A DNA stretch of 64,000 nucleotides from Gammaproteobacteria bacterium (GTDB lineage: Bacteria > Pseudomonadota > Gammaproteobacteria > Eutrophobiales > Eutrophobiaceae): assembly GCA_004297165.1 (NCBI GenBank), contig SCUJ01000008.1, forward strand, positions 62,001 through 126,000, given 5' to 3'. The position numbers and the translations under genes were made by a program. Below are positions 1 to 64,000 of the stretch, piece after piece (position 1 is the first letter of the stretch; every line of letters starts with the position of its first letter). The notes beneath the pieces were generated by a model. That model was not told the DNA's origin, searched no databases, and was given only the letters and a program-made list of their open reading frames with translations.

Positions 1-589
1 AAAGGTCAGTCTGATCGCACCAGACTCCGTAGCACTGACCGAAGACCTGGTCTTCCAGGACCCGGCGTTGCGACGGCGCAACCGACCATTCCTTGGCCCG
101 GACTGCGCCAAAACGTTGGCGCACATAGAGATCGAGCGCCATTTCTCCCGCCTTGGCGCGGATTGCCGAGAGCAATCCACCCGTGTCTTTCGACTCGGCT
201 ATGGCCTGCGGCTGGCCCTTGGGCAGATTCATCAACAGCAGGCTGCCCCTGTCCGCGATACATTGGGTCGCGGTCCAGCGTGTGAAGTTGATCGAATTGA
301 CATTGCGGGTGACCAGACCGTCATCCACCTCACTGGCGAGACGCAGGACTTCGGCCGTCCACGCCACACCGTGAGTGTCGCCCGAGAACCGATGCAGATC
401 CCGGTCGGTAAATGTGTCCGGCGAACTGCTGGCAGGGGCTGCATAATCCATTTTCTTTTGCGCGGCATCCGCGGCAATGCGCCGGTGCTGCGTCGCATGA
501 CGTCCGCGGATAACGAAGTACCCGATGACCACCGCAGCCAGCGCCAACGGCCAGATCTGTGACATGAGGTTGGACAAAGTCAGACTCAT
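1..589 (-). CDS. Membrane-anchored hypothetical protein, C-terminus cut by window edge
   Basis: An open frame reads from an ATG at 589 to the window edge without a stop, about 196 codons. The N-terminus starts MSLTLSNLMSQIWPLALAAV and holds one hydrophobic segment (about residues 8-28) followed by RGRH, so it looks like a single-pass inner-membrane anchor. A polar region with a Ser/Pro stretch follows, then a soluble domain containing WTATQCIADRGSLLLMNLPKG. I do not recognise the family. It is divergent from the dikinase-like gene at 745 with about 155 bp between them. Being truncated, it cannot be assigned further; the frame itself is convincing because it stays open through GC-rich sequence with normal codon use. 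Confidence 0.6.
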   Translation of the reverse strand, partial: MSLTLSNLMSQIWPLALAAVVIGYFVIRGRHATQHRRIAADAAQKKMDYAAPASSSPDTFTDRDLHRFSGDTHGVAWTAEVLRLASEVDDGLVTRNVNSINFTRWTATQCIADRGSLLLMNLPKGQPQAIAESKDTGGLLSAIRAKAGEMALDLYVRQRFGAVRAKEWSVAPSQRRVLEDQVFGQCYGVWCDQTDL

Positions 590-703
590 CGGCGGATTGT
601 AAAGACCGAACAGACCCACCTCAAGCTCACAAACCCATTTTAAGGAATCTCTGAAAAACCTACCCCTCGTCTTGTTTCAGGGCATCGATTACCCGGTCGA
701 GGT

Positions 704-709
704 TATAAT
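704..709 (+). promoter_or_regulatory. Possible -10 box (TATAAT) ahead of the dikinase-like gene
   Basis: A perfect TATAAT sits 36 bp upstream of the ATG at 745, in the divergent gap. I find no good -35 box 16-18 bp further upstream, so this is only a candidate. Confidence 0.25.
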
Positions 710-744
710 GGCGCGCAAATTCCACCGGGGAACCTGTTCAATAT

Positions 745-3687
745 ATGCACCTGAATCGCAGTCGTCTCGGGGCATATGCCCGACTCGCATATGGAATGCT
801 GCTGTCCGGCATGTTCGGGCTCTCTCTCACGGAACTGCCGGCCGCCGAAACCGATAGTCCGGGGCCCGCCGAATACCGGCGCTGGATCGAGACAATGAAG
901 ACTGCGCCGCGCGGCCCTTTCAGTCAGATCCGCTGGTTTTGCAACGATGGCGCGATCCTGCCGCCCGGTCCCAATGTCTGCGACGGCCGCGGCGGCGGGA
1001 CCCAGCACGGGGAATACACGGATCGGGTCAAGTGGCTGCGGGCGGACGGTTATTACGTCGCCAATATCCTCGCGGACATCAAGGCGGATGCCTTCCTCGC
1101 CGATCCCGCCCATCTCGACCGGCTCGCGCAAACCCTCATCGAGCAATTCCTGATCGCCATCGACGACGGCTGGATCCTGCGCCGTGCCCGCTTTTACCGT
1201 GGCGCGTTGCAGGAGGAAGGCGAGCGGCGCGCCGCCCGCCGTCTGCTGTACAAGATGGCGGAGCGCCGGGAATGGCTGGAACAACGCTATCTCCTGCTGC
1301 GCACCGCCGCCCGCATGCTGCCCCACGGCGCGGAGACCGATCAGGTCAGCGAGATCCGGCAAAAGAGCACGGAGCTTGCCATCCTCGATCCGCGCTTCCA
1401 GACGATCCGCAACAAGATCCACATCAGCCCGGACGCCAGAGATGCCGACCGCGTGCGCGAATACGCCGGGACACTGGATTCGCCCGAACACGCTGGCGAT
1501 TACCACGCCCTTGCCGATCTGATCCAGGAGGTCCATCGCCCCACCGCCCTGGCGGAACATCTCGATCGGGCGGCGCAGCGCCTCGCCAATACCGGCGATC
1601 TGGGCGAACTCCTCACCTCCGCGCGCGATCATTTCAATGCTACTTCCGATCCCAGGGAGCGCTACCTGCGCAGCGCCATGTTGTTGCGGCAACTCCGGGA
1701 ACGTCTGCTGCTGCCGAACGGCCCCGAGGGCCGCATGCTGCTTCTGGATACATCGCTCAGGCTGGAGAATGAATTTTACGCGGCGGGGTCGCAACTCCGG
1801 GATACGCTGCCTGCCGCCACCCGCGGCGAGATCCTGTCCTGGCTGGAGGCGGCGGTCTCCGCGGCCTACGGGACCGGCCTGATCTCGCCCCGGCAACTCG
1901 AGGCGCAACTGGAAGCCGTGTCCGCCAGTGCTGGCGAGATGGAACTGGACCTCGCACGTTACCGGGAAACGCTCGGTTATCTGGGACTGCTGAATGACTG
2001 GGGCGCTGCCTCGCTCAACCTGTATTTCGGCGAGGCCATGCAGCGGTACGCCGCCATCGAGCCACTCGGCAACCTGTTCATTCAGGATCAGTTGCGGGGG
2101 AGCGTATTGTTCTTTTACGCGCAGGCGCTCGCCCTGCTGCAAAAGGATGTCAATCGACTGAGTGGCGTCCGTCAGGAGATCCTCGGGGAGGCGGTGAGCG
2201 GATTGCACGCGCTCAACCCTGGGCTCGCGAGCGGGGTCCTGCATTTCGCGCTGGACCAGGGACAGCCGCAGGGATTCGACGCCAGCGGAATTTATGTGCT
2301 GAGTGAAACCACGGCGGATCTTCCGCCAGTCGCCGGGATCATCACCGCCGGGGCCGGTAATCCCCTCTCCCATGTCCAGTTGCTGGCGCGCAATCTCGGC
2401 ATACCCAACGTGAGCGTGGATCAGGCGCTCCTGCCACAACTTGCCTCGCATGATGGCGAGGCGATCACTCTCGCGGTCACGCCGCAAGGTTCGGTCGTGA
2501 TCGCGCCCGCCGAGGCCAACACCGAGGCTGCCGCGCCCGCGATCACTATCGAACCGGACCTCGACAAACTCGATCTCGCCACCCGCCGGCTGATCCCGCT
2601 CGCCGAACTCAGCGCCGACGATTCGGGACGCGTCGTCGGACCCAAGGCCGCGAAACTCGGCGAACTCAAGCGACATTACCCGGAGGCCGTCGCGGAAGGC
2701 CTCGCCATCCCCTTCGGGGTCTTTCGCGGCCTGCTCGATCAGCCTTACGGGGCGACGGGCTTGAGCGTGTTCGAATGGATGATCAGTGAGTATCGCCGGT
2801 TGGAGGCACTGCCCGCAGCAGGGGCGGAACGGCGGGCCGAAACCGAGAAATTCCGCGCGGAACTCGAGGCCTGGGTCCTGAACGCGGACCCTGGCGAAAC
2901 GTTCCGGCACGATCTGGAAATCGCATTCGAGGAGCGGTTCGGGACCGGGGAAGGCATCGGCGTGTTCGTCCGCAGCGATACGAACATCGAAGACCTGCCG
3001 AATTTCACCGGGGCGGGCTTGAACCTGACGCTGCCGAATGTCGTGGGTTTCGATGCCCTGCTCTCCGCGATCCAGCGGGTCTGGGCCTCGCCCTTCAGCG
3101 CCCGGGCCTTCGCCTGGCGGCAGGCGCTCATGCGCGCCCCGGAGCATGTCTACCCGGCCATCCTCCTGTTGCGGACGGTGCCCTCCGAGAAATCCGGCGT
3201 GCTGGTCACCCAGGATGTCGATACGGGCGATCCGGCCTGGATGACCGTGGCGATCAACGAGGGGATCGGCGGGGCGGTCGACGGCCAGCCGGCGGAATCA
3301 CTCCGGATAAACAAGGAGACCGGCCGGATACGGTTGCTCGCCGAGGCCGCCACGCCCTGGCGGCGGGCCGCGAACCCGGCGGGGGGGATTACGCGCGAGC
3401 GGGTCAGCGGTTCGCATACAATCCTGCAACCCGCGGAGGCCGCGCAGCTCGTCGATCTTGTCCGGAGTCTCCCCGAACGGTTTCCGCCGATCACGGATGA
3501 CCTGGGGCAGCCGGCCCCGGCGGATGTGGAATTCGGATTCGTGGCGGGGGAACTGCGCCTGTTCCAGATCCGGCCCTATCTCGAAAGCCGCCGGGCGCGG
3601 AACAGCGCCTCGCTTTCCGCCATCGACAACGGACTCGCGGACGCCGCCGCGATCCGCGTGGATCTCGCTCAGGCGCCGCAACCCTGA
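745..3687 (+). CDS. Exported PEP-synthase/glucan-water-dikinase-like protein
   Basis: 980 aa. The N-terminus (RSRLGAYARLAYG, then a hydrophobic stretch ending near PAAE) looks like a signal peptide. Residues 40-500 are helical and unrecognised. A swivelling phosphohistidine domain lies near 530-560 (AGIITAGAGNPLSHVQLLAR; candidate phospho-His 543). A PEP/pyruvate-binding ATP-grasp domain follows from about 632 (VGPKAAKLGELKRHYPE, IPFGVF, FVRSDTNIEDLPNFTGAG near 741) to LFQIRPY near the end. PEP synthase and PPDK have the ATP-grasp domain first; here the His domain comes first, as in plant glucan water dikinases. No PEP/pyruvate TIM barrel is present. The start has GGGGAA about 12 nt upstream. 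It forms a likely two-gene operon with the serine hydrolase 10 bp downstream. The substrate is unknown, and an ATP-using enzyme outside the cytoplasm would be odd, so the signal peptide needs proof. Confidence 0.75.
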   Translation: MHLNRSRLGAYARLAYGMLLSGMFGLSLTELPAAETDSPGPAEYRRWIETMKTAPRGPFSQIRWFCNDGAILPPGPNVCDGRGGGTQHGEYTDRVKWLRADGYYVANILADIKADAFLADPAHLDRLAQTLIEQFLIAIDDGWILRRARFYRGALQEEGERRAARRLLYKMAERREWLEQRYLLLRTAARMLPHGAETDQVSEIRQKSTELAILDPRFQTIRNKIHISPDARDADRVREYAGTLDSPEHAGDYHALADLIQEVHRPTALAEHLDRAAQRLANTGDLGELLTSARDHFNATSDPRERYLRSAMLLRQLRERLLLPNGPEGRMLLLDTSLRLENEFYAAGSQLRDTLPAATRGEILSWLEAAVSAAYGTGLISPRQLEAQLEAVSASAGEMELDLARYRETLGYLGLLNDWGAASLNLYFGEAMQRYAAIEPLGNLFIQDQLRGSVLFFYAQALALLQKDVNRLSGVRQEILGEAVSGLHALNPGLASGVLHFALDQGQPQGFDASGIYVLSETTADLPPVAGIITAGAGNPLSHVQLLARNLGIPNVSVDQALLPQLASHDGEAITLAVTPQGSVVIAPAEANTEAAAPAITIEPDLDKLDLATRRLIPLAELSADDSGRVVGPKAAKLGELKRHYPEAVAEGLAIPFGVFRGLLDQPYGATGLSVFEWMISEYRRLEALPAAGAERRAETEKFRAELEAWVLNADPGETFRHDLEIAFEERFGTGEGIGVFVRSDTNIEDLPNFTGAGLNLTLPNVVGFDALLSAIQRVWASPFSARAFAWRQALMRAPEHVYPAILLLRTVPSEKSGVLVTQDVDTGDPAWMTVAINEGIGGAVDGQPAESLRINKETGRIRLLAEAATPWRRAANPAGGITRERVSGSHTILQPAEAAQLVDLVRSLPERFPPITDDLGQPAPADVEFGFVAGELRLFQIRPYLESRRARNSASLSAIDNGLADAAAIRVDLAQAPQP

Positions 3688-3697
3688 TGGGCTTCCG

Positions 3698-5032
3698 ATG
3701 AACAGTAAATATTTTCTTCAATTAGGGCTCACGCCCGTCCTGCTGGGTTTATCCGGTCTGGTCCATGCCTATCCCCTCGACGGCTATGAGACCACCGGCA
3801 TCGGCCGGCTTGAGGCCGCTCGCCGCATCGAGGCCGGAGAGTTTAAAGGCGACCGGCAGCCGCGCGGGGCCTTGTTGCCGATGGCGGAGGTGGATATCCG
3901 CCTGCGGGATTATCCTAATTTCACAATCCCCGAACCTGATCCCGAACTCACCCGCAAACTCGTCACGCTGCTCGGCGATCGGGTGGACCGCTACCAGGTG
4001 GCGATACTCGACCTCTCGCAACCTGATCATCCGCGCTACGCAGCGCATCAGGCGGACTACCGTGCGAACGTGGGCAGCGTCGGCAAACTGCTGGTTGCCC
4101 TCGCGGTGTTCCAGACGCTCGCCGATCTCCATCCCGATGACCTTGATGCGCGCAAGCGTGTGCTCCGGGACACACATATCGAGGCGGATGATTTCGTCCT
4201 CACCGATCACCACACGGTGCGCATCTGGGACCGGAAGACGGAGACGCTGATCCGCAAGCGTCTCGCCCCCGGCGACATGGGGACCTACTGGGAATTTCTC
4301 GACTGGATGATGTCCGCGAGTTCCAACGCGGCCGCCTCCACCGTGATCGAACACGCCATGCTGCTGAAGCGCTATGGCCGGGACTTTCCCCTCGCCCCGG
4401 CAAAGGTTCAAGAATTCTTCGCGACGACGCCCAAGCCTGAACTGGGGAACCTGCTGGCGGAGACCCTGCAACCGCCGGTCGCCCGCAACGGCATGGATCT
4501 GGATCTGATCCGGCAGGGGAGCCTGTTCACCGCCACCGGACAGCGCAAGGTTCCCGGCACGACGAGTTACGCCACGCCGCGGACGCTGCTCGAATACCTG
4601 CTGAAGCTGGAACAGGGCAAACTGGTGGACGATTTCTCCAGCCGCGAGATCAAGCGCCTGATGTACTCCACCGAGCGGCGCATCCGTTACGCCTCCGCGC
4701 CTGCGTTGAACGATTCCGCAGTCTATTTCAAATCGGGATCGCTGTTCGAGTGCCGGCCCGAGCCTGGTTTCCGCTGCTTCCAGTACCACGGCAATGTGAA
4801 GAACCTGATGAACTCCGTCGCCATCGTCGAGGCGCCCGCGGGCGAGCGTAAATATCATTACCTCGTGGCCTTGATGAGCAATGTCCTGCGACGCAACAGC
4901 GCCTACGATCACCAGACGCTGGCGGCGGGGATACACGAGTTGATCACAACAGGCGACATACGCAACGCGACGCTGTTGCTGCGGGGGCAGGACGAGCCCG
5001 CGGGGGCTCAGGCGGAGGCGGTCAGCGAGTGA
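3698..5032 (+). CDS. Secreted serine hydrolase, class A beta-lactamase fold
   Basis: 444 aa from the ATG at 3698, chosen because it gives a signal peptide (MNSKYFLQLGLTPVLLGLSG to VHAYP) and follows the previous stop by 10 bp. The three active-site motifs of the serine beta-lactamase/PBP fold are visible: SVGK (S127, K130), S208-S-N210, and K345-S-G. The Glu166 loop of true class A enzymes is not obvious, and the protein is longer than the usual 290 aa. I therefore call it a beta-lactamase-related serine hydrolase (peptidase or esterase) rather than a resistance enzyme. The tail contains Glu/Ala-rich sequence. Its 3' end overlaps the convergent serine hydrolase gene by 11 bp. Confidence 0.75.
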   Translation: MNSKYFLQLGLTPVLLGLSGLVHAYPLDGYETTGIGRLEAARRIEAGEFKGDRQPRGALLPMAEVDIRLRDYPNFTIPEPDPELTRKLVTLLGDRVDRYQVAILDLSQPDHPRYAAHQADYRANVGSVGKLLVALAVFQTLADLHPDDLDARKRVLRDTHIEADDFVLTDHHTVRIWDRKTETLIRKRLAPGDMGTYWEFLDWMMSASSNAAASTVIEHAMLLKRYGRDFPLAPAKVQEFFATTPKPELGNLLAETLQPPVARNGMDLDLIRQGSLFTATGQRKVPGTTSYATPRTLLEYLLKLEQGKLVDDFSSREIKRLMYSTERRIRYASAPALNDSAVYFKSGSLFECRPEPGFRCFQYHGNVKNLMNSVAIVEAPAGERKYHYLVALMSNVLRRNSAYDHQTLAAGIHELITTGDIRNATLLLRGQDEPAGAQAEAVSE

Positions 5033-5924
5033 GGGCGGCGTATTTCGGGCGCACGATCAGATCGTGCATCGGCGCGATCATCCGCTCCAGCCACTTGCCG
5101 CCCTGCGGGTCCTCGGCGAGCACCACGGCGATGTATTTATAGCCGTTGGCCTCGACCAGGGCGCTGTCCGCGTGCCATTGACGCCAGCTTCCTGACTTGC
5201 GGTAGATCACCGCCTCCGGCCGCTGTTTGAGACCTTTGACGAATTTATGATCGATGCCGGGATGGCTGAGGATCTCCTTCATCTGCCGGGTGAGTTCAGG
5301 CGGGAACAGCTTGCCGGTATCCAGCAGATAATACAGACGCGCGGTCTGCAAGACCGTCGCGCCGTGGGAGAGGTTATGCAGCGGATCGCGGCGATAGGCC
5401 ACGCCCTTGGCGTATTCCTTCCCGACCCACAGGCCGCCATTGGTGGCCGGGTCATAAAAACGATACGGCCCCGTTTGCAGGATCTCGAGCAGACGCTGCT
5501 TGCCGATCTTGTTGATCATGCGGGTGGCGTCCTCGTTGGAGGAGACGCGGATCATGCGGGTCATGGATTCACGGGTCGCCGCATCGAGCTGCATCCGCCC
5601 GCGGTTGATCTCGACGAAGGCCGCGTAAAGGATCGCGATCTTCGGCAGGCTCGCGGCATACATCATCTCGTTGCCGTTGATGGCCGCGACCTTCGGCGCT
5701 GAGGGGTTGGTGATATCGATCAGCGTAACGGCGAGCTTGCCGTTTTGCGCGGCGCGCGCGAGTCCGAGTCTATTGACGACCGAGGCGAGCTTGCTTTGAA
5801 GCGAGGTATCGAGTGAAGTGCTGAAGGCGGCGATGTAGCTGGAGGCGGGGAGATTGCCGGCTTGTGCTGTCGAGAGGCCGGCCAGTAAAAGGATGATTGT
5901 GATGATGCGTTGCCCCCTCAACAT
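5022..5924 (-). CDS. Secreted serine hydrolase, class A beta-lactamase fold (second copy)
   Basis: 300 aa from the ATG at 5924, which gives a clean signal peptide (MLRGQRIITIILLLAGLS, cleavage near AQAG). A longer frame upstream lacks support. Motifs: SLPK (S92, K95), S128-S-N130, and K243-S-G-S. The length is normal for the class A fold. It is convergent with the gene at 3698 and shares the motif set, but the two differ in length and overall sequence, so they are paralogues or functional relatives rather than a recent duplication. It is probably a periplasmic peptidoglycan or ester hydrolase; beta-lactam hydrolysis cannot be inferred from the sequence alone. Confidence 0.75.
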   Translation of the reverse strand: MLRGQRIITIILLLAGLSTAQAGNLPASSYIAAFSTSLDTSLQSKLASVVNRLGLARAAQNGKLAVTLIDITNPSAPKVAAINGNEMMYAASLPKIAILYAAFVEINRGRMQLDAATRESMTRMIRVSSNEDATRMINKIGKQRLLEILQTGPYRFYDPATNGGLWVGKEYAKGVAYRRDPLHNLSHGATVLQTARLYYLLDTGKLFPPELTRQMKEILSHPGIDHKFVKGLKQRPEAVIYRKSGSWRQWHADSALVEANGYKYIAVVLAEDPQGGKWLERMIAPMHDLIVRPKYAALTR

Positions 5925-6124
5925 GCGGCCCCCCGGTCGAATTTCTAGTTTTAAGTTGAGCCGGATTCTGCCCCATGCCGGAAGGCCTCGCAACCAAATT
6001 CTGTGATCAATTTGACATTAGTTTTTGGCTGTGGCGCGCATCTTACGCGAGTATGTTTTTTAACACAGGACTGTTGTTTTGATGTGTTGTTTTTGCATCC
6101 ATGCAACATGACTCCTACATTAAT

Positions 6125-6907
6125 CTATACCCTGTAGGAGGTCTCGGCACGCGCCTCCTCAAGTCTATTCGGCGGATAGGTCCGCCACTTGTCCTGGTAA
6201 TAACGATCACGATGATCGCCCGCGGATTGGCCATTGAAGGTGAGATAGATATTGCGCCGGCAGGCGCTACTGCGATTGGCCGGCGAGCCGTGCGGGATAA
6301 AGCTGTTGAAGAAGATCGCATCGCCTGGTTGCGCCACCACCAGGGTGTAATCCTCCTCAGGTTGATAAGGCGGGTCCTGGTCGGTGAGCGGCTTCCATTC
6401 CGGCCCCATCAACGCCCGTGGAAATTTCCCGTTGCCGAGAAAACTGAGCGCGGCGTTGTCCCGCCGGTTTTCGTCGATCACGATACAGAGCGTGACGAAA
6501 AAGTTCGTGTAGGCATTCCAGCCCGCGGCCTGATCCTGATGCAGTTTGTCCGGCCTCGATCCGGGGACCTTGTAGTTCACCTTTTCCTTGAAGAGCACCG
6601 GCGGCTCGCCGAGCAAAGTGGTCAGGCTGGCCCTGACATCGTTCGTCAACAACAGGCGCGTGATCTCAGGATTGTGATCGCCGAGGATGTATTCCACGCG
6701 CACCAGCAGCGGCTCTCCGGTGATGGAACTGCGTTCGAAATAACGCGCCTCGGGCGCGGGCCCGGGAGGCTGCTGTTGCAGCGCATCCAGCCAGTCCGAG
6801 ACCACCCGGATCGTTTCCACAGGAAAAAATCCAGGGATGACCACGAAGCCGAGTTTATCGAAGGTAATCTTGTGCCGCTCGTCGCAGATCATGTCCGCCA
6901 TCCTCAT
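6125..6907 (-). CDS. Phytanoyl-CoA dioxygenase (PhyH) family protein
   Basis: 260 aa from the ATG at 6907; an ATG at 6982 is possible but would overlap the divergent transporter leader. The Fe(II)/2-oxoglutarate dioxygenase facial triad is visible: H123-x-D125 (LHQDQAAGWNAY) and H206 (FIPHGSPANRS). R213 or R218 is the likely 2-oxoglutarate anchor. The opening KLGFVVIPGFF is typical of the family. Members hydroxylate small molecules, lipids or phosphonates; the substrate here is unknown. The divergent gene is an anion:cation-symporter-type MFS carrier, which suggests (inference) that the pair takes up and hydroxylates an organic acid. Confidence 0.8.
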   Translation of the reverse strand: MRMADMICDERHKITFDKLGFVVIPGFFPVETIRVVSDWLDALQQQPPGPAPEARYFERSSITGEPLLVRVEYILGDHNPEITRLLLTNDVRASLTTLLGEPPVLFKEKVNYKVPGSRPDKLHQDQAAGWNAYTNFFVTLCIVIDENRRDNAALSFLGNGKFPRALMGPEWKPLTDQDPPYQPEEDYTLVVAQPGDAIFFNSFIPHGSPANRSSACRRNIYLTFNGQSAGDHRDRYYQDKWRTYPPNRLEEARAETSYRV

Positions 6908-7037
6908 CGCTTGCCCGCCGGTTATCTTAACGGGCGCGCCCGGGTTTGACCAACGAACGCGGAAGATCTCCGGCATGGACATCCCTCACCCCGACCAATA
7001 CCATGCCGTGATTTGCGACTGCCACAAGGACCATTCC

Positions 7038-8330
7038 ATGTTAGAAGAAGCCACGATCCGGCGCGTCACCTGGCGGCTCATCCCCTTCCTGCTCGTGCTC
7101 TATGTCGTCGCCTGGCTCGACCGCGTGAACATCAGTTTCGCCGCATTGCAGATGAACGAGGATCTGAATTTCAGCGCCTCCGTCTACGGCTTCGGGGCCG
7201 GCGTGTTCTTCGTGGGCTATGCGCTCTGCGAGGTCCCGAGCAACCTGATCCTCGCGAAGGTGGGCGCGCGGCGCTGGATCGCGCGCATCATGCTGACCTG
7301 GGGCGTCATCTCGATTGCCATGATGTTCGTCACGACAGCGACAGTCTTCTATGTCCTGCGCTTCCTGCTTGGGGTGGCCGAGGCGGGGTTTCTCCCTGGG
7401 ATCATCTACTATCTCACGGAATGGTATCCGGCCCGGCAGCGGGCGCGCGCCGTCGGCTGGTTCATGTCGGCGATCCCGCTTTCGATCGTGGTGGGCGGCC
7501 CGGTCGCCGGCCTGATCCTGCAGATGGACGGGGTCATGCATCTGCATGGCTGGCAATGGCTGTTCCTGCTGGAGGGCGTGCCGGCGGTTTTGCTCGGCTT
7601 CGTGGTGCTGGGCTACCTGACGGATCGTCCGGAGGAGGCCCACTGGCTCGCGCCCGAACAACGTCAATGGCTGTGCGCACGCCTGCGGGAGGAGGCCGCC
7701 GCCACCGAGCGGCAGCACAATATCCGCCTACGCGAGGCCCTGTTGCATCCCGTCGTGTGGCTGCTCGCGCTCGTCATGTTTACCTGCCAGACGGGGAGTT
7801 ACGGCCTGTCGCTATGGATCCCGCAGATCGTGAAAAGCCTTTCCGGGCTGAGCGATTTCCTGGTCGGGATGATCACGGCCATTCCCTACTTCGCCGCCGC
7901 CATCGGCATGGCGCTCATCGGCGCGAGTTCCGACCGCACCGGCGAACGCTTTTATCACATCGCCATTCCGAGCTTCGTCGCGGTGATCGGTTTCAGCCTC
8001 AGCGCCTGGCTGGTCTCGCCGGTCCCTGCGCTCGTCGCGCTCACCATCGCCGCGATCGGCGATCTCGGCAGCCGCGGGCCGTTCTGGGCCCTGCCCCCGC
8101 AGTTCCTCAAGGGCAGTTCCGCAGCCGGCGGGATCGCACTCATCAACACCATCGGCTCCGTGGGCGGCTTCGTCGGCCCGTATGCGGTGGGACTCGTGCT
8201 CGATTACACCGGCAGTTACTCCGGCGGCCTCATTTTCCTCGCCGCATTATTGCTCGTCGGCGCAGTCATCACCCTGCGGCTGCGGCATCTGGCGATATTC
8301 AGAGGGGAGGGATTGCAGGGGGGATTGTGA
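7038..8330 (+). CDS. MFS transporter, anion:cation symporter (ACS) type
   Basis: 430 aa. The start at 7038 is chosen because AAGGA lies 7 nt upstream and the product opens with the family's typical cytoplasmic lead-in (EEATIRRVTWRLIPFLLV). The first transmembrane helix carries WLDRVNISFA, the ACS signature seen in hexuronate, tartrate and hydroxyphenylacetate carriers. About 12 hydrophobic helices follow, with LGVAEAGFLPG in helix 4. Further ATGs at 6975 and upstream are in frame but lack a ribosome site. It probably imports a carboxylate with protons across the inner membrane; specificity cannot be read. Confidence 0.85.
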   Translation: MLEEATIRRVTWRLIPFLLVLYVVAWLDRVNISFAALQMNEDLNFSASVYGFGAGVFFVGYALCEVPSNLILAKVGARRWIARIMLTWGVISIAMMFVTTATVFYVLRFLLGVAEAGFLPGIIYYLTEWYPARQRARAVGWFMSAIPLSIVVGGPVAGLILQMDGVMHLHGWQWLFLLEGVPAVLLGFVVLGYLTDRPEEAHWLAPEQRQWLCARLREEAAATERQHNIRLREALLHPVVWLLALVMFTCQTGSYGLSLWIPQIVKSLSGLSDFLVGMITAIPYFAAAIGMALIGASSDRTGERFYHIAIPSFVAVIGFSLSAWLVSPVPALVALTIAAIGDLGSRGPFWALPPQFLKGSSAAGGIALINTIGSVGGFVGPYAVGLVLDYTGSYSGGLIFLAALLLVGAVITLRLRHLAIFRGEGLQGGL

Positions 8331-8366
8331 CGACGCCATCTCATCATTAACGCACTCAAGCAAACC

Positions 8367-8864
8367 TCACGGCATCCAACCCGCGGTCATCGCGGCCATG
8401 ACAATGCGGGCGCAGGCTTCGGCATCGGAGTCGGCGCGATGGTGCTGCAACGGTATGCTGAGGCTGCGGCACACATCCGGCAGCTTGGTCGGATAGATGC
8501 TCCACACCTCCCGCGCGACCTGCACCGTGCAGACGAAGCGGCGTCTGACATTCGACAAGCCGTAACTGGTACAGCAGCCGGCGAGCACCCCCCGGTCGAA
8601 AGGCGCGTTGTGCGCGGCGAGAAAATCTATTTTCCTCATATACCCGCGCAATTCAGGCCAGAGTTCGGCGAACGTCTTGGCGTTACAGACATCCGTCCAG
8701 GTCAACCCGTGGATGTGAGTGAATTTGAATTCCGTCGTCGGCGGCCGGATCAGGTGATAGGCCCGGTCCACGATTTGGGCGCCGTCCACGACAACCAGGC
8801 CCACGGCGCAGGCGCTATCCTGGCTGTAGTTGGCGGTCTCGAAGTCGATGGCGGCGAATCGCAT
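8367..8864 (-). CDS. DnaQ-like 3'-5' exonuclease (DEDDh)
   Basis: 165 aa from the ATG at 8864, which has AAGGAA upstream; a GTG at 8885 is the alternative. The exonuclease motifs are present: D7-x-E9 (AIDFET), HNAPFD with D90, and H142/D147 in HHRADSDAEA. This is a stand-alone domain of the DNA polymerase III epsilon type, without a GIY-YIG or polymerase part. Such proteins trim 3' ends in repair or degrade short nucleic acids. It is separated by 35 bp from the gene on the same strand upstream. Confidence 0.85.
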   Translation of the reverse strand: MRFAAIDFETANYSQDSACAVGLVVVDGAQIVDRAYHLIRPPTTEFKFTHIHGLTWTDVCNAKTFAELWPELRGYMRKIDFLAAHNAPFDRGVLAGCCTSYGLSNVRRRFVCTVQVAREVWSIYPTKLPDVCRSLSIPLQHHRADSDAEACARIVMAAMTAGWMP

Positions 8865-8899
8865 CGCGGAGTTATTCCTTATCACTCATATGAAACAGC

Positions 8900-10150
8900 T
8901 CACGGCGCCTCCCAGAGCGATCGGATCGGCACGGCGAACAGGCCATCGCCATAGGGGATTGTCGCGGCTCCATCATAAAGCACGATACCTGTCATGGAGC
9001 GCTTGCCTGCGATGCTCCGCAGCTTGCGCAGCCCGCGAAAATCGCCTTCGTTCACGCTCGCCGCCGCTTTGACTTCGATACCGGCCACGGATGAAAGGTC
9101 ACGTTCCAGAACGATGTCCACTTCGAAATCATCACGGTCACGGAAATGGAAAAAGTTGATGGGTGACGGACGGACGGCCGCCTGGCGGCGCAGCTCTTGT
9201 AACACGAAGGTCTCCAGCAAACGGCCGAGTAATGCGCCGTCCCTGCTGAGCGCCTGCGCATCAATCCCGAGCAGCGCGCAGGCGATGCCGGTATCTCCAA
9301 TATGTAACTTGGGGCGCTTTACCAGACGAGTCAGGCGGTTGGCATGCCAGGCGGGCAACCGTTCCAACAGAAACACCCTCTCCAACAGCGTTACGTAGTC
9401 GTGTATGGTCTGGCGAGTCATTTCCATCGGCGCCGCCAGATCCGCCACGTTGATCAGCGTCCCTGTGTGGCTTGCAGCCGCCATCAGCAGTTTGGGCAAT
9501 GCATCCAGCGAATGAATGCGGGATAAATCGCGCACGTCGCGCTGGATCTGGGTTTCGATATAGTCACGATACCAGGCGGCCCTGCGGGGCGCCGATCGGC
9601 GTACAAGCGCCGCGGGGTAGCCGCCTGCGACAATGCGTTCAAGCAGATCTCTGCCGAGGCGCTCGCCGATCCTGGTCTTGAAGCGGCCGGAGAACAAAGC
9701 ATCGATAAAGCGTGGCTGCCTGCCCTCGATTTCGGATTGGGCTAGCGGATGTAGCCGTAATATTCCCATGCGCCCCGCGAGCGACTCCGTTAAACGCGGG
9801 ATCAGCAGAACATTTGCCGACCCGGTCAGGATGTACTTGCCTGCGGTTCGACGTGTGTCAATCGCCGCCTTCAGGGCGGGAAAAATCTCGGGGACACGCT
9901 GCACTTCGTCCAGGATGGTTCTCGGCGCAAGATCGGATACAAAACCGGCCGGATCGCGCCGTGCGGCCGCAAGAATGCCCGTGTCGTCGAATGACAGGTA
10001 GCGATATCCCATGGGCTCTCCGACAATGCGCGCAAGCGTCGTCTTGCCGCTCTGTCGCGGGCCATGAATCAGTACGGCAGGCGTATCCCGGAGGGCCTCG
10101 CGCAGACGTGGCGCCAGTAAACGGGGAATGGGCATGGGGTTCCTGGCCAT
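8900..10150 (-). CDS. AAA-type ATPase with DUF4143 domain
   Basis: 416 aa. Walker A is GPRQSGKT (residues 30-37), and the Walker B region reads TILDEVQR (D81, E82) followed by sensor-like YILTGSAN. The C-terminal half (LLETFVLQELRRQ, then FHFRDRDDFEVDIVLE and GIEVKAAA) is the DUF4143 module with a nuclease-like EVD...E.K pattern. These ATPases are common, are often gained and lost, and their function is not established; some are fused to or paired with toxin-like modules. An internal ATG at 10135 with AGGAA just upstream is an alternative start. A 149-bp AT-containing gap separates it from the MscS-like gene. Confidence 0.85.
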   Translation of the reverse strand: MARNPMPIPRLLAPRLREALRDTPAVLIHGPRQSGKTTLARIVGEPMGYRYLSFDDTGILAAARRDPAGFVSDLAPRTILDEVQRVPEIFPALKAAIDTRRTAGKYILTGSANVLLIPRLTESLAGRMGILRLHPLAQSEIEGRQPRFIDALFSGRFKTRIGERLGRDLLERIVAGGYPAALVRRSAPRRAAWYRDYIETQIQRDVRDLSRIHSLDALPKLLMAAASHTGTLINVADLAAPMEMTRQTIHDYVTLLERVFLLERLPAWHANRLTRLVKRPKLHIGDTGIACALLGIDAQALSRDGALLGRLLETFVLQELRRQAAVRPSPINFFHFRDRDDFEVDIVLERDLSSVAGIEVKAAASVNEGDFRGLRKLRSIAGKRSMTGIVLYDGAATIPYGDGLFAVPIRSLWEAP

Positions 10151-10299
10151 GGGGAATGGTAGACTCAGAAGTCGGCTGAACGCAAGAATTTACGTCGGCT
10201 GAACGCTAGATTCCGCAGCGGCTAAATGCCAGAACGATATACGATAGCGTTATCCGTCCGCCGCGGATGATTATCATCCATGGCATGAATAACGTAATT

Positions 10300-12096
10300 T
10301 CAGATTAACGGCGTCGCACTGAACCCGCTGCCCGCATTCAGGGTGAGCTGGTTGAAGGGGATGCCCCAGCCCTGCGCGTTGCAGGTATCGACGCAGATGC
10401 GCTGGACCATCCGGCTGACCGCGAAATAAAACTCCGCGCCCTCGCCCTTCATGGTGACGTAGACCTGATAGTTCAGCGAGGAGGCGGCGGCCTCCTTGAA
10501 TTCGACCAGGATGTTTTCCACGAACTTGCCGAAGTCGGTCTTGCCGAGACCCTGTTCGATGGCCTCGTGCAGGATGTTCGGCACGAGGTGGGTGCTGATC
10601 GCCTGATGCTTGTAGTCGATGCCGAAGACCGTCGATACCCCGAAGCCCTCCGAGAGATTGCGCGGACCGCCGGCCAGAAAATTGCTGGTCGCGTAGGTCA
10701 ATACCGTGCCCTTGGTCTTGAGCTGCACGATCTCCGGGGTCTGGCGCAGGACCTGACCTATCACGCCGTCGGCCATCATTACCCAGTCGCCGGGGCTGGT
10801 CGGAAACCAGGGTTCGTCCTCGCGATAGGGACGCGAGACGAGCAGCAGCATCTCTGACAGGGGCAGACGCAACAGACCGTCCAGCGCCGGATTGTAAAGC
10901 CTCGAATACATGCCGAGCGAGCGCACCAGCCACGGCAAGCTCTTGTAGATCACGCGCTCGCGCTCGCGCACCGCGCCGATGTTGAGCAGGAGTTTCGATT
11001 CCTGCAAGTAGCGCGGCAGATAATTGCGCAGGCCAAGCAGGATGATGAGGAGAATGATGATCGCGATGACCAGCAGGAGCACATCGCCGCGGATATACAG
11101 CGCCGCGAGCGTCACCAGCGTGGCAAGTGTGATGGTCAACGCCTGGTAACTGTACGCCATGATCCGCCGGTTGGTGGTGGAAGAGGCCATCCGCACCAGT
11201 CCCCGCCGGGCGAGGAAGAGATAACCGGCGTATAACCCCTTCATCAGGAAATAGACGAGGACATACGCCGCGACGGCGAGCGCCAGATTCAGGCCGCGGC
11301 CGGTGACGAAATCCCGCACCGCCGTCCGGATCTGTTGCAGGATCGACTCGCTGCTGTTCTGCAGGGTCTGCAATTGCAACTGACTGATCTCCCGCTGCCG
11401 CTGCAAGTCGCCGAGGCGCCGCTCCCAGCGGTCCTCGACCTGCTCCAGCCGGGTCAGGGTGTCCTTCTCCAGGGCTTCATCGATCAATTGCGAGATGTTT
11501 TCCAGCGCCCGCTGGGAGATGCGGATCTGATCGGTCAGCAGCGAGATCTGGCCATTCAACCGTTCGATCTGACGCGGCTTCTCGGTCAGTTGCCGCAATT
11601 GCTGAAAGACCGGCTTCAAGACCACTTGCAGCTCCTGCTGCCAATCGAAGCGTTCGGTCTGGCTTTCCGCCTCGAAGACGCTGAGATCGAGGCCGCCGAG
11701 GGCGATGTTCTCGAAGGACTCCCGCAGGTTGTCGATCTCGTCTTCCTCCTGCGCGATCCGCTGTTCCAGTTCCACCCGCTCGGATTCGTCCGTGACCTGC
11801 TTCAGTTGCCGGCGCGCCGCCCGAAGTTCGCTGCGCTTGGCCTTGAGGGATGCCTGGATCTCCTGCAATTGCTGGCGGACCTGCAACACCTGCTGCTCGG
11901 CCGCGCTGATCTCGGGCGCGGGCGCGGCGGCTTCAGGCGCGGCAGCCGCTTGCTCAGTTACCGCCGCCGGGGCAGGTGGCTGGTTTTGGTCCTGGGCAAG
12001 ACTCTCATGCGCCGGCAATGCCTGAAGGAGGACCAGCGTAATGAACGGCAGGATCTGCCTGTAATTGATAATTCGGGATATCGGTAGTCGATCCAT
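10300..12096 (-). CDS. MscS-like membrane protein with long periplasmic coiled coil
   Basis: 598 aa from the ATG at 12096 (signal peptide ILPFITLVLLQALPAH, then AQ). A TTG at 12129 would extend it by 11 residues. Residues 30-250 are an Ala/Pro-rich linker and heptad-rich coiled coil. Around 270-390 there are three or four transmembrane segments (LALAVAAYVLVYFLMKG; LLLVIAIIILLIILLGLRNYL). The C-terminal part carries an MscS-like beta-domain pattern (PGDWVMMADGVIGQVLRQTPEIVQLKTKG) and a mixed alpha/beta tail. The plan resembles the large MscK/MscM channels but the pore helix is divergent. It lies 41 bp downstream of the carboxyltransferase gene, so it may be read through from the dikinase/carboxylase operon. 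Confidence 0.6.
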   Translation of the reverse strand: MDRLPISRIINYRQILPFITLVLLQALPAHESLAQDQNQPPAPAAVTEQAAAAPEAAAPAPEISAAEQQVLQVRQQLQEIQASLKAKRSELRAARRQLKQVTDESERVELEQRIAQEEDEIDNLRESFENIALGGLDLSVFEAESQTERFDWQQELQVVLKPVFQQLRQLTEKPRQIERLNGQISLLTDQIRISQRALENISQLIDEALEKDTLTRLEQVEDRWERRLGDLQRQREISQLQLQTLQNSSESILQQIRTAVRDFVTGRGLNLALAVAAYVLVYFLMKGLYAGYLFLARRGLVRMASSTTNRRIMAYSYQALTITLATLVTLAALYIRGDVLLLVIAIIILLIILLGLRNYLPRYLQESKLLLNIGAVRERERVIYKSLPWLVRSLGMYSRLYNPALDGLLRLPLSEMLLLVSRPYREDEPWFPTSPGDWVMMADGVIGQVLRQTPEIVQLKTKGTVLTYATSNFLAGGPRNLSEGFGVSTVFGIDYKHQAISTHLVPNILHEAIEQGLGKTDFGKFVENILVEFKEAAASSLNYQVYVTMKGEGAEFYFAVSRMVQRICVDTCNAQGWGIPFNQLTLNAGSGFSATPLI

Positions 12097-12137
12097 GCCA
12101 TTCAGTATATCAAGCACAGACTCGCACAAGTACGGGA

Positions 12138-13622
12138 TTATCCTGCTTGGGCAGCGGTTTCCTTGCCGCGCAACTGTAGCCGGAAATCCTCTTTCTCTAT
12201 ATTAATCTCCCGCGTCGGCGGTTGATTGACGATACCCTCGATCAGCTTCAGGAGCGGGCGCAGTTCCGGATTGTAATGGCGCGGCGAGGGGCCGGCAGCG
12301 CGCATGGCGTCCACTTGTTCTTGGGGCATCACGGCGCGCAGGAGAAATTCCTCGTCGGTGAGCGTGGCGGGGAAGCGTTTGCGGGCGTCCGCGAGCGTCA
12401 GCATCTCGGGCTCGGTCTGGATCTCGCGGGTGCGCGGCAGCGACATGATGCGATCCAGCACTTCGGGGTCCACCGGCGCCGTGGGCCGGCCGAAACGACC
12501 GAGGACATAACGGATCAACTGATCCGGGACGTTGCGGTAGCGCTCCGTCCCCGTCACATTGAAAAAGGCCTGGGTGCAGACGATCTGCGGAAACGGCGTC
12601 ACCATGATCGGCGAACCGAGTTCCGCGCGGACCCGCTCCACCTCGGCCATGACGGCCTCGAATTTGTGCTCCAGTCCCAGCTCGGCGAGCTGCCGGCGCG
12701 TTGTGGTCATGACCCCGCCCGCCACCTGATGGCGCAGGAAGCTGGCGTCGTATTGCTGGGGTTGACCGAAGGGCAGCCCCTCGGCCCGGGCGAGCGCGGA
12801 GAAATAATCCGTCATCTGCCGCAGGGCGCGTTCATTTACTATCACCTCGTGGCCGTGGGCGCGAAGATTGGCGATGGTTTCCTTGGCCGGCGGCAGGGAA
12901 CTGCCGTTGCCGAGCGGCCCCACCGCGGTATGCAGGATATCGATGCCGAGTTCCGCCGCGACCATGTAATTGAACTGGGACAGGCCGATTGTGCAATGGG
13001 AATGGATCTCGAGCGGCTTGCCCCGCAGGACCTTGCGCACCGCCGGGATGAGGGTGTGCGCCCGCTCCGGGGTCAGCAGCCCGGAAGGATCCTTGATATA
13101 TACCCGATCCACATCCGGGGATTGTGCGACGCGCGCGGCGCAGGCGGCATAAAAGGCGTCGTCGTGCACCGGGCTCAGGGTGTAGGTCAGCGCCGCCATG
13201 GTCTCTGCCCCGCCTTCCTCCTTGACGATGCGCGCCGAGGCCAGCAGGGCGTCCATGTCGTGCATGGGGTCGAGCAACACGAACCGGCCGATCCCGTTGC
13301 GCATCAGGCAGCGATACACCAGGCGCATGAATTCGCTGTCCACGGTCTCCCAGGAGATGAAGCGGAAACCCGTGGTGATGAGTTGCAGCGGCGTGTCGGG
13401 ACAGGCCGCGTGCATGAGCCGGATCCGTTCCCACGGGTCCTCGCGGAAATAGCGGACCGCGACCGCCATGTGGGTGCTGGAGGTGAAATCGAGCGCCTGG
13501 AAGCCAACGCGGTTCACCACCGGGGCGATCTGGAGGATCTGCCGGGTGTTGAGGCCGGTGGCGCTCCAGAGGCTCTGGTTGCCGTCGCGGATGGAGACAT
13601 CGACGAGCCGGATCTCAGCCAT
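12138..13622 (-). CDS. Biotin-dependent carboxyltransferase subunit (OadA/PycB type)
   Basis: 494 aa. The HMGL-like TIM barrel opens with VDVSIRDGNQSLWS (metal-binding D13), continues with YIKDPSGLLTP (Lys of the carboxylation site) and EIHSHCTIGLSQFNYM (metal-binding His pair), then GPLGNGSSLPP. The C-terminal conserved carboxylase domain contains GSPIMVTPFPQIVCTQA. In oxaloacetate decarboxylase and pyruvate carboxylase this unit moves the carboxyl group between carboxybiotin and the acceptor. There is no fused biotinyl domain; the separate carrier is encoded two genes upstream. It overlaps the biotin carboxylase gene by 8 bp. Since kinase genes head the operon, the acceptor is more likely a phosphorylated aryl ketone than pyruvate (inference). 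Confidence 0.85.
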   Translation of the reverse strand: MAEIRLVDVSIRDGNQSLWSATGLNTRQILQIAPVVNRVGFQALDFTSSTHMAVAVRYFREDPWERIRLMHAACPDTPLQLITTGFRFISWETVDSEFMRLVYRCLMRNGIGRFVLLDPMHDMDALLASARIVKEEGGAETMAALTYTLSPVHDDAFYAACAARVAQSPDVDRVYIKDPSGLLTPERAHTLIPAVRKVLRGKPLEIHSHCTIGLSQFNYMVAAELGIDILHTAVGPLGNGSSLPPAKETIANLRAHGHEVIVNERALRQMTDYFSALARAEGLPFGQPQQYDASFLRHQVAGGVMTTTRRQLAELGLEHKFEAVMAEVERVRAELGSPIMVTPFPQIVCTQAFFNVTGTERYRNVPDQLIRYVLGRFGRPTAPVDPEVLDRIMSLPRTREIQTEPEMLTLADARKRFPATLTDEEFLLRAVMPQEQVDAMRAAGPSPRHYNPELRPLLKLIEGIVNQPPTREINIEKEDFRLQLRGKETAAQAG

Positions 13623-14997
13623 GTCCGCCTCCCGTTACGGCGCGCGGTGTGGCCGACATCTCCTGCATGTGCCGGGTGAAGAAATTCGTATCGTACCCGC
13701 CACGACGAAACTCCGGATCCTCGAGCAGGGCCTCGTGCATCCCGAGGTTCGTCGCGATGCCCCCGATGCGGGTGTTGCCCAAGGCCTGTTGCATTGCCTG
13801 CACTGCCGCGCTCCGGTCGGCGCCGTGACTGATGACCTTGGCGAGCAGGGAATCGTAGAACGGCGGAACGACGACCCCCTTTTCGATGTGGCTGTCCACG
13901 CGGACGCCGGCACCCGCCGGAAAACTCGCCTCCAGGATCGCGCCCGGACTTGGCTGAAAATCCCGGGCCGGGTCTTCCGCGTTGATGCGGCATTCGATGG
14001 CGTGTCCATTGAACGTCACCTCCTCTTGGCGTATTCGCAAAGGCCGGCCTTCGGCGACGGCGATCTGTTCGGCCACGAGATCGAGTCCGGTGATGGCCTC
14101 GGTGACGGGATGCTCCACCTGGATGCGGGCGTTCACTTCCAGGAAATAAAACGACTGGCTGAGCCGATCATAGAGCAGTTCCACCGTGCCGAGCCCGCGA
14201 TAATGCAGTTGTCGGCCGAGGGCCACGGCCGCCTCGCGCATCGCGCCGCGCACGGCCTCGGGCAGGTCCGGGGCCGGGGCCTCTTCCAGAAGTTTCTGAT
14301 AACGACGCTGGATGGAGCAGTCCCGATCGCCGAGGTGAATGACCTCCCGTCCGTCGCCCAGGATCTGGATCTCGACATGCCGGCCGGATTCCACATAACG
14401 CTCCACATACACACGCGGATCGCCGAAGGCCGCGCCGGCCTCGGCCATGGCGAGCGTCATCTGTCCGGCCATTTCGGCGGGCTGGAACACCCGCTTCATG
14501 CCCTTGCCGCCGCCGCCGCTGACCGCCTTGATGAGCACGGGATAACCGAGGGTCTCCGCGAGTTTCACCCCCGTCGCCGCATCCTCAGCCGCGCCCCCAG
14601 GCACGACGGGCAGTCCCGCCGCCGCGGCCTGCCGGCGGGCCTCGAGCTTGTCCCCGACGCTGTGCAGGTTTGCCTCGGTCGGACCCACAAAGATGATCCC
14701 GATCTCGTCACAGGCGCGGGCGAGTCGCGGATTTTCGGCGAGAAAACCGTAACCTGGATGGAGGGCGTCGACGCGGGCGGCGCGGGCTGCTGCGATCACG
14801 GCCTCGATATTGAGATAACTTTTGCCGGCGGGCGGCGGGCCGATGCGGACCACCTGATCCGCCTGACGCGCCGGGGTCGAATGCAAATCCGCATCCGAGG
14901 CCGCGAGCACGGACTCGATCCCAAGGTCCCGGCAGGTGCGGATGATCCGGGCGGCGATCTCGCCGCGGTTCGCGATCAACAACCGCGCGATGTTCAT
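13615..14997 (-). CDS. Biotin carboxylase subunit (AccC-like)
   Basis: 460 aa from the ATG at 14997, the first Met of the conserved N-terminus NIARLLIANRGEIAARIIRT; the frame extends further upstream but that part is a shadow of the carrier gene. ATP-grasp signatures: glycine loop GGGGKGM at 161-167, LHPGYGFLAEN near 79-89, and EVNARIQVEHPVTE in the catalytic region. It carboxylates the biotin on the separate carrier protein with ATP and bicarbonate. Its ATG overlaps the carrier stop (ATGA, 4 bp), and its 3' end overlaps the carboxyltransferase start, so the three are translationally coupled in a fixed ratio. Confidence 0.92.
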   Translation of the reverse strand: MNIARLLIANRGEIAARIIRTCRDLGIESVLAASDADLHSTPARQADQVVRIGPPPAGKSYLNIEAVIAAARAARVDALHPGYGFLAENPRLARACDEIGIIFVGPTEANLHSVGDKLEARRQAAAAGLPVVPGGAAEDAATGVKLAETLGYPVLIKAVSGGGGKGMKRVFQPAEMAGQMTLAMAEAGAAFGDPRVYVERYVESGRHVEIQILGDGREVIHLGDRDCSIQRRYQKLLEEAPAPDLPEAVRGAMREAAVALGRQLHYRGLGTVELLYDRLSQSFYFLEVNARIQVEHPVTEAITGLDLVAEQIAVAEGRPLRIRQEEVTFNGHAIECRINAEDPARDFQPSPGAILEASFPAGAGVRVDSHIEKGVVVPPFYDSLLAKVISHGADRSAAVQAMQQALGNTRIGGIATNLGMHEALLEDPEFRRGGYDTNFFTRHMQEMSATPRAVTGGGHG

Positions 14998-15497
14998 GCC
15001 GGGTCCGGCTTGATACGCATCAGGACCTGACCGGCCTCGATGAATTCCCCGTCCGCCGCCAGGATCGCCGTGATTGTCCCCGCCTTGCCCGCGGGGACGG
15101 AGTTCATCAGCTTCATGACCTCGATGATGGCGATGATCGTATCTTTTCCGACGCGCGACCCGACCTCGACAAAGGGCGGCGCGCCGGGTTTCGGGGCGCG
15201 GTAGAACGTGCCGATCATCGGCGCCAGGATGGGGATCGTGTCCGGCTCGTGATCGCTGAAGGCCGCCGTCTCGGCGTCCACATCCAGGATCGCGGCGGAC
15301 GGCGCGGTCCCGCCGGTCTCCGCTTCGATCCGGTGGGGCTCGTTCAGGGTCTCGGTCTCCCGGCGCCACTGTCCCGTCCCCTCGGGCCCGCGGCGGAGCG
15401 TCAGACGGAATTTCCCGGTATCGAGATGCAGCTCATCGTACGGGGAGTGTTCGAGGAGCCGCAGGATTTCCTCGACATCGGCATTGGTCAACGGCAT
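14994..15497 (-). CDS. Biotin carboxyl carrier protein (AccB-like)
   Basis: 167 aa. The C-terminal biotinyl domain (about 85-163) contains APMIGTFYRAPKPGAPPFV and the modification site EVMKLMN with biotinyl Lys129. The N-terminal 60 residues form a charged segment as in AccB. It starts 3 bp after the stop of the dikinase ATP-grasp subunit and overlaps the biotin carboxylase ATG. A dedicated carrier encoded between kinase and carboxylase subunits argues for a special-purpose carboxylase rather than the housekeeping acetyl-CoA carboxylase, in which accBC normally stand without dikinase genes. Confidence 0.92.
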   Translation of the reverse strand: MPLTNADVEEILRLLEHSPYDELHLDTGKFRLTLRRGPEGTGQWRRETETLNEPHRIEAETGGTAPSAAILDVDAETAAFSDHEPDTIPILAPMIGTFYRAPKPGAPPFVEVGSRVGKDTIIAIIEVMKLMNSVPAGKAGTITAILAADGEFIEAGQVLMRIKPDPA

Positions 15498-15500
15498 GAA

Positions 15501-16574
15501 TTATTTCCTGCCGCCCATGAGACTGAAGACGTGATCGTAGGCGTGGGCCTTGGGGACTGCGGTGGGCTGGCGTTCCCGATCCTTCTTCGCCCAAACGGTC
15601 TCGGGCCGGCTCTGAAGCAGGTAGATATTATCGGGAAAGGCGCCGGCGCGATCGATCGCCCACTCGATGTCCTGGGGATGCCCGTAATGCCGCTCTATGT
15701 TTTTGCCGAGTCTGACCAGTTCCCGCAGTTCCTCATCGGTGATGCAGGGTTGCCGCTGTTGTTCCGCCGGTACTGCCCTAGTGACGATCCCGCCGTGTTT
15801 CGGATCCGGCGCATGCTCGATGGCCTTTTGCGCTATCGTCCGGCCTGAGACCTCACCGGTCACCTTGCTGACGATGAACTTGTCCGGAGTGACCTCGCCG
15901 CTGACGATGGCGGAACCGATCCCCCAACTCCCTTCGATGGCGATCACCGAGCGATCGCCCGTCGCCGGGCTGCGGGTGAACATTACCCCGGCGGAACGGG
16001 CGTTCACCATCCGCTGGATCACAACGGCCATCGCGACCTCGGGTTCGGGCAGGGCGAGCCGCAAGCGGTAACTCACCGACTCCGCGCTGTAGAGGCTGGC
16101 CCAGCATTCCCGCACGGCGTGCAGCACGCCCGCCTCGCCGAGCACCCACAGCAGGGTCTCCTGAAGGCCGGCGAAACTCGCCTCCTCGCTGTCCTCGCTG
16201 GTGGCGCTGGAGCGCACGGCGACCGGGAAGAATTCCGCATCCTGCCGGGCGAGTTGCTCATAGGCCGCGACGACGGCGTCGTTCACCGGCGCAGGCAGCG
16301 GTTCGTGAACGATGCGCGCGCGGATCTCGCGGGTCGCGGCGGCGATCTCTTCCAGACCCATGCCGTGCAGGGCCTCGATAGTGCGGACGATCTCCGGTCC
16401 GATCCCGGATTGCCGGAAGGCCGCGCGAAAGGCGCTTGTGCGCACGACGAAGCCGGGCGGCACGCGCACGCCCGCGTTCAGCAACTCGCCGAGGCTTGCG
16501 CCCTTGCCGCCCACGGCCGGGCGATCGCCGATATGGATATCTTCGAACCTGCGGATGAAATCGTTATTGTTCAT
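15501..16574 (-). CDS. Dikinase ATP-grasp subunit (phenylphosphate synthase beta-like)
   Basis: 357 aa, equal to the N-terminal PEP/pyruvate-binding ATP-grasp domain of PEP synthase standing alone. Signatures: VGGKGASLGEL (21-31), PPGFVV, AVRSSATSEDSEEASFAGLQET, GVMFTRSPATGD, and the terminal IYLLQSRPET. In phenylphosphate synthase (PpsB) and the hydroxyphenylethanone kinases (HpeHI, AcvAB) this subunit uses ATP to phosphorylate the catalytic His of its partner, which here is encoded just upstream. It has no phosphohistidine or PEP-binding domain of its own. The C-terminal 25 residues after the conserved end are extra. Confidence 0.85.
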   Translation of the reverse strand: MNNNDFIRRFEDIHIGDRPAVGGKGASLGELLNAGVRVPPGFVVRTSAFRAAFRQSGIGPEIVRTIEALHGMGLEEIAAATREIRARIVHEPLPAPVNDAVVAAYEQLARQDAEFFPVAVRSSATSEDSEEASFAGLQETLLWVLGEAGVLHAVRECWASLYSAESVSYRLRLALPEPEVAMAVVIQRMVNARSAGVMFTRSPATGDRSVIAIEGSWGIGSAIVSGEVTPDKFIVSKVTGEVSGRTIAQKAIEHAPDPKHGGIVTRAVPAEQQRQPCITDEELRELVRLGKNIERHYGHPQDIEWAIDRAGAFPDNIYLLQSRPETVWAKKDRERQPTAVPKAHAYDHVFSLMGGRK

Positions 16575-16621
16575 GACAACCTGTATGTTTGATGATGTTC
16601 CGGCTCAGCAGGACTGATCGC

Positions 16622-16642
16622 GAACGACCAATGACAAATGAC
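16622..16642. repeat. 7-bp unit array (3 units), locus 1 of 4
   Basis: Three 7-bp units (GAACGAC, CAATGAC, AAATGAC) lie directly after the stop codon of the dikinase alpha-like gene; the last unit ends on the first base of that stop. The same unit family occurs near 36394, 52669 and 63604. Confidence 0.5.
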
Positions 16643-18456
16643 TAAAGAATCGTCACCACTCCGCGATCCCCGTCCACATGCAGCCTCTGCCCGGTCTTGA
16701 TGCGCTTCGTCGCATGCCCCGTCCCGACCACGGCGGGCATGCCGTATTCGCGCGCGACGATCGCCGCATGGGACATGGTGCCGCCGATGTCGGAGACCGC
16801 CGCCTTGATCTTGCCGAAGACCGGGGCCCAACTCGGCGCGGTCACCGGGCAGACCAGGATCTCGCCTTCGCGCATCTGGCCGATGTCGTTCACATCCAGC
16901 AACACCCGCGCCACGCCCTCCACCACGCCGGGCGAGGCGGCGTAGCCGCGCAGGATGTTCTCGCCGTCCTCCTCGGGGGGTCTCGACCAGGCGTCGAGCG
17001 TCTCGGAGGTAATCCCCCACAACATCTTCAGCGCGGGGTCTTCCACGCTCTCCGGGATGGGACCCAGCGCCGGCGGGGCCTGCCATTCCTTCAGCTTTTC
17101 GAGAATGCGCTTGCGCTCCGCCACCATGGGTTTCCAGCGCGGCCCGCCGACCGGCTGCGAACCCGCCGCCCAGGCCAGCATCACATCCACCAGCGCCTGC
17201 TCGGCCTCCGAATAATGCAGATGAAAGATGTCCCCGGCCTCCTCCAGCACGCCCTTGTTCGCAAGCAGCGCCCCGAATTCCCGCACCTTCAGGAAGAAGC
17301 GGGTCGTGTGCCAATGCTCGCAGTAGAACTTGTGATTCTCGACGAAGGGGAATACCCGGTGCGAGAGTCCCAGCATCTGATCGAAGGCCGCGCGATCCTC
17401 ATCTGTGGCCAGCAGCGCCCGGTATTCGTCGATGATCCGTTGGCGCTCGACCTTGAGCCGCTCCGTCGGGCGCTCCAGTGATTCGCCGTTCTGCACCTGC
17501 CGGATGTAGCGCGGCAGCGCGGAGAACGGCACCGAGAGGTCCTCGTTCCAACTGCGGTGATGATGATAGAAACCGTCCCCGGTGGAGAGATTGAACCAGG
17601 GATTGCGGGATTGCTCCAGCGCGAGCAGCCACTCCTCGCCCGCCCCGCCCGCGGCGCGGACCGCCGCCAGAATTTGCTGCGGATCGGCCTCGGGCACAAA
17701 CTTGTCGCCGATCCCGAGTTGCACGGCGAGCTTCGCCAGTTTCTTGAGTTCATCGTCCGGGCGAAACATGGTGACGTCGATGCCGGCCACCATGCGGGCC
17801 ACGGTCTGATCGGTGATCTCGGGGAAGGCCTTCTTGCAGAACTCGAAGAACACCACATAGGCCCCGTAACCCAGCATCAGGAATTCGAAATGGTGATGCC
17901 ACATCTTCGAATAATTCTCGATGCAGCGATGAAAGGCCTCGCGGACATAGTGATTCTGGGCGATGCCGGTGGCATTGGTGACGACCTTCTCATCCTCGAA
18001 CTCCGGCAGCGTGGGAACCTCGATGGCATCCATGTCGCGGATCAGTTGCTCGACCCGCACCTGCCATTCGCCGTAGAGTTTTTCCCAGTTCTCAAAATAA
18101 TAACCGGCCCGCTTCTGGAAGATCTCGGCCCGGCGGCCGATCTCCGCCGGGTCGGTGACCGCATAGGCGGTGATGTAGACCCGCCCGTTGACGATGCGGT
18201 GATCCACGCCCAGCGCCGTCGGGAAGGCGAACACGCGCGTGGTGAAGGCGCCCATACCGGTGTAGGGGACCTCGGCGGTGATCACGTCGAAGGCCGGCAT
18301 AGGCTCCGGGAAATGCATGGAGTTGTAAAACCAGAACTGCTTGTCATCCTCCGGCCGGAAGCGGGTGAAATACGGATACATCGTCTCCCAGCCCTCCGTG
18401 CCCGGCAGGGTCTCGATCTCGGAAGGCAGCGGGAAGGCGTGTTTTTTTGCGCTCAT
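16642..18456 (-). CDS. Dikinase phosphohistidine/substrate subunit (phenylphosphate synthase alpha-like)
   Basis: 604 aa. The swivelling phosphohistidine domain is at the C-terminus (DIGGTMSHAAIVAREYGMPA; catalytic His563). Residues 1-500 are the alpha-subunit-specific region expected to bind the phenolic substrate (FRPEDDKQFWFYNSMHFPEP, THRFFLKVREFG-like stretches). The layout matches PpsA of phenylphosphate synthase and the large subunit of the acetovanillone kinases, which make the aryl phosphate with ATP going to AMP plus phosphate. There is no PEP-binding TIM barrel, so it is not a PEP synthase. The gene starts 2 bp after the stop of the TIM-barrel gene. Substrate identity is inference from the neighbouring biotin carboxylase. 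Confidence 0.82.
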   Translation of the reverse strand: MSAKKHAFPLPSEIETLPGTEGWETMYPYFTRFRPEDDKQFWFYNSMHFPEPMPAFDVITAEVPYTGMGAFTTRVFAFPTALGVDHRIVNGRVYITAYAVTDPAEIGRRAEIFQKRAGYYFENWEKLYGEWQVRVEQLIRDMDAIEVPTLPEFEDEKVVTNATGIAQNHYVREAFHRCIENYSKMWHHHFEFLMLGYGAYVVFFEFCKKAFPEITDQTVARMVAGIDVTMFRPDDELKKLAKLAVQLGIGDKFVPEADPQQILAAVRAAGGAGEEWLLALEQSRNPWFNLSTGDGFYHHHRSWNEDLSVPFSALPRYIRQVQNGESLERPTERLKVERQRIIDEYRALLATDEDRAAFDQMLGLSHRVFPFVENHKFYCEHWHTTRFFLKVREFGALLANKGVLEEAGDIFHLHYSEAEQALVDVMLAWAAGSQPVGGPRWKPMVAERKRILEKLKEWQAPPALGPIPESVEDPALKMLWGITSETLDAWSRPPEEDGENILRGYAASPGVVEGVARVLLDVNDIGQMREGEILVCPVTAPSWAPVFGKIKAAVSDIGGTMSHAAIVAREYGMPAVVGTGHATKRIKTGQRLHVDGDRGVVTIL

Positions 18457-18458
18457 GG

Positions 18459-19310
18459 TTACAGGCTCCGAAATTGTGCAATGGTGGTGTCGTAAACCTT
18501 CCTGGTGGTCTCATCCAGGCCGAGTGGTCGCAATTTCTCGGACAGGACCTCGATACCGTAAGGTCCATCATAGCCGATATCCCGCATGCACCGCAGAAAT
18601 CCGGCGATGTCGAAACTGCCCTCGCCGCAAAGACGACGGTGATTGATGGTGAGGTCGTGCAGATCGCCGGACATATTCGGATCGCCGTCGTTGAGTTCGA
18701 CGCCCATCACAATGCCGCGCGGGATCCGCTTGATCTCCGCATGGGAGATCTTCAGCAGCACCACATGCCAGAGATCGAAGATGATGCCGCCGTTGCTCGC
18801 GCCCGCCCCTTCGACGAGCGCGACGGTATCGGCCAGGGTCTTGATGTTGGCGAAGGGCATCATCTCGAAAATGATCCGCGTCCCCGCATCCGCGCCTTCC
18901 TGGCAGAGCTTGGCAAAACATTCGATCATGTGATCCATGGGACACGGTTGGGCGCTGAAATCCCCCACCTTGATGTGACGCGCATTCAGGGCCTCGGCCG
19001 CGTCCAGCAGCATCTTCCGGTTTTTATCGGAGGCCTTGCGGCGATCGTCCTCCCAGAACCAGTCGGTGAGGAATTCCAGCTCCAGATGTTCGATGCCGTT
19101 GTCATCCAGGATCTGCTTCATCTCCTTGAGGCTGCGCGTGCGCAGGATATATTCGAGGTCCGCGTGCCAGAGGCCGATCCCCTTGAATCCGGCCTTCGCC
19201 GCCGATACCACCCGATCCTTGAAATCGAAGGTGCTGTACTCATGGTCGGTGTGCGGCAGGGCGCCGCCCGACAGGGTCCAGTAGGAAGCGATAATATCAA
19301 CGTCTTGCAT
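18459..19310 (-). CDS. Sugar phosphate isomerase/epimerase-like TIM-barrel protein
   Basis: 283 aa of the AP-endonuclease-2/xylose-isomerase-like fold: FKGIGLWHADLEYI, HLELEFLTDWFW, HIKVGDFS, IIFEMMPFAN, GGIIFDLWHVV, GVELNDGD and YGIEVLSE follow the usual strand order, with metal-ligand candidates E, D, H and E at strand ends. It is the first gene of the dikinase/carboxylase operon, with AGGGGG about 7 nt before its ATG and 2 bp to the next gene. Members range from isomerases to hydrolases. In this setting it could remove phosphate or cleave the beta-keto acid product, but nothing in the sequence proves this. Confidence 0.8.
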   Translation of the reverse strand: MQDVDIIASYWTLSGGALPHTDHEYSTFDFKDRVVSAAKAGFKGIGLWHADLEYILRTRSLKEMKQILDDNGIEHLELEFLTDWFWEDDRRKASDKNRKMLLDAAEALNARHIKVGDFSAQPCPMDHMIECFAKLCQEGADAGTRIIFEMMPFANIKTLADTVALVEGAGASNGGIIFDLWHVVLLKISHAEIKRIPRGIVMGVELNDGDPNMSGDLHDLTINHRRLCGEGSFDIAGFLRCMRDIGYDGPYGIEVLSEKLRPLGLDETTRKVYDTTIAQFRSL

Positions 19311-19514
19311 GCGTAATCCCCCTTGGCTTGCCGCTTTCTTGACGGTTTTTTTTCATTTCGAGATTAACCCATCCACGCCGGAATATGAAGCCCGCCGATG
19401 TAAAAACCAGTATCGATATTTGCGCGGAGGGGGGCGACCCCATTGGCGTTTCAACGCCGAATCTCAACAACCGCGCCTAGGGCCGTAAACCTAACATGCG
19501 TTGTACTTGACATA

Positions 19515-19531
19515 GTACCACTATTTGGTAC
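19515..19531. promoter_or_regulatory. Inverted repeat in the hicAB promoter region
   Basis: GTACCA-CTATT-TGGTAC is a perfect 6-bp inverted repeat with a 5-nt spacer, 9 bp before the hicA ATG and just downstream of a TTGACA at 19507-19512. The placement fits an operator for HicB autorepression. Confidence 0.55.
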
Positions 19532-19540
19532 CTTTCATGC

Positions 19541-19795
19541 ATGAACCGCAAGCACCGGAAAACTCTCGAACAAATATTCAGAAAGCCTCCGAGCGGCACA
19601 ATTCGATGGTCGGATATAGAGGCGTTGTTCCGGGCACTCGGCGCAGATGTGTCGGAAAGAGAAGGCTCAAGAGTTGCGGTTATACTTTTCGGTGAAGTCC
19701 GCGTCTTTCACAGGCCACATCCTTCTCCGAACACGGATAAAGGTGCGGTTGTCAGCATTCGGAAATGGTTTGAGTATTATGAGGTGAAGCCATGA
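19541..19795 (+). CDS. hicA: HicA-family mRNA interferase toxin
   Basis: 84 aa with the dsRBD-like HicA fold. The opening KHRKTLEQIF and the stretch GSRVAVILFGEVRVFHRPHP match a HicA subfamily in which the classical GSHH motif is replaced by GSRV and the conserved His lies in FHRPHP. Toxins of this type cleave mRNA and are neutralised by HicB. The ATG lies close behind the promoter and shows no ribosome site. The stop overlaps the antitoxin ATG (ATGA). Codon use is AT-richer than in the neighbouring operon, in line with acquisition. Confidence 0.85.
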   Translation: MNRKHRKTLEQIFRKPPSGTIRWSDIEALFRALGADVSEREGSRVAVILFGEVRVFHRPHPSPNTDKGAVVSIRKWFEYYEVKP

Positions 19796-20124
19796 ATATC
19801 ATGCAAGTCAGCGGTTACAAGGCTAAGATTGAATACGATCCCGAACTTGATCAGTTCCGGGGAGAAATTCTCGGACTGAACGGGAGCGCCGATTTTTATG
19901 GCAAAAACCCGGCAGAGCTTCGGAAAGAATTTAAAAACTCGTTAAATGTCTTTTTCGAGGTTTGCAAAGAAAAAGGTATTAGTCCTACAAAGGAATATTC
20001 AGGCAAATTCAATCTGAGGATCCCGGCCAGATTGCACAGGGAAATCGCCGCGCGCGCCAGTGCGGAGGATAAAAGCATCAATCAATTCGTATCGGAAATA
20101 TTGGAACAGTCGGTTGCCGATTAA
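19792..20124 (+). CDS. hicB: HicB-family antitoxin
   Basis: 110 aa. The N-terminal partial RNase-H-like fold (YKAKIEYDPELDQFRGEI, LGLNGSADFYGKNPAELRKEF) binds the toxin. The C-terminal ribbon-helix-helix part (FNLRIPARLHREIAARASAE, INQFVSEIL) is the DNA-binding repressor domain. It overlaps hicA by 4 bp. The local sequence is very AT-rich (one line counted at 30 % GC). It probably represses its own operon through the inverted repeat at 19515. Confidence 0.88.
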   Translation: MNIMQVSGYKAKIEYDPELDQFRGEILGLNGSADFYGKNPAELRKEFKNSLNVFFEVCKEKGISPTKEYSGKFNLRIPARLHREIAARASAEDKSINQFVSEILEQSVAD

Positions 20125-20128
20125 GTAG

Positions 20129-20154
20129 GTCGGGTTAGCGGAGCTTAACCCGAC
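20129..20154. terminator. Palindromic repeat/possible terminator after hicB
   Basis: GTCGGGTTA and TAACCCGAC form a 9-bp perfect stem with an 8-nt loop, starting 4 bp after the hicB stop. No T-run follows. This palindrome type is a common dispersed repeat in proteobacteria and may also end transcription. Confidence 0.5.
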
Positions 20155-20233
20155 ATCGAAATATTTACTATCAAAGATACCTTATCTCATATCAGGTCAT
20201 ATTTGTCTGGTAATCAGGTTTTGAGTTAACCAT

Positions 20234-20665
20234 ATGCACCCTCTGAAAGGGAAATGTCATTGCGGGAACATCCGCGTAGCCATTGAGCTTCCGGATGCGC
20301 CAGGCGGATATGGACCTCGGGCTTGCGATTGCGAGTTCTGTCGCAAGCATGGCGCGTCATACATTTCCGACCCGCATGGCTCCCTGCGCATCGAAGTTGA
20401 AACTTCGCGCCTCCTTGGAAAGTATCGTCAGGGTGGCGAGATCGCGGACTGTATCTTTTGTAGCAGGTGTGGAGTATTGGTCGGAGTTCTGTATCAAGAG
20501 AGCGGACTACTGTATGCCGCCGTTAACAGTTCGATACTTGAGGATAATGGTTGCCTCGGAGCGAAAATATCAGTCTCTCCGAAGGAGTTGACTGTGAGTG
20601 AGAAGGTACGACGCTGGAAGGAACTTTGGTTCTCGAATGTCTCGGTAATTGATCATGATGTATAA
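20234..20665 (+). CDS. GFA (glutathione-dependent formaldehyde-activating)/CENP-V family protein
   Basis: 143 aa with the zinc-binding pattern of the GFA fold: KGKCHCGNIRV near the start, CDCEFCRKHG around 33-42, and FCSRCGVLVG around 75-84. Family members carry two zinc ions; some bind glutathione adducts, while most have no assigned reaction. It lies in the AT-rich accessory island between two toxin-antitoxin pairs with no evident operon partner (109 bp upstream gap, 154 bp downstream). Confidence 0.8.
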   Translation: MHPLKGKCHCGNIRVAIELPDAPGGYGPRACDCEFCRKHGASYISDPHGSLRIEVETSRLLGKYRQGGEIADCIFCSRCGVLVGVLYQESGLLYAAVNSSILEDNGCLGAKISVSPKELTVSEKVRRWKELWFSNVSVIDHDV

Positions 20666-20784
20666 CGTTTCATGCAAGAAGACGTCCCAGTCTGGCAAGG
20701 AGTCATTACGATCGCCTGCGGGGGATCGTAGCCACGCTGTTGGGCGAATCGTTCACGAAACAATGTGGCCAGAATAAATAAAGG

Positions 20785-20814
20785 GTGACAACCGACATTG
20801 CCGGTTCTATATAA
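20785..20814 (+). promoter_or_regulatory. Sigma-70-type promoter for a probably leaderless GNAT mRNA
   Basis: GTGACA (20785-20790), a 17-bp spacer and TATATA (20808-20813) lie so close to the ATG at 20820 that transcription would begin at or near the start codon. No Shine-Dalgarno sequence exists. Confidence 0.5.
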
Positions 20815-20819
20815 GTACC

Positions 20820-21296
20820 ATGAACATTGAATTCGCCCGGCGCGAGGATGCCCAACAGATTGCGGAGATGTCGCGAGACTTGATCGAGGCCGGGTTAGAT
20901 TGGCGCTGGCGTCCGGAGCGGATCTGGCGGGCGATCCTGGATCGGGAGACCGCCGTCATCAAGGCAGAGGTTTCTTCCCGGCTGGCCGGGTTTGCCATCA
21001 TGCGCTTTCACTGGGCTGAGGAGGCGCATCTGGATCTGCTCGCGGTGAAACCGCTCTTTCGCCGATCCGGCATCGGCGCCACCCTGTTGTCCTGGCTGGA
21101 AAGTTCCGCGCTCACCGCCGGGGTATCCATCGTGCGGCTGGAACTGCGGGAGATAAATAAACAGGCCATGCAATTCTATAAACATCGCGGCTACCAGACC
21201 GTGCGTAATATTCCGCGCTATTACTCGGAACGCGAGACGGCCATTGCGATGGCGCACGACCTGTGGAGTGACGTTTCCGCCAGGGAGATAAAATGA
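20820..21296 (+). CDS. GNAT-family N-acetyltransferase
   Basis: 158 aa. The acetyl-CoA binding region reads LDLLAVKPLFRRSGIGATLLSWLES (motif A, R/Q-x-x-G-x-G/A equivalent RRSGIG). The later AMQFYKHRGYQTVRNIPRYY is the typical motif B of RimI-like enzymes. The acceptor is unknown. The gene stands alone in the accessory island with its own close promoter. Confidence 0.82.
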   Translation: MNIEFARREDAQQIAEMSRDLIEAGLDWRWRPERIWRAILDRETAVIKAEVSSRLAGFAIMRFHWAEEAHLDLLAVKPLFRRSGIGATLLSWLESSALTAGVSIVRLELREINKQAMQFYKHRGYQTVRNIPRYYSERETAIAMAHDLWSDVSAREIK

Positions 21297-21324
21297 AGAT
21301 TCGATTGCGGCCGGCTGCTTACGG

Positions 21325-21735
21325 ATGCAATTGACGACACATCTTTCCTTTCGCGGGCAATGTGAAGAGGCGTTCAAGTGCTACGAGCGCTTGCTCGGTG
21401 GAAGGATTGACATGATGCTCACCTATGGCGACTCGCCCATGGCGCTGCAAGTCCCGCCGGAATGGCGTAGCAAAATCCTTCATGCGACGCTGGCTGTTAG
21501 CCAAAGCATCTTGACAGGCACCGACGTCCTCATCGAGCAGTATGAGAAACCGCAGGGGTTTTCTGTTTTGCTCGGAATCGCAGAACCCGAAGAGGCGGAG
21601 CGATTATTTCACGTACTGGCCGAGAAAGGATCGATCCGCATGCCGTATCAGAAGACCTTCTGGTCTTCGGGTTTTGGCGTGCTCGTCGATCGATTCGGCA
21701 TTCCGTGGGAAATCAACTGTGAGCATTCTCCGTAA
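21325..21735 (+). CDS. VOC-superfamily protein, PhnB-like
   Basis: 136 aa. It starts MQLTTHLSFRGQCEEAFKCY, contains LLGGRIDMMLTYGDSPMA and ends FGVLVDRFGIPWEINCE, the pattern of PhnB/DUF-type glyoxalase-bleomycin fold proteins (epimerase-like, 3-demethylubiquinone-methyltransferase-like family name). Its function is not defined in the family. It follows the GNAT gene by 28 bp on the same strand and may share its transcript. Confidence 0.8.
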   Translation: MQLTTHLSFRGQCEEAFKCYERLLGGRIDMMLTYGDSPMALQVPPEWRSKILHATLAVSQSILTGTDVLIEQYEKPQGFSVLLGIAEPEEAERLFHVLAEKGSIRMPYQKTFWSSGFGVLVDRFGIPWEINCEHSP

Positions 21736-21802
21736 TATGTGCAAGGACATGCATCTGTTGTAGTAATTGACAACGAGATCAGGTGTTGGCACGATCACCA
21801 AC

Positions 21803-22099
21803 ATGAAAGCTACTGAGCTATTTCAGCAGCGCATCGTTTACGCCGAGAACCGTTTCGCTGAGCTTTTGCTCTGGAGGCTGCCAAAACCGTCACCGGGTTC
21901 GAAGCATTATTTTAAATACCGGCTCGCATACGTAGTGGATGGGACCTGTGTGATCCGCTATGACAACGAGGCGGGCAAGGGCGATCACTGCCATTGGGGC
22001 AGAAAAGAACGTAAATACGAGTTCTCCAGTCCGGAGCTACTCCTGGCTGATTTTCAGGAGGCTATTGAGAGGTGGAATCATGAAAACGGTAATCCTTGA
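21803..22099 (+). CDS. TumE-type toxin (DUF6516)
   Basis: 98 aa from the ATG at 21803; an upstream in-frame ATG at 21767 is less likely. The sequence LLLWRLPKPSPGSKHYFKYRLAYVV, then YDNEAGKGDHCHWG and a terminal LLADFQEAIERW, matches the TumE family (toxin_5/DUF6516). It overlaps the downstream HTH gene by 20 bp, as toxin-antitoxin pairs do. It is the second such pair within 3 kb. Confidence 0.75.
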   Translation: MKATELFQQRIVYAENRFAELLLWRLPKPSPGSKHYFKYRLAYVVDGTCVIRYDNEAGKGDHCHWGRKERKYEFSSPELLLADFQEAIERWNHENGNP

Positions 22100-22427
22100 A
22101 GTTCGATCCCCGGCGGAGGCCATGTCCGGATTCGCGGATACATGGCGAACGAACAAGCTGCAAAAATCGGCGCGGATCAGCTTCGCGTCACCCGAATTGC
22201 TTTGGAAAGTTTTAACGGCAAAACGCTGGGAGCTTCTCAAGGCCCTTTGTGGCGCCGGCCCGGTCTCGATCCGGGAGGCAGCGCGTCGGGTCGATCGCGA
22301 TGTCAAAGGGGTCCATGGCGACGTGGTGGCGCTACTTGATGCCGGGATCCTTTCGCGTACCGGGAGCGGCGCCATAGAATTTCCTTACGATGCCGTCAAA
22401 GTTGAATTTCTTTTGCAGGCTGCATAG
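22080..22427 (+). CDS. TumA-type HTH antitoxin/transcriptional regulator
   Basis: 115 aa. The ATG at 22080 lies inside the end of the toxin gene. The core (SPELLWKVLTAKRWELLKAL, then GPVSIREAARRVDRDVKGVH and VVALLDAGILSRT) is a winged helix-turn-helix resembling the HVO_A0114/MarR-like antitoxins paired with TumE. It should neutralise the toxin and repress the pair. Confidence 0.75.
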   Translation: MKTVILEVRSPAEAMSGFADTWRTNKLQKSARISFASPELLWKVLTAKRWELLKALCGAGPVSIREAARRVDRDVKGVHGDVVALLDAGILSRTGSGAIEFPYDAVKVEFLLQAA

Positions 22428-22462
22428 GCATAGAGCACGCTGCCGAATTCCGGTGGAGAACC

Positions 22463-24571
22463 ATGAAACGATCATTAGCCTGTCTGATATTCTTGTCACT
22501 CATAATCAGCGGTTGTAGTAGCGGGGATAAAGAACCGACTGCAACGGCAACGACAACCACTACTCCAGCGGCACGCCCAGCGCTACCTGCAAATCTGGTG
22601 GACGGCAAGCGCATCATCGCCGCGGATGCCGAACCCGGAAACTGGCTGAGCCATGGACGGACCTACAACGAACAACGCTACAGCCCGCTCGACCCAATCA
22701 ACGCCGGCAATGTTGGACAACTCGGCCTCGCCTGGCATATTGATCTCGACGGCAAGCAGGCCCTCGAGGCCACGCCGCTGGTGATCGACGGCGTGCTTTA
22801 CACCAGCACCGTCTGGAATGTCATTCTGGCCGTCGATGCTGCTACCGGAAAAGAACTGTGGAGTTATGATCCTTTACCCCGGCGCGACTGGACCCGCTAC
22901 ATGTGCTGCGGCCCTGTCAATCGGGGGCTCGCGGCCTGGGGCGGCAATATCTACGAGGGCACCATCGATGGCCGCCTGATCGCGGTGGACGCCGCGACCG
23001 GCAAACTCGTGTGGGAAACACAGACCACCGATCCCAACCAGCCCTATTCCATCACCGGCGCGCCGCGGGTAGTGAACGGCAAGGTGATCATCGGCAACGG
23101 CGGATCGGAATACGGGATCCGCGGCTATGTCTCGGCCTATGACGCCGGGACCGGGGCGCTCGTCTGGCGGTTTTACACCGTCCCCGGCGACCCAAAGGCG
23201 GGCTTCGAGAACCCGGCCATGGAAATGGCGGCGCAGACCTGGTCCGGCGAATGGTGGAAATACGGCGGGGGCGGCACGGTCTGGGATTCCTTTGCCTTCG
23301 ATCCGGAACTGAATCTGGTCTATGTCGGCACCGGCAACGGTGGCCCGTGGGTCCGGGAGATCCGCAGCCCCGGCGGCGGGGACAATCTGTTTCTCTCTTC
23401 CATCATCGCGTTGAACGCGGACACCGGGGAATATGTCTGGCACTATCAGACGACGCCGGGCGAGAACTGGGACTTCACCGCGACCCAGCAGATGATCCTC
23501 GCCGAACTCGAGATCGACGGCGCACCCCGGAAGGTGCTCATGCAGGCGCCGAAGAACGGTTTCTTCTATGTGATCGATCGGGCGACCGGCGAGCTGCTCT
23601 CGGCGGAACCCATCGTGCCCGTCAACTGGGCGAGCCACGTGGACAAGGCAACCGGCAAGCCGGTGGAGATCGCGGAGAACCTCTACACCGAGGAGGCGAA
23701 ACTGATCTCGCCCGGACCGAACGGGGCGCACGATTGGCAGCCCATGTCGTTTCATCCGGGGACCGGACTTGTCTACATCCCCATCCACGAGATGTCCTGG
23801 GCCTACAGCCGCGATCCGGAATTCAAGTTCAAACCCTTCGGCTGGAACGCGGGCCAGAATCCGAACGCAGCGGCCCCGCCAGGAGCGACGGAGGCCACAG
23901 CGCGCGGGGCGCTGCTCGCCTGGGATCCGATCAAACAGAGCAAGGCCTGGGAGGTGGACCTCGTGCATCCCTGGAATGGCGGGGTGCTCAGCACTGCCGG
24001 GAATCTCGTCATCGAGGGCGCCGCCGACGGGCGTTTCGTAATCTATCGCGCCGACACCGGCGAGAAATTATGGGAGATGCCGATCCAGACCGGGGCCGTC
24101 GCCGGTCCCATCACTTACTCGGTGAATGACGAGCAGTACATCGCCGTGAACGCGGGCTGGGGCGGTGCCTATGTCCTCATGGGCGGCGGCGCGGGTCCGA
24201 TGCATCAGGGACCATCCCGGATCCTCGCCTTCAAGCTGGGCGGTGCGGATCAACTGTCGCCGCCACCGCCGCCCCCCGTCATGCCGGAACCGCCGACCTC
24301 GACCGCGAACGCGGAAGACATCGCCGCCGGGCAAGGGCTGTATATGGGACTTTGCGGCAACTGTCACGGCTTCTACGCGATAAGCGGTGGCATCAACCCG
24401 GATCTGCGTTACATGAGCGCGGAGACCCACGGACTATTCCGCGACATCGTACTCGTCGGGATCCGCCGCGGCGTCGGCATGCCCGCCTTCAACGATGTGC
24501 TCAGTGAGACGGACCTAGAGAAGATCCATGCCTATGTCATCAACCGGGCGCGGGAGACTTATCAAGAATAG
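22463..24571 (+). CDS. PQQ-dependent quinohemoprotein alcohol dehydrogenase (lipoprotein)
   Basis: 702 aa. The signal peptide ends in lipobox IISGC (Cys18), so the protein is membrane-tethered. An eight-blade quinoprotein propeller spans about 45-600. It has the vicinal disulfide pair C148-C149 in RYMCCGPVNRG, the catalytic Asp in GENWDFTATQ (D337), and tryptophan docking repeats such as DAATGKELWSYD. A C-terminal cytochrome c domain carries CGNCHG (C631, C634, H635) and a distal Met in GVGMPAF. This is the type II quinohemoprotein plan: alcohol oxidation in the periplasm with electrons passed to the heme. It is convergent with the DUF8021-like gene (14 bp apart). Confidence 0.9.
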   Translation: MKRSLACLIFLSLIISGCSSGDKEPTATATTTTTPAARPALPANLVDGKRIIAADAEPGNWLSHGRTYNEQRYSPLDPINAGNVGQLGLAWHIDLDGKQALEATPLVIDGVLYTSTVWNVILAVDAATGKELWSYDPLPRRDWTRYMCCGPVNRGLAAWGGNIYEGTIDGRLIAVDAATGKLVWETQTTDPNQPYSITGAPRVVNGKVIIGNGGSEYGIRGYVSAYDAGTGALVWRFYTVPGDPKAGFENPAMEMAAQTWSGEWWKYGGGGTVWDSFAFDPELNLVYVGTGNGGPWVREIRSPGGGDNLFLSSIIALNADTGEYVWHYQTTPGENWDFTATQQMILAELEIDGAPRKVLMQAPKNGFFYVIDRATGELLSAEPIVPVNWASHVDKATGKPVEIAENLYTEEAKLISPGPNGAHDWQPMSFHPGTGLVYIPIHEMSWAYSRDPEFKFKPFGWNAGQNPNAAAPPGATEATARGALLAWDPIKQSKAWEVDLVHPWNGGVLSTAGNLVIEGAADGRFVIYRADTGEKLWEMPIQTGAVAGPITYSVNDEQYIAVNAGWGGAYVLMGGGAGPMHQGPSRILAFKLGGADQLSPPPPPPVMPEPPTSTANAEDIAAGQGLYMGLCGNCHGFYAISGGINPDLRYMSAETHGLFRDIVLVGIRRGVGMPAFNDVLSETDLEKIHAYVINRARETYQE

Positions 24572-24585
24572 CGTCAAGCCGCTGT

Positions 24586-25542
24586 TCAGAAATCCTGGAA
24601 CAACGGTCCCGCCCAGCCGTCGCCGATGCCATAGGGCATTGCGCTGCCGATGGCGAAGATATCCGTGATCTTGCCGTTTCGCGTTTTGAAGATCTCGACG
24701 CAGGGCATGGTGTTCGGCGTCGGTGCATAACTTGGCCTGACGCTGCCGTCCGGCATGGTAATTGTGCCGAGCCCGCGATGATTGAAGGCGTAGACCCCCC
24801 AGGTCATGCCGCGCTCCACGTCGACGATCGGCGTGCGGCGGGGTTGCACATTGTGAATCGTCTTCAGCATGGGCGGGATGTTGCCGTTGGCGCATTTGGA
24901 ACTGCCCGGCAGGCCGGTCTCGGGTTTCACCGCGCCGGCGAAGGTCCCGGCGGTGACCATCCCGTTCTCGATCCGATAGCAGCGGTCGGCGAAAGGAACG
25001 TCACTATCGTCGAGTTTGGCGAGCGCCGCGAAGTAGAGATCGGGGATTGTCAGCATTGCCTCGCGCGTGCCGCGTTCGGCTTCTGCAAGCGAGTCGGCAA
25101 GCCCCGGCGGAGGGGTCTTGAGATTGGCGAGATTGCGTTCGGTGAGGTTGCGCACGACGATCTGTTCGGCCTCGGTGATCCGCCTGTCGACCACCTTGAG
25201 ACGCACAGAGAAGAGTACCGGCTTGTCGTGCTCCTTCACGATCCCGGTCCACGCCACCTGACTGGTCTCGGCGTCGGTGATGTAAAACTTGTAATCGGTG
25301 AAATCCGAGGCCGTGAACCAGAGTCCTTCGGTGGGCGGCAGCCGCACCGTGTTCTCCGTGAAAATGAGATCATCCGCGAACGGCGCCTGGCCGGCATCAT
25401 GAGCCGCCATCGCGCTCATGTATTGATCCGCGATGCCCTCAAGACAGGCGCGATCGCAGGCGCCTTGACCCTTGGCCCCGGCCACGTCGAAGGCAGTCAC
25501 AGCTAAAAATATTAGAAATATCGCTTGTGTGTTGTGTTTCAT
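24586..25542 (-). CDS. Secreted DUF8021-like protein
   Basis: 318 aa from the ATG at 25542, chosen for the strong GGGGAGGGGAGA just upstream and the signal peptide IFLIFLAVTAFDVAGA. The mature start CDRACLEGIADQYMSAMAAHD and the later LRLPPTEGLW-like stretch resemble DUF8021 proteins of fungi and proteobacteria, which have an NTF2-like core. Four Cys may form disulfides. It is the last gene of the GMC/propeller-cytochrome operon (80 bp gap). Its function is unknown; periplasmic location and neighbours suggest a role in the same oxidation route. Confidence 0.65.
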   Translation of the reverse strand: MKHNTQAIFLIFLAVTAFDVAGAKGQGACDRACLEGIADQYMSAMAAHDAGQAPFADDLIFTENTVRLPPTEGLWFTASDFTDYKFYITDAETSQVAWTGIVKEHDKPVLFSVRLKVVDRRITEAEQIVVRNLTERNLANLKTPPPGLADSLAEAERGTREAMLTIPDLYFAALAKLDDSDVPFADRCYRIENGMVTAGTFAGAVKPETGLPGSSKCANGNIPPMLKTIHNVQPRRTPIVDVERGMTWGVYAFNHRGLGTITMPDGSVRPSYAPTPNTMPCVEIFKTRNGKITDIFAIGSAMPYGIGDGWAGPLFQDF

Positions 25543-25622
25543 GATCTCCCCTCCCCTTACATTATTCATCCAGTCAGTAGCTTGGCTCCTTTGCGTCTTG
25601 GCGAGATCGCCTCATGGATTAT

Positions 25623-27686
25623 TTATTCCCCGCCAAGATCGAGGATCCACTCCGCCATGAGTTTCGCCTCGTCGATGCTGACCCACTGGTTAGGAACCAT
25701 GGGGACCGCCCCCCAGGTCCCGCCGCCGCCTTCGACGATCTTCCGCGCGAGCGACTCGATCATCGCATCCTTGTTGGCCGCGTGGCGGGCGGCAATGGCG
25801 CGATAGGGCGGGCCCAATGAGGCATTCTCCTTGTCGTGACAGGCATAACAACGGGCCTTCTCCACCAGCCTCTCGCCCGCGGCCTTATCACTCGCAATGG
25901 AATAACCCGCCGGGGAGAATCGCTCCGAATAGGCACCGTCGCCAGGCTCGATGATCAACGCCATGCGCGGCCCCTGCACGATATCGACGATGTTCGCATA
26001 GGAGGTCACCAGCACCCCCGTCTGCGGCTCGACATCGACCATGCGCATGAAGGCCTGCTCGCGCGGCAGCGGCAATACGCCGAACTGCTTGGTCTTCGGA
26101 TCGAAGCGATAGATGACGTCGCCGTTCGCCGTGACGATCCAGACCACCCGCCGCACCTGATCCCAGGTGGCGGAATACGGCGCGCTCCCAGTATCCGGGA
26201 GGTCGTGGATCCCGATCATCTTTCTGGTCTTGATATCGAATTCCGCGAGTTGCCCGCTGCCATAGAGGGCGATGTACATGACATCGTTGTCGTCGATGGT
26301 GATGCGTCGCGGACCCGCGTTGGGATCGGGCAACTGGAACGGACCGATGAACTCCTGTTTTTCGATATCGAACCCGCCGAAGGTGCCGTTGGCGAGCTGG
26401 CTGTACCAGACCTCGTTGCGGTCCTTGGTCATGATGAGGCCATACAGCATGGTGCGTCCTTCGCGCCCCGGCGACGGCGGTGCGGTCCAGACCCTGGATT
26501 GACCGTCTTTGGGATCGAAGTAGCCGACGGCATTGTTGCCGATATCGGAGAACCAGATCCGGCCCTGCTTGTCCGTGAGCAATTCGTGCTGATAACCGAA
26601 ACTGAGATCGTGGATGCCTGGGTTCTTGCCGTCCGGCGTGCGCAGGCGCCAGGTCTGCCATTCGTTCTTCGCCACATCGAGATGGGCGACGATGCTGTTG
26701 AATAACGGCGTCACCCACAGCGACCCGTCCTGGCCGCGATGCAGGGAATGCGGACCCATCAGGACATCCGTGGGAACCTCATGCACCTCCTGTTGGCCGG
26801 TGGCGATATCCACGGCGAACAGGCGGTTGGACGAGACATCCGCGACCCACAAGCGCGCGGGATCGCCGAGGAGCAGAGCCTCGCGCACGGCATTGGGGTG
26901 CGGGATTGCGTATTCCCAGATGGCGGTATCCGCGGTGGCGATTGACGGCGCGCCCCATTCAAAACCCGAGATGTTGTCGAGCCGTCCAGTGTATTTTTCG
27001 GCTAGCAGCGCGGCGACCTGCTCGCCGTTTTCCACCGAATACACCGCCTCGGTATCGACCTTCTCGTCCGCTCCGCGCTGGCCGCGCGAGAATTCCCAGG
27101 CGGAGAGGTAGTTCATGTATTTGACGATGGCGTTCCAGCCCGGCTTTGCATCCGTGGTTGGATTGGCGGCATGGATGTCTTCGATCAGGCTGGCGTAGTT
27201 GCGGACCTCGGAGGACGGGACCTGATGACAATCGATACAGTCCATGACGAATTTGGACTGCTGGCGGCGATCCGTCAATCGCGCAAGCCACGCGGAGGCC
27301 GGGGCGACTGCCGCCTGGTTGGAAACGGCGCGCACCTTGAAGATGAGGTCCAGCGTCTCATTACCATCCTCTCCCTTCTCGACGTTGGCGACCCTTTCTA
27401 TCTGTTCGTATCCCAGGACCCGTGTTGCGACTGAAAGCGACTCATTCGCCCCCTCGGGGTAGGTTCCGGGGAAGCGGAAGCGACCATCCGCATCGCTAAA
27501 GACCGTGACGACGCTCGCCCCGTGCGAACCCGCGGCGCGATCGAAGATCACCTGTGCCTGTGAAACAGCGCCCCCTTGGTCATCGACCACCCGGCCCTGG
27601 ATGACGGTGGCGGCATGGGCGGTCGATGCGCCGGAACAAAGTGCCGCGATAACACACGCGAAGAATCGTCTGGTCATTTTATGCAT
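25623..27686 (-). CDS. Carboxypeptidase-regulatory/beta-propeller protein with two heme c sites
   Basis: 687 aa with a signal peptide (ACVIAALCSGASTAHA); AGGA lies 7 nt before the ATG. Residues 28-115 form a carboxypeptidase-regulatory-like domain (VIQGRVVDDQGGAVSQAQVIF). A first heme site CIDCH lies near 150. Residues 240-560 form a Vgb/SMP-30/NHL-like propeller with repeated LWVADVSSNRLFAVD- and IWFSDIGNNAVGYFD-type blades. The C-terminal cytochrome c site CYACH lies near 615. The protein follows the GMC dehydrogenase by 18 bp, so it is a plausible electron acceptor or lyase partner. The combination of three modules and two heme sites in one chain is unusual. Confidence 0.75.
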   Translation of the reverse strand: MHKMTRRFFACVIAALCSGASTAHAATVIQGRVVDDQGGAVSQAQVIFDRAAGSHGASVVTVFSDADGRFRFPGTYPEGANESLSVATRVLGYEQIERVANVEKGEDGNETLDLIFKVRAVSNQAAVAPASAWLARLTDRRQQSKFVMDCIDCHQVPSSEVRNYASLIEDIHAANPTTDAKPGWNAIVKYMNYLSAWEFSRGQRGADEKVDTEAVYSVENGEQVAALLAEKYTGRLDNISGFEWGAPSIATADTAIWEYAIPHPNAVREALLLGDPARLWVADVSSNRLFAVDIATGQQEVHEVPTDVLMGPHSLHRGQDGSLWVTPLFNSIVAHLDVAKNEWQTWRLRTPDGKNPGIHDLSFGYQHELLTDKQGRIWFSDIGNNAVGYFDPKDGQSRVWTAPPSPGREGRTMLYGLIMTKDRNEVWYSQLANGTFGGFDIEKQEFIGPFQLPDPNAGPRRITIDDNDVMYIALYGSGQLAEFDIKTRKMIGIHDLPDTGSAPYSATWDQVRRVVWIVTANGDVIYRFDPKTKQFGVLPLPREQAFMRMVDVEPQTGVLVTSYANIVDIVQGPRMALIIEPGDGAYSERFSPAGYSIASDKAAGERLVEKARCYACHDKENASLGPPYRAIAARHAANKDAMIESLARKIVEGGGGTWGAVPMVPNQWVSIDEAKLMAEWILDLGGE

Positions 27687-27704
27687 GTTGTATTCCTATC
27701 CAAA

Positions 27705-29264
27705 TTAAATTGAGCCGCGTTGCATTTGCTGCTGAATATACTCTGCCTGGCGCAGCACCAGGCTGACGATGGTGATCGTCGGATTCTCGCAGCCCACCGT
27801 GGGAAACAGGCTGCCGTCGGAGACGAAGAGGTTCGGGATATCGTGAGTCTGGCCCCAGGGATTGGTGACGCTCAAGGTGGGGTCCTCGCCCATGCGCGCC
27901 GTGCCCATGTTGTGCGTGGCCGGGAACACATCATAAAGGTCGAAGAGCTGCGTGGCCCCCAGCGATTGATACAGTCGTCGGCACACATCCCGCCCGTATT
28001 GCAGCATCACCCGGTTGTTGGGGTGATTCACGTAACGTACCACCGGCACGGGCATGCCGTACTGATCCTTGCGCTCCGGGTGCAGGGTGATGCGGTTCTC
28101 CGCCGTCGGCATGTCCTCGCCCATGATCATGACGCTGGCAAAGTTCTTGTACTGACCAAGGACGTCGGTGAATTCACGGCCCCATTTCCCTTGCAGCATC
28201 AGATCGGCGAGGCTCCCTGGCGAGAGTCCGACGATGTGCATTTGAAAACCACCGGAAAATCCCCGCTTGGGGTCATGGCGGGTCTCGTCGCGGATCACGC
28301 CCGCGACCTGCGGTCCTTTGTAGAGATGCACCTCGCCGGGCATGATGGCGACCACTGCCGCCAACATATGCCGCATATAGTTGCGTCCCACCTGGCCGCT
28401 GCTGTTGGCGAGCCCTTCCGGGAAGCGCTCGCTCTTCGAATTCAGCAGCAGGCGGGCCGTGCCGGGGGCGTTTGCGGCGACGCAGACGAAGCGCGCCTTC
28501 TGTTCGCGGAGCTTGCCCTCGACATCCATATATTGCACCGCCGTCACGCGGTCGCCCTCGTGCAGGATGCGGGTGGCCATGCTCTCCGGACGCAGCTCGA
28601 AATGTGCCGTCTTCTCGGCGTCGCGGATCTCCGTGTAGAGCGTGCACCACTTGGCCTGCGTGGCGCAACCGCTGGTGCAGAACCCGAGTTGCAGGCACCC
28701 GCCGCGGCCGTCGCGCGGGACCGGATTGATCGCCATGGTATTGGTATCGATGTCCTTGTATCCGATCTTGCGCCCGCCCGCCTCCAGGACCTTGAAATTG
28801 TTGCTGCCGGGAAGCATCGGGATCCCGTTGGTCCCGGTCACTCCCATCAAGGCCTCGGCCCGTGCGTAATAGGGTTCCAGTTCCTTAAGTTCGATCGGCC
28901 AGTCCGCCAGCGACGTCCCTTCGATCGCGCCGTAGGTGGAACGCGCGCGCAGCTCGTGGGCTTGCAGGCGCGGCGCCGCCGCGGTCCAGTGCATGGTCGT
29001 GCCGCCCACGGTCTTGCAGACCCAGATCGGAAAATCCGGCCGGGCATCGCCTTCGCCGATCACCTCATCGAGCCAGGTGATCTTGGGGAACATGGCGGCC
29101 TCGTCGTTGACAATATCCGTGGGTGTGAGTCGCCGGCCCGCCTCCAGACAGACCACGTTGATCCCCTGTGACGCCAGTTGATTCGAGAGGGTCCCGCCGC
29201 CGGCCCCCGAGCCGATGACCACGGCAACGGAATCGTCATCCAGGGAAAATCTGGTCTCGCTCAC
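27705..29264 (-). CDS. GMC-family oxidoreductase, large flavoprotein subunit
   Basis: 519 aa. The FAD-binding Rossmann motif is VVIGSGAGGGTLSNQLA (15-31). GGTTMHWTAAAPR and the C-terminal HNMGTARMGEDP, with DGSLFPTVGCENPT, are the marks of gluconate 2-dehydrogenase-type GMC enzymes. It lacks its own signal peptide; the family is exported by riding on the Tat-targeted small subunit, whose gene overlaps it by 4 bp (ATGA). It oxidises an alcohol or sugar in the periplasm and passes electrons to cytochromes. Confidence 0.88.
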   Translation of the reverse strand: MSETRFSLDDDSVAVVIGSGAGGGTLSNQLASQGINVVCLEAGRRLTPTDIVNDEAAMFPKITWLDEVIGEGDARPDFPIWVCKTVGGTTMHWTAAAPRLQAHELRARSTYGAIEGTSLADWPIELKELEPYYARAEALMGVTGTNGIPMLPGSNNFKVLEAGGRKIGYKDIDTNTMAINPVPRDGRGGCLQLGFCTSGCATQAKWCTLYTEIRDAEKTAHFELRPESMATRILHEGDRVTAVQYMDVEGKLREQKARFVCVAANAPGTARLLLNSKSERFPEGLANSSGQVGRNYMRHMLAAVVAIMPGEVHLYKGPQVAGVIRDETRHDPKRGFSGGFQMHIVGLSPGSLADLMLQGKWGREFTDVLGQYKNFASVMIMGEDMPTAENRITLHPERKDQYGMPVPVVRYVNHPNNRVMLQYGRDVCRRLYQSLGATQLFDLYDVFPATHNMGTARMGEDPTLSVTNPWGQTHDIPNLFVSDGSLFPTVGCENPTITIVSLVLRQAEYIQQQMQRGSI

Positions 29265-29758
29265 CGCGTCTCCTCCAGCCAGTCGATGTCATTAAACCCG
29301 CGGTTGATATAACCGCCCTGCGCCAGCGCATTGCCGCCGTAACCGATCAATGCCCAGACCTCCGGTTGTACGTAAACGACCTGGCGTACCGTATCCCTGA
29401 GTTTCGCGAAGAAGGGTTGATCTGCAAGGTCGGCCAGGATCTCGCTGCGTTTCGATGGATCCAGCGATTGCCATACCCCTCCTGTCCTCGCATCCAGTTG
29501 CGCCACGAACTCCGCGTATGCCCCTTCGCTGCCTTCAAGTCGCGGTTTTACGAGTTGTGCGAGTTTCGTATAAAACGGATCGCCCATTTCATCATGGGGA
29601 TACAGGTCATGGATCAGCATGGCAAGGTGCCGCACATCGATCGCTGCGTCGTTCGTTTGTGCCCAGACGATCTTCGAAGCGAAAACCGAACTGATTGTGC
29701 CCAGTGATAATAATCGGCCCGTCAGGGACAGGACTTGGCGGCGCGTGAGACCCGGCAT
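29261..29758 (-). CDS. Gluconate 2-dehydrogenase subunit 3-like small subunit (Tat-type signal)
   Basis: 165 aa. It opens with a twin-arginine-like leader (LTRRQVLSLTGRLLS, hydrophobic run to VWA). The body (HLAMLIHDLYPHDEMGDPFY, FFAKLRDTVRQVVYVQPEVW, YGGNALAQGGYINRGF) matches the gamma/small subunit of membrane-bound gluconate dehydrogenase-type complexes. It carries the partner flavoprotein across the membrane and has no cofactor of its own. The hairpin at 29799 separates it from the TonB gene upstream. Confidence 0.85.
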   Translation of the reverse strand: MPGLTRRQVLSLTGRLLSLGTISSVFASKIVWAQTNDAAIDVRHLAMLIHDLYPHDEMGDPFYTKLAQLVKPRLEGSEGAYAEFVAQLDARTGGVWQSLDPSKRSEILADLADQPFFAKLRDTVRQVVYVQPEVWALIGYGGNALAQGGYINRGFNDIDWLEETR

Positions 29759-29798
29759 GGTGGTTACCTCACAAATTATTCTTGTGCGGAAATGATAA

Positions 29799-29828
29799 GG
29801 GGGCGCTTACCTTGCGGCAAGCGCCCCC
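29799..29828 (-). terminator. Strong hairpin after the TonB receptor gene
   Basis: GGGGGCGCTT and AAGCGCCCCC form a perfect 10-bp stem with a 10-nt loop. On the minus strand it is followed by TTATCATTT. It lies about 85 bp past the receptor stop and ahead of the GMC small-subunit gene, so it probably ends or attenuates the receptor transcript. Confidence 0.65.
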
Positions 29829-29913
29829 TCGGGTTGGCAGCGGAGTTTTGCGCCGCTGATGGCCGCATTAGTCCCGGACGCGCAGGGTCAGGACTGCGGC
29901 GTACTAGCCTTTA

Positions 29914-32808
29914 CTAGAACCTTACTCTGGTCGAAAAATACCACATACGCGGGGCATTATACGAGCCCACGATCTCGGCGGCCGCCGAGTTCGTCGAACC
30001 GACAACCAGATAGCGCTCGTCGGTCAGGTTCGACACGCCAGCGACCAGCTCGAAGCGCTCATTCGCCGGCGTCCAGTGGATACTGGCATTGACCATATCG
30101 GTCTCGGGCCGTCTGAGCAGCGGGGTGTTGGGCGCCGTGTTCTGCATGCTTGCTGTCTTGGTATAGTCCATCATGAGTCGCAACATCGACTCGTTCGCCA
30201 GTTGGTATTCGTAGCTCGGGCTGATGGTGAGCTTGTACTCCGGAGTCTTCGGCAGTTCTGTCTCCGGTATCCCGCCAGATCCATCGGAGAATCCGCCCCA
30301 TATCGGGCTGTAGGACGATCCCTCCGCCGAGCTGCAGACATCATCATCGTTCAAATCCTGGTAAAGCAGGCAGTCCTCCAACCTGCTGTACTCGGCATCG
30401 ATGTAGCCGGCGTTGATGTCCAGAGCGAAGCCGTTGTCTAACACCGTCTGCAGTTCCATTTCGACGCCTATAATCTCAGCGTCACCGGCGTTCTGGTAGA
30501 CGGGGGAGGGCCCTTCCTGGACGTTGATCTGGATGCCGTCGTACTCGCTGTAAAAAGCCGCGACGTTCAACCGCAGGTGGTTGTCAAACCAGTCCGACTT
30601 CATGCCGATTTCGAAGGTAGTGTCGTACTCGGGATCGAAGCGCGCATCCGCCGAGTCGCTGATCGGCTCCGACAGGCGGGTGGTCCAGCCTCCAGACTTG
30701 AAACCCTCCGAGTAGCTGAAGTAAGCCATCAGGTTGTCGTTGACGTGATACTGCAGACCAACCTTGGGCGTAAAGACATCCCATTCCTGACTGTCCGCTC
30801 CCACCGGGAAATAGCGCAACGGATTGGCCGGATCCGGGAAACCGAGCGCCTGCTGGCAGGTTATGGGCACTCCTGCAAGTATCACGCTCCAGGGTACGAA
30901 TGTGCCTGGGTAGGTATTGGCAATGGCATTCGGATCATTGCAACCGAGGAGTTTGTAGCTGAAGCCATTGAGGTCGCCCTGACCGCCTTCGAATTCCTTT
31001 TGCTCGATCGAGTAACGGGCGCCGAAGGTCAAACCCAGGTCATCCGTGATCTGGTAGTCCAGGTGCGTGTAAATCGCGTAGGAATCCGTACTCACGTCAT
31101 TTTTGTAATCGTAGATCCAGAGATACGCCGTGTTGAACGGAACGAAGTCATGCACGTAGCCGGACTCGGTAAAGTAATAAAGGCCCAGGACGTAGTCGAG
31201 GCGGTCATCAAAGGCCTTACCGGTGAGCTGTAACTCCTGCGAGTACTGCTCCTGCTTCTGTTCGTCCGTGACCTCCTGCTGGGATTCGGGCATACCGTCG
31301 AGGTCCGTGCCCACATCCCACTTGATGCCACGCCAGCCCGTGATCGACTTGATTTGCGCGTTGTCCATGACGTCCCAATCCAGGGTGATCGAACCGCCGT
31401 AGGCGTTATACTGCGCAAAGCTCGCACCGTTCGCATAAGTCGTGTCGATGCTGCCGGTTTGGGTGTTGGCCAAGTCCCAATACAGGCGCGGAATCCGGCC
31501 CGGATAAAGTATGCTGCCACCATGCGGAGAACCCGCTGCGCCCAGGGAAACGACTCCGCCCCCTGGAAGCAGGAAGGAGCCATCGGGCTGCACGACACCG
31601 CTATAAGTGGTCACGATGTCTTGCAGAACCAGGTTCGGGACGCCAACCGCGCCGGCGCCGCCCAATGCCGGCACGCCACCGGTAAAACCATTGCCGCTGT
31701 AGGATTGTGTGGCGTTGTTCCACGTGCCTGTGCCCAGCGGACCGCAGAGTCCGTTGGCCGTGTTGAACATCCCGTTGAATGGACCGGTAAGTGGGGCGGT
31801 CCCCAGCGTGGCTTCGGGCGTGGTGATGCACATATTATAGAAGTTACCCATCAGCGGCCCAAGCATGAGCGTTGGAATGCCCGCAGGTGCGAAGAGCTCC
31901 CCCGGGCCGATATAGTTGTCCTGATTGGTGGTAAACACACCCATGATGGTATTTGCCAGTCCTGGCTGGTCCTGATGCGTATAGTCGGCGGAGAAAGTCA
32001 CGTCCAGGGTATCCGTCGCGTGGAAGAGAACCTTGCCGCGCACCGCCTGCACGTCCTTGCCGCCATTGACACCAGAGGTGTAGGACCCCGGCGCCTTGGG
32101 CATATCCGCCTGTCCCATCACCATGTAGGGGTTCTGGGCTATGGAAGAATCGGACGGGTAGGGTATCACGTCCTGCCAGCCATCCCGTGTCTGCGAGGAC
32201 ACGCTGAGTGTGGTGAGGATATTCTCGGTAATGGGCATGTCTACCATCACCTGGACGTCCCGGCGGTTATAGTCGCCGAGTGTCAGTTGTCCGGCGATAC
32301 CGAACTCGTTACTTGGCGTATGTGAAACGATGTTGATCGCGCCACCGATGGTATTACGGCCGAACAACGTACCCTGCGGCCCCTTCAGGATCTCGATGCG
32401 ATCGACATCGAGGAGATTCTGGTTCGCGCCGATAGTGCGTGCCAGGTAGACGCCATCAAGATATACGCCTACGCCGGGATCGAGGTTGAAGGCGAAATCG
32501 TCCTGACCGATACCGCGAATGGAGGCCGACAACACCGAGCTGTCGCCTGAAAATGGGGATCCGCCATCCAGGTTCACGTTCGGCGTGAGGGCCGACAGAC
32601 GTGTCACTTCGTTAAGGTCCTTCATCTGGAGAGTTTCGGACGTGTAAGCCGTGATCGCAATTGGCACATCCTGAAGGTTTTCCGCACGTTTCTGTGCCGT
32701 AACGATGACCTCTTCAATCTCGCCCTGAGCCTGGACTACCGAGACCCCTGTCACCAGTGCCGCAGTCACGGCAGCCATAATCAATGATCGGTGTTTGAAT
32801 TGACTCAT
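29914..32808 (-). CDS. TonB-dependent outer-membrane receptor
   Basis: 964 aa from the ATG at 32808 (AAGGAGAG 5 nt upstream; signal peptide MAAVTAALVTGVSVVQAQ). The TonB-box region EEVIVTAQKRAENLQDVPIA is the type common in sphingomonads and marine gammaproteobacteria. The plug reads GIGQDDFAFNLDPGVGVYLDGV and IEILKGPQGTLFGRNTIGGA. The barrel ends with YFSTRVRF, an aromatic C-terminus. It is longer than siderophore receptors because of an insert around 260-420 (Gly/Pro/Asn-rich). Next to GMC, PQQ and cytochrome genes, it more likely imports an organic substrate than iron (inference). Confidence 0.9.
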   Translation of the reverse strand: MSQFKHRSLIMAAVTAALVTGVSVVQAQGEIEEVIVTAQKRAENLQDVPIAITAYTSETLQMKDLNEVTRLSALTPNVNLDGGSPFSGDSSVLSASIRGIGQDDFAFNLDPGVGVYLDGVYLARTIGANQNLLDVDRIEILKGPQGTLFGRNTIGGAINIVSHTPSNEFGIAGQLTLGDYNRRDVQVMVDMPITENILTTLSVSSQTRDGWQDVIPYPSDSSIAQNPYMVMGQADMPKAPGSYTSGVNGGKDVQAVRGKVLFHATDTLDVTFSADYTHQDQPGLANTIMGVFTTNQDNYIGPGELFAPAGIPTLMLGPLMGNFYNMCITTPEATLGTAPLTGPFNGMFNTANGLCGPLGTGTWNNATQSYSGNGFTGGVPALGGAGAVGVPNLVLQDIVTTYSGVVQPDGSFLLPGGGVVSLGAAGSPHGGSILYPGRIPRLYWDLANTQTGSIDTTYANGASFAQYNAYGGSITLDWDVMDNAQIKSITGWRGIKWDVGTDLDGMPESQQEVTDEQKQEQYSQELQLTGKAFDDRLDYVLGLYYFTESGYVHDFVPFNTAYLWIYDYKNDVSTDSYAIYTHLDYQITDDLGLTFGARYSIEQKEFEGGQGDLNGFSYKLLGCNDPNAIANTYPGTFVPWSVILAGVPITCQQALGFPDPANPLRYFPVGADSQEWDVFTPKVGLQYHVNDNLMAYFSYSEGFKSGGWTTRLSEPISDSADARFDPEYDTTFEIGMKSDWFDNHLRLNVAAFYSEYDGIQINVQEGPSPVYQNAGDAEIIGVEMELQTVLDNGFALDINAGYIDAEYSRLEDCLLYQDLNDDDVCSSAEGSSYSPIWGGFSDGSGGIPETELPKTPEYKLTISPSYEYQLANESMLRLMMDYTKTASMQNTAPNTPLLRRPETDMVNASIHWTPANERFELVAGVSNLTDERYLVVGSTNSAAAEIVGSYNAPRMWYFSTRVRF

Positions 32809-32926
32809 GTAACTCTCCTTAAGTATTTGGCGTACGTTACATACCGGTTGTTGCACATGCACTACAAAGAAGGAAAGGGAAACCCGTCCAGCGGAGTATT
32901 CAACCCTGAAGCTTGCGTGTCCCCCT

Positions 32927-33008
32927 TAATCCCTGCTAAGTAAATATATAGCAAGGGATTATTCAATACAATATAAATCCCTTTATCCCCAGTATCATGG
33001 GGATAAAG
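32927..33008. other. Cluster of competing inverted repeats between acoB-like and TonB genes
   Basis: CTTTATCCCC (32981-32990) and GGGGATAAAG (32999-33008) form a perfect 10-bp stem. AAGGGATT at 32953-32960 can pair either with AATCCCTT at 32976-32983 or, as part of TAGCAAGGGATTA, with TAATCCCTGCTA at 32927-32938. The alternatives exclude each other. The rest of the 259-bp gap shows nothing I recognise. Confidence 0.45.
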
Positions 33009-33067
33009 CTGATTATCGCGAGAAATTTAGATTGATAAATCCAATAATGTCGTAAAAAAGTGATGGC

Positions 33068-34075
33068 TTATCCGGCCATCACCTTGAGGACGGCCTTCTC
33101 AATCGTCTCGACCGAGGGGACATAGAGCGCCTCCAGTCCCGGCGCGGCGGGGACGGGGGTGTGCGGTGGCGTAACCTTGACCGGCGCCGTCTTCAATGCC
33201 TTGAGGGCATGTTCCGCGACGATGCTGATCACCTCGGAGGCGGTGCTGCACAGGGGGTAGGCCTCATCCACCACCACCAGACGGCCGGTATGCTCAACGC
33301 TCTCGATGATGGTCTCGGTATCCATGGGCGATGTGGTGCGGGGATCGATGACATCCAGGGAGATCTTCCCGGCCAGCTTATCCGCGACCTTGTTGGCAAA
33401 CTGCACCATACGGCCGAAGGCCACGACCGTCACATCGTCACCCGCCCGGGTGACATTGGCCTCGCCGAAGGGGATCGCGTAGGGCCCGTCCGGGACCTCC
33501 ATCATGTCGTCGTACATTACCTTGTGCTCCATGAAGATGACCGGGTCATCGTCGCGGATGGCCTGGATGAGCAGGCCCTTGGCGTCATACGGATTGGAAG
33601 GCAGCACGACCTTGAGGCCGGGGATGTGTGTGAAGATGGGCCAGAGGGCCTGGGAATGCTGGGCCGCCGCGCCGAATCCCGCGCCGGTCATCATGCGGAT
33701 CACCATGGGGGTCTTGGCGTTGCCGCCGAACATATAGCGGAATTTGGCCGCCTGATTGAAGATCTGATCGAAGCACACCCCGAGAAAATCCGCGAACATG
33801 AGCTCCGCGATGGGTCGCAGGCCCGTCAGGGCCGCGCCTGCCGCGGCGCCCATGATGGCGCTCTCGGAGATGGGCGTGTCGAAGATGCGTTTCTCGCCGA
33901 ACTGCTCGTACAGGCCGACGGTCGTGCCCATGATGCCGCCGGAGGCGCCGCGCTTGTTGGCGGAGCCGCCGAAACCGCCGACGATATCCTCGCCGAAAAA
34001 GATGACCCTGGGGTCGCGCTCCATCTCGTGCCGGATGGCCTCCGTGATGGCGTGCCGAAAACTCTTTTTGCTCAT
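33068..34075 (-). CDS. 2-oxo acid/acetoin dehydrogenase E1 component, beta subunit
   Basis: 335 aa. The transketolase-like pyrimidine domain opens with FRHAITEAIRHEMERDPRVI and has GEDIVGGFGG, FDTPISESAIMGAAAGAAL and PIAELMFADFLGVCFDQIFNQ. The C-terminal domain contains DVIDPRTTSPMDTETI and VVVDEAYPLC. With the alpha subunit it forms the thiamine-diphosphate E1 heterotetramer. It is more like AcoB of acetoin dehydrogenase than housekeeping PdhB, judged from the E1 alpha and E2 partners. No E3 gene is nearby. Confidence 0.88.
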   Translation of the reverse strand: MSKKSFRHAITEAIRHEMERDPRVIFFGEDIVGGFGGSANKRGASGGIMGTTVGLYEQFGEKRIFDTPISESAIMGAAAGAALTGLRPIAELMFADFLGVCFDQIFNQAAKFRYMFGGNAKTPMVIRMMTGAGFGAAAQHSQALWPIFTHIPGLKVVLPSNPYDAKGLLIQAIRDDDPVIFMEHKVMYDDMMEVPDGPYAIPFGEANVTRAGDDVTVVAFGRMVQFANKVADKLAGKISLDVIDPRTTSPMDTETIIESVEHTGRLVVVDEAYPLCSTASEVISIVAEHALKALKTAPVKVTPPHTPVPAAPGLEALYVPSVETIEKAVLKVMAG

Positions 34076-34089
34076 CGCCCGTGCCTCAA

Positions 34090-35061
34090 TCAGTAGGAAA
34101 CGTAGACATCAGTAGTAAGGTCCTCGGGCGCGGGCGGCGGGGCGGCCTTGGCCTCGTTGACCGCCGCGTCGATGAGCTGCGCGACCTCCGCGTCGATGGC
34201 GTCCAACTGCTCCGCCTTCAGGCTGCCGTCGGCGATGACGCGCTGGCGGAATTTTTTCAGGCAATCCTTGTGCTTGCGCAGTTCCTTGATCTCGGCGAGG
34301 TCGCGATAGGTCTGCGGGTCCCCTTCGAAATGACCGCGCCAGCGCGCCGCCACCGAGACCACCGTGGACGGTCCGCCACCGGCACGGGCTCGGGCCACCG
34401 CCCGCCCCGCGGCCTCGTAGACCGCGAAGAAATCGGTGCCGTCCACCTCTTCGGCCGGCATGCCGAAGGCCGCCGAACGCGTCACCAGATCCTTCGCGCC
34501 GAGATGATAGGAAATGCCCGTGTGCTCGCCATAGCCGTTGTTCTCGACGGCGAAGATGAGAGGGAGCCGCAGGACGACGGCGAAATTCATGGATTCGAAC
34601 ACCGTGCCCTGATTCGTGGCGCCATCGCCGCCGAAGGCCACGGCGACGTTCGGCGTGCCAAGCGTCCGCGCGGTAAGCGCCGCGCCCACGGCGAGCGGGG
34701 CGCCGGCCCCGACGATGGCGTTCGCGCCCAGCATGCCCTTGCTGATGTCGGCAATGTGCATGGACCCGCCCTTGCCCTTGCAGAGTCCGTCGCGCTTGCA
34801 ATAGAGTTCCAGCATCATCTTCTTTACATCGCAGCCCTTGGCGATGCAATGGCCGTGACCGCGATGCGTCGAGGAGATGGCGTCGGCATCGGTGAGGTGC
34901 ATGCAGACGCCGGTGGCGATGGCCTCCTGACCGAGATAAAGATGGGTGAAACCAGGCACCGTGCCCGCCTCGAATTCCACCGCGACGCGGCTTTCGAATT
35001 CACGAATGGTCCGCATCAGGCGATACGCCTTGAGTAATACAGTTTGACTAAGTTCAACCAC
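34090..35061 (-). CDS. 2-oxo acid/acetoin dehydrogenase E1 component, alpha subunit
   Basis: 323 aa. The thiamine-diphosphate motif GDGATNQGTVFESMN starts at 145. Earlier, THRGHGHCIAKGCDVK and CKGKGGSMHIADISKG are strongly AcoA-like. The length fits AcoA (about 325 aa) rather than longer PDH alpha chains. The gene precedes the beta subunit by 14 bp and follows the E2 gene by 56 bp, so the transcript order is E2, E1 alpha, E1 beta. Acetoin or a related alpha-hydroxyketone or diketone is the likely substrate, forming acetyl-CoA. Confidence 0.87.
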   Translation of the reverse strand: MVELSQTVLLKAYRLMRTIREFESRVAVEFEAGTVPGFTHLYLGQEAIATGVCMHLTDADAISSTHRGHGHCIAKGCDVKKMMLELYCKRDGLCKGKGGSMHIADISKGMLGANAIVGAGAPLAVGAALTARTLGTPNVAVAFGGDGATNQGTVFESMNFAVVLRLPLIFAVENNGYGEHTGISYHLGAKDLVTRSAAFGMPAEEVDGTDFFAVYEAAGRAVARARAGGGPSTVVSVAARWRGHFEGDPQTYRDLAEIKELRKHKDCLKKFRQRVIADGSLKAEQLDAIDAEVAQLIDAAVNEAKAAPPPAPEDLTTDVYVSY

Positions 35062-35117
35062 TGGTTACCTCCCCGGCATCAGACCTTCGGTCAGGAGTCG
35101 TTTGAAGAAGTGATCGT

Positions 35118-36419
35118 TCAGGTATTCAGCGCGCTTGGACTCCGGATGATCTCCGTCAGCGCCTTGAGCCACCTCGCCCCCGTGGCGCCGTCAATAATAC
35201 GATGATCGAGGGAGAGCGACAAGGCGATGACCGTGGCCACTGCGGGCGCGCCATCACGCGCCACGACAGCGGGCCGGGCGGCGCCCACCGCCAGGATCGC
35301 GCATTGCGGCGGATTGATGATGGCGTCGAAACTGTGTACCCCGTACATGCCCAGATTGGAGACGGTGAAGCTACCGCCCTCATAATCCTCCTTCGCCAGC
35401 GTCCCGGTCCGCGCCTTCTCCACCAGCGCGCGTGACTCGGCGGCGATCTCCGTGACGGATTTCGTCTCCGCGCGGCGCAGCACCGGGGTGATCAGGCCGC
35501 CTTCGATCGCGACAGCCAGGGCGATGTCGGCATGGCGGAACCGGCGGATGACGTTATCCACGAACTGGACATTGCATTCCGGCGCCCGCATGAGGGCGAG
35601 CGCGCACGCCTTGAGCAGCAGGTCGTTGAGCGAGACCTTCGATTGTGACTGACCCGCGGCCTGGTTGATCGTCTCGCGCAAGGCCAGCAGGGCGTCCACC
35701 TCGACCTCGACGTTGAGCCGGTAATGCGGCGCGGTCTGTTTCGCCTCCTGCAATCGCCGGGCGATGGTCTGGCGCATGCCGGTGAAGGGGATCTCGTCGT
35801 AGGCGGCTTCCTCCGCAATTGTTACCGGTGCTTTCCCAAGCGATCCCCCGGCCGCGATGATCGCCTGTTCGATATCGTCCACGGAGACGCGGCCATGGCG
35901 GCCGCTGCCTGCGATGTTGTTCAGGTTGATGCCAAGTTCCTGCGCGAGACGCCTTGCATGCGGCGAGGCGTTCACATTGCTGTCGTCACCGCCCTGCTTC
36001 AGTCGCTCCGGAACCACTGTAATGTTGCCCGTGGCGGTCTGCGGGGTAGCCGCCTTCGCGCTCGTCTCTGTCGCAGGCCCGGCCTGCATCTCGATCACCG
36101 CATCGGCGATCTTGAAGTCGGCGATGAAGGCATCGATGACAGACTCGGGGATATCGGCGTCGGCGATCACCGCGACCAGCGCGCCCACGGGCAAGGTCTC
36201 GTCCACGGCCTGCAAGCGTCTGCGCACCACGCCGGGATATTGGGACTCCAGCACATTTACAATCTTGCTGGATTCGATCTCCGCGACGGGATCGCCGGGG
36301 TTGACCCGATCGCCTTCCGCGACCAGCCAGTTGACCAGCGTTCCCTCCTCCATCGCCATCCCCCATTTGGGGACGGTCAGGGCTTTAATCTCCGTCATTT
36401 GTCCTCGGTCATTCGTCAT
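35118..36419 (-). CDS. 2-oxo acid/acetoin dehydrogenase E2 (dihydrolipoamide acyltransferase)
   Basis: 433 aa. A single lipoyl domain has the modification site ESSKI (Lys52), the form seen in AcoC-type E2 rather than ETDKA of PDH. A peripheral subunit-binding domain follows at about 147-182 (ASPHARRLAQELGINLNNIAGSG). The catalytic domain ends with DHRIIDG (His406, Asp410). The start is ambiguous: 36419 has AGGAA about 10 nt upstream, while 36398 matches family N-termini better. The extra MTNDRGQ would be encoded by 7-bp repeat units. Confidence 0.87.
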   Translation of the reverse strand: MTNDRGQMTEIKALTVPKWGMAMEEGTLVNWLVAEGDRVNPGDPVAEIESSKIVNVLESQYPGVVRRRLQAVDETLPVGALVAVIADADIPESVIDAFIADFKIADAVIEMQAGPATETSAKAATPQTATGNITVVPERLKQGGDDSNVNASPHARRLAQELGINLNNIAGSGRHGRVSVDDIEQAIIAAGGSLGKAPVTIAEEAAYDEIPFTGMRQTIARRLQEAKQTAPHYRLNVEVEVDALLALRETINQAAGQSQSKVSLNDLLLKACALALMRAPECNVQFVDNVIRRFRHADIALAVAIEGGLITPVLRRAETKSVTEIAAESRALVEKARTGTLAKEDYEGGSFTVSNLGMYGVHSFDAIINPPQCAILAVGAARPAVVARDGAPAVATVIALSLSLDHRIIDGATGARWLKALTEIIRSPSALNT

Positions 36420-36421
36420 GC
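36394..36421. repeat. 7-bp unit array (4 units), locus 2 of 4
   Basis: Units GTCATTT, GTCCTCG, GTCATTC and GTCATGC overlap the first codons of the E2 gene and start just after the stop of the small secreted protein gene. Confidence 0.45.
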
Positions 36422-36425
36422 GTGA

Positions 36426-36722
36426 TTATTCCTGTTTTCCGACCGAGGTCCGCACCCGGTCCAGCAACTGCCGGCCTTCCTTGTTTTGCCGTTCCACGGT
36501 CCCGACGGATCGGCAGACCTTGTTCTTGAAGCGCGAGCCGGTCTGGGTCTCCATGGTGCAAACCACCTTCGACCTTTCGTTGCTCTTGTCTTCGTTATAG
36601 TCGTCCGCGATCTTCTGCAAGCCGGCTTCCGCTTCATCCGCGGCGAAAGAGATCGCGGCGGGTCCCGCGCTTACCAGAGCTATGGCGAGATACAAAATTA
36701 TTCTCACGAGTTGGTTTTTCAT
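36426..36722 (-). CDS. Small secreted protein of unknown function
   Basis: 98 aa from the ATG at 36722, picked because GGAGG sits about 11 nt upstream and the first ATG at 36731 is too close to it. The signal peptide is QLVRIILYLAIALVSAGPAA, cleaved near SFAADE. The mature part is charged (KIADDYNEDKSNERSKVVCT, two Cys that may pair, VERQNKEGRQLLDRVRTS). I do not recognise a family. Its stop is 7 bp from the E2 start, so it may head the E2/E1 transcript. Confidence 0.6.
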   Translation of the reverse strand: MKNQLVRIILYLAIALVSAGPAAISFAADEAEAGLQKIADDYNEDKSNERSKVVCTMETQTGSRFKNKVCRSVGTVERQNKEGRQLLDRVRTSVGKQE

Positions 36723-36979
36723 GGGGGTCATCTCCTCCGGGAAGGATCGTCATGGCCATCGGGCCGTTGACCGGGATTATACACTGGCCAGGTCGAGCTT
36801 ATGCCAGCGCAGATAACAGGTTTTACGGGTTATGTCGATCATGCACGACTGAACATATTTGGCGCGGTGTTATTTCCCACTATCATCGCGGACCGCGCGA
36901 ATGGGCGAGGCCCCGGCGGCGACCTGCGCGTACAACCTGCCGACTTATAAACCCTGAGTTTAATGAGGAAATGATACTG

Positions 36980-38338
36980 ATGTTTTTAAGACCACTCTCA
37001 CTGCTGATCTGTTGTGCCTCACTTACAGTCAACGCCGCTGATACCCCCTGGCGCCTGGGTCCGTCCCTCGGCCTGCCGTCGAGCCTGAGCCTGACTGGCC
37101 AGCACCGGATGCGTTACGAGACCCTGGATGGGCAATTCCGCAACGGTCGCGCGGGCGGGGATCAGGCCCTCATGTTCCGCACCAGCCTGCTGGCCGAGAT
37201 CAACTTCGACAGGTTCAGGATAGGCGTGGAAGGACTCGATTCACGCGCGGCCCTGGCGGACGCCGGCACGCCGCTCGGCAACACCGATGTCAATCCCCTC
37301 GATCTGCTGCAAGCCTATATCGAATTGCCGGTGGCTGACCTGTTCGTCAACGGCAGTAACAGCACACTGCGGGGTGGACGGATGACCATCGATCTCGGCA
37401 GCCGGAGGCTCGTGGCGAGGAACAGCTTTCGCAACACGATCAACACCTTTACCGGAGTCGACTGGCAGTGGACCGGGCCGGGACAGGATCGATTCCGCGC
37501 CTTCTACACCCTGCCCGTGCAGCGGCTGGTGGACGGCAGCCCGCTCGATAACGATCCCGAGTTCGACCGGCAGGATACCGATGTGCAACTCTGGGGATTG
37601 TATTACGCCCCAGCCCGGATGCCTTGGGGGGATCCGGGCGAGGTCTATCTCCTCGGACTCCATGAAGATGACAGTGCGGATCTCCAGACCAGCAACCGCG
37701 ATATCGAGACGATGGGGATCCGGCTCTATCGTCAGCCGGCCGCCGGCCGTTTCGATTACCAGCTCGAATCGATCTATCAATTCGGGGAATCGCGCGACAC
37801 CACGGCGGCAATGGATGTAACCGATCTGGATCACTTCGCGCACTTCCAGCATGCGGAGGTCGGTTACACCTTCGCGTCTCCCTGGTCACCGCAACTGCTG
37901 CTGCAATACGATTACGCGAGCGGGGATGATCGCGGCGGGGACGGCGACAACAACCGCTTCGATACCCTGTTCGGCGCGCGTCGTTTCGAATACGGCCCCA
38001 CCAGCCTCTGGGGGGCGTTCGGCCGGGCCAATCTCAGCACCCCTGGGGTGCGTCTGAATCTCAAACCCGCCGAGAAGCTCAGCGCCTTCCTCGCGCTGCG
38101 GGGATTCTGGCTGGCGGATAGCGACGACGCCTGGACCACGGCCGGGATCAGAAACCCCGCCGGGTCGAGCGAGAGTTTCGTCGGCGCCCAGGTTGAAGCC
38201 AGTCTGCGGTGGGACATCATACCGAAGAGCGTACAGGTTGAACTTGGCGGCGCCTATCTCTCCGCCGGGGATCTCATGACGGGCGCGAATAAAGGCGATG
38301 CCAGTTATTTCTATTCGCAATGGGTCTTGTCGTTTTAA
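36980..38338 (+). CDS. Alginate-export (AlgE-like) outer-membrane porin
   Basis: 452 aa from the ATG at 36980 (GAGGAA 9 nt upstream; signal peptide FLRPLSLLICCASLTVNAAD). The mature protein begins with LTGQHRMRYETLDGQFRNGR and shows alternating beta-strand patterns, NTFTGVDWQW, FDTLFGARRFEYGP and a terminal YFYSQWVLSF, matching the alginate_exp barrel family. In many bacteria these proteins are general substrate porins. Its stop is only 15 bp before tupA, so it appears to belong to the tungstate-uptake operon. Confidence 0.75.
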   Translation: MFLRPLSLLICCASLTVNAADTPWRLGPSLGLPSSLSLTGQHRMRYETLDGQFRNGRAGGDQALMFRTSLLAEINFDRFRIGVEGLDSRAALADAGTPLGNTDVNPLDLLQAYIELPVADLFVNGSNSTLRGGRMTIDLGSRRLVARNSFRNTINTFTGVDWQWTGPGQDRFRAFYTLPVQRLVDGSPLDNDPEFDRQDTDVQLWGLYYAPARMPWGDPGEVYLLGLHEDDSADLQTSNRDIETMGIRLYRQPAAGRFDYQLESIYQFGESRDTTAAMDVTDLDHFAHFQHAEVGYTFASPWSPQLLLQYDYASGDDRGGDGDNNRFDTLFGARRFEYGPTSLWGAFGRANLSTPGVRLNLKPAEKLSAFLALRGFWLADSDDAWTTAGIRNPAGSSESFVGAQVEASLRWDIIPKSVQVELGGAYLSAGDLMTGANKGDASYFYSQWVLSF

Positions 38339-38353
38339 GTCACTTCATAACAT

Positions 38354-39169
38354 ATGAAGAACATTATGAATAAAATATTACATGCGGTTTTAATCGCCAT
38401 GCTGGCCTGGTCCGGCATTGCGCTCGCGGAAGATCACCTGCGGCTCGCGACCACCACGAGCACGGCAGATTCCGGGTTGCTCGAAGTCCTCAATCCCGCG
38501 GCCGAGGCGGCGCTGGGCGCGAAGATCGACGTCATCGCCGTCGGTTCCGGCAAGGCGCTGAAACTCGGCGAGAACGGCGATGTGGATGTCCTGCTGGTCC
38601 ACGACCCGGAGGCGGAGGAGAAATTCGTAACGGCGGGATTCGGCAGCGATCGTCAGCCGGTCATGCACAACGACTTCATCCTGCTCGGCCCCACCGCCGA
38701 CCCCGCGGGCGTCCGGCAGGCCACCGACATCTCCGATGCCATGCGGCGCATCTCCGGCGGTGTGGCGTCCTTCGTCTCCCGCGGCGACGAATCCGGGACG
38801 CATCAGAAGGAACTCCGGCTCTGGCGCGCGGCGCAAATCGAGCCATCCGGACGCTGGTATCTGTCCGTCGGTCAGGGCATGGGCGCGGTGCTGAAGATCG
38901 CGGACGACAAACTTGCCTACACCCTCGCGGATCGCGGGACCTACCTCGCACTGCGTGGGCAGCTCGAGCTTGAGGTGGTATTCGCGGATGCCGAGGAGTT
39001 GTTCAATCCCTATCACGTCATCCTGATCGATCCCGCCAAGCATCCGCACGTGAAACACGAACTCGCCAGAAAATACTCGGAATTCATCCGCGGCGAAGCG
39101 GGGCAGAAGATAATCCGGGACTTCAAGATCGACGGGGAGACCTTGTTCCATCCCGATGTGATCCATTAA
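38354..39169 (+). CDS. tupA: Tungstate ABC transporter, periplasmic binding protein TupA
   Basis: 271 aa with a signal peptide (cleavage near ALAED). TTTSTADSGLL (33-43) is the TupA signature that contacts the oxyanion. VDVLLVHDPEAEEKFV and FVSRGDESGTHQKEL are further hallmarks. TupA binds tungstate in strong preference to molybdate. It is followed by the permease and ATPase genes. Tungsten supply fits the tungsten-type aldehyde oxidoreductase gene at 61848 in the same window. Confidence 0.92.
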   Translation: MKNIMNKILHAVLIAMLAWSGIALAEDHLRLATTTSTADSGLLEVLNPAAEAALGAKIDVIAVGSGKALKLGENGDVDVLLVHDPEAEEKFVTAGFGSDRQPVMHNDFILLGPTADPAGVRQATDISDAMRRISGGVASFVSRGDESGTHQKELRLWRAAQIEPSGRWYLSVGQGMGAVLKIADDKLAYTLADRGTYLALRGQLELEVVFADAEELFNPYHVILIDPAKHPHVKHELARKYSEFIRGEAGQKIIRDFKIDGETLFHPDVIH

Positions 39170-39190
39170 ACGCGATGTTAAGATGATGGC

Positions 39191-39883
39191 ATGGATTATT
39201 TCATCGAGACTCTCGCCGCCGCGCTCAGGCTTATTATCAGCGCCGATCGGGAGATCTATGCCATCGTCTGGACCTCCATCTGGATCGCCGTGGCCTCGGT
39301 CGGGATCGCCTCGCTGCTTGGCATCCCGCTCGGCCTCCTGGTCGCCTTCCGGGAATTCCCCGGCAAGAGGCTGCTGCTGCAAGGACTGAATACCCTCATG
39401 GCCCTGCCGACGGTGGTGGTCGGTCTGGTGTTGTACGGTTTTTTCACCCGGCACGGACCGCTCGGGAACTGGGGGATCCTCTACACCCCGCTGGCGATCG
39501 TCAGCGGCCAGGCCGTACTAATCCTGCCGATCCTCTGGAACATGTCCATCACCGCCGCGGCCGGGGCCGATCCACGCCTCGGCCTGACCTGCCAGTCGCT
39601 CGGGGCCTCGGGCCTGCAACAGGGCCTGATCTTTCTCTCCGAGTTGCGTTTCGCCCTGATGGCGGCGGTGGTCGCCGGCTTCGGCCGGGCGATCGGCGAG
39701 GTCGGGATCGCCATGATGCTGGGCGGCAACATCGAGGGGTTCACCCGCACCATGACCACGGCCATCGCGCTCGAGACCAGCAAGGGGGAGTTCGAGTTCG
39801 GACTCGCGCTCGGTCTGCTGCTCCTGCTGGTCGCGTTCATCGTGAACCTGCTCCTCCAATATTTTCAGCGGCTGGCGCGATGA
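39191..39883 (+). CDS. tupB: Tungstate ABC transporter, permease TupB
   Basis: 230 aa with five or six hydrophobic helices (TSIWIAVASVGIASLLGIPLG, VLILPILWNMSI, LGLLLLLVAFIVNLLL). The EAA-type cytoplasmic loop is represented by LGLTCQSLGASGLQQGL and GFGRAIGEVGIAMMLGGNI. It starts 21 bp after tupA, and its stop overlaps the ATPase start by 4 bp. Confidence 0.9.
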   Translation: MDYFIETLAAALRLIISADREIYAIVWTSIWIAVASVGIASLLGIPLGLLVAFREFPGKRLLLQGLNTLMALPTVVVGLVLYGFFTRHGPLGNWGILYTPLAIVSGQAVLILPILWNMSITAAAGADPRLGLTCQSLGASGLQQGLIFLSELRFALMAAVVAGFGRAIGEVGIAMMLGGNIEGFTRTMTTAIALETSKGEFEFGLALGLLLLLVAFIVNLLLQYFQRLAR

Positions 39884-40869
39884 CCTGGGCCTACGAGTTG
39901 CGCGATGCGCGCTTCGACTACGGCGCGGAACCTGTATTGCGGATCGACGAAATACGCATCGCCCGCGCCGGGATCACGGCCCTGGTCGGGCCGAACGGTT
40001 CCGGGAAAAGCACTCTGTTGAACCATCTCGCCTTTCTCGCCTGGCCCGGCCGTGGCAGTCTGCGATTTCATGATCGGGAGATCGGCGCTGCCGATTTCAG
40101 ACAATACCGTCGCCGGGTCGGCTATGTGCAGCAAAAACCCTATCTCTTCCATGCCTCGGTGCGGGATAACATCGAACTGGGCCTTCGGATCCGTGGAATT
40201 GACCAGGCCGCGCGGCGCGAGCGCATGCAAAAGATCATCCGGGAATTCGATCTCGACGCCATCGCGGATCGGCAGGCGCATGGCTTGTCGGGAGGCGAGG
40301 CACAAAAGGTGGCGCTGGCGCGCGCGCTGGTCCTGCAACCCGAGGTCCTGATCCTGGACGAGCCCTTCAACCACCTGGATAAAACCTTTCGCCTGTCGCT
40401 GGAAGACCGCCTCCGCGAGATCGTCCTGCGCGACGCGGCGACAGTGATCCTGACCACACACGATCAGTTTCTCGCCCAGACGCTCTCGAATCAGGTCTTC
40501 AGCCTGATCGACGGCCATCTGCTGCCGCTCGCGGCCATGAATCTGTTCAGCGGCAGATGCAGTGGCGACCGCTTCGTCACCGGCAAGCTGGAGATCGCCA
40601 TCCCGCCGCATCTCCCCGCCGGCAACCGCCTGGCCATCGAGGCCAATCAACTGGTGCTTTCGAAAGAGCCGCTGGAGTCGAGCATGCGCAACCGCTTCCA
40701 GGGCCGGATCCTGCGACTCTCGGACGAAGACCTCTGGATCCACGTGACGATCGACGCCGGCGAGCAGTTCCATGCCGTCATCACCCCCGCGGCCCTGAAG
40801 GACCTCGGGGTCAGCATCGGCGATGCCGTGTGGGTCAGTTTCAAATCCACTTCCGTGCATCTGTTCTGA
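39880..40869 (+). CDS. tupC: Tungstate ABC transporter, ATPase TupC with C-terminal TOBE/Mop-like domain
   Basis: 329 aa. Walker A is GPNGSGKS (37-44), the signature LSGGE is at 135-139, and Walker B is VLILDE (D159, E160). Residues 255-329 (SMRNRFQGRILRLSDEDLWI to WVSFKSTSVHLF) form a TOBE/Mop-like oxyanion-sensing domain, as in ModC and WtpC. The C-terminal end is nearly repeated at 44437-44516, where a frameshifted relic lies. Confidence 0.9.
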   Translation: MTWAYELRDARFDYGAEPVLRIDEIRIARAGITALVGPNGSGKSTLLNHLAFLAWPGRGSLRFHDREIGAADFRQYRRRVGYVQQKPYLFHASVRDNIELGLRIRGIDQAARRERMQKIIREFDLDAIADRQAHGLSGGEAQKVALARALVLQPEVLILDEPFNHLDKTFRLSLEDRLREIVLRDAATVILTTHDQFLAQTLSNQVFSLIDGHLLPLAAMNLFSGRCSGDRFVTGKLEIAIPPHLPAGNRLAIEANQLVLSKEPLESSMRNRFQGRILRLSDEDLWIHVTIDAGEQFHAVITPAALKDLGVSIGDAVWVSFKSTSVHLF

Positions 40870-41031
40870 TCCTGTTTCCGTAAGCCTGCCGATTTCTCCT
40901 CGTTCGCTGTCTGTTGCCTTGCTCCAAAAGGCATTCAGTCTATTTATGCACGCATGAACATATTGAGTCGCCCGCGTGCAATTCTTATCATCCCGCGCCG
41001 TATTCTTATGCACGGCTCATGGAGATCAAAT

Positions 41032-43101
41032 ATGAAACAAGATGCATGTATGTGGCATGACGATCAAACACCACAACCGCCGCGCCTGGCGATCTCAGGC
41101 GCCTGCATGACGGTTGCGGCCATCTTCATCTCAAATCCCATTAACGCGGCTGAAAGGTTCGAGATGGGGGCCATCGAGACAGTCACCGTTGTCGGAGAGG
41201 TCCCGGAAGAAGAAGACTGGCTCGGGGCATTCGAGGCGCGGCTCGGCGCCGAGGATATCGCCCGCTTCGACCGTCAGACCGTATCCGACGCCATCAATCT
41301 CCTGCCGGGCACTTCAATCCAGAATGACGGCGGCCGCAGCGAAAGATTATTGTTCGTGCGCGGATTTCATTCCCGACAGGTGCCGCTCTATATCGATGGC
41401 ATTCCGATCTATGTCCCGTATGACGGCAATGTCGATCTCGGCCGCTTCGGCACCTTCGACATAGCGGAAATTTCCGTGTCGAAAAGCATCACGCCCATGT
41501 TGTTTGGGGCGAACACGCTCGGCGGCAGCGTCAATCTTGTCAGCCGCCGTCCGACGGCGCCATTCGAGGCATCCGCAACAGCCGGAATCGCGGCCGATGA
41601 TGCCTTCGACCTGGCGCGACAAAATTTCTCCGCCAACCTGGCGACCAACCAGGGGGCCTGGTATGCGCAGATTGGCGGTTCCATCGCCGGACAATCGCAT
41701 TACCTGCTACCGGAGGATTATCAGGCGACGGCCATCGAAAACGGCGGGCGCCGCGAGAATTCGGATACCGGCGATTACAAGTTGAGCTTCAAGGCGGGCA
41801 TCACGCCGAACGAGACCGACGAATATGCCATCTCCTATTACAACCAACAGGGCGACAAGGAAACCCCGCCCTATGCCGGGAGCAATGCCAGTGTGCGTCC
41901 ACGTTACTGGCGCTGGCCGGAATGGGACAAAGAGGGCGTATATCTCCTGACCCGCACTGCAATCGCGAACAAAAGCTATATCAGTATCAAGGCTTATTAC
42001 GACACCTACGGCAATACCTTGCGGGCATTCGATGACGCCAACTATGCGATGCAGAACCGGAACTACGCCTTCAACAGCATCTATGACGATTATACCTACG
42101 GCGCCGGCATGGAATTGGGAACCCAGTATTTCGACAATCACGATCTGCGGGCGGCCTTCCTCTACAAGCACGACGTGCATAGGGAGGTGGACGATGACGG
42201 CATCCCCGAAGAACGCTACATCGACGATCTGTTTACCCTCGCGGTTGAGGATACGGTAACGATCAACGAACGGTTACGGTTGGTCACGGGCGCCGGCTTT
42301 TCAGACCAGCAGGGCATCGAGGCCAATTTCTACGATACCAATGCCGGCTCGGTGGTCGCGCAACCCGTATCCGAAGAATCGGCCTTCAACGCGCAAGGAG
42401 CGCTGCTGTACACGACCGCTGCCGCGGGCGAGTGGCACTTCAGCGTCGCGCGCCGCACCCGTTTCCCGAACCTCAAGGACCGGTATTCCTTCCGTCTCGG
42501 TTCAGCCTTGCCCAATCCCGACCTGCAACCGGAATCCGCCGTGCATCTCGAAGGCGGAGTGGCGGGCCAGACCGGTAATTTTACTTACGGCGCGAACCTC
42601 TTCTATAGCGAGCTCGATGACGCGATGGAGAACGTGACGATTGCGCCGACCGCATGTTCCCGGCCGCCCTGCATTCAGCTTCAGAATATCGGCGGTCAAC
42701 GCCATGCCGGCGTGGAACTCCTCGGCACGTTCGCCATCGGCGAGAACGGAGAACTGCACGCCAATTACACCTTTCTGGACCGGGAGAATACCAGCGCCAA
42801 CGGCCTTAAGTTGATTAATGTCCCAAAGCACAAGTTATTCACTTACGCCAAATACGCCTACGGGACGCATTGGGAATTTCTGGCCAGCGCCGAATATGAT
42901 TCGGAACGCTACAGCAGCACCGCGGGCGACCGGATTGCCGGCGATTTTCTGGTGGGCAATCTCAAGGCGAGCTATCGCTTCAATGAGCATTTCCTTGGCG
43001 AGCTCAGCATCAATAACGTCGGCGATGCGCTCTACGCTTATGAAGAAGGTTTCTATGAACCAGGGCGGTCCTGGAACGCCGGGTTACGTTGGACATATTA
43101 A
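41032..43101 (+). CDS. TonB-dependent outer-membrane receptor (second)
   Basis: 689 aa from the ATG at 41032 (GGAG about 8 nt upstream). The first ATG at 40954 lacks a ribosome site and would give an odd leader. The signal segment reads ISGACMTVAAIFISNPINAA. The plug includes SDAINLLPGTSIQNDGGRSE, LFVRGFHSRQVPLYIDGIPI and GANTLGGSVNLVSRR; the barrel ends with WNAGLRWTY. The size is that of classical metal-chelate receptors. It is followed 11 bp later by a periplasmic binding protein gene, so both probably serve the same ligand. Its position directly after tupABC hints at metal or oxyanion complexes (inference). Confidence 0.85.
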   Translation: MKQDACMWHDDQTPQPPRLAISGACMTVAAIFISNPINAAERFEMGAIETVTVVGEVPEEEDWLGAFEARLGAEDIARFDRQTVSDAINLLPGTSIQNDGGRSERLLFVRGFHSRQVPLYIDGIPIYVPYDGNVDLGRFGTFDIAEISVSKSITPMLFGANTLGGSVNLVSRRPTAPFEASATAGIAADDAFDLARQNFSANLATNQGAWYAQIGGSIAGQSHYLLPEDYQATAIENGGRRENSDTGDYKLSFKAGITPNETDEYAISYYNQQGDKETPPYAGSNASVRPRYWRWPEWDKEGVYLLTRTAIANKSYISIKAYYDTYGNTLRAFDDANYAMQNRNYAFNSIYDDYTYGAGMELGTQYFDNHDLRAAFLYKHDVHREVDDDGIPEERYIDDLFTLAVEDTVTINERLRLVTGAGFSDQQGIEANFYDTNAGSVVAQPVSEESAFNAQGALLYTTAAAGEWHFSVARRTRFPNLKDRYSFRLGSALPNPDLQPESAVHLEGGVAGQTGNFTYGANLFYSELDDAMENVTIAPTACSRPPCIQLQNIGGQRHAGVELLGTFAIGENGELHANYTFLDRENTSANGLKLINVPKHKLFTYAKYAYGTHWEFLASAEYDSERYSSTAGDRIAGDFLVGNLKASYRFNEHFLGELSINNVGDALYAYEEGFYEPGRSWNAGLRWTY

Positions 43102-43112
43102 GGAGACACGCC

Positions 43113-44426
43113 ATGCGCCCGATACAATCCTTCACATTTTGTGCGTTACTGATCCTGGCTGCGCTTGCAACCGCCGGAGATAACCGTCTTGTTGTCGTGA
43201 CGGGCTACCATGAAAACGTCAGTGTGCCGTTCCGCGAGGCATTCATGGCCGCGAACCCTGACGTCGAGGTGACGATCCTGTGGCATGAGTCCCAGGCCGC
43301 GCTCGCTGCCATCGACGAGCGCGCGGAAGGCGGCGTTGACGTCTATTGGGGCGCATCGCCAGCGAACTTTCAGGCGTTGGTATCGGCGAAACGGCTGAAG
43401 CCTCTGGGAACGGAACGCGGCAAGCTGCCGGAACGCATCGGCGATCTTCCGCTGGGCGATCCGGAACAACATTACACGGCGTTCGAACTTGCCGGCTACG
43501 GTTTCATCGTCAACCGCACGTACCTTGAGAAACATAAGCTCCCGGCGCCGTCCGACTGGACGGATCTGGCGCGGGATGACTATGCCGGGCACCTGCTCTT
43601 GCCGGTTCCATCCCGGCAGGGGACCGCGCGGTTGCCCTACGAGATCCTCCTGCAGGCGCAGGGTTGGGAGAAAGGCTGGCGTCTCATCATGACGATGGCG
43701 GCGCATGCCGATTTGTTGCCGCCGGGAACAGCTTCGTTGTCCGATCAGGTCGCGGCGGGGCAGAAGGGAGTCGGGTTGGCGATTGACTTTTACGCGCGCG
43801 GGTCCGTGGCCGGTCGCGCCGATGCCTCTTTCATATACCCCAAGACCGCTGCCTATTCCATTGCCAGGGTCGGAATACTGGCGGATGCCCCGCATCCCGA
43901 ATCCGCGCGTCGGTTCGTCGCCTTTTTACTGTCCACGGAAGGCCAGGGCATCCTGTTGCGGCCAGGGATCGATCGGCTGCCGGTCAATCCCCTCGTGTAC
44001 CGTCAGAAGCAGGCCAGGGTTAATTTCGATCCCTACGCGGTCGGCGCGAGCACACCAGCGCCTTATGAATTGGAGCTCGCGATCCGGCGCGAGGGCGTGG
44101 TCAGCGCCTTATTCGATGCCATGATTACCGAACCACACGCGAAGCTCGTGGAGACCTGGAGGCTGATTCAGTCGGCCGAGCAGAAGGCAAAGTCCGATTC
44201 AGAAGCGCTGGCGCGGTTGGCGCAGGCTCGCGACCTGCTGGTTACGCCGCCGATCGACGAAACGGGAGCAGGCGACAGTGAGATACAAGCCCTGTTTCCG
44301 CTCGGGGTGGATTCATGGAGTCAAGCCGCCCGCGATCGTTATGCGGTATGGCGTAAGCGCATCGACGGAAATTTGGAAGCGGCTGTGAGCACAGCGCGCG
44401 CCGTTCTCGCGAAATCCACGCAATAA
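43113..44426 (+). CDS. Periplasmic substrate-binding protein, iron/polyamine ABC type
   Basis: 437 aa from the ATG at 43113 (AAGGAGA 6 nt upstream; signal peptide ending ALATAGD). The fold pattern VVVTGYHENVSVPFREAFMA, VDVYWGASPANFQALV and GYGFIVNRTYLEKHKLPAPS is that of ferric-ion or spermidine-type type 2 binding proteins. ARRFVAFLLSTEGQGIL is the usual C-terminal lobe motif. It carries about 100 extra C-terminal residues. No permease or ATPase gene follows; instead the relic of a tupC-like 3' end is found 11 bp downstream. Confidence 0.8.
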   Translation: MRPIQSFTFCALLILAALATAGDNRLVVVTGYHENVSVPFREAFMAANPDVEVTILWHESQAALAAIDERAEGGVDVYWGASPANFQALVSAKRLKPLGTERGKLPERIGDLPLGDPEQHYTAFELAGYGFIVNRTYLEKHKLPAPSDWTDLARDDYAGHLLLPVPSRQGTARLPYEILLQAQGWEKGWRLIMTMAAHADLLPPGTASLSDQVAAGQKGVGLAIDFYARGSVAGRADASFIYPKTAAYSIARVGILADAPHPESARRFVAFLLSTEGQGILLRPGIDRLPVNPLVYRQKQARVNFDPYAVGASTPAPYELELAIRREGVVSALFDAMITEPHAKLVETWRLIQSAEQKAKSDSEALARLAQARDLLVTPPIDETGAGDSEIQALFPLGVDSWSQAARDRYAVWRKRIDGNLEAAVSTARAVLAKSTQ

Positions 44427-44436
44427 CCTCCGCCTT

Positions 44437-44516
44437 GGCTCTGAAAAAAAATCGGGGTCGGCATCGGCGACAGCGTGTGGGTCAGTTTCAAATCCATGTC
44501 GGTGCACGTGTTTTAA
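44437..44516 (+). pseudogene. Relic of a tupC-like gene (TOBE/Mop-domain 3' end)
   Basis: From 44437, GGCTCTGAAA and then GGGGTCGGCATCGGC and GTGTGGGTCAGTTTCAAATC match the last 25 codons of tupC (40797-40869) with few changes. A run of eight A adds one base relative to tupC, so the frame is broken. Downstream of the shift it reads GVGIGDSVWVSFKSMSVHVF and then stops. No ATPase body precedes it. The relic therefore marks a duplicated tupC that was later lost or overwritten. Confidence 0.75.
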
Positions 44517-44531
44517 ACCCCCTCTCCCCGA

Positions 44532-44555
44532 CCCTCCCCCGCGATGGGGGGAGGG
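44532..44555. repeat. GC-rich palindrome (possible terminator)
   Basis: CCCTCCCCC and GGGGGAGGG form a 9-bp stem downstream of the binding-protein gene and the tupC relic. It belongs to a family of CT/GA-rich palindromes; a related one lies at 44648. Confidence 0.4.
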
Positions 44556-44647
44556 AGAATCAAACCCTCTTCCCTTTACGAATCTGGGGATATGCGTGTG
44601 CAACCCGCCACATCACTCGACAATGGGTAGGGAAGTTCAACTCCGCG

Positions 44648-44685
44648 TCCCCTCTCCCTTGAGGGGAGAGGGACAGGGAGAGGGT
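44648..44685. repeat. CCCTCTCCC/GGGAGAGGG palindromic repeat
   Basis: CCCTCTCCC-TTGA-GGGGAGAGGG followed by ACAGGGAGAGGG. This is a dispersed palindrome type frequent in proteobacterial intergenic DNA. It lies just downstream of the convergent NTF2-like gene and may act as its terminator. Confidence 0.5.
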
Positions 44686-44698
44686 GAAATGGTTGGTT

Positions 44699-45202
44699 TT
44701 ACTGCGCTGCCGGGGGCGGATTGATCACCGCCGGGTCCCAATGCTCGTCCGCCTTGCCATCGACGATCCGCCACATGTCGAACCAGGTGGTGGTGTATTT
44801 CTCGCCAGGCTTGGCCGGGTGATCGAGTTCGCGCGGCATGACCACGGTCACGAGGTCGCCGTCCGCGAGCACGGCCACCACCGGCGTGGTCAGCTTCTCG
44901 CAGGTGGGCGTCGGCTTGCGGATGGATTTGAAAAAGGCGACCACGGGTGCGAGGCCCGATCCGACATTGGGATTGTGCTGTAGATAGCGGTCGGTCAGCC
45001 AGTTGCCGGCATCGTCCCAGTGATTGCATTGCAGCAACTCGCGCATTATGCGCAAGGCCACCTGCTTGTTGGCGTGTTTCGCCGGATCCTTATCGGAGAA
45101 GAGGGATTCGGGATCGGCCACACCGACCACCTTTTCCTGGGCGAATGCCCCGTAGCTCAGGAACATTGCAAGGAACAAACAGAACTTCAATATCGGCTTC
45201 AT
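44699..45202 (-). CDS. Secreted NTF2/SnoaL-like protein
   Basis: 167 aa with signal peptide MKPILKFCLFLAMFLSYGAFA. The mature core NWLTDRYLQHNPNVGSGLAPVVAFF, then VVAVLADGDLVTVVMPREL and YTTTWFDMWRIVDGKADEHW, is the SnoaL-like cone fold found in many bacterial secreted proteins of unknown function. The His and Asp residues conserved in the family are present. It stands alone between two repeat-containing gaps. Confidence 0.75.
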   Translation of the reverse strand: MKPILKFCLFLAMFLSYGAFAQEKVVGVADPESLFSDKDPAKHANKQVALRIMRELLQCNHWDDAGNWLTDRYLQHNPNVGSGLAPVVAFFKSIRKPTPTCEKLTTPVVAVLADGDLVTVVMPRELDHPAKPGEKYTTTWFDMWRIVDGKADEHWDPAVINPPPAAQ

Positions 45203-45374
45203 GGCACTCCTCCAGAAAAGTTATCGACGGAACCATGATCGGACTCCCGACCGGCCCCCGTCAAGGCTATTTTCGGCGGGGTCACCGCTCCAGCAGGACG
45301 CCATGCGGTCGATCCCAAGGCCCGTAGGAGGTCCGCCCCCGGCCCGATGAGAATCACGTTCACATGCAACCGAT

Positions 45375-45433
45375 GTAGGGGCGAATCTTGTATTCGCCCT
45401 GGGATAGAGGGCGATCACAAGGATCGCCCCTAC
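45375..45433. repeat. Palindromic repeat element (GTAGGGGCGA type)
   Basis: GTAGGGGCGAATCTTGTATT...CGATCACAAGGATCGCCCCTAC: outer arms GTAGGGGCGA and TCGCCCCTAC pair, and inner GGGCGA arms pair too, giving a two-hairpin BIME-like unit of 59 bp. It lies in the 270-bp gap between the NTF2-like gene and the UMF1 carrier; otherwise I see nothing in that gap. Confidence 0.55.
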
Positions 45434-45472
45434 GTTTCGGATTACGGTGTTTTCGCGGTGAGGGCGCCGCGC

Positions 45473-46687
45473 CTAGATTCCCAGCGCCCGTCGTCTGCCC
45501 CTTTCGATATCAATCCCGCGCAACAACCACAAGCCGACAAGAAAATAACTGCCGACCGCGAGGATGGCGAGACGGTGATTGCCCGGCAGGGCCCAGGTGA
45601 CGATGCCATAGGTCAGCGGCCCGAAGATCGAAGCCCCCTTGACCGCGAGACCCCACAGACCGAAGAACTCCCCGAGGCGCGTCGCCGGCGCCAGATAACC
45701 GACCACCGCGCGCCCGGCGGCCTGCGATGAGCCCATGCACAATCCGGCGATGTTCGCCGCAACCCAGAATGTCCATGCCTGTGTGGAGGCCGCGGCAAGC
45801 AGCACCATCACTACCCACCCGATCAGGGTTAGCGTGATTGACCGTACATGCCCGAGGCGATCCTGCGCATAGCCGAAGGCGAAGGCCCCGATGGAGGCCG
45901 TAAGATTCACCACGATGATCAGAATGATCGTCTGCGCGGTGCTGAAGCCCATGGCCTGATCGGCGTAAATGGCCGCGAGCGCGATCACCGCCTGGATCCC
46001 GGCCTGATAAAAAAGCAGGCAAAGCAGAAAACGTCTGAGATCACGAAAGTCCCCGGCGTGCCGCAGGGTCTCGCGCACGCGCGCCCAGGGCCTCACAAGT
46101 TGTCGCTGCGGTTTGGCGCGCTCGCGCAACCAGACGAAGGTCGGTGTCGCGGCGATCGCAAAGAGCCCGGCCGTGATCAGCATGGCGGCCGGTACGGAAT
46201 CCGTGTCCGGAATGCCGCGGGTGCGGGCATTCATTATATATAACAGGCACAGGCCCAGCGCGACGATCCCGCCGAGATAACCGAAGCTCCAGCCCCAGCC
46301 GGATACCCGACCCATCGCCCTGGAGTCGGCGAGTTCCGGGAGGAAGGCCGCGATGAGGTTCTCCCCCACCCCGAAACAGAAATTCGACAGGATGATGAAC
46401 ACGATGGCGAGCGAGACGAAGCCCGGCCCGGCCAGGGCGAGCAACGCGGTGCATGCCACGCAACCGGCGGTGCTGGCAAGCAGGAGGGATTTCTTCGCGG
46501 CGTGGGCATCCGCCCAGGCCCCGATCAGGGGCGCCCCCGCGAGCACCGCGGCATAGGAGACGGATAGGGCCGCGGTCCAGGCGAAGGTGGCCCAGGGGGC
46601 GTTGCCGGCCACGGCGCCGACAAAGTAAGCGCCGAATACGGCGGTGATTACGACAGTGGTGTACCCGGAGTTCGCGAAGTCATACAT
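45473..46687 (-). CDS. MFS transporter, UMF1/Atg22-like family
   Basis: 404 aa from the first ATG, with about 12 transmembrane helices. It opens MYDFANSGYTTVVITAVFGA, the conserved first-helix motif of UMF1 transporters. The codons before this ATG read LEVWAWS in frame, which is also part of the conserved motif, yet no ATG, GTG or TTG lies between them and the CoA-transferase stop 63 bp upstream. The true start may therefore be a non-standard codon (a CTG is available). It sits at the end of the CoA-transferase operon and may export or import an organic acid. Confidence 0.8.
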   Translation of the reverse strand: MYDFANSGYTTVVITAVFGAYFVGAVAGNAPWATFAWTAALSVSYAAVLAGAPLIGAWADAHAAKKSLLLASTAGCVACTALLALAGPGFVSLAIVFIILSNFCFGVGENLIAAFLPELADSRAMGRVSGWGWSFGYLGGIVALGLCLLYIMNARTRGIPDTDSVPAAMLITAGLFAIAATPTFVWLRERAKPQRQLVRPWARVRETLRHAGDFRDLRRFLLCLLFYQAGIQAVIALAAIYADQAMGFSTAQTIILIIVVNLTASIGAFAFGYAQDRLGHVRSITLTLIGWVVMVLLAAASTQAWTFWVAANIAGLCMGSSQAAGRAVVGYLAPATRLGEFFGLWGLAVKGASIFGPLTYGIVTWALPGNHRLAILAVGSYFLVGLWLLRGIDIERGRRRALGI

Positions 46688-46750
46688 GCTCCATGCCCAG
46701 ACCTCGAGCAGGCGGACATCCGGGGCGAGTGCGGGGGAACGGGGCAGCGG

Positions 46751-47437
46751 TTACCCTGCCCCGCGCGCGGCGCGGTACTTCTCGGGGATCGTCATTTCCC
46801 TGCAATCGGCCGCCACCGTCAACCTCGGTTCGGTCTTCGCCTGGACCTGTTCGGGCGTAAGCCCCGGGGCCACTTCGCGGAGTACGAGACCGTCCGGCGT
46901 CACGTCGATGAGCGCCATGTCGGTAAAGATGCGCCGCACGCAACGCGGCGCGGTGAGCGGCAGTGTGCAGTTGTTGAGGATCTTGGGCGAGCCGTCTTTC
47001 GCCACGTGGGTCATGGTGACGAAGATGTTCTTCACGCCGAAGGCGAGATCCATGGCCCCGCCGACGCCCGGCACCTTCTCGCCCGGCGTGCGCCAGTTGG
47101 CGAGATCGCCATTCGCGGCCACCTGCAAGGCGCCGAGGACGCAAAAATCGATATGCCCGCCGCGGATCATGGAGAAGGAAGTGGGGTGATCGAAGAAACT
47201 CGCGCCCGGAATGACGGTGACATATTGCTTGCCCGCGTTGATCAGATCGATGTCCTCCTGGCCTGCCGGCGGCGCGGGCCCCATCCCCAGAATGCCATTT
47301 TCACTGTGGAAAAAGATCTCCTTGCCCGGCGGCAGCATGTCGCCGATCAGATTCGGTATGCCGATGCCGAGGTTGACGTAACTTCCTTCGGGCAGATCGA
47401 TAGATACCCGATAGGCGATCCCATGACGTGACAACAT
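46751..47437 (-). CDS. 3-oxoacid (3-oxoadipate-type) CoA-transferase, beta subunit
   Basis: 228 aa from the ATG at 47437 (GGGGAGGG upstream; 1 bp after the alpha stop). The catalytic glutamate is in SENGILGMGP (E46), preceded by SYVNLGIGIPNLI. It forms the CoA-thioester relay of class I CoA-transferases (ScoB, PcaJ, AtoA). The two-subunit form with these lengths fits PcaIJ. A frame extends upstream to 47509 but lies inside the alpha gene. The role in aromatic breakdown (succinyl-CoA to 3-oxoadipate) is inferred from the surrounding genes. Confidence 0.87.
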   Translation of the reverse strand: MLSRHGIAYRVSIDLPEGSYVNLGIGIPNLIGDMLPPGKEIFFHSENGILGMGPAPPAGQEDIDLINAGKQYVTVIPGASFFDHPTSFSMIRGGHIDFCVLGALQVAANGDLANWRTPGEKVPGVGGAMDLAFGVKNIFVTMTHVAKDGSPKILNNCTLPLTAPRCVRRIFTDMALIDVTPDGLVLREVAPGLTPEQVQAKTEPRLTVAADCREMTIPEKYRAARGAG

Positions 47438-47438
47438 C

Positions 47439-48152
47439 TTATGCCCTCCCCGGATTTTGCAGGTTAACCTTTGAAGCAAGCACCGGGTGCCGCGCGCAAT
47501 GCACCACATGATCGACGAATATGCCGGGCGTATGCACTTGCTGTGGATCGATGCCGCCCGCCGGCACTAACTCATCGATCTCGGCCACGACATGTTTCGC
47601 GGCCGTACACATTGGCACGTTGAAATTCAACATGGCCATGCGATAGGTGAGATTGCCCAGGCGATCGCCCTGATAGGCGCGGACGAAGGCAAAATCAGCG
47701 GAAAGCGGCATCTCGAAGACATGCTCGCGGCCATTGATCATGCGGGTCTCCTTGCCTGCGGCGAGCTCGGTGCCCGCCCCCGTCGGAGTGAAGAAACCGC
47801 CGAGTCCGGCGCCCGCCGCGCGGATGCGCTCGCAGAGGGTGCCCTGCGGGACGAGTTCGAGTTCGATCTCGCCGCGCATGTAGCGATTGGCGAAGGCCTT
47901 GTTGCCCGGATGGCTGGGAAAGGAACAGGTCAGTTTGCGCACCCGGCCGTCATCCATGAGCCCGGCGAGGGCATAATCCCCCTGGCCCGCGCCATTGTGG
48001 ATGACCCAGAGATCCTTCGCGCCGTGCTCGCGCAGCGCCTCGATAAGCACGCCCGGCAACCCCGGATCGCCGAATCCGCCCAGCATGACGGTGGCGCCGT
48101 CAAAGACCCTGGACACCGCTTCGGCGCAGGTTTTCAAAGTTTTGTCGATCAA
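47439..48152 (-). CDS. 3-oxoacid (3-oxoadipate-type) CoA-transferase, alpha subunit
   Basis: 237 aa. It begins IDKTLKTCAEAVSRVFDGAT, has the glycine-rich GGFGDPGLPGVLIEAL loop, VPQGTLCERIRAAGAGLGGF and FFTPTGAGTELAAGKETR, all conserved in PcaI/ScoA-type subunits. Comparison from memory with PcaI of pseudomonads shows co-linear blocks over the full length. It is the first gene of a three-gene unit with the beta subunit and the UMF1 carrier. Confidence 0.87.
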   Translation of the reverse strand: MIDKTLKTCAEAVSRVFDGATVMLGGFGDPGLPGVLIEALREHGAKDLWVIHNGAGQGDYALAGLMDDGRVRKLTCSFPSHPGNKAFANRYMRGEIELELVPQGTLCERIRAAGAGLGGFFTPTGAGTELAAGKETRMINGREHVFEMPLSADFAFVRAYQGDRLGNLTYRMAMLNFNVPMCTAAKHVVAEIDELVPAGGIDPQQVHTPGIFVDHVVHCARHPVLASKVNLQNPGRA

Positions 48153-48236
48153 GACGAACCCTCTACGTGGTCTGAAAAATGAGCGGGGAATTTAGCATGC
48201 AGGGTGGGAAGAATCAATCCGAGCGCCGATTCGGGA

Positions 48237-51200
48237 TCAGCGCGGATCCCGCGTGTAGATCAGGGATCGGGGGCCCTCGTGGATGCCGAAATCGGCGCGT
48301 CCGTTCGGGTCCGCGGTGTAAGGGCCATCCTCGTTGCCATCCGCGTCCAGCCAGTCGAAACGGAGGAATTCCATGTCGGGATACGTCTCCGCGCCGATGG
48401 TGAGGCTCACCGCGCTCAGATCGATGGTCACCTCCGCATAGCCCGTGCAGCTCTCGCCCGGCGCGCTGAAACTCACGCCCGCCTGGCCGTTGACGAATGG
48501 CGTGTTCGCGACGGTAACTGTTGACACGCCCACGGCGCAACCGGCGCCATTGCTCACATCAATATTACCATCGGTCTCCGGTCCTTCAACGCCGCTGGTG
48601 AGCCGCAGATCGGAGGCCGCGATGACTGTGCAGACGTCGTCCGTATTCGTCACGAAGCTTGTGCCATTGTGATATTCCGTCCTCACCGGCAGGCTCAGCG
48701 GCAGCAGTTCCGAGCCGCCGGCCGTGCCGATCATCAGGCGGCCGAAGCGTTGGCTTGTCCCGCCGATCGGTAAACTGCCGGCCTCCGCGCCACCCTGACT
48801 GAGATGAGTGTAAGCGTCGCAAGTGCCGTTATTGTCGCGGTCGTAGCAGACGCCGTCGCTGTCGGTGAGTCCGGCGGTTAGAAAGGTGAGATTCACGCTC
48901 GCGGCAAACGGGGCTTCGAGGATCGAGGGATCCGGGCGATCGTAGATAAAAATATCACGATTACCGAGGGTATTTCCGAGCGTCAAGACGCCCGCACCGT
49001 CCGCGAAATCGACATCCCCGCTGAGCGTCGCGCTGGCCAGCGCGGATGAAGCAAAGGCCGCGACATGACCGCTTTGATCCGAGTAACTGCGGGACAAGGT
49101 GGAACTCAATTTCCAGAACCGCTCCGGCCCGCCGGTTGAGTCGCCGTAATTAACGGTCGCGGCGCCCGCGGTATTTACCGCCGTTACCGTGAGCGCCGGG
49201 GCCGTCCCGTAGTAGAACTCCTGGCCGCGGTAGGTGAAGGGTGTCCCGCCGGTCGTGCAGGCGTTGACGAAACCGGGGTTGTTATCGGTAACCGTAAAAC
49301 GATCCGGGATGAAGCGACCGATGTTGGCGCTGGTCGAGGCGGCGATGGTCTCTCCCAGATACAGGGGCGGGGTCGCCGTGATCGTGAACACACCGACCTC
49401 GGAGATGGCCTGATTGGCAATCGTCGCGGCGCCGTCATCCGCGGGCGCGATGTTCACCGAGGTCACGCCGAGACTCCCGGTCTGCGAGCCGGCCCCGGTC
49501 GGCCGCACCTTGGCGTGGGTCAGCGGGATCGCGTTCAACTGGAAATTTGGCGTGGTCAGATTGGTCCCGGCAACCCCGGAGCAGTAGTTCGTATCGCCCG
49601 CGCCCTCCCAGGTCACCCCGCGCACGGTCAGATTGAATTTGGATCCGGGATCGGCATCGCCGCTGGTCCCCGCCTTCTTGAAGACCGAACAAGTGGCGTC
49701 GCCGCTGACACAATCCGAATCCGGATCGGTGCTCTCGACGCAGACCCCGGCCGGTTTCACCACGAAGGCGTTGGAATCGGCGGTGAGCGTATCCGCGGTC
49801 GTGGGCGGCGTGGTCGCACCGCTCGCCGTCAGGACCTTGCGGGCGTGCAGGGTGATCTGGCCGGCATCCGCGTAATTCAGCGAGAACGGCGCCACGCCCG
49901 TCCCGCCGAAGTTCATGCTGACCGTGGAATAAGCATAAGGCCCGCCGTTCGGATTGTCCTGGACCGCCGCGGTCGAATTCGCCGCGATCGTCACTCCATT
50001 GGCGGTCTTGCAGGTGGTTGGATTGTTGCAGGAGAAGGCCAGCTCCACATCCGTCACCCCGCCCAGCGCCGCCTGGCAGGCCCCGGTGGTCGTGCTGGTC
50101 TGCACCGCGCGCAGTTGCAGGGCCTGATTGTCGGGCGCGACGCTCGAGGATTTCCCCGCGATCTGCGTACCGATCCCCTCCGCCACGGCATCGGCGAAGA
50201 ACCGGAAGGCCGTGTCGGCGAACTGGGCGCGCGCGTCCTCCGCGCCCGGATCGACATCAGTCGCCGTGCCGTCGGTCACGTCGATATCGATATGCGGGGC
50301 CGTAGTGGCCGTGGTCTGCGTCAGCCAGAATTCCGCGAACTGTTCGCTGCCGTCGAAGGTGTATTGCGCCTGCCCGGCCCCCGGTCCGGTGACGAATGTC
50401 CCGCCGCCGCTCTTCAGCGTCCAACCGCCCGCCGCGGGAGTGGTCGAGACAGTGATCTGGGTGGTGTTGGATGGGGCCATGAGCAGGGAATGGTCCGTGG
50501 CGTCGGCGTGCGCGGTGATGCGCACGGCCTGCGCCTCACAGGTGATCCCCGGTTGGCCCAGCGGATAGCTAATCGCATAGTGATCGGGACCCAGGCCGCA
50601 GGGGTGGGTCTTGTTCATGTACTCGACCACCTTGGTCTGGGTCAGGGCCGAACGAAACACGTACACCTCGTCGATCTGCCCGTCGAAGAACCGGCCGGCG
50701 AATCCCTGATCGTTCCCCACCATGAACGGATCGCTGTTGTTAATCAAGGCCTCGGCATAGCTTGACGAACCTCGCGCCACGCCATTGATGTACACGGTTT
50801 GCGCGCCGGCGCTCTGCGAATGCACGATCGCGATGTGATACCAACCGCCGCCCGCGGTAATCGTCGGCGCCCCGGTGGTGAAGATCTCGTGCGTGGCTCC
50901 GCCGCTGTTGTTCCACCACCAGTTAATCTGTCCGGCGGCGGTCACATGGAATTCGAAGTTCTCGTCCTTGGAGATGATGGTCATCAGGCCGCTGCCGGGG
51001 ATGGTGTCTGGATTAATCCAGGCCATTGCGGTCAGTTCGCTGGAGACGTCCAGCAAAGCAGTATCGTTCGCCCGGACGTATTGATTGGAGACTCCGCCAG
51101 CGAAGTCGCCATAACGGCAGGTGCCGGGGTCGCCTGCGATCGCCGGAGTGGTAATGAAGGTGTTGGCGCCGCTGAAACTGGTCCCGTGCAGGTTGTTGCC

Positions 51201-52637
51201 GCTATCGTCCAACACCTCGTCGGCCGCCCCGGACCAGACCGCCTCATCCATATTGAAGTGCAGCACCGGGGCCAGGGGCCGCAGCGCGAGGAGATGGGCG
51301 ACGCCATTGTCGCCGTTGCCGGTGACTGTGGCCGTCTTGTTGCCCGTCAGGCCCGCCACCGCCTGAACCGCATCGAACATGCCGAGCGAGATGCCGTTCG
51401 CATCCGGCACTGCGAGCGAGGATTCATTCACCCTCACTGTCATGCCGCTGGTCGAGGTGTAGGTCATTGAGGAGGCGAAACTGTACGCGGCCACGAGCAT
51501 GGCGTTGTCAGCCGATGTGGTGGTCTGATTGACCGTATGCGAGGTCCCGGACACGGCATTGCCCACCGTCGTGGCGGCAAAGGGATTGTCTGTGTCCACA
51601 TCGATGTACGAGATGATCCCGCCCGCCGCGCCCGTACTCGCCTGGGAGAAGGTCCAGGTATAGCTCGCGGGCTCCGCGCCGTTCGCCACCCGGTAGAAGA
51701 TCTGCTGCGCGCTGGTGTTCCCCGCGCCGTTGTCGGTGCGGATCAGAGAGGTCCAGCCCGCGGGCGGTTGAAGAGTGGTTATACTCGAAGGTTGCGCCGC
51801 GATCGCCGCCACCATGAAATCGCCGGTGGTCGTCCCCGCCGGAACATTGATGGTCAAACCCGGGGTCGCGGGACGCAGGGAAAAGATGACGCCGATATTC
51901 GGGTCGCTGGCGCTCAATGGCCAGTTTGCGATGGATTTCGCGCCGTCAGTCGTCTGCAATTGGTAATGCATGTTCAAGGCCAGGTCCCGGTTGAGATTGT
52001 GGGCGCTCTCGAAGGAGGCATTCCAGCCGCCACCCTCGGTAATCGCATCATCATCATTGACGAACGAGGCGACGACGAGCATCGCATCGGCATTCACCGT
52101 GGTCTCGGTCCCCGTATCGATATCATTCGTGCTGTGTATCACCGCATTACCACCGGGTATGGGCACATTAAGGAACGGGCTGGCCGTATCCACGCCGCGA
52201 AAGCGGGCAACCCGGCCCGCCATGGAGTTACAGGTGGTGGCCTCGGTGATGGTGATGTTATCGGCGGCGCCGCTCGCTGTCGTTGCGATGCGGTAATAAA
52301 TGTAGACCTTGAAATTCACGCCGCCCGGGAATGAACCCGAATACAAGGCATTCCATCCCGCACTCGCGCTGACCGCGGCGGCGTCGGCGCGGACGACGGC
52401 GAAGGCCAGCAGCAGGTCGCCGATGGCGCCGGCCGGGACCGCCGGCGAGATGTTGCCGGGACAGGTGGTGGAATCGTAGGTGGCGGCAACGGCGCTCGCG
52501 CCGATGTAGGTGATTGGATTGTAGACTGTGATTGAATTTTGGGTCGGTGTGCCACGCAGCGTGATCGCCCCCTGCGCGGGCGCGTTGAGGACGAGGATCG
52601 ACAGAATGACTAACGCACAGCGTTTAAGCACAGGCAT
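48237..52637 (-). CDS. Giant secreted MshQ-like protein with LamG and DUF6701 regions
   Basis: 1466 aa from the ATG at 52637, which gives a signal peptide (VLKRCALVILSILVLNAPAQGA); an upstream ATG at 52673 adds repeat-encoded residues. Residues 30-440 are beta-rich with two related repeats (VPAGAIGDLLLAFAVV / VPAGTTTGDFMVAAIA). A LamG/concanavalin-like domain lies around 455-690 (LHFNMDEAVWSGAADEVLDD to VVEYMNKTHPCG). The C-terminal third (GRFIPDRFTVTDNNPGF, FRFDW-like end with GRADFGIHEGP) matches MshQ/DUF6701. In Vibrio and Shewanella this gene closes the MSHA pilus operon; here no pilus genes accompany it. Confidence 0.7.
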   Translation of the reverse strand: MPVLKRCALVILSILVLNAPAQGAITLRGTPTQNSITVYNPITYIGASAVAATYDSTTCPGNISPAVPAGAIGDLLLAFAVVRADAAAVSASAGWNALYSGSFPGGVNFKVYIYYRIATTASGAADNITITEATTCNSMAGRVARFRGVDTASPFLNVPIPGGNAVIHSTNDIDTGTETTVNADAMLVVASFVNDDDAITEGGGWNASFESAHNLNRDLALNMHYQLQTTDGAKSIANWPLSASDPNIGVIFSLRPATPGLTINVPAGTTTGDFMVAAIAAQPSSITTLQPPAGWTSLIRTDNGAGNTSAQQIFYRVANGAEPASYTWTFSQASTGAAGGIISYIDVDTDNPFAATTVGNAVSGTSHTVNQTTTSADNAMLVAAYSFASSMTYTSTSGMTVRVNESSLAVPDANGISLGMFDAVQAVAGLTGNKTATVTGNGDNGVAHLLALRPLAPVLHFNMDEAVWSGAADEVLDDSGNNLHGTSFSGANTFITTPAIAGDPGTCRYGDFAGGVSNQYVRANDTALLDVSSELTAMAWINPDTIPGSGLMTIISKDENFEFHVTAAGQINWWWNNSGGATHEIFTTGAPTITAGGGWYHIAIVHSQSAGAQTVYINGVARGSSSYAEALINNSDPFMVGNDQGFAGRFFDGQIDEVYVFRSALTQTKVVEYMNKTHPCGLGPDHYAISYPLGQPGITCEAQAVRITAHADATDHSLLMAPSNTTQITVSTTPAAGGWTLKSGGGTFVTGPGAGQAQYTFDGSEQFAEFWLTQTTATTAPHIDIDVTDGTATDVDPGAEDARAQFADTAFRFFADAVAEGIGTQIAGKSSSVAPDNQALQLRAVQTSTTTGACQAALGGVTDVELAFSCNNPTTCKTANGVTIAANSTAAVQDNPNGGPYAYSTVSMNFGGTGVAPFSLNYADAGQITLHARKVLTASGATTPPTTADTLTADSNAFVVKPAGVCVESTDPDSDCVSGDATCSVFKKAGTSGDADPGSKFNLTVRGVTWEGAGDTNYCSGVAGTNLTTPNFQLNAIPLTHAKVRPTGAGSQTGSLGVTSVNIAPADDGAATIANQAISEVGVFTITATPPLYLGETIAASTSANIGRFIPDRFTVTDNNPGFVNACTTGGTPFTYRGQEFYYGTAPALTVTAVNTAGAATVNYGDSTGGPERFWKLSSTLSRSYSDQSGHVAAFASSALASATLSGDVDFADGAGVLTLGNTLGNRDIFIYDRPDPSILEAPFAASVNLTFLTAGLTDSDGVCYDRDNNGTCDAYTHLSQGGAEAGSLPIGGTSQRFGRLMIGTAGGSELLPLSLPVRTEYHNGTSFVTNTDDVCTVIAASDLRLTSGVEGPETDGNIDVSNGAGCAVGVSTVTVANTPFVNGQAGVSFSAPGESCTGYAEVTIDLSAVSLTIGAETYPDMEFLRFDWLDADGNEDGPYTADPNGRADFGIHEGPRSLIYTRDPR

Positions 52638-52668
52638 GGCCGATATAACACCGCCGTCATGATGGTTT

Positions 52669-52765
52669 GTCATTGGTCACTCGTCACTCGTCACTCGTCA
52701 TTTGTCATTTGTCATTTGAGATTTTGTAACAAGTGACCAGTGACAAATAACCAATGACCAGTGAC
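52669..52765. repeat. 7-bp unit arrays in inverted orientation, locus 3 of 4
   Basis: Left arm: GTCATTG, three GTCACTC, three GTCATTT, GAGATTT. Right arm: AAGTGAC, CAGTGAC, AAATAAC, CAATGAC, CAGTGAC, ending at the stop of the quinohemoprotein gene. The arms are inverted relative to each other and can fold into a long imperfect hairpin. Confidence 0.6.
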
Positions 52766-54933
52766 TAATTTGTTTCCGCCTTTAGTATATGCGCCTGCGC
52801 GACGATATAGGCGCGGATCGCTTCGATCTGTGCGGCATCCATCACCTCGGCGAAAGATACCATGCCCTTTTCCTTGAGATTGCCTTCGCCCACCACCGCA
52901 CGCCAGGACTCCGCGGTCAGGTTCATCGGGCTGTAGCGCAGATCCGCGATGACCCCGGAACTGACCCCGGAATCCCCGTGACAGGCCCCGCAGTAACCAT
53001 GATAGAGCGCCCAGCCTTGTTGAATGGTCGCGGCATCGGCGGATTGCTCCGGCGGATTCAAGACCCGCTCGGGCAGCGGCGCTGCGGGCGGCAGGGTCGC
53101 CGCGCCGTTCAGTTTGAAGGCCAGCACCCGGCTGAGGTTGCGTTTCTGCGAGGCCTTGTGAGAGATCGGTCCGGGCGCGACGCCGAAGATGCCGCCCCAA
53201 CCGGCCGCGACCGCGATGTATTGCTCGCCATTCACCGTATAACTGACCGGACCTGCGAGCACGCCGGATTGTGCGTCCATGGACCAGAGGCGTTCGCCAT
53301 TGTCCGCGCGATAGATGACAAATTCACCCGCGCCTTTGCCCTGGATCAGCAGATTCCCGGCCGTGGTGAGGATGCCGCCATTCCACGCCTCCTCATGCTG
53401 CACGCGCCAGACCTCCTTCTGTGCTGCCGGGTCCCAGGCGGCGAGGTGACCCACGACGCCCTGGATGATCTGATCGCGTACCGCAGGGTCCGGCGGCAGG
53501 CTGGCATCGGCCATTGAGATCCCTGTGTTGTATCCCAGCGCGTTAACCTTGTAATCCTTCACGGCGCTGTAGACGAAACCCGCCTCCTGTACCGGGATGT
53601 AGACCAGTCCCGTCAACGGACTGAAGGACATGGGTTGCCAGCTATGTGCGCCCGCGGGTCCGGGCATGGCGATCCAGGGTTTGCCGGCCGTACGGTACCG
53701 GGCCCCGGGATTTTCAATGGGCCGGCCGGTGCTCATGTCGATGCCGGTCGCCCAGTTGAGATTAATGAATGGATTGGCCGAGATGAGTTCGCCGGTCGCG
53801 CGATCAAGCACATAAAAGTAACCGTTCTTCGGGGCCTGCATCAGGACCTTGCGCGAGGTCCCCTCGAGGATCAGGTCCGCGAGGATGATGTGCTGGGTCG
53901 CTGTGTAGTCCCAGTTATCTCCGGGCGTGGTCTGATAATGCCAGACGTATTCGCCGGTTTCGGCCTTCAACGCGACGATGGAGGACAGGAACAGGTTGTC
54001 GCCGCCGCCGGGACTGCGGATGTCGCGATCCCACGGCGAGCCGTTGCCCACGCCGATGTAGAGCAGATCGAGCTCCGGGTCATAGGCCATGGAATCCCAG
54101 ACCGTGCCCCCGCCGCCCTGCGTCCACCATTCGCCGTTCCAGGTCTTGGCGGCCATCTCCAGCGCGTGATTCTCGAAGCCGTCCGCGGGATTGCCGGGCA
54201 CGGTGTAAAAACGCCAGAGCTGCTCGCCCGTGCCGGCGTCGTAGGCGGTGACATAACCGCGCACGCCGAATTCCGCGCCGCCGTTCCCGATGATCACCTT
54301 GCCGTCGATGATCCGGGGCGCACCCGTGATCGTGTAGGACCTGGATTGATCCACGGTGACCACCTCCCAGGCAACCTTGCCGCTCCCGGCATCGAGCGCC
54401 ACCAGACGGCCATCCAGCGTGCCTAGGTAAACGCGGTTGCCCCACACCGCGGCGCCCCGGTTGACCGAATCGCAACAGGCCTTAACCCCGGTGGCGCGCG
54501 GCACCTTCGGGTCGTAGGTCCAGAGGAGTCTGCCGGTCGCCGCATCGAGCGCCTTGACCATGCTCCAGGCGGTGGTCACGAACATCCGCCCATCCACCAC
54601 GATGGGCGTGGATTCCTGGCCCCGGTTCGTATCCAGATCGAAAGACCAGGCAAGGCCAAGTGCGCCGATATTTTCGACATTAATCTGATCGAGCGGACTG
54701 AAGCGCTGCTCGCTGTAAGTGCGCCCGTGGGTCAGCCAGTTGCCCGGTTCCGCATCGGCGTTGACAAGCCGCGCGGCATCCACGGCTGCGGAGGCCATCG
54801 CCTTGACCTGCGGGGGCGGGCTCTCCGGGGTTTGCGTCTGGGCCGGCTGGTCCTGTGAACAACCGCTGAGCAAACTGAACAGCGCGCCTGTCAGCGCTGA
54901 ATGGACGATGCTGCGCGAGTGGTGCTTGAACAT
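52765..54933 (-). CDS. PQQ-dependent quinohemoprotein alcohol dehydrogenase (second paralogue, lipoprotein)
   Basis: 722 aa from the ATG at 54933 (GGGGGAA upstream). Lipobox LLSGC lies near residue 24. The propeller shows DAATGRLLWTYDPKVPRATG, the vicinal disulfide pair in VKACCDSVNRG, and the catalytic Asp in GDNWDYTATQ. The C-terminal cytochrome c site is CGACHG with GMVSF as probable distal Met. It is clearly related to the gene at 22463 but differs in the substrate-side loops and linker, so it is an older paralogue. It stands alone between the MshQ-like gene and a divergent SHOCT gene. Confidence 0.9.
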   Translation of the reverse strand: MFKHHSRSIVHSALTGALFSLLSGCSQDQPAQTQTPESPPPQVKAMASAAVDAARLVNADAEPGNWLTHGRTYSEQRFSPLDQINVENIGALGLAWSFDLDTNRGQESTPIVVDGRMFVTTAWSMVKALDAATGRLLWTYDPKVPRATGVKACCDSVNRGAAVWGNRVYLGTLDGRLVALDAGSGKVAWEVVTVDQSRSYTITGAPRIIDGKVIIGNGGAEFGVRGYVTAYDAGTGEQLWRFYTVPGNPADGFENHALEMAAKTWNGEWWTQGGGGTVWDSMAYDPELDLLYIGVGNGSPWDRDIRSPGGGDNLFLSSIVALKAETGEYVWHYQTTPGDNWDYTATQHIILADLILEGTSRKVLMQAPKNGYFYVLDRATGELISANPFINLNWATGIDMSTGRPIENPGARYRTAGKPWIAMPGPAGAHSWQPMSFSPLTGLVYIPVQEAGFVYSAVKDYKVNALGYNTGISMADASLPPDPAVRDQIIQGVVGHLAAWDPAAQKEVWRVQHEEAWNGGILTTAGNLLIQGKGAGEFVIYRADNGERLWSMDAQSGVLAGPVSYTVNGEQYIAVAAGWGGIFGVAPGPISHKASQKRNLSRVLAFKLNGAATLPPAAPLPERVLNPPEQSADAATIQQGWALYHGYCGACHGDSGVSSGVIADLRYSPMNLTAESWRAVVGEGNLKEKGMVSFAEVMDAAQIEAIRAYIVAQAHILKAETN

Positions 54934-55108
54934 GCAGAGTTCCCCCGGGTGATTTTTTCGCTGGAGTATATTATATACCCGCAAGTTTGAATTGGGCCGC
55001 GCGGCGTGCATCGCGCGCCACCGCCGAATTGCTGGTAGACTATCGCGCCATAATTCTTATCCGACCGCGATTGAATGCGGGTACTTCCATAATAACGAGG
55101 TGGAAACG

Positions 55109-56308
55109 ATGTTCTGTTTGATTCCTGATTCCTGTCGCCCGCGCCGGGGTAACTCCAAGGTCGGCGACCTGTTGCTTGGCGGCCTGCTGACCGCGTTCCT
55201 GCTCGCCGGGACACATCCCGCCGCCGCGGTGGACCTGCTCTCGCCCTTCAAAAATCTCCTCGGCAGCGATGACTCGACCATCATCTGGCGGGACAACGGC
55301 GCCTTCGTGAAGATCACGGAACAGGATTGGGATCGCAAACACACCAAGGCGCCCCGAAATCAGCATCCGGCGCAGATCAATCCGAACGAACTGGCCCTGG
55401 CGCTCGCCGCCATCGAGACCTGGGATACCGAGGGTCTCTCCAACCGCCAGATTCATGTCTTCAGTCAGCATTCAATCCAGCAACTGGTCCCGCCCCTGGT
55501 GGAGGCGCTGAATCGCGCCGACCCGGATCAGGACGTGGTCTTCGCCATCACCGACGAACATGAAGAGCTGTCAGGTGTGCGCACCACGGCCGGCCGCATG
55601 TTCATGCAAGATGGCGAACTCAACATCATCTTCGGCGATGTACTCGCCTCCGGCGGCTATGACGACGACACCAGTCACTACGCCAAACCGCATCGCGCCG
55701 GCAAACGCATGGAATCCCTGAGCCGTTCCACCCGCGTGGCCGCAGGCCCTGGTATGCGTCTCTGGGAGACCGAATTTTCCTCGCGCGACGACTGGCTGAT
55801 CGTCCACATGGGTCAGACGGAGGCCGCCTACCGCGGTGCCCCGATACAATCAATCTCGCCGCCGGTTCAGGCGCAATCGACCGCGCGTGTCGCCCCCGCC
55901 GCCTCGGTGGCCTCGGCGCCGGTAAGCGGGGATCAGTTACAGCGCTGGCAGCAGCGGGAAGAGATGGCCAGGGCGCGAAAACAGATGGAAGCAACCCAGG
56001 GCGCGGCCCCGGCGGTCGTCGCCCCGGCAGCGCCAGCGCCTGCCCCGGTCGCGACTACGCCCGCCCCGGCAGCGCGTCCTGTCCCAGTCACGGTGCGGAC
56101 GCCAGCGCCAACAGCGAGCGCCGCGCCGCCCATCGCCACCGCTGTGCAAACCGCGCCGGTCTATAACTCCAGCCTGCCCACGGCGGAGTCCCATAACGAC
56201 AAGCGAGTCGATGAGCGTTTGACCACGCTCAAGTCGCTGCACGACCGGGGACTCATCACCAAGGATGAGTTTGACGCCAAACGGCGGGAGATCCTGGATC
56301 AGTTATAG
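55109..56308 (+). CDS. SHOCT-domain protein with Ala/Pro-rich linker
   Basis: 399 aa from the ATG at 55109 (GAGGTGG upstream). A probable signal or anchor segment is VGDLLLGGLLTAFLLAGTHPAAA. Residues 50-240 form a soluble domain (DDSTIIWRDNGAFVKITEQD, LVPPLVEALNRADPDQDVVFAI). A long Ala/Pro/Val linker follows at about 250-350. The last 35 residues (VDERLTTLKSLHDRGLITKD) are a SHOCT helix pair, usually an oligomerisation or membrane-associated module. The middle domain is not one I recognise. The 3' end overlaps the convergent CaiB gene by 6 bp. Confidence 0.7.
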   Translation: MFCLIPDSCRPRRGNSKVGDLLLGGLLTAFLLAGTHPAAAVDLLSPFKNLLGSDDSTIIWRDNGAFVKITEQDWDRKHTKAPRNQHPAQINPNELALALAAIETWDTEGLSNRQIHVFSQHSIQQLVPPLVEALNRADPDQDVVFAITDEHEELSGVRTTAGRMFMQDGELNIIFGDVLASGGYDDDTSHYAKPHRAGKRMESLSRSTRVAAGPGMRLWETEFSSRDDWLIVHMGQTEAAYRGAPIQSISPPVQAQSTARVAPAASVASAPVSGDQLQRWQQREEMARARKQMEATQGAAPAVVAPAAPAPAPVATTPAPAARPVPVTVRTPAPTASAAPPIATAVQTAPVYNSSLPTAESHNDKRVDERLTTLKSLHDRGLITKDEFDAKRREILDQL

Positions 56309-57436
56309 GCGCGCGAACGCCAGCACCTCGCCGCTCACCCCCCAGCGTTGCAGACACGCTCTGGCGCCGCCGCAGTCCTTCGGCGCATGCCGGGAAGGCG
56401 TGTGGGAAAAACGCGGAGCCGGCGCGGGGAGGTCCGAAGAGTCAGAGAAGATCCCGCGTGACTTGAGTTGCGGATGTTCCCGGGCCTCGCCCAGATTCAG
56501 GATCGGCGAGACACAGGCATCCGTGCCTTCGAGGCGCCTTGCCCATTCGTCCCGCGTGCGGGTCCGGAAGACCGCGGCGAAGCGTTCCTTGAGCAGTGGC
56601 CAGTTGGCCTCTTCATCCCGTGAGGGGAGCGTTGTCTCATCCAGCCCCAGTCCGGAAACCAGAGCGCGATAGAATTTCGGCTCGATGGCGGCCACCATCA
56701 CATATCTGTCATCGGCCGTCGCGTAACTGCATGCGAAAGGACAGATCCCGTCCATGAGGTTTGTGCCGCGCACGTCGCTCCACATCCCGAGATTGCGCAT
56801 GGCGTGGATCGGCGTGAGCAGGGAAGATACCCCATCGAGCATCGCGGCATCGACCACCTGGCCCACCCCGGTCGCCCGGGCATGCAGCAAGGCGGCTAGC
56901 AATCCTACCGTCAAATACAACGCACCACCGCCAAAATCGCCCACCAGGTTCAGCGGCGGCAGCGGCGGCCGGTCCCCGTAACCCATCGCGTGCAGAGCGC
57001 CGCTGATGGCGAGATAGTTGGGGTCATGGCCTGGGGACTCCGCCAGCGGCCCCGTCTGGCCCCAGCCGGTCATGCGACCGATCACGAGCGCGGGATTGAT
57101 GGCGAGGCAACGGTCCGGTCCGATCCCTAGGCGCTCCAGCACGCCGGGGCGCATGCCTTCGAGGAGCATGTCCGCATGCGTGAGGATCTCCCGCAGATAA
57201 CCCAGATGCACAGGGTTCTTCAGGTCGAGGGTCAGGCGGGAACGGCCACGCATCGTCGCCTCCTCCTGGGGCAGCGCGCCGCGTTCAGCGCCGGGCGGAT
57301 CGATGCGCAGGATCTCCGCGCCCATGTCCGCGAGCAGCATGGCCGTGAAGGGTACAGGTCCGATGGCGGCGAGCTCGATCACCCGCACGCCGCGCAGCGG
57401 CCCGGCGGGCGTGTCCCGTTCGTTGTTCGTGAATTG
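56303..57436 (-). CDS. CaiB/BaiF family: alpha-methylacyl-CoA racemase or CoA-transferase
   Basis: 377 aa from the ATG at 57436 (GGGAGGG upstream). It has PLRGVRVIELAAIGPVPFTAMLLADMGAEI, GGRSRLTLDLKN-like sequence, the LERLGIGPDRC block, and the active-site region GHDPNYLAISGALHAMG. A single-gene protein ending near 380 aa, with GPVPF in place of the GP..A of formyl-CoA transferase, points to alpha-methylacyl-CoA racemase (Amacr), which works on branched or bile-acid-like acyl-CoA. A CoA-transferase role cannot be excluded. Confidence 0.82.
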   Translation of the reverse strand, partial: QFTNNERDTPAGPLRGVRVIELAAIGPVPFTAMLLADMGAEILRIDPPGAERGALPQEEATMRGRSRLTLDLKNPVHLGYLREILTHADMLLEGMRPGVLERLGIGPDRCLAINPALVIGRMTGWGQTGPLAESPGHDPNYLAISGALHAMGYGDRPPLPPLNLVGDFGGGALYLTVGLLAALLHARATGVGQVVDAAMLDGVSSLLTPIHAMRNLGMWSDVRGTNLMDGICPFACSYATADDRYVMVAAIEPKFYRALVSGLGLDETTLPSRDEEANWPLLKERFAAVFRTRTRDEWARRLEGTDACVSPILNLGEAREHPQLKSRGIFSDSSDLPAPAPRFSHTPSRHAPKDCGGARACLQRWGVSGEVLAFARL

Positions 57437-57636
57437 CATGTTGGCCTGATACCCTCCCGGAATTGCGTCGATCTGCCGCGCTCGCAACGGCGCCGGTAGT
57501 ATAGCGGAATTACCCCCAGGGACTGGATTCTGTCATCACCGGATGGGATGACAACCACCTCTTCAAGCTGCTATTGTTAAATCCGGCGAGTTCTTCTTAC
57601 CAACATCAGATCACGATCGTAACCAGGAGAATTGAG

Positions 57637-58230
57637 ATGGCATTTACCTTACCCGCACTGCCCTACGGAAAAAACGACCTGGCGCCGCACATCACCGCCA
57701 ACACCCTGGAATTTCATCATGGCAAGCATCATCAGGCCTATGTGACCAACCTCAACAAACTGCTGGAAGGTCACGCCCTGGCCGGCCAGACGCTTGAGGA
57801 GGTGATCAAGAAATCCACCGGAGACGCGAAACATGCCGGCATCTTCAACAACGCGGCCCAGGTCTGGAACCACACCTTCTACTGGCATTCCATGAAACCA
57901 GGGGGCGGCGGCGCGCCAGCCGGGGCGATCGCGAAAAAGATTGACGCGGATCTCGGCGGTTACAACGCCTTCGTCGAGGCCTTCAAGAACGCCGGCGCCA
58001 CCCAGTTCGGCAGCGGTTGGGCCTGGCTCGTGCTGAACAACGGCAAGCTGGAGATCACGAAGACCGGCAACGCCGACACGCCCATCGCTCACGGGATCAA
58101 GCCCCTGCTGACAGTGGACGTCTGGGAGCACGCCTACTACCTCGATTACCAGAACCGGCGTCCGGATTATCTGGACACCTTCATCAAGCATCTGATCAAC
58201 TGGGATTTCGCGAACGCCAACCTGGGGTAG
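57637..58230 (+). CDS. sodB: Superoxide dismutase [Fe]
   Basis: 197 aa from the ATG at 57637 (AGGAG 9 nt upstream). Metal ligands are His27 (in FHHGKHH), the His of QVWNHTFYWH, and D and H of DVWEHAYY. NNAAQVWNHTFYW with Gln in that position and TQFGSGWAWL identify the iron form. It is cytoplasmic, since no signal peptide is present, and would protect against superoxide made by the flavin and tungsten enzymes encoded nearby. Confidence 0.96.
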   Translation: MAFTLPALPYGKNDLAPHITANTLEFHHGKHHQAYVTNLNKLLEGHALAGQTLEEVIKKSTGDAKHAGIFNNAAQVWNHTFYWHSMKPGGGGAPAGAIAKKIDADLGGYNAFVEAFKNAGATQFGSGWAWLVLNNGKLEITKTGNADTPIAHGIKPLLTVDVWEHAYYLDYQNRRPDYLDTFIKHLINWDFANANLG

Positions 58231-58367
58231 ACGCCATGGGCACGTCTGCGTGCCTGCGCGGTCAGCGGGAGGGGACGGTAATCAGCCGTTCCCTGCATGC
58301 GATATCAACCTGTAGCGATTGTAGCGAGAAGGGGGCGTCACGCGCCTGGTTCAGCCTGCGCCTATGG

Positions 58368-59276
58368 TCAGTTATCCAAAATGGTTTCATTTTCGGGGCA
58401 TAACACCATGTCACCTATACGCACCGAAATATTTTTCTGTTCGTCCGCTGAAAGAACCCTGGGAAAACAAATGTGATAACCGCACAGGCCGTCATGGCCA
58501 GGTAACGCTTTTGCAATATCTTCACGGTATAACTTCGCAATCCCTGAGGCGAAAAGGTCTTCGCCCAGCAGGACGTCAACTACAAGAGGCGAATTATCAT
58601 GTTTTCGGCATGCCCAGCCGTGGATTTCATTTGCGGAGATGCCATCGATATGACCATGGAAGTTGTTAAATAGCGAACGGTTCACCCAGCGTCGATAATT
58701 GCTGTTACCCTCTCTGATGAAATCAACAGCTCGCTGCTTATCAAGGCCGTGCAGATTCAGATGTGCGCAGAATTCAGTTACCCATTGTTCCGGTTCCCCG
58801 ACAATCTCGCTGTATTGAGTGATAACGGTGGGCAAGCCGGCGAACCGGCTTCTTAAGTCGAGCATCAGATAAGCAACCCAGGTCTGAATGTAGCTGATTA
58901 AATATGGTTGCCCGACTATCTGCGACCGGCGTTTCGCGACCTCATTAAAGTTTTTTTTGATGTAGAGAATGCAGGGGTTCGTAAATTTTCCCGCTTGCAT
59001 GACAAAAGTGCTGCTGAGGAACGGGTATTTTAAACCCCAGTAAGGATGTCTGTTTGACTCCGCGATAAATGAGTTAATCGCAACATCATTATTTTCCTTG
59101 AAGATGATTTTAACTATGGGGTTTTCGTAATTCGGCTTGGTGATGCTGTCCCCCATATGGATCCCCATGTGATGAAGCAGACCCGCGAGGAGTGACGTTC
59201 CGCCTCTGGCGACCCCGACCACGATAAACGTGGCCGGGGTCGAATTTTGGAATTTTTCGCAGTTTCTGAAAATCAT
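58368..59276 (-). CDS. Sulfotransferase-like protein with C-terminal accessory domain (AT-rich)
   Basis: 302 aa. The PAPS-binding P-loop-like motif VVGVARGGTSLLAGLLHHMG starts near 18; LPTVITQYSEIVGEPEQWV fits the later sulfotransferase core. Residues 205-290 (IDGISANEIHGWACRKHDN to GYHICFPRVLS) form a separate beta-rich domain of a type seen in polysaccharide-modifying proteins. The gene is clearly AT-richer (two lines counted at 37 and 47 % GC) than its neighbours (about 67 %), so it was probably acquired. No partner genes are nearby. Confidence 0.7.
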   Translation of the reverse strand: MIFRNCEKFQNSTPATFIVVGVARGGTSLLAGLLHHMGIHMGDSITKPNYENPIVKIIFKENNDVAINSFIAESNRHPYWGLKYPFLSSTFVMQAGKFTNPCILYIKKNFNEVAKRRSQIVGQPYLISYIQTWVAYLMLDLRSRFAGLPTVITQYSEIVGEPEQWVTEFCAHLNLHGLDKQRAVDFIREGNSNYRRWVNRSLFNNFHGHIDGISANEIHGWACRKHDNSPLVVDVLLGEDLFASGIAKLYREDIAKALPGHDGLCGYHICFPRVLSADEQKNISVRIGDMVLCPENETILDN

Positions 59277-59356
59277 GATTACCCTGTCTTCTTGGGCGGT
59301 TTTAGCTTACGCACATGGTTCCTGCCTGCCCAGGGATGACATTCGTTCAGGTCTCC

Positions 59357-59779
59357 TCAAGTCCGTTTGATCGCCGCAAGCAGCGGTTGCATTCCTCCAA
59401 CATAATCGATCCCCACGGCGGCGGCGTCCAGCACCGCGCCGGAGTGTTCGCGGATGGTCTCCAGCAGCAATTGCCGATTGCAGGGATCGAGCAGGCCGCA
59501 GACATGGGTAGCGTCAATCGCGGCGAGGCGCTCGCGCAGTTCCCGCGGATCGAGGATTGCATTGCGGCCCAGAGACCAGGCGCGGACGTGCGCCACTCTT
59601 GTATGAAGTGAGTGTAGCAAGCCGGGGTTATGGCGCTGTTGCAGGACCAGGAGCAGGCGGCTGTCGGGATTCAGCTCCGCTTCGATCCCCGTACTCGCGA
59701 TAACCCCGCGGCTGCCCAGCGCCGTGCAGGTCCCGAGGGCAACGGAGCCGATCAGCAATTCCCGGCGGGTGAGACTCAT
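59357..59779 (-). CDS. Small Tat-signal protein linked to a cresol-dehydrogenase-type operon
   Basis: 140 aa from the ATG at 59779, which overlaps the cytochrome stop (ATGA). The leader SLTRRELLIGSVALGTCTAL is a twin-arginine-type signal. The mature part (LLLVLQQRHNPGLLHSLHTR, RNAILDPRELRERLAAIDAT, CGLLDPCNRQLL) has no family I recognise. Conserved translational coupling to the cytochrome suggests a role in assembly or electron transfer of the flavocytochrome (inference). Confidence 0.65.
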   Translation of the reverse strand: MSLTRRELLIGSVALGTCTALGSRGVIASTGIEAELNPDSRLLLVLQQRHNPGLLHSLHTRVAHVRAWSLGRNAILDPRELRERLAAIDATHVCGLLDPCNRQLLLETIREHSGAVLDAAAVGIDYVGGMQPLLAAIKRT

Positions 59780-60108
59780 GGCGCGGTTGCCTTCGGCGCC
59801 GGCTGGCGGTTGATCCATTCTGTCAGCGCCGCGAGCTCGGCGTCGCTGATCTCCGAGTGCGTGAAGGGCGGCATCCGGCCGTGCGAGTTGCGGGTCCAGG
59901 TGTCGATCAATTCACGCGGGAGGTTGCGCCCGAACAGTACGGGCCCGACCGCCGCCTTCTCATGACAATAACCACAGGTGGAGTCCCAGAGGGCAGCGCT
60001 GTCCGTCCACTGTCCGGCGACCCCGGCGGTCGCGGGAATGCTGATGGCGCAGGCAATTACTGCAATCATCATCAGAATTCCGGACACAGGATTTTTCCGC
60101 GTGGGCAT
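59776..60108 (-). CDS. Cytochrome c subunit of a p-cresol-methylhydroxylase-type enzyme
   Basis: 110 aa from the ATG at 60108; an ATG at 60117 is the alternative. The leader TRKNPVSGILMMIAVIACAI functions as a signal peptide. Its first codons come from a palindromic repeat. The heme site is CGYCH (C45, C48, H49), with Met79 in HGRMPPF as the likely distal ligand. Size and position next to the flavoprotein match PchC-like subunits, which take electrons from FAD. The frame continues upstream to 60663 without a credible start, through the repeats and an antisense shadow of the flavoprotein. Confidence 0.8.
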   Translation of the reverse strand: MPTRKNPVSGILMMIAVIACAISIPATAGVAGQWTDSAALWDSTCGYCHEKAAVGPVLFGRNLPRELIDTWTRNSHGRMPPFTHSEISDAELAALTEWINRQPAPKATAP

Positions 60109-60223
60109 ACAAAACATGCCCACCCTACGAAGCTTGCTCGCGAAGTCGCGAAACGCGCGTAGGTTGGGCGGAATGAAATGCAGCCCAACATTGTTTTTCC
60201 GCGTGGGCATACAAGACATGCCC
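60101..60223. repeat. Three palindromic repeat units between flavoprotein and cytochrome genes
   Basis: Unit 1: GTGGGCAT (60101-60108) with ATGCCCAC (60116-60123). Unit 2: GTTGGGC (60163-60169) with GCCCAAC (60183-60189). Unit 3: GGGCAT (60205-60210) with ATGCCC (60218-60223). Units 1 and 3 share the string TTTTTCCGCGTGGGCATACA. They fill most of the 194-bp gap of the operon. Confidence 0.65.
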
Positions 60224-60302
60224 CTAACAGTCTTGGCGTGCTTGGCGACTTGGCGAGACCAACAATCGTCCTCCATATGCCCACAAATTCTGCCGAGGAG
60301 CC

Positions 60303-61814
60303 TCATATTTGAATCCCCGATTTGCCGGGCGCGAGGATGCCGTTCGGATCGAGGGCGCGCTTCAGGCGGCGATTGACTTCGAGATTGGTCGCGCCGTGCA
60401 GGCTCGCCACGAGATCCATGTAATTCGTGCCGGTGCGGTAGATCCCGTAACCCGCCGCCGTGAATTCGCGGATGAGGCGCCGCATGCAGGCATCGGCGCG
60501 TTGCGATTCCTCCGCACTGGCGGGATTGAAGACGAGCGGCATGACATTCTCGATCTCCCGGCCGATGCAGGTCGCCCCGGTCATGAAATCCAGCCCGTGA
60601 TCGCTCATGATGGACTTGGCCAGGTGGTGCTGATTGCGCATGTCGGCGCCGCGATTCGGACACACCGGCGCGAACCAGGCGAGCCCCCCGCCTTCGGTCC
60701 AGTTTAAAAGCCGGAAGGTCTCCAGGCTGAGTTCGTTGACCTGCATCGGGTCGTGGATATCCGGGATCACCACGGCGCCGGATTGCTCGAAGGCCGCGGT
60801 CACGACGCGCGAATTCACCTCGACGATCTCCGGACGCCCGTAGAGCGAGAAGGAATACATCCAGGGCGTGATGCCGCGCTCGCGCGCGGCGGCGAAGATC
60901 CGCGCGTCCGGCACGGCGCCGGGTCCGTCATGGAGGTCCGCCTTCCGGACAAAGGAGGTGAGGGCGAGGGCGGCATTGAACAGCACGCCGAAATTGCCGA
61001 TGGTGCGATCGAGCCGCAACGGCCGGATGACATCCACGGCCTTCGCGAGATCGGCATCCTCGGGATACTGCACCAGGAAGGTCCGGTGCGCCGGTGGGGC
61101 CGGCATCAGCCAGAGTCCCAGCTTGGTGACGATGCCGAAATTCGACTGGGTGAAGATCCCGTCGAGATAGGGCCCGTAGCCATAGCGATAACACTGCCAG
61201 GAGTTCGAGTTTTCGACCCCGCCGAGGCCGGTCCGCAGAATGGCGCCATCGGCCAGCACCACCTCCATGCCGCAGCAGTGACCGAAGTGATCGCCATAGG
61301 GCGTCTGCCCGCCGCCCCGTTCCAGGGTGTTGCCAACCGGGCCGACCAACGGTCCCGGCGCCGGGAAATCCAGCCACAGCGGAATATTCCGTTCCTTCAA
61401 GTGGTCCTGCAACTGCTGGTAGGTCACGCCCGGCTCGACCAGCGCCGTGCCAAGTTCGGCATCCACATCAAGGATCCGGTTCAGACGCCGCAACTCCAGG
61501 ACCACCTGACCCGGCGTCGCGGGCGTGGCCGAACCATAGCCGAAATTCCTGCCGGTGGAGATCGGCCAGATGGGGATGCGATGGCGATTGCAGATCTTGA
61601 GGATCCCCTGGATCTCTTCGACATTCGCGGGGATGACCACCGCCGAGCAAATCAGGGGCTCGGGCTGCTCGGGCAACATGGCCTTGCGATAAGGCAGCAA
61701 CTGTTCATCGCTGCGAATGACATAGTCCTCGCCGACGATCCGGCCGAACTCCGCAAGCGCGCGCACAAACTCCCGGGCGGAAACCCCCTTGGGCAATATC
61801 TGCGTTGTCGCCAC
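60303..61814 (-). CDS. 4-cresol dehydrogenase-type (VAO/PCMH family) flavoprotein
   Basis: 503 aa. The FAD-binding PP-loop region runs PLICSAVVIPANVEEIQGIL and WPISTGRNFGYGSA. GNTLERGGGQTPYGDHFGH and YLDGIFTQSNFGIVTKLGLW are strongly like p-cresol methylhydroxylase and eugenol hydroxylase. YRTGTNY near the C-terminus (Y459, R460) fits the catalytic Tyr-Arg pair of PCMH. The enzyme would oxidise para-alkylphenols to the alcohol or aldehyde, passing electrons to the cytochrome encoded downstream. It lacks a signal peptide of its own, as PchF-type subunits do. It is 33 bp from the aldehyde oxidoreductase gene on the same strand, so aldehyde product could be handed on. Confidence 0.87.
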   Translation of the reverse strand: MATTQILPKGVSAREFVRALAEFGRIVGEDYVIRSDEQLLPYRKAMLPEQPEPLICSAVVIPANVEEIQGILKICNRHRIPIWPISTGRNFGYGSATPATPGQVVLELRRLNRILDVDAELGTALVEPGVTYQQLQDHLKERNIPLWLDFPAPGPLVGPVGNTLERGGGQTPYGDHFGHCCGMEVVLADGAILRTGLGGVENSNSWQCYRYGYGPYLDGIFTQSNFGIVTKLGLWLMPAPPAHRTFLVQYPEDADLAKAVDVIRPLRLDRTIGNFGVLFNAALALTSFVRKADLHDGPGAVPDARIFAAARERGITPWMYSFSLYGRPEIVEVNSRVVTAAFEQSGAVVIPDIHDPMQVNELSLETFRLLNWTEGGGLAWFAPVCPNRGADMRNQHHLAKSIMSDHGLDFMTGATCIGREIENVMPLVFNPASAEESQRADACMRRLIREFTAAGYGIYRTGTNYMDLVASLHGATNLEVNRRLKRALDPNGILAPGKSGIQI

Positions 61815-61847
61815 GCCCGCGCCGCTCAGGCTACGCTGCGGTGATCC

Positions 61848-63590
61848 CTACGCCCCCATCGGCGGGACGCCGTAAAGGCTCTCGCGTGGTGGCTGCCGCG
61901 TGCGCATGCGGGCGAGGACCTCGGGGGCCACGTCGAAGACGAGGGAGTGGCCAGGACCGATGCCCTCCTTCGTCAGACATTCCGCCAGGGCATCGTCTGC
62001 GGGCTTGAAGCCGGCGCGGTCATTGAAGGTCCACTCGTCCTGCAGGCAGCGCCAACCGAACCCGGCTATGTCCTCGCGACCCACCTCGCGGCCGAGGTAA
62101 AGGCTGTAAAACTCACGCACCTCATCCAGGGTCGGCGCAAGGAAGGCGCAGAAGCCCGAGGAATCGACTACGGCGTTGACGATCTGGGTCTCCTGCGAGG
62201 CCAGCAGGGCGTCCTCGTCGCTCTGGTTCGGCACGATGACGAAACCGGCGGTGTGGTCGGCGCCCATGGCGCTGGTGCAGTAGGTGATGCCGGCGGACTT
62301 CAGCGGCCGCGGGTCCCAGGCCGGCAGGGCCTGACCCCTAGCCACGGGCACGCGGGCGTGTTTGCGTTTGCGGCCAACGTGTGCGGCGCCGTTGCCCACA
62401 TCCAGCGTGGTCTCGCTCCGCTGGTCGATGGCGCGCAGCAGGTTCTTCGCCGCCTTGGCGTCCCCCCACGGCATCCCGCCGCTGTCCATCAGCACCGCGA
62501 TCGCCGCGCCGGTCTCGATGGTGTCGAGCCCGACCTCGTCGCAGAGGCGATCGAGGTCCGCCACATCCTCCCAGCGGTTGATGTCACAACTGGAGCCGAG
62601 CAGGGAAAGGGTCTCGAATTCCAGACCCGAGGTCAGATACTCGCCATTTTCATCATGGACGACGTTGGAACACTGCACGATGCAGCCGGCGAGGCAGTTG
62701 TGCATCCCGCCGCCGCGTTTCTCGAAGGTCTCGCGGATATGATTGCCGTCGAGGGTGTCGACGTGCGGGTTCTGGCCTTCGGTGCGGTTGCGATACGGCA
62801 GGGTATTGAGCATGTTCGCGAGCGGCACCGCCGTGGCCGTGCCGTGACGGAACATCTCGTAGCGGGGGCTGCTGCGATAGATCTTGCTGAAGGATTTGTT
62901 CAAGGCGGCGAACGCCTTCTGATTGACGGCCTGCCGGGCGGACAACTTGCCTGGGTCCACGAACACCCATTTCAGGCATTTCGAACCCATCACCGCGCCC
63001 ACGCCCCCGCGGGCGGCATGCCGCGCCGGCCGCCGGCTCTTGGAGTTATCGGTGGTGGCGACGGAGGCGCCCTTCAACATCAACTCCCCGGCCGGGCCGA
63101 TGGAGATAGCCGAGGCGGTGGCGGAACGGGTCAGCAACTTGGCGCAGGAGGCATAGTTCCACATCCCCTTGAAATCATCCGCGCGTTCCAGGGTCACGCC
63201 CTGTTCCGTGACCACCAGCCCCCAGCGGCCGTCGCGATTGGCCGGTTGTCCGGTGACGATAATCGCGCGGTATCCGAGCCTTCCCAGGTGTTGCCCGGGG
63301 TCGCCGCCGGAGTTGGCCTCCTTGATGCCGCCGGTCAGCGGACTCTTGCAACCGACCGAGATCCGTCCGGAGGTGGGCGCGGAGGTCCCCGCGAGCAGCC
63401 CCGGCGCCAGGACCAGGATATTATCCGGACCGAGCGGGTCGCAGGCGGGATTGCATTCCTCAAGCAGGATCCGCGCGGACAGCGCCCGCCCGCCGAGCAT
63501 CCGCCACTTTTCGGGGTAGTCCGTGATGGTGACGCTCTGGTCGGTCATGTTGACGCGTATCAGCTTGTCGACGGTGGGGGTCTGGTTCAC
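61848..63590 (-). CDS. Aldehyde:ferredoxin oxidoreductase (tungsten-type, AOR family)
   Basis: 580 aa from the GTG at 63590, which has GAGGAG 6 nt upstream. An ATG at 63614 lies inside the 7-bp repeats and is less likely. N-terminal cofactor domain: MLGGRALSARILLEE, APTSGRISVGCKSPLT, GGVGAVMGSKCLK. The Fe-S cysteines are C299, C303, C307 (HNCLAGCIVQC) and C481 (SSGFCAF). The first triplet is spaced C-x3-C-x3-C, not the C-x2-C-x3-C of archaeal AOR. It converts aldehydes to acids with a tungsten-bispterin; tupABC in this window can supply tungstate. It is divergent from the CocE-type gene. Confidence 0.87.
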   Translation of the reverse strand: MNQTPTVDKLIRVNMTDQSVTITDYPEKWRMLGGRALSARILLEECNPACDPLGPDNILVLAPGLLAGTSAPTSGRISVGCKSPLTGGIKEANSGGDPGQHLGRLGYRAIIVTGQPANRDGRWGLVVTEQGVTLERADDFKGMWNYASCAKLLTRSATASAISIGPAGELMLKGASVATTDNSKSRRPARHAARGGVGAVMGSKCLKWVFVDPGKLSARQAVNQKAFAALNKSFSKIYRSSPRYEMFRHGTATAVPLANMLNTLPYRNRTEGQNPHVDTLDGNHIRETFEKRGGGMHNCLAGCIVQCSNVVHDENGEYLTSGLEFETLSLLGSSCDINRWEDVADLDRLCDEVGLDTIETGAAIAVLMDSGGMPWGDAKAAKNLLRAIDQRSETTLDVGNGAAHVGRKRKHARVPVARGQALPAWDPRPLKSAGITYCTSAMGADHTAGFVIVPNQSDEDALLASQETQIVNAVVDSSGFCAFLAPTLDEVREFYSLYLGREVGREDIAGFGWRCLQDEWTFNDRAGFKPADDALAECLTKEGIGPGHSLVFDVAPEVLARMRTRQPPRESLYGVPPMGA

Positions 63591-63603
63591 AGGAATCTCC
63601 TCA

Positions 63604-63735
63604 TCATTGGTCATTGGTCATTGGTCACTGGTCACTGGTCAGTGGTCAGTGGTCAGCGATTATTGGTCAGTGGATACAGTGGGCGTTATCGAAAGTATAC
63701 TAATGACGAATGACTAATGACCAGTGACAAATGAC
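63604..63735. repeat. 7-bp unit arrays in inverted orientation, locus 4 of 4
   Basis: Left arm, ten units in register (63604-63673): three TCATTGG, two TCACTGG, two TCAGTGG, TCAGCGA, TTATTGG, TCAGTGG. Right arm, five units (63701-63735): TAATGAC, GAATGAC, TAATGAC, CAGTGAC, AAATGAC. The arms are inverted and span the whole region between the divergent AOR and CocE-type starts. Confidence 0.65.
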
Positions 63736-64000
63736 CCACTCCAGTTTCAGCTATCGCTACCGCACCCCGCTCGGGCCGCCCGAGGAGCGCAAGGGCGCGC
63801 CGCCGGTGTATCGCCGCAGCATCGCCGACGGAATGATCATCGAGAAGGATGTCGCGGTCACCCTGCGCGATGGCGTGCGGATCTACATCGATGTCTTTCG
63901 CCCGGAGAATGAGAAACCCGCGCCCTCGCTGATCGCCTGGGGTCCCTACGGCAAGCATGGCCATACCAACTACCATGAGCGTTTTCCCAACTGCGGCGTG
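63731..64000 (+). CDS. CocE/NonD-type (X-Pro dipeptidyl-peptidase S15) hydrolase, N-terminal part
   Basis: Ninety codons are visible before the window ends. The opening YRYRTPLGPPEERKGAPPVY and IEKDVAVTLRDGVRIYIDVF, then LIAWGPYGKHGH, match CocE/NonD family alpha/beta-hydrolases (S15), where the conserved phrase DGVRL..D.YRP starts the catalytic domain. No signal peptide is present. The ATG at 63731 lies within the last 7-bp repeat unit. Catalytic Ser, Asp and His lie beyond the window. An ester or amide substrate is likely; specificity is unknown. Confidence 0.75.
   Translation, partial: MTHSSFSYRYRTPLGPPEERKGAPPVYRRSIADGMIIEKDVAVTLRDGVRIYIDVFRPENEKPAPSLIAWGPYGKHGHTNYHERFPNCGV

What the first reader, a model, noticed from the sequence alone, without database searches (positions are those of the whole stretch)
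63604..63735. Dyad arrays of 7-bp units at gene boundaries (also 16622, 36394, 52669)
Four loci carry tandem 7-mers of the GTCATTT/TCATTGG/TGACCAG family. At the two largest, the units run in opposite orientation on two arms, so they can form long hairpins. They abut stop or start codons exactly, and at the E2 and AOR genes they create spurious ATG starts (MTND...). This looks like a replicating or slippage-prone element that may tune expression.
Basis: seen in the sequence. Interest (0 to 1): 0.55.

Follow-up and report, generated by a model that had tools for sequence, protein, structure and literature searches.

The report
Head-to-head 7-base repeats between genes
Many gaps between genes in this bacterium are filled with runs of a slightly variable 7-base word that face each other in one fixed orientation; the same layout turns up in distant bacteria with other 7-base words, and what writes it is unknown.

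Summary
The window has 18 two-unit matches to GTCANTN (0.04 expected). The genome has 122 (3 in the reversed control), in at least 30 clusters, 10 with two arms. Units keep GTCA-T and vary at positions 5 and 7.

The main new result is polarity. Arms face each other (GTCANTN, then NANTGAC): 398 matches against 5 opposite in 29 genomes, 24 of them chosen for holding the dyad. Neighbouring period-7 runs of any sequence obey a wider rule: left arm G/T-rich, right arm A/C-rich, 63:5 in two Nostoc segments and 42:1 in other loci; control periods 5, 6 and 9 do not. It holds for arms that are not complementary (13:2, 13:1).

Between two Nostoc species, unit numbers differ and two spacers carry unrelated heptamer families. 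In this genome, arms do not match at the variable positions beyond shuffling. Reverse transcriptase and Ku domains were not found here.

This belongs with a known, unexplained kind: the convergent GGGANTN pairs of Xanthomonas (PMC4692102). Most likely it is a product of polar DNA synthesis in 7-nt steps. A role in tuning expression is untested.

The parts
16622..16642 (-). One-armed array: two strict units and one degenerate; overlaps the stop codon of the PEP-utiliser ORF 16642-18456 (-)
36394..36421 (+). Degenerate four-unit array at the start of the E2 ORF 35118-36419 (-); opens a frame reading MTND
   Evidence: units read by eye
52669..52717 (+). Left arm of dyad: seven GTCANTN units
52732..52765 (-). 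Right arm of dyad: NANTGAC units, one of them degenerate; overlaps the stop codon of the PQQ dehydrogenase ORF 52765-55011 (-)
63604..63657 (+). Left arm of dyad, next to the RBS-like AGGAG and GTG of the AOR gene (-)
63658..63701 (.). Middle of the dyad, with degenerate units; a promoter-like match on the - strand (63723-63694) lies across its right side
   Evidence: consensus match only
63702..63735 (-). Right arm of dyad: NANTGAC units; its last ATGAC is the start (63731) of the + strand ORF that runs off the window

Best explanation
These are convergent heptamer repeat dyads: one or two runs of a 7-bp unit in a spacer, with the G/T-rich strand reading away from the flanking gene and towards the other arm. 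I think they are products of DNA synthesis rather than a regulatory element. Something in replication or repair of intergenic DNA reiterates in 7-nt steps and preferentially lengthens the G/T-rich 3' end, separately from each side of a lesion or stalled fork, until the two sides are rejoined. Selection decides how close to the genes the product may come. Later changes are gain and loss of units and substitutions at the loose positions. Shown: the 7-bp period, the polarity, the placement at gene edges; and, in Nostoc, differences in unit number and different heptamer families in orthologous spacers. Inferred: the 3'-extension step, the lesion, the rejoining and the enzyme.
For: Polarity regardless of unit sequence: 63:5 in 800 kb of Nostoc, 42:1 in loci with the selected dyads removed, 8:0 in G000 loci plus window, 6:0 in G003 loci; control periods 5, 6, 9 give 0:1, 3:4, 1:1. 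Spacers without runs give 21:7 for keto and 47:40 for G-skew, against 63:5 and 50:7 for the heptamer pairs. It holds without any GTCA unit (31:3, 26:1) and for arms differing at 3 or more of 7 positions (13:2, 13:1), which a mirror copy or a selected hairpin does not predict. GGGANTN dyads 6:0 in 2 of 29 genomes. Dyads more than 100 bp from both called genes are still 8:1. Two orthologous spacers hold unrelated heptamer dyads in sister species (A4, B3). In G000, 10 of 10 two-armed clusters have the same order.
Against: No enzyme is known: RVT_1 and Ku were not found in G000, G003 or G060. The far-from-gene count is small (9 dyads) and depends on a home-made gene caller. Runs 31-100 bp from a stop (10:26) and over 100 bp from a start (11:22) show the reverse orientation to their nearest edge; I take these for the far arm of a dyad but did not test it. 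Spacers without runs already lean the same way in keto content (21:7). Most arrays with an ortholog in the Nostoc pair are shared, so births are not frequent. Neighbouring pairs with both arms alike also occur (KK 13, MM 8 of 108 in Nostoc).
Confidence: 0.38

Rival explanations
1. Ordinary replication slippage makes heptamer arrays in both orientations, and selection at gene edges removes one of them: G/U-rich leaders would hide start sites, and C-rich stretches after stop codons would attract Rho.
For: Within 30 bp of a gene edge the G/T strand reads away from the gene in 53 of 57 runs at starts and 82 of 94 at stops. Heptamers are the commonest long simple repeats in most genomes, and a polymerase explanation has been proposed (Mrazek 2007, as told in PMC4679880, section 3). 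Whole-unit differences occur.
Against: Dyads over 100 bp from both genes are still 8:1. G-skew polarity is absent from run-free spacers (47:40). Adjacent units in G000 are barely more alike than distant ones. It does not by itself explain why the two arms of a spacer are usually of one family (50 complementary against 13 not, among Nostoc KM pairs).
Confidence: 0.27
2. A selected hairpin (attenuator, mRNA stabiliser, insulator or terminator) formed by the two arms.
For: Strong predicted RNA folding of the window arrays. In the non-cyanobacterial loci mirrored units match at positions 5 and 7 more than shuffled (0.616 against 0.419). Some dyads are near-perfect palindromes (A10; L076).
Against: No such match in G000 (0.483 against 0.509) or the Nostoc pair (0.509 against 0.572); the non-cyanobacterial set mixes genomes. 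20 of 30 clusters in G000 have one arm. No terminator-like site at 63400-64000; no Rfam match in the window or four loci. Unlike arms keep the polarity. The neighbours in the window share no function.
Confidence: 0.12
3. A mobile palindromic element (REP, MITE or SDR kind) with GTCA ends spreads the dyad, and slippage later multiplies its units.
For: In G427 and G429 many short dyads share an inner sequence. A fixed polarity follows if all copies descend from one element. Heptamers sit inside MITE-like inserts in Nostoc.
Against: Loops in G000 look unrelated to each other (by eye). The polarity holds for many unrelated families. Transposases were not searched.
Confidence: 0.12
4. A telomerase-like reverse transcriptase adds a templated heptamer to both 3' ends of a break.
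For: The geometry is that of two head-to-head telomere additions. DRT10 shows that bacterial reverse transcriptases can write tandem repeats (PMC12632851; abstract and two results sections read).
Against: RVT_1 not found in G000, G003 or G060; of the 15 of 55 genomes that have it, 13 had no match to the array pattern or its control, though G006 and G010 have both. DRT10 products are reported as protein-primed single-stranded DNA with a template-fixed unit (9 nt in Eco3DRT10). Units vary at fixed positions within one array, which one template would not give.
Confidence: 0.02

Closest known systems
GGGAATC (GGGANTN) repeats of Xanthomonas and GGGGA(C/T)T of Nostoc (Rehm et al. 2015, PMC4692102; passages and sections 10 and 16 read)
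   Same: Seven-bp unit with positions 1-4 and 6 kept; 70 and 75 convergent pairs in two Xanthomonas genomes; mostly intergenic; nearer to the 5' neighbouring ORF (28 against 160 nt on average), that is, the G-rich strand reads away from the gene; length and sequence vary between related species; no role found.
   Different: GTCA instead of GGGA, so no G-quadruplex is expected from GTCANTN; here the rule is extended to many unit families and to unlike arms. [quoted passage not shown]
TAACTGA repeats of Beggiatoaceae, cyanobacteria and Bacteroidetes (MacGregor 2015, PMC4679880; abstract and sections 3, 8, 10 read)
   Same: Heptamer, intergenic, patchy across phyla, most often just in front of start codons in one direction; one base away from NANTGAC and in the same direction.
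   Different: Almost only direct repeats (169 sets and one indirect in the type genome), little unit variation; proposed as a translational regulator site.
Tandem heptamers (STRR) and small dispersed repeats of filamentous cyanobacteria (recalled; papers not seen; one passage of PMC4692102 mentions heptanucleotides in Calothrix)
   Same: Heptamers in variable spacers of Nostocales.
   Different: Recalled only; a polarity rule is not something I recall from them.
REP / REPIN palindromes (search listings of PMC3116915 and PMC3733652 only)
   Same: Small, palindromic, dispersed, intergenic.
   Different: No conserved body seen in G000; heptamer units; a transposase link was not tested.

Membership tests
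Convergent heptamer repeats (Xanthomonas GGGANTN kind) | Tandem 7-bp unit with kept and free positions | tested here: met
   Strict patterns; positions 5 and 7 free (position 1 is fixed by the pattern used there)
Convergent heptamer repeats (Xanthomonas GGGANTN kind) | Pairs in convergent orientation | tested here: met
   10 of 10 two-armed clusters in G000; 11:0 strict matches in G000
Convergent heptamer repeats (Xanthomonas GGGANTN kind) | Intergenic, beginning close to a gene edge | tested here: met
   Of 20 one-armed clusters 13 clear, 1 opposite, 6 ambiguous
Convergent heptamer repeats (Xanthomonas GGGANTN kind) | G-quadruplex-forming unit | tested here: not met
   GTCANTN has no run of three G; read from the unit. 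This feature defines the published subset, so I file the arrays as a variant of the kind, not as that repeat
TAACTGA repeats | Invariant unit TAACTGA | tested here: not met
   G000 has 0 three-unit matches to the reversed control TNACTGN, which TAACTGA fits
Intrinsic terminator | G+C-rich stem followed by a T run | tested here: not met
   0 sites at 63400-64000; the other three arrays were not scanned
REP / MITE | Conserved body and a transposase link | tested here: inconclusive
   Loops in G000 unlike by eye; shared inner sequences in G427 and G429; transposases not searched
Telomerase-like / DRT10 product | Resident reverse transcriptase and a template RNA | tested here: not met
   No RVT_1 match in G000; template RNA not searched
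Phase-variable simple sequence repeat | Unit number differs between strains of one species | not testable with these tools
   No second strain; only between-species differences in Nostoc

The most novel reading that the evidence does not exclude
Bacteria have a general, sequence-flexible process that writes G/T-rich heptamers in 7-nt steps onto the 3' ends of broken or stalled intergenic DNA, from both sides, leaving a head-to-head scar like two fused telomeres. Unit families such as GTCANTN, GGGANTN and TAACTGA are different outputs of this one process, with a common frame G--A-T- (48 of 183 distinct non-GTCA consensus units fit; 33 expected from letter permutations, 1 of 200 reaching it; related units are not independent).
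Probability: 0.12. Interest if true: 0.88.

Novelty: new variant of a known kind. Interest (0 to 1): 0.52.

Why it matters
Heptamer repeats have been on record in bacteria for years without an explanation for the number seven or for their placement. The data here tie repeats from this genome, Nostoc and other phyla, and, through the literature, Xanthomonas and the Beggiatoaceae, to one orientation rule that does not depend on the sequence of the unit. The rule can be tested directly and any mechanism must explain it. If it reflects synthesis and not selection, it points to a mutational process that fills bacterial spacers and that I know no name for.

Tried and rejected
Telomerase-like reverse transcriptase: no RVT_1 match in G000, G003, G060; found in 15 of 55, G006 and G010 (with few or related arrays) among them. 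Classical end joining: no Ku in G000, G003, G060 or in seven cyanobacterial genomes (G421, G425, G430, G434, G435, G447, G500); 6 of 45 have it, all six from dyad-bearing genomes; the array-poor relatives tested have none either, so the test does not separate. Snap-back priming of the G/T strand through G-T wobble: of 14 idealised units 10 fold on neither strand; among real runs the keto strand folds better in 46 against 16 in Nostoc and 77 against 48 in loci, with most equal and tiny mean differences, and in G000 it is 2 against 8; not supported, not excluded. Hairpin selection: see rivals. Rfam: 0 matches at the gathering threshold in window, L135, L049, L057, L154. Seeding by the start codon: guaA begins ATGAC in 16 of 26 printed relatives by eye, nearly all without arrays, so some arrays may be anchored on a gene's own start, but this does not explain stop-side arms. 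Simple slippage by identity of adjacent units: weak in G000, clearer in G003 (30 of 84 adjacent against 7 of 67 far). Empty-site search in Nostoc: 0 of 31 clusters of G500 and 10 of 42 of G447 had an array-free shorter ortholog; by eye these were mostly composite or MITE-like inserts.

Weak points: 24 of the 29 genomes were chosen because they hold the convergent dyad, and overlapping matches within one array count more than once. In one search the group named cyano_call19 includes L111-L143, whose titles were not shown, and L112 is in a Nitrospinae genome. Gene edges come from a home-made codon model, which can run a gene start into an array, as at AOR. In one search only the 30 best-matching of 60 genomes became loci, L200 was not parsed and starts were miscalled for L198 and L202. 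One search listed only part of its 122 places, so the cluster count is a minimum. In one search units were picked by their consensus in one genome, which lowers the apparent change at kept positions.

Full report
What is there. The window holds four arrays of a 7-bp unit at gene boundaries. The strict two-unit pattern GTCANTNGTCANT occurs 18 times, with 0.04 expected from shuffles. The two large arrays have a left arm reading GTCANTN and a right arm reading NANTGAC. The neighbours share no function: aldehyde:ferredoxin oxidoreductase, a DUF6701 protein, a PQQ dehydrogenase with cytochrome c, a 2-oxoacid dehydrogenase E2, and PPDK and PEP-utiliser proteins.

Genome scale. G000 (3.53 Mb, 13 contigs, 98.95% complete) has 122 two-unit matches against 3 for the reversed pattern and 78 three-unit matches against 0. 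I fetched the listed sites and counted 30 clusters, three of them in the window; one search showed only part of its places, so 30 is a minimum. Ten clusters have both arms, all in the same order. Of the 20 one-armed clusters, the end that begins with GTCA is clearly the nearer to a gene edge in 13, clearly the farther in one (L148), and in six it is unclear because the spacer is filled or a neighbour was not called. In 7 right-hand arms the called start codon of the next gene is the ATGAC of the last unit. The caller can run too far into an array, as at AOR, but for guaA the relatives back it (16 of 26 printed begin ATGAC, by eye).

Distribution. Of 116 genomes, G000 included, 8 have a three-unit match. 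G003 of the same family has 120, while G001 of the same genus has none. Of 369 genomes of the class only G000 has the strict dyad (G003 was not in that draw). A scan of the named species collection stopped at its limit with 113 stretches. Of the 80 rows shown, 46 are cyanobacterial by title; 34 are from others, among them Planctomycetes, Nitrospirae, Nitrospinae, Saprospiraceae, Prolixibacteraceae, Acidobacteria, Akkermansiaceae, Chloroflexi, Alpha- and Deltaproteobacteria. The arrays are patchy and cross phyla. No tool names the window's organism; its GuaA matches solved GMP synthetases such as 1gpm, which I recall as the E. coli enzyme.

Polarity. In 29 genomes the order GTCANTN then NANTGAC gives 398 matches in 27 genomes, the opposite order 5 matches in 3. 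Because 24 of the genomes were chosen for the first order, I made a test that ignores the unit's sequence. In 800 kb of two Nostoc genomes I took all period-7 runs and their neighbouring pairs (108 pairs): left G/T-rich and right A/C-rich 63, the reverse 5, both G/T-rich 13, both A/C-rich 8, unclear 19. Control periods 5, 6 and 9 gave 0:1, 3:4 and 1:1; periods 8 and 10 gave no pairs. In the 113 loci, with the selected dyads and 150 bp around them removed, the count was 42:1; in G000 loci plus window 8:0; in G003 loci 6:0. Without any GTCA unit it was 31:3 and 26:1; for arms differing at 3 or more of 7 positions 13:2 and 13:1. GGGANTN dyads: 6:0, in 2 of the 29 genomes. As background, 219 Nostoc spacers without runs give 21:7 for keto content and 47:40 for G-skew, so there is a mild lean in base composition, well short of 63:5 and 50:7. 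Binomial values are; the counts are not all independent.

Relation to genes. In the Nostoc segments, runs within 30 bp of a called gene edge have the G/T strand reading away from the gene in 53 of 57 cases at starts and 82 of 94 at stops. At 31-100 bp the figures are 27:11 at starts and 10:26 at stops, and beyond 100 bp 11:22 and 15:11. I read the reversed ones as the far arm of a dyad, untested. Dyads more than 100 bp from both genes are 8:1. So selection at gene edges may contribute but does not look sufficient; the last count is small.

Change over time. In the rplR-rpsE spacer of the 30 best-matching of 60 Nostoc-family genomes, 27 of 29 parsed spacers have tandem heptamers by eye; L206 and L207 have none; unit variants differ between species. 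In 400 kb of G500 against 400 kb of G447 (most blocks 86-96% identical), arrays with an ortholog are mostly shared: 27 of 31 and 25 of 42. Some differ by whole units (A11: 110 against 124 bp), though only 19 of 81 gaps are multiples of 7. In two spacers the families are unrelated: at A4 a GTCATTN dyad in G500 faces an AGTGAGG...CATAACT dyad in G447; at B3 a GTCATTA dyad in G447 faces a GGGGACT...AATCCCC dyad in G500. The flanking sequence is the same.

Hairpin or not. The window arrays fold well as RNA (z -6.9 and -6.0), and less so as DNA (z -6.3 and -2.6). But positions 5 and 7 do not match across arms beyond shuffling in G000 or the Nostoc pair. They do in the pooled non-cyanobacterial loci (0.616 against 0.419), where genomes are mixed. 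One-armed clusters are the majority in G000. I conclude, with moderate confidence, that in this genome the hairpin is a by-product of convergent arms rather than the selected feature.

Mechanism. A polar, sequence-flexible, 7-nt-stepped process of synthesis fits the polarity, the unlike arms, the placement and the family switch. Two candidate machines were sought and not found in G000: a reverse transcriptase domain and Ku. A third idea, snap-back priming by a wobbling G/T strand, got no clear support. Enzyme and initiating event are therefore inferred only. The main rival is ordinary slippage with selection against one orientation near genes.

What is known. Rehm et al. 2015 (PMC4692102) described GGGANTN repeats in Xanthomonas with the same kept and free positions, convergent pairs (70 and 75 cases) and a short distance to the 5' neighbouring ORF; they considered quadruplexes and found no role, and in Nostoc they saw few pairs of GGGGA(C/T)T. 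MacGregor 2015 (PMC4679880) described TAACTGA repeats, mostly in front of start codons; the unit is one base from NANTGAC and runs in the same direction. G010, of the window's family, has 53 matches to the reversed control pattern, which TAACTGA would fit; their letters were not shown. My paper searches showed no paper on GTCANTN arrays or on a polarity rule across heptamer families; the library lacks most subscription journals, and older cyanobacterial work on heptamers is only recalled. The arrays are best filed as a new variant of this known, unexplained kind.

Noticed in passing
G427 (genome of L049) and G429 (genome of L057), places: Many short dyads share an inner sequence (AAAAG...CTTTT-like in G427; a TTAAAGCC...GG-like core in G429), which looks like a dispersed palindromic element with GTCA ends.
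   Followed up: no
L258-L277 (G447), spacers B6-B9: A palindromic insert with GAGACGCGATTAATCGCGTCT sits inside heptamer arrays at sites where G500 has uninterrupted units; it resembles a small dispersed repeat of Nostoc (name recalled).
   Followed up: no
L216 (G006), guaB-guaA spacer: The sequence after the guaB stop is an inverted copy of the guaA start region (about 17 bp identical by eye), as if the spacer had been made by copying back from the gene start.
   Followed up: no
L163, L164, L158 (G000): Other heptamers (CTATCCC; ACAACGG with ACAACTG) continue NANTGAC runs in the same A/C-rich direction.
   Followed up: partly
G010 and G060: Relatives rich in the reversed control pattern TNACTGN (53 and 48 matches), which TAACTGA would fit; G060 also has long uniform GTCAGTT arrays at contig ends.
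   Followed up: no
L167 (G000): A four-unit array lies between a coding end and what reads like the 5' end of the tmRNA gene (by eye; no tmRNA finder was run).
   Followed up: no
window 63694-63723, - strand: A promoter-like match whose first hexamer TGGTCA is an array unit (1 found, 0.2 expected).
   Followed up: no
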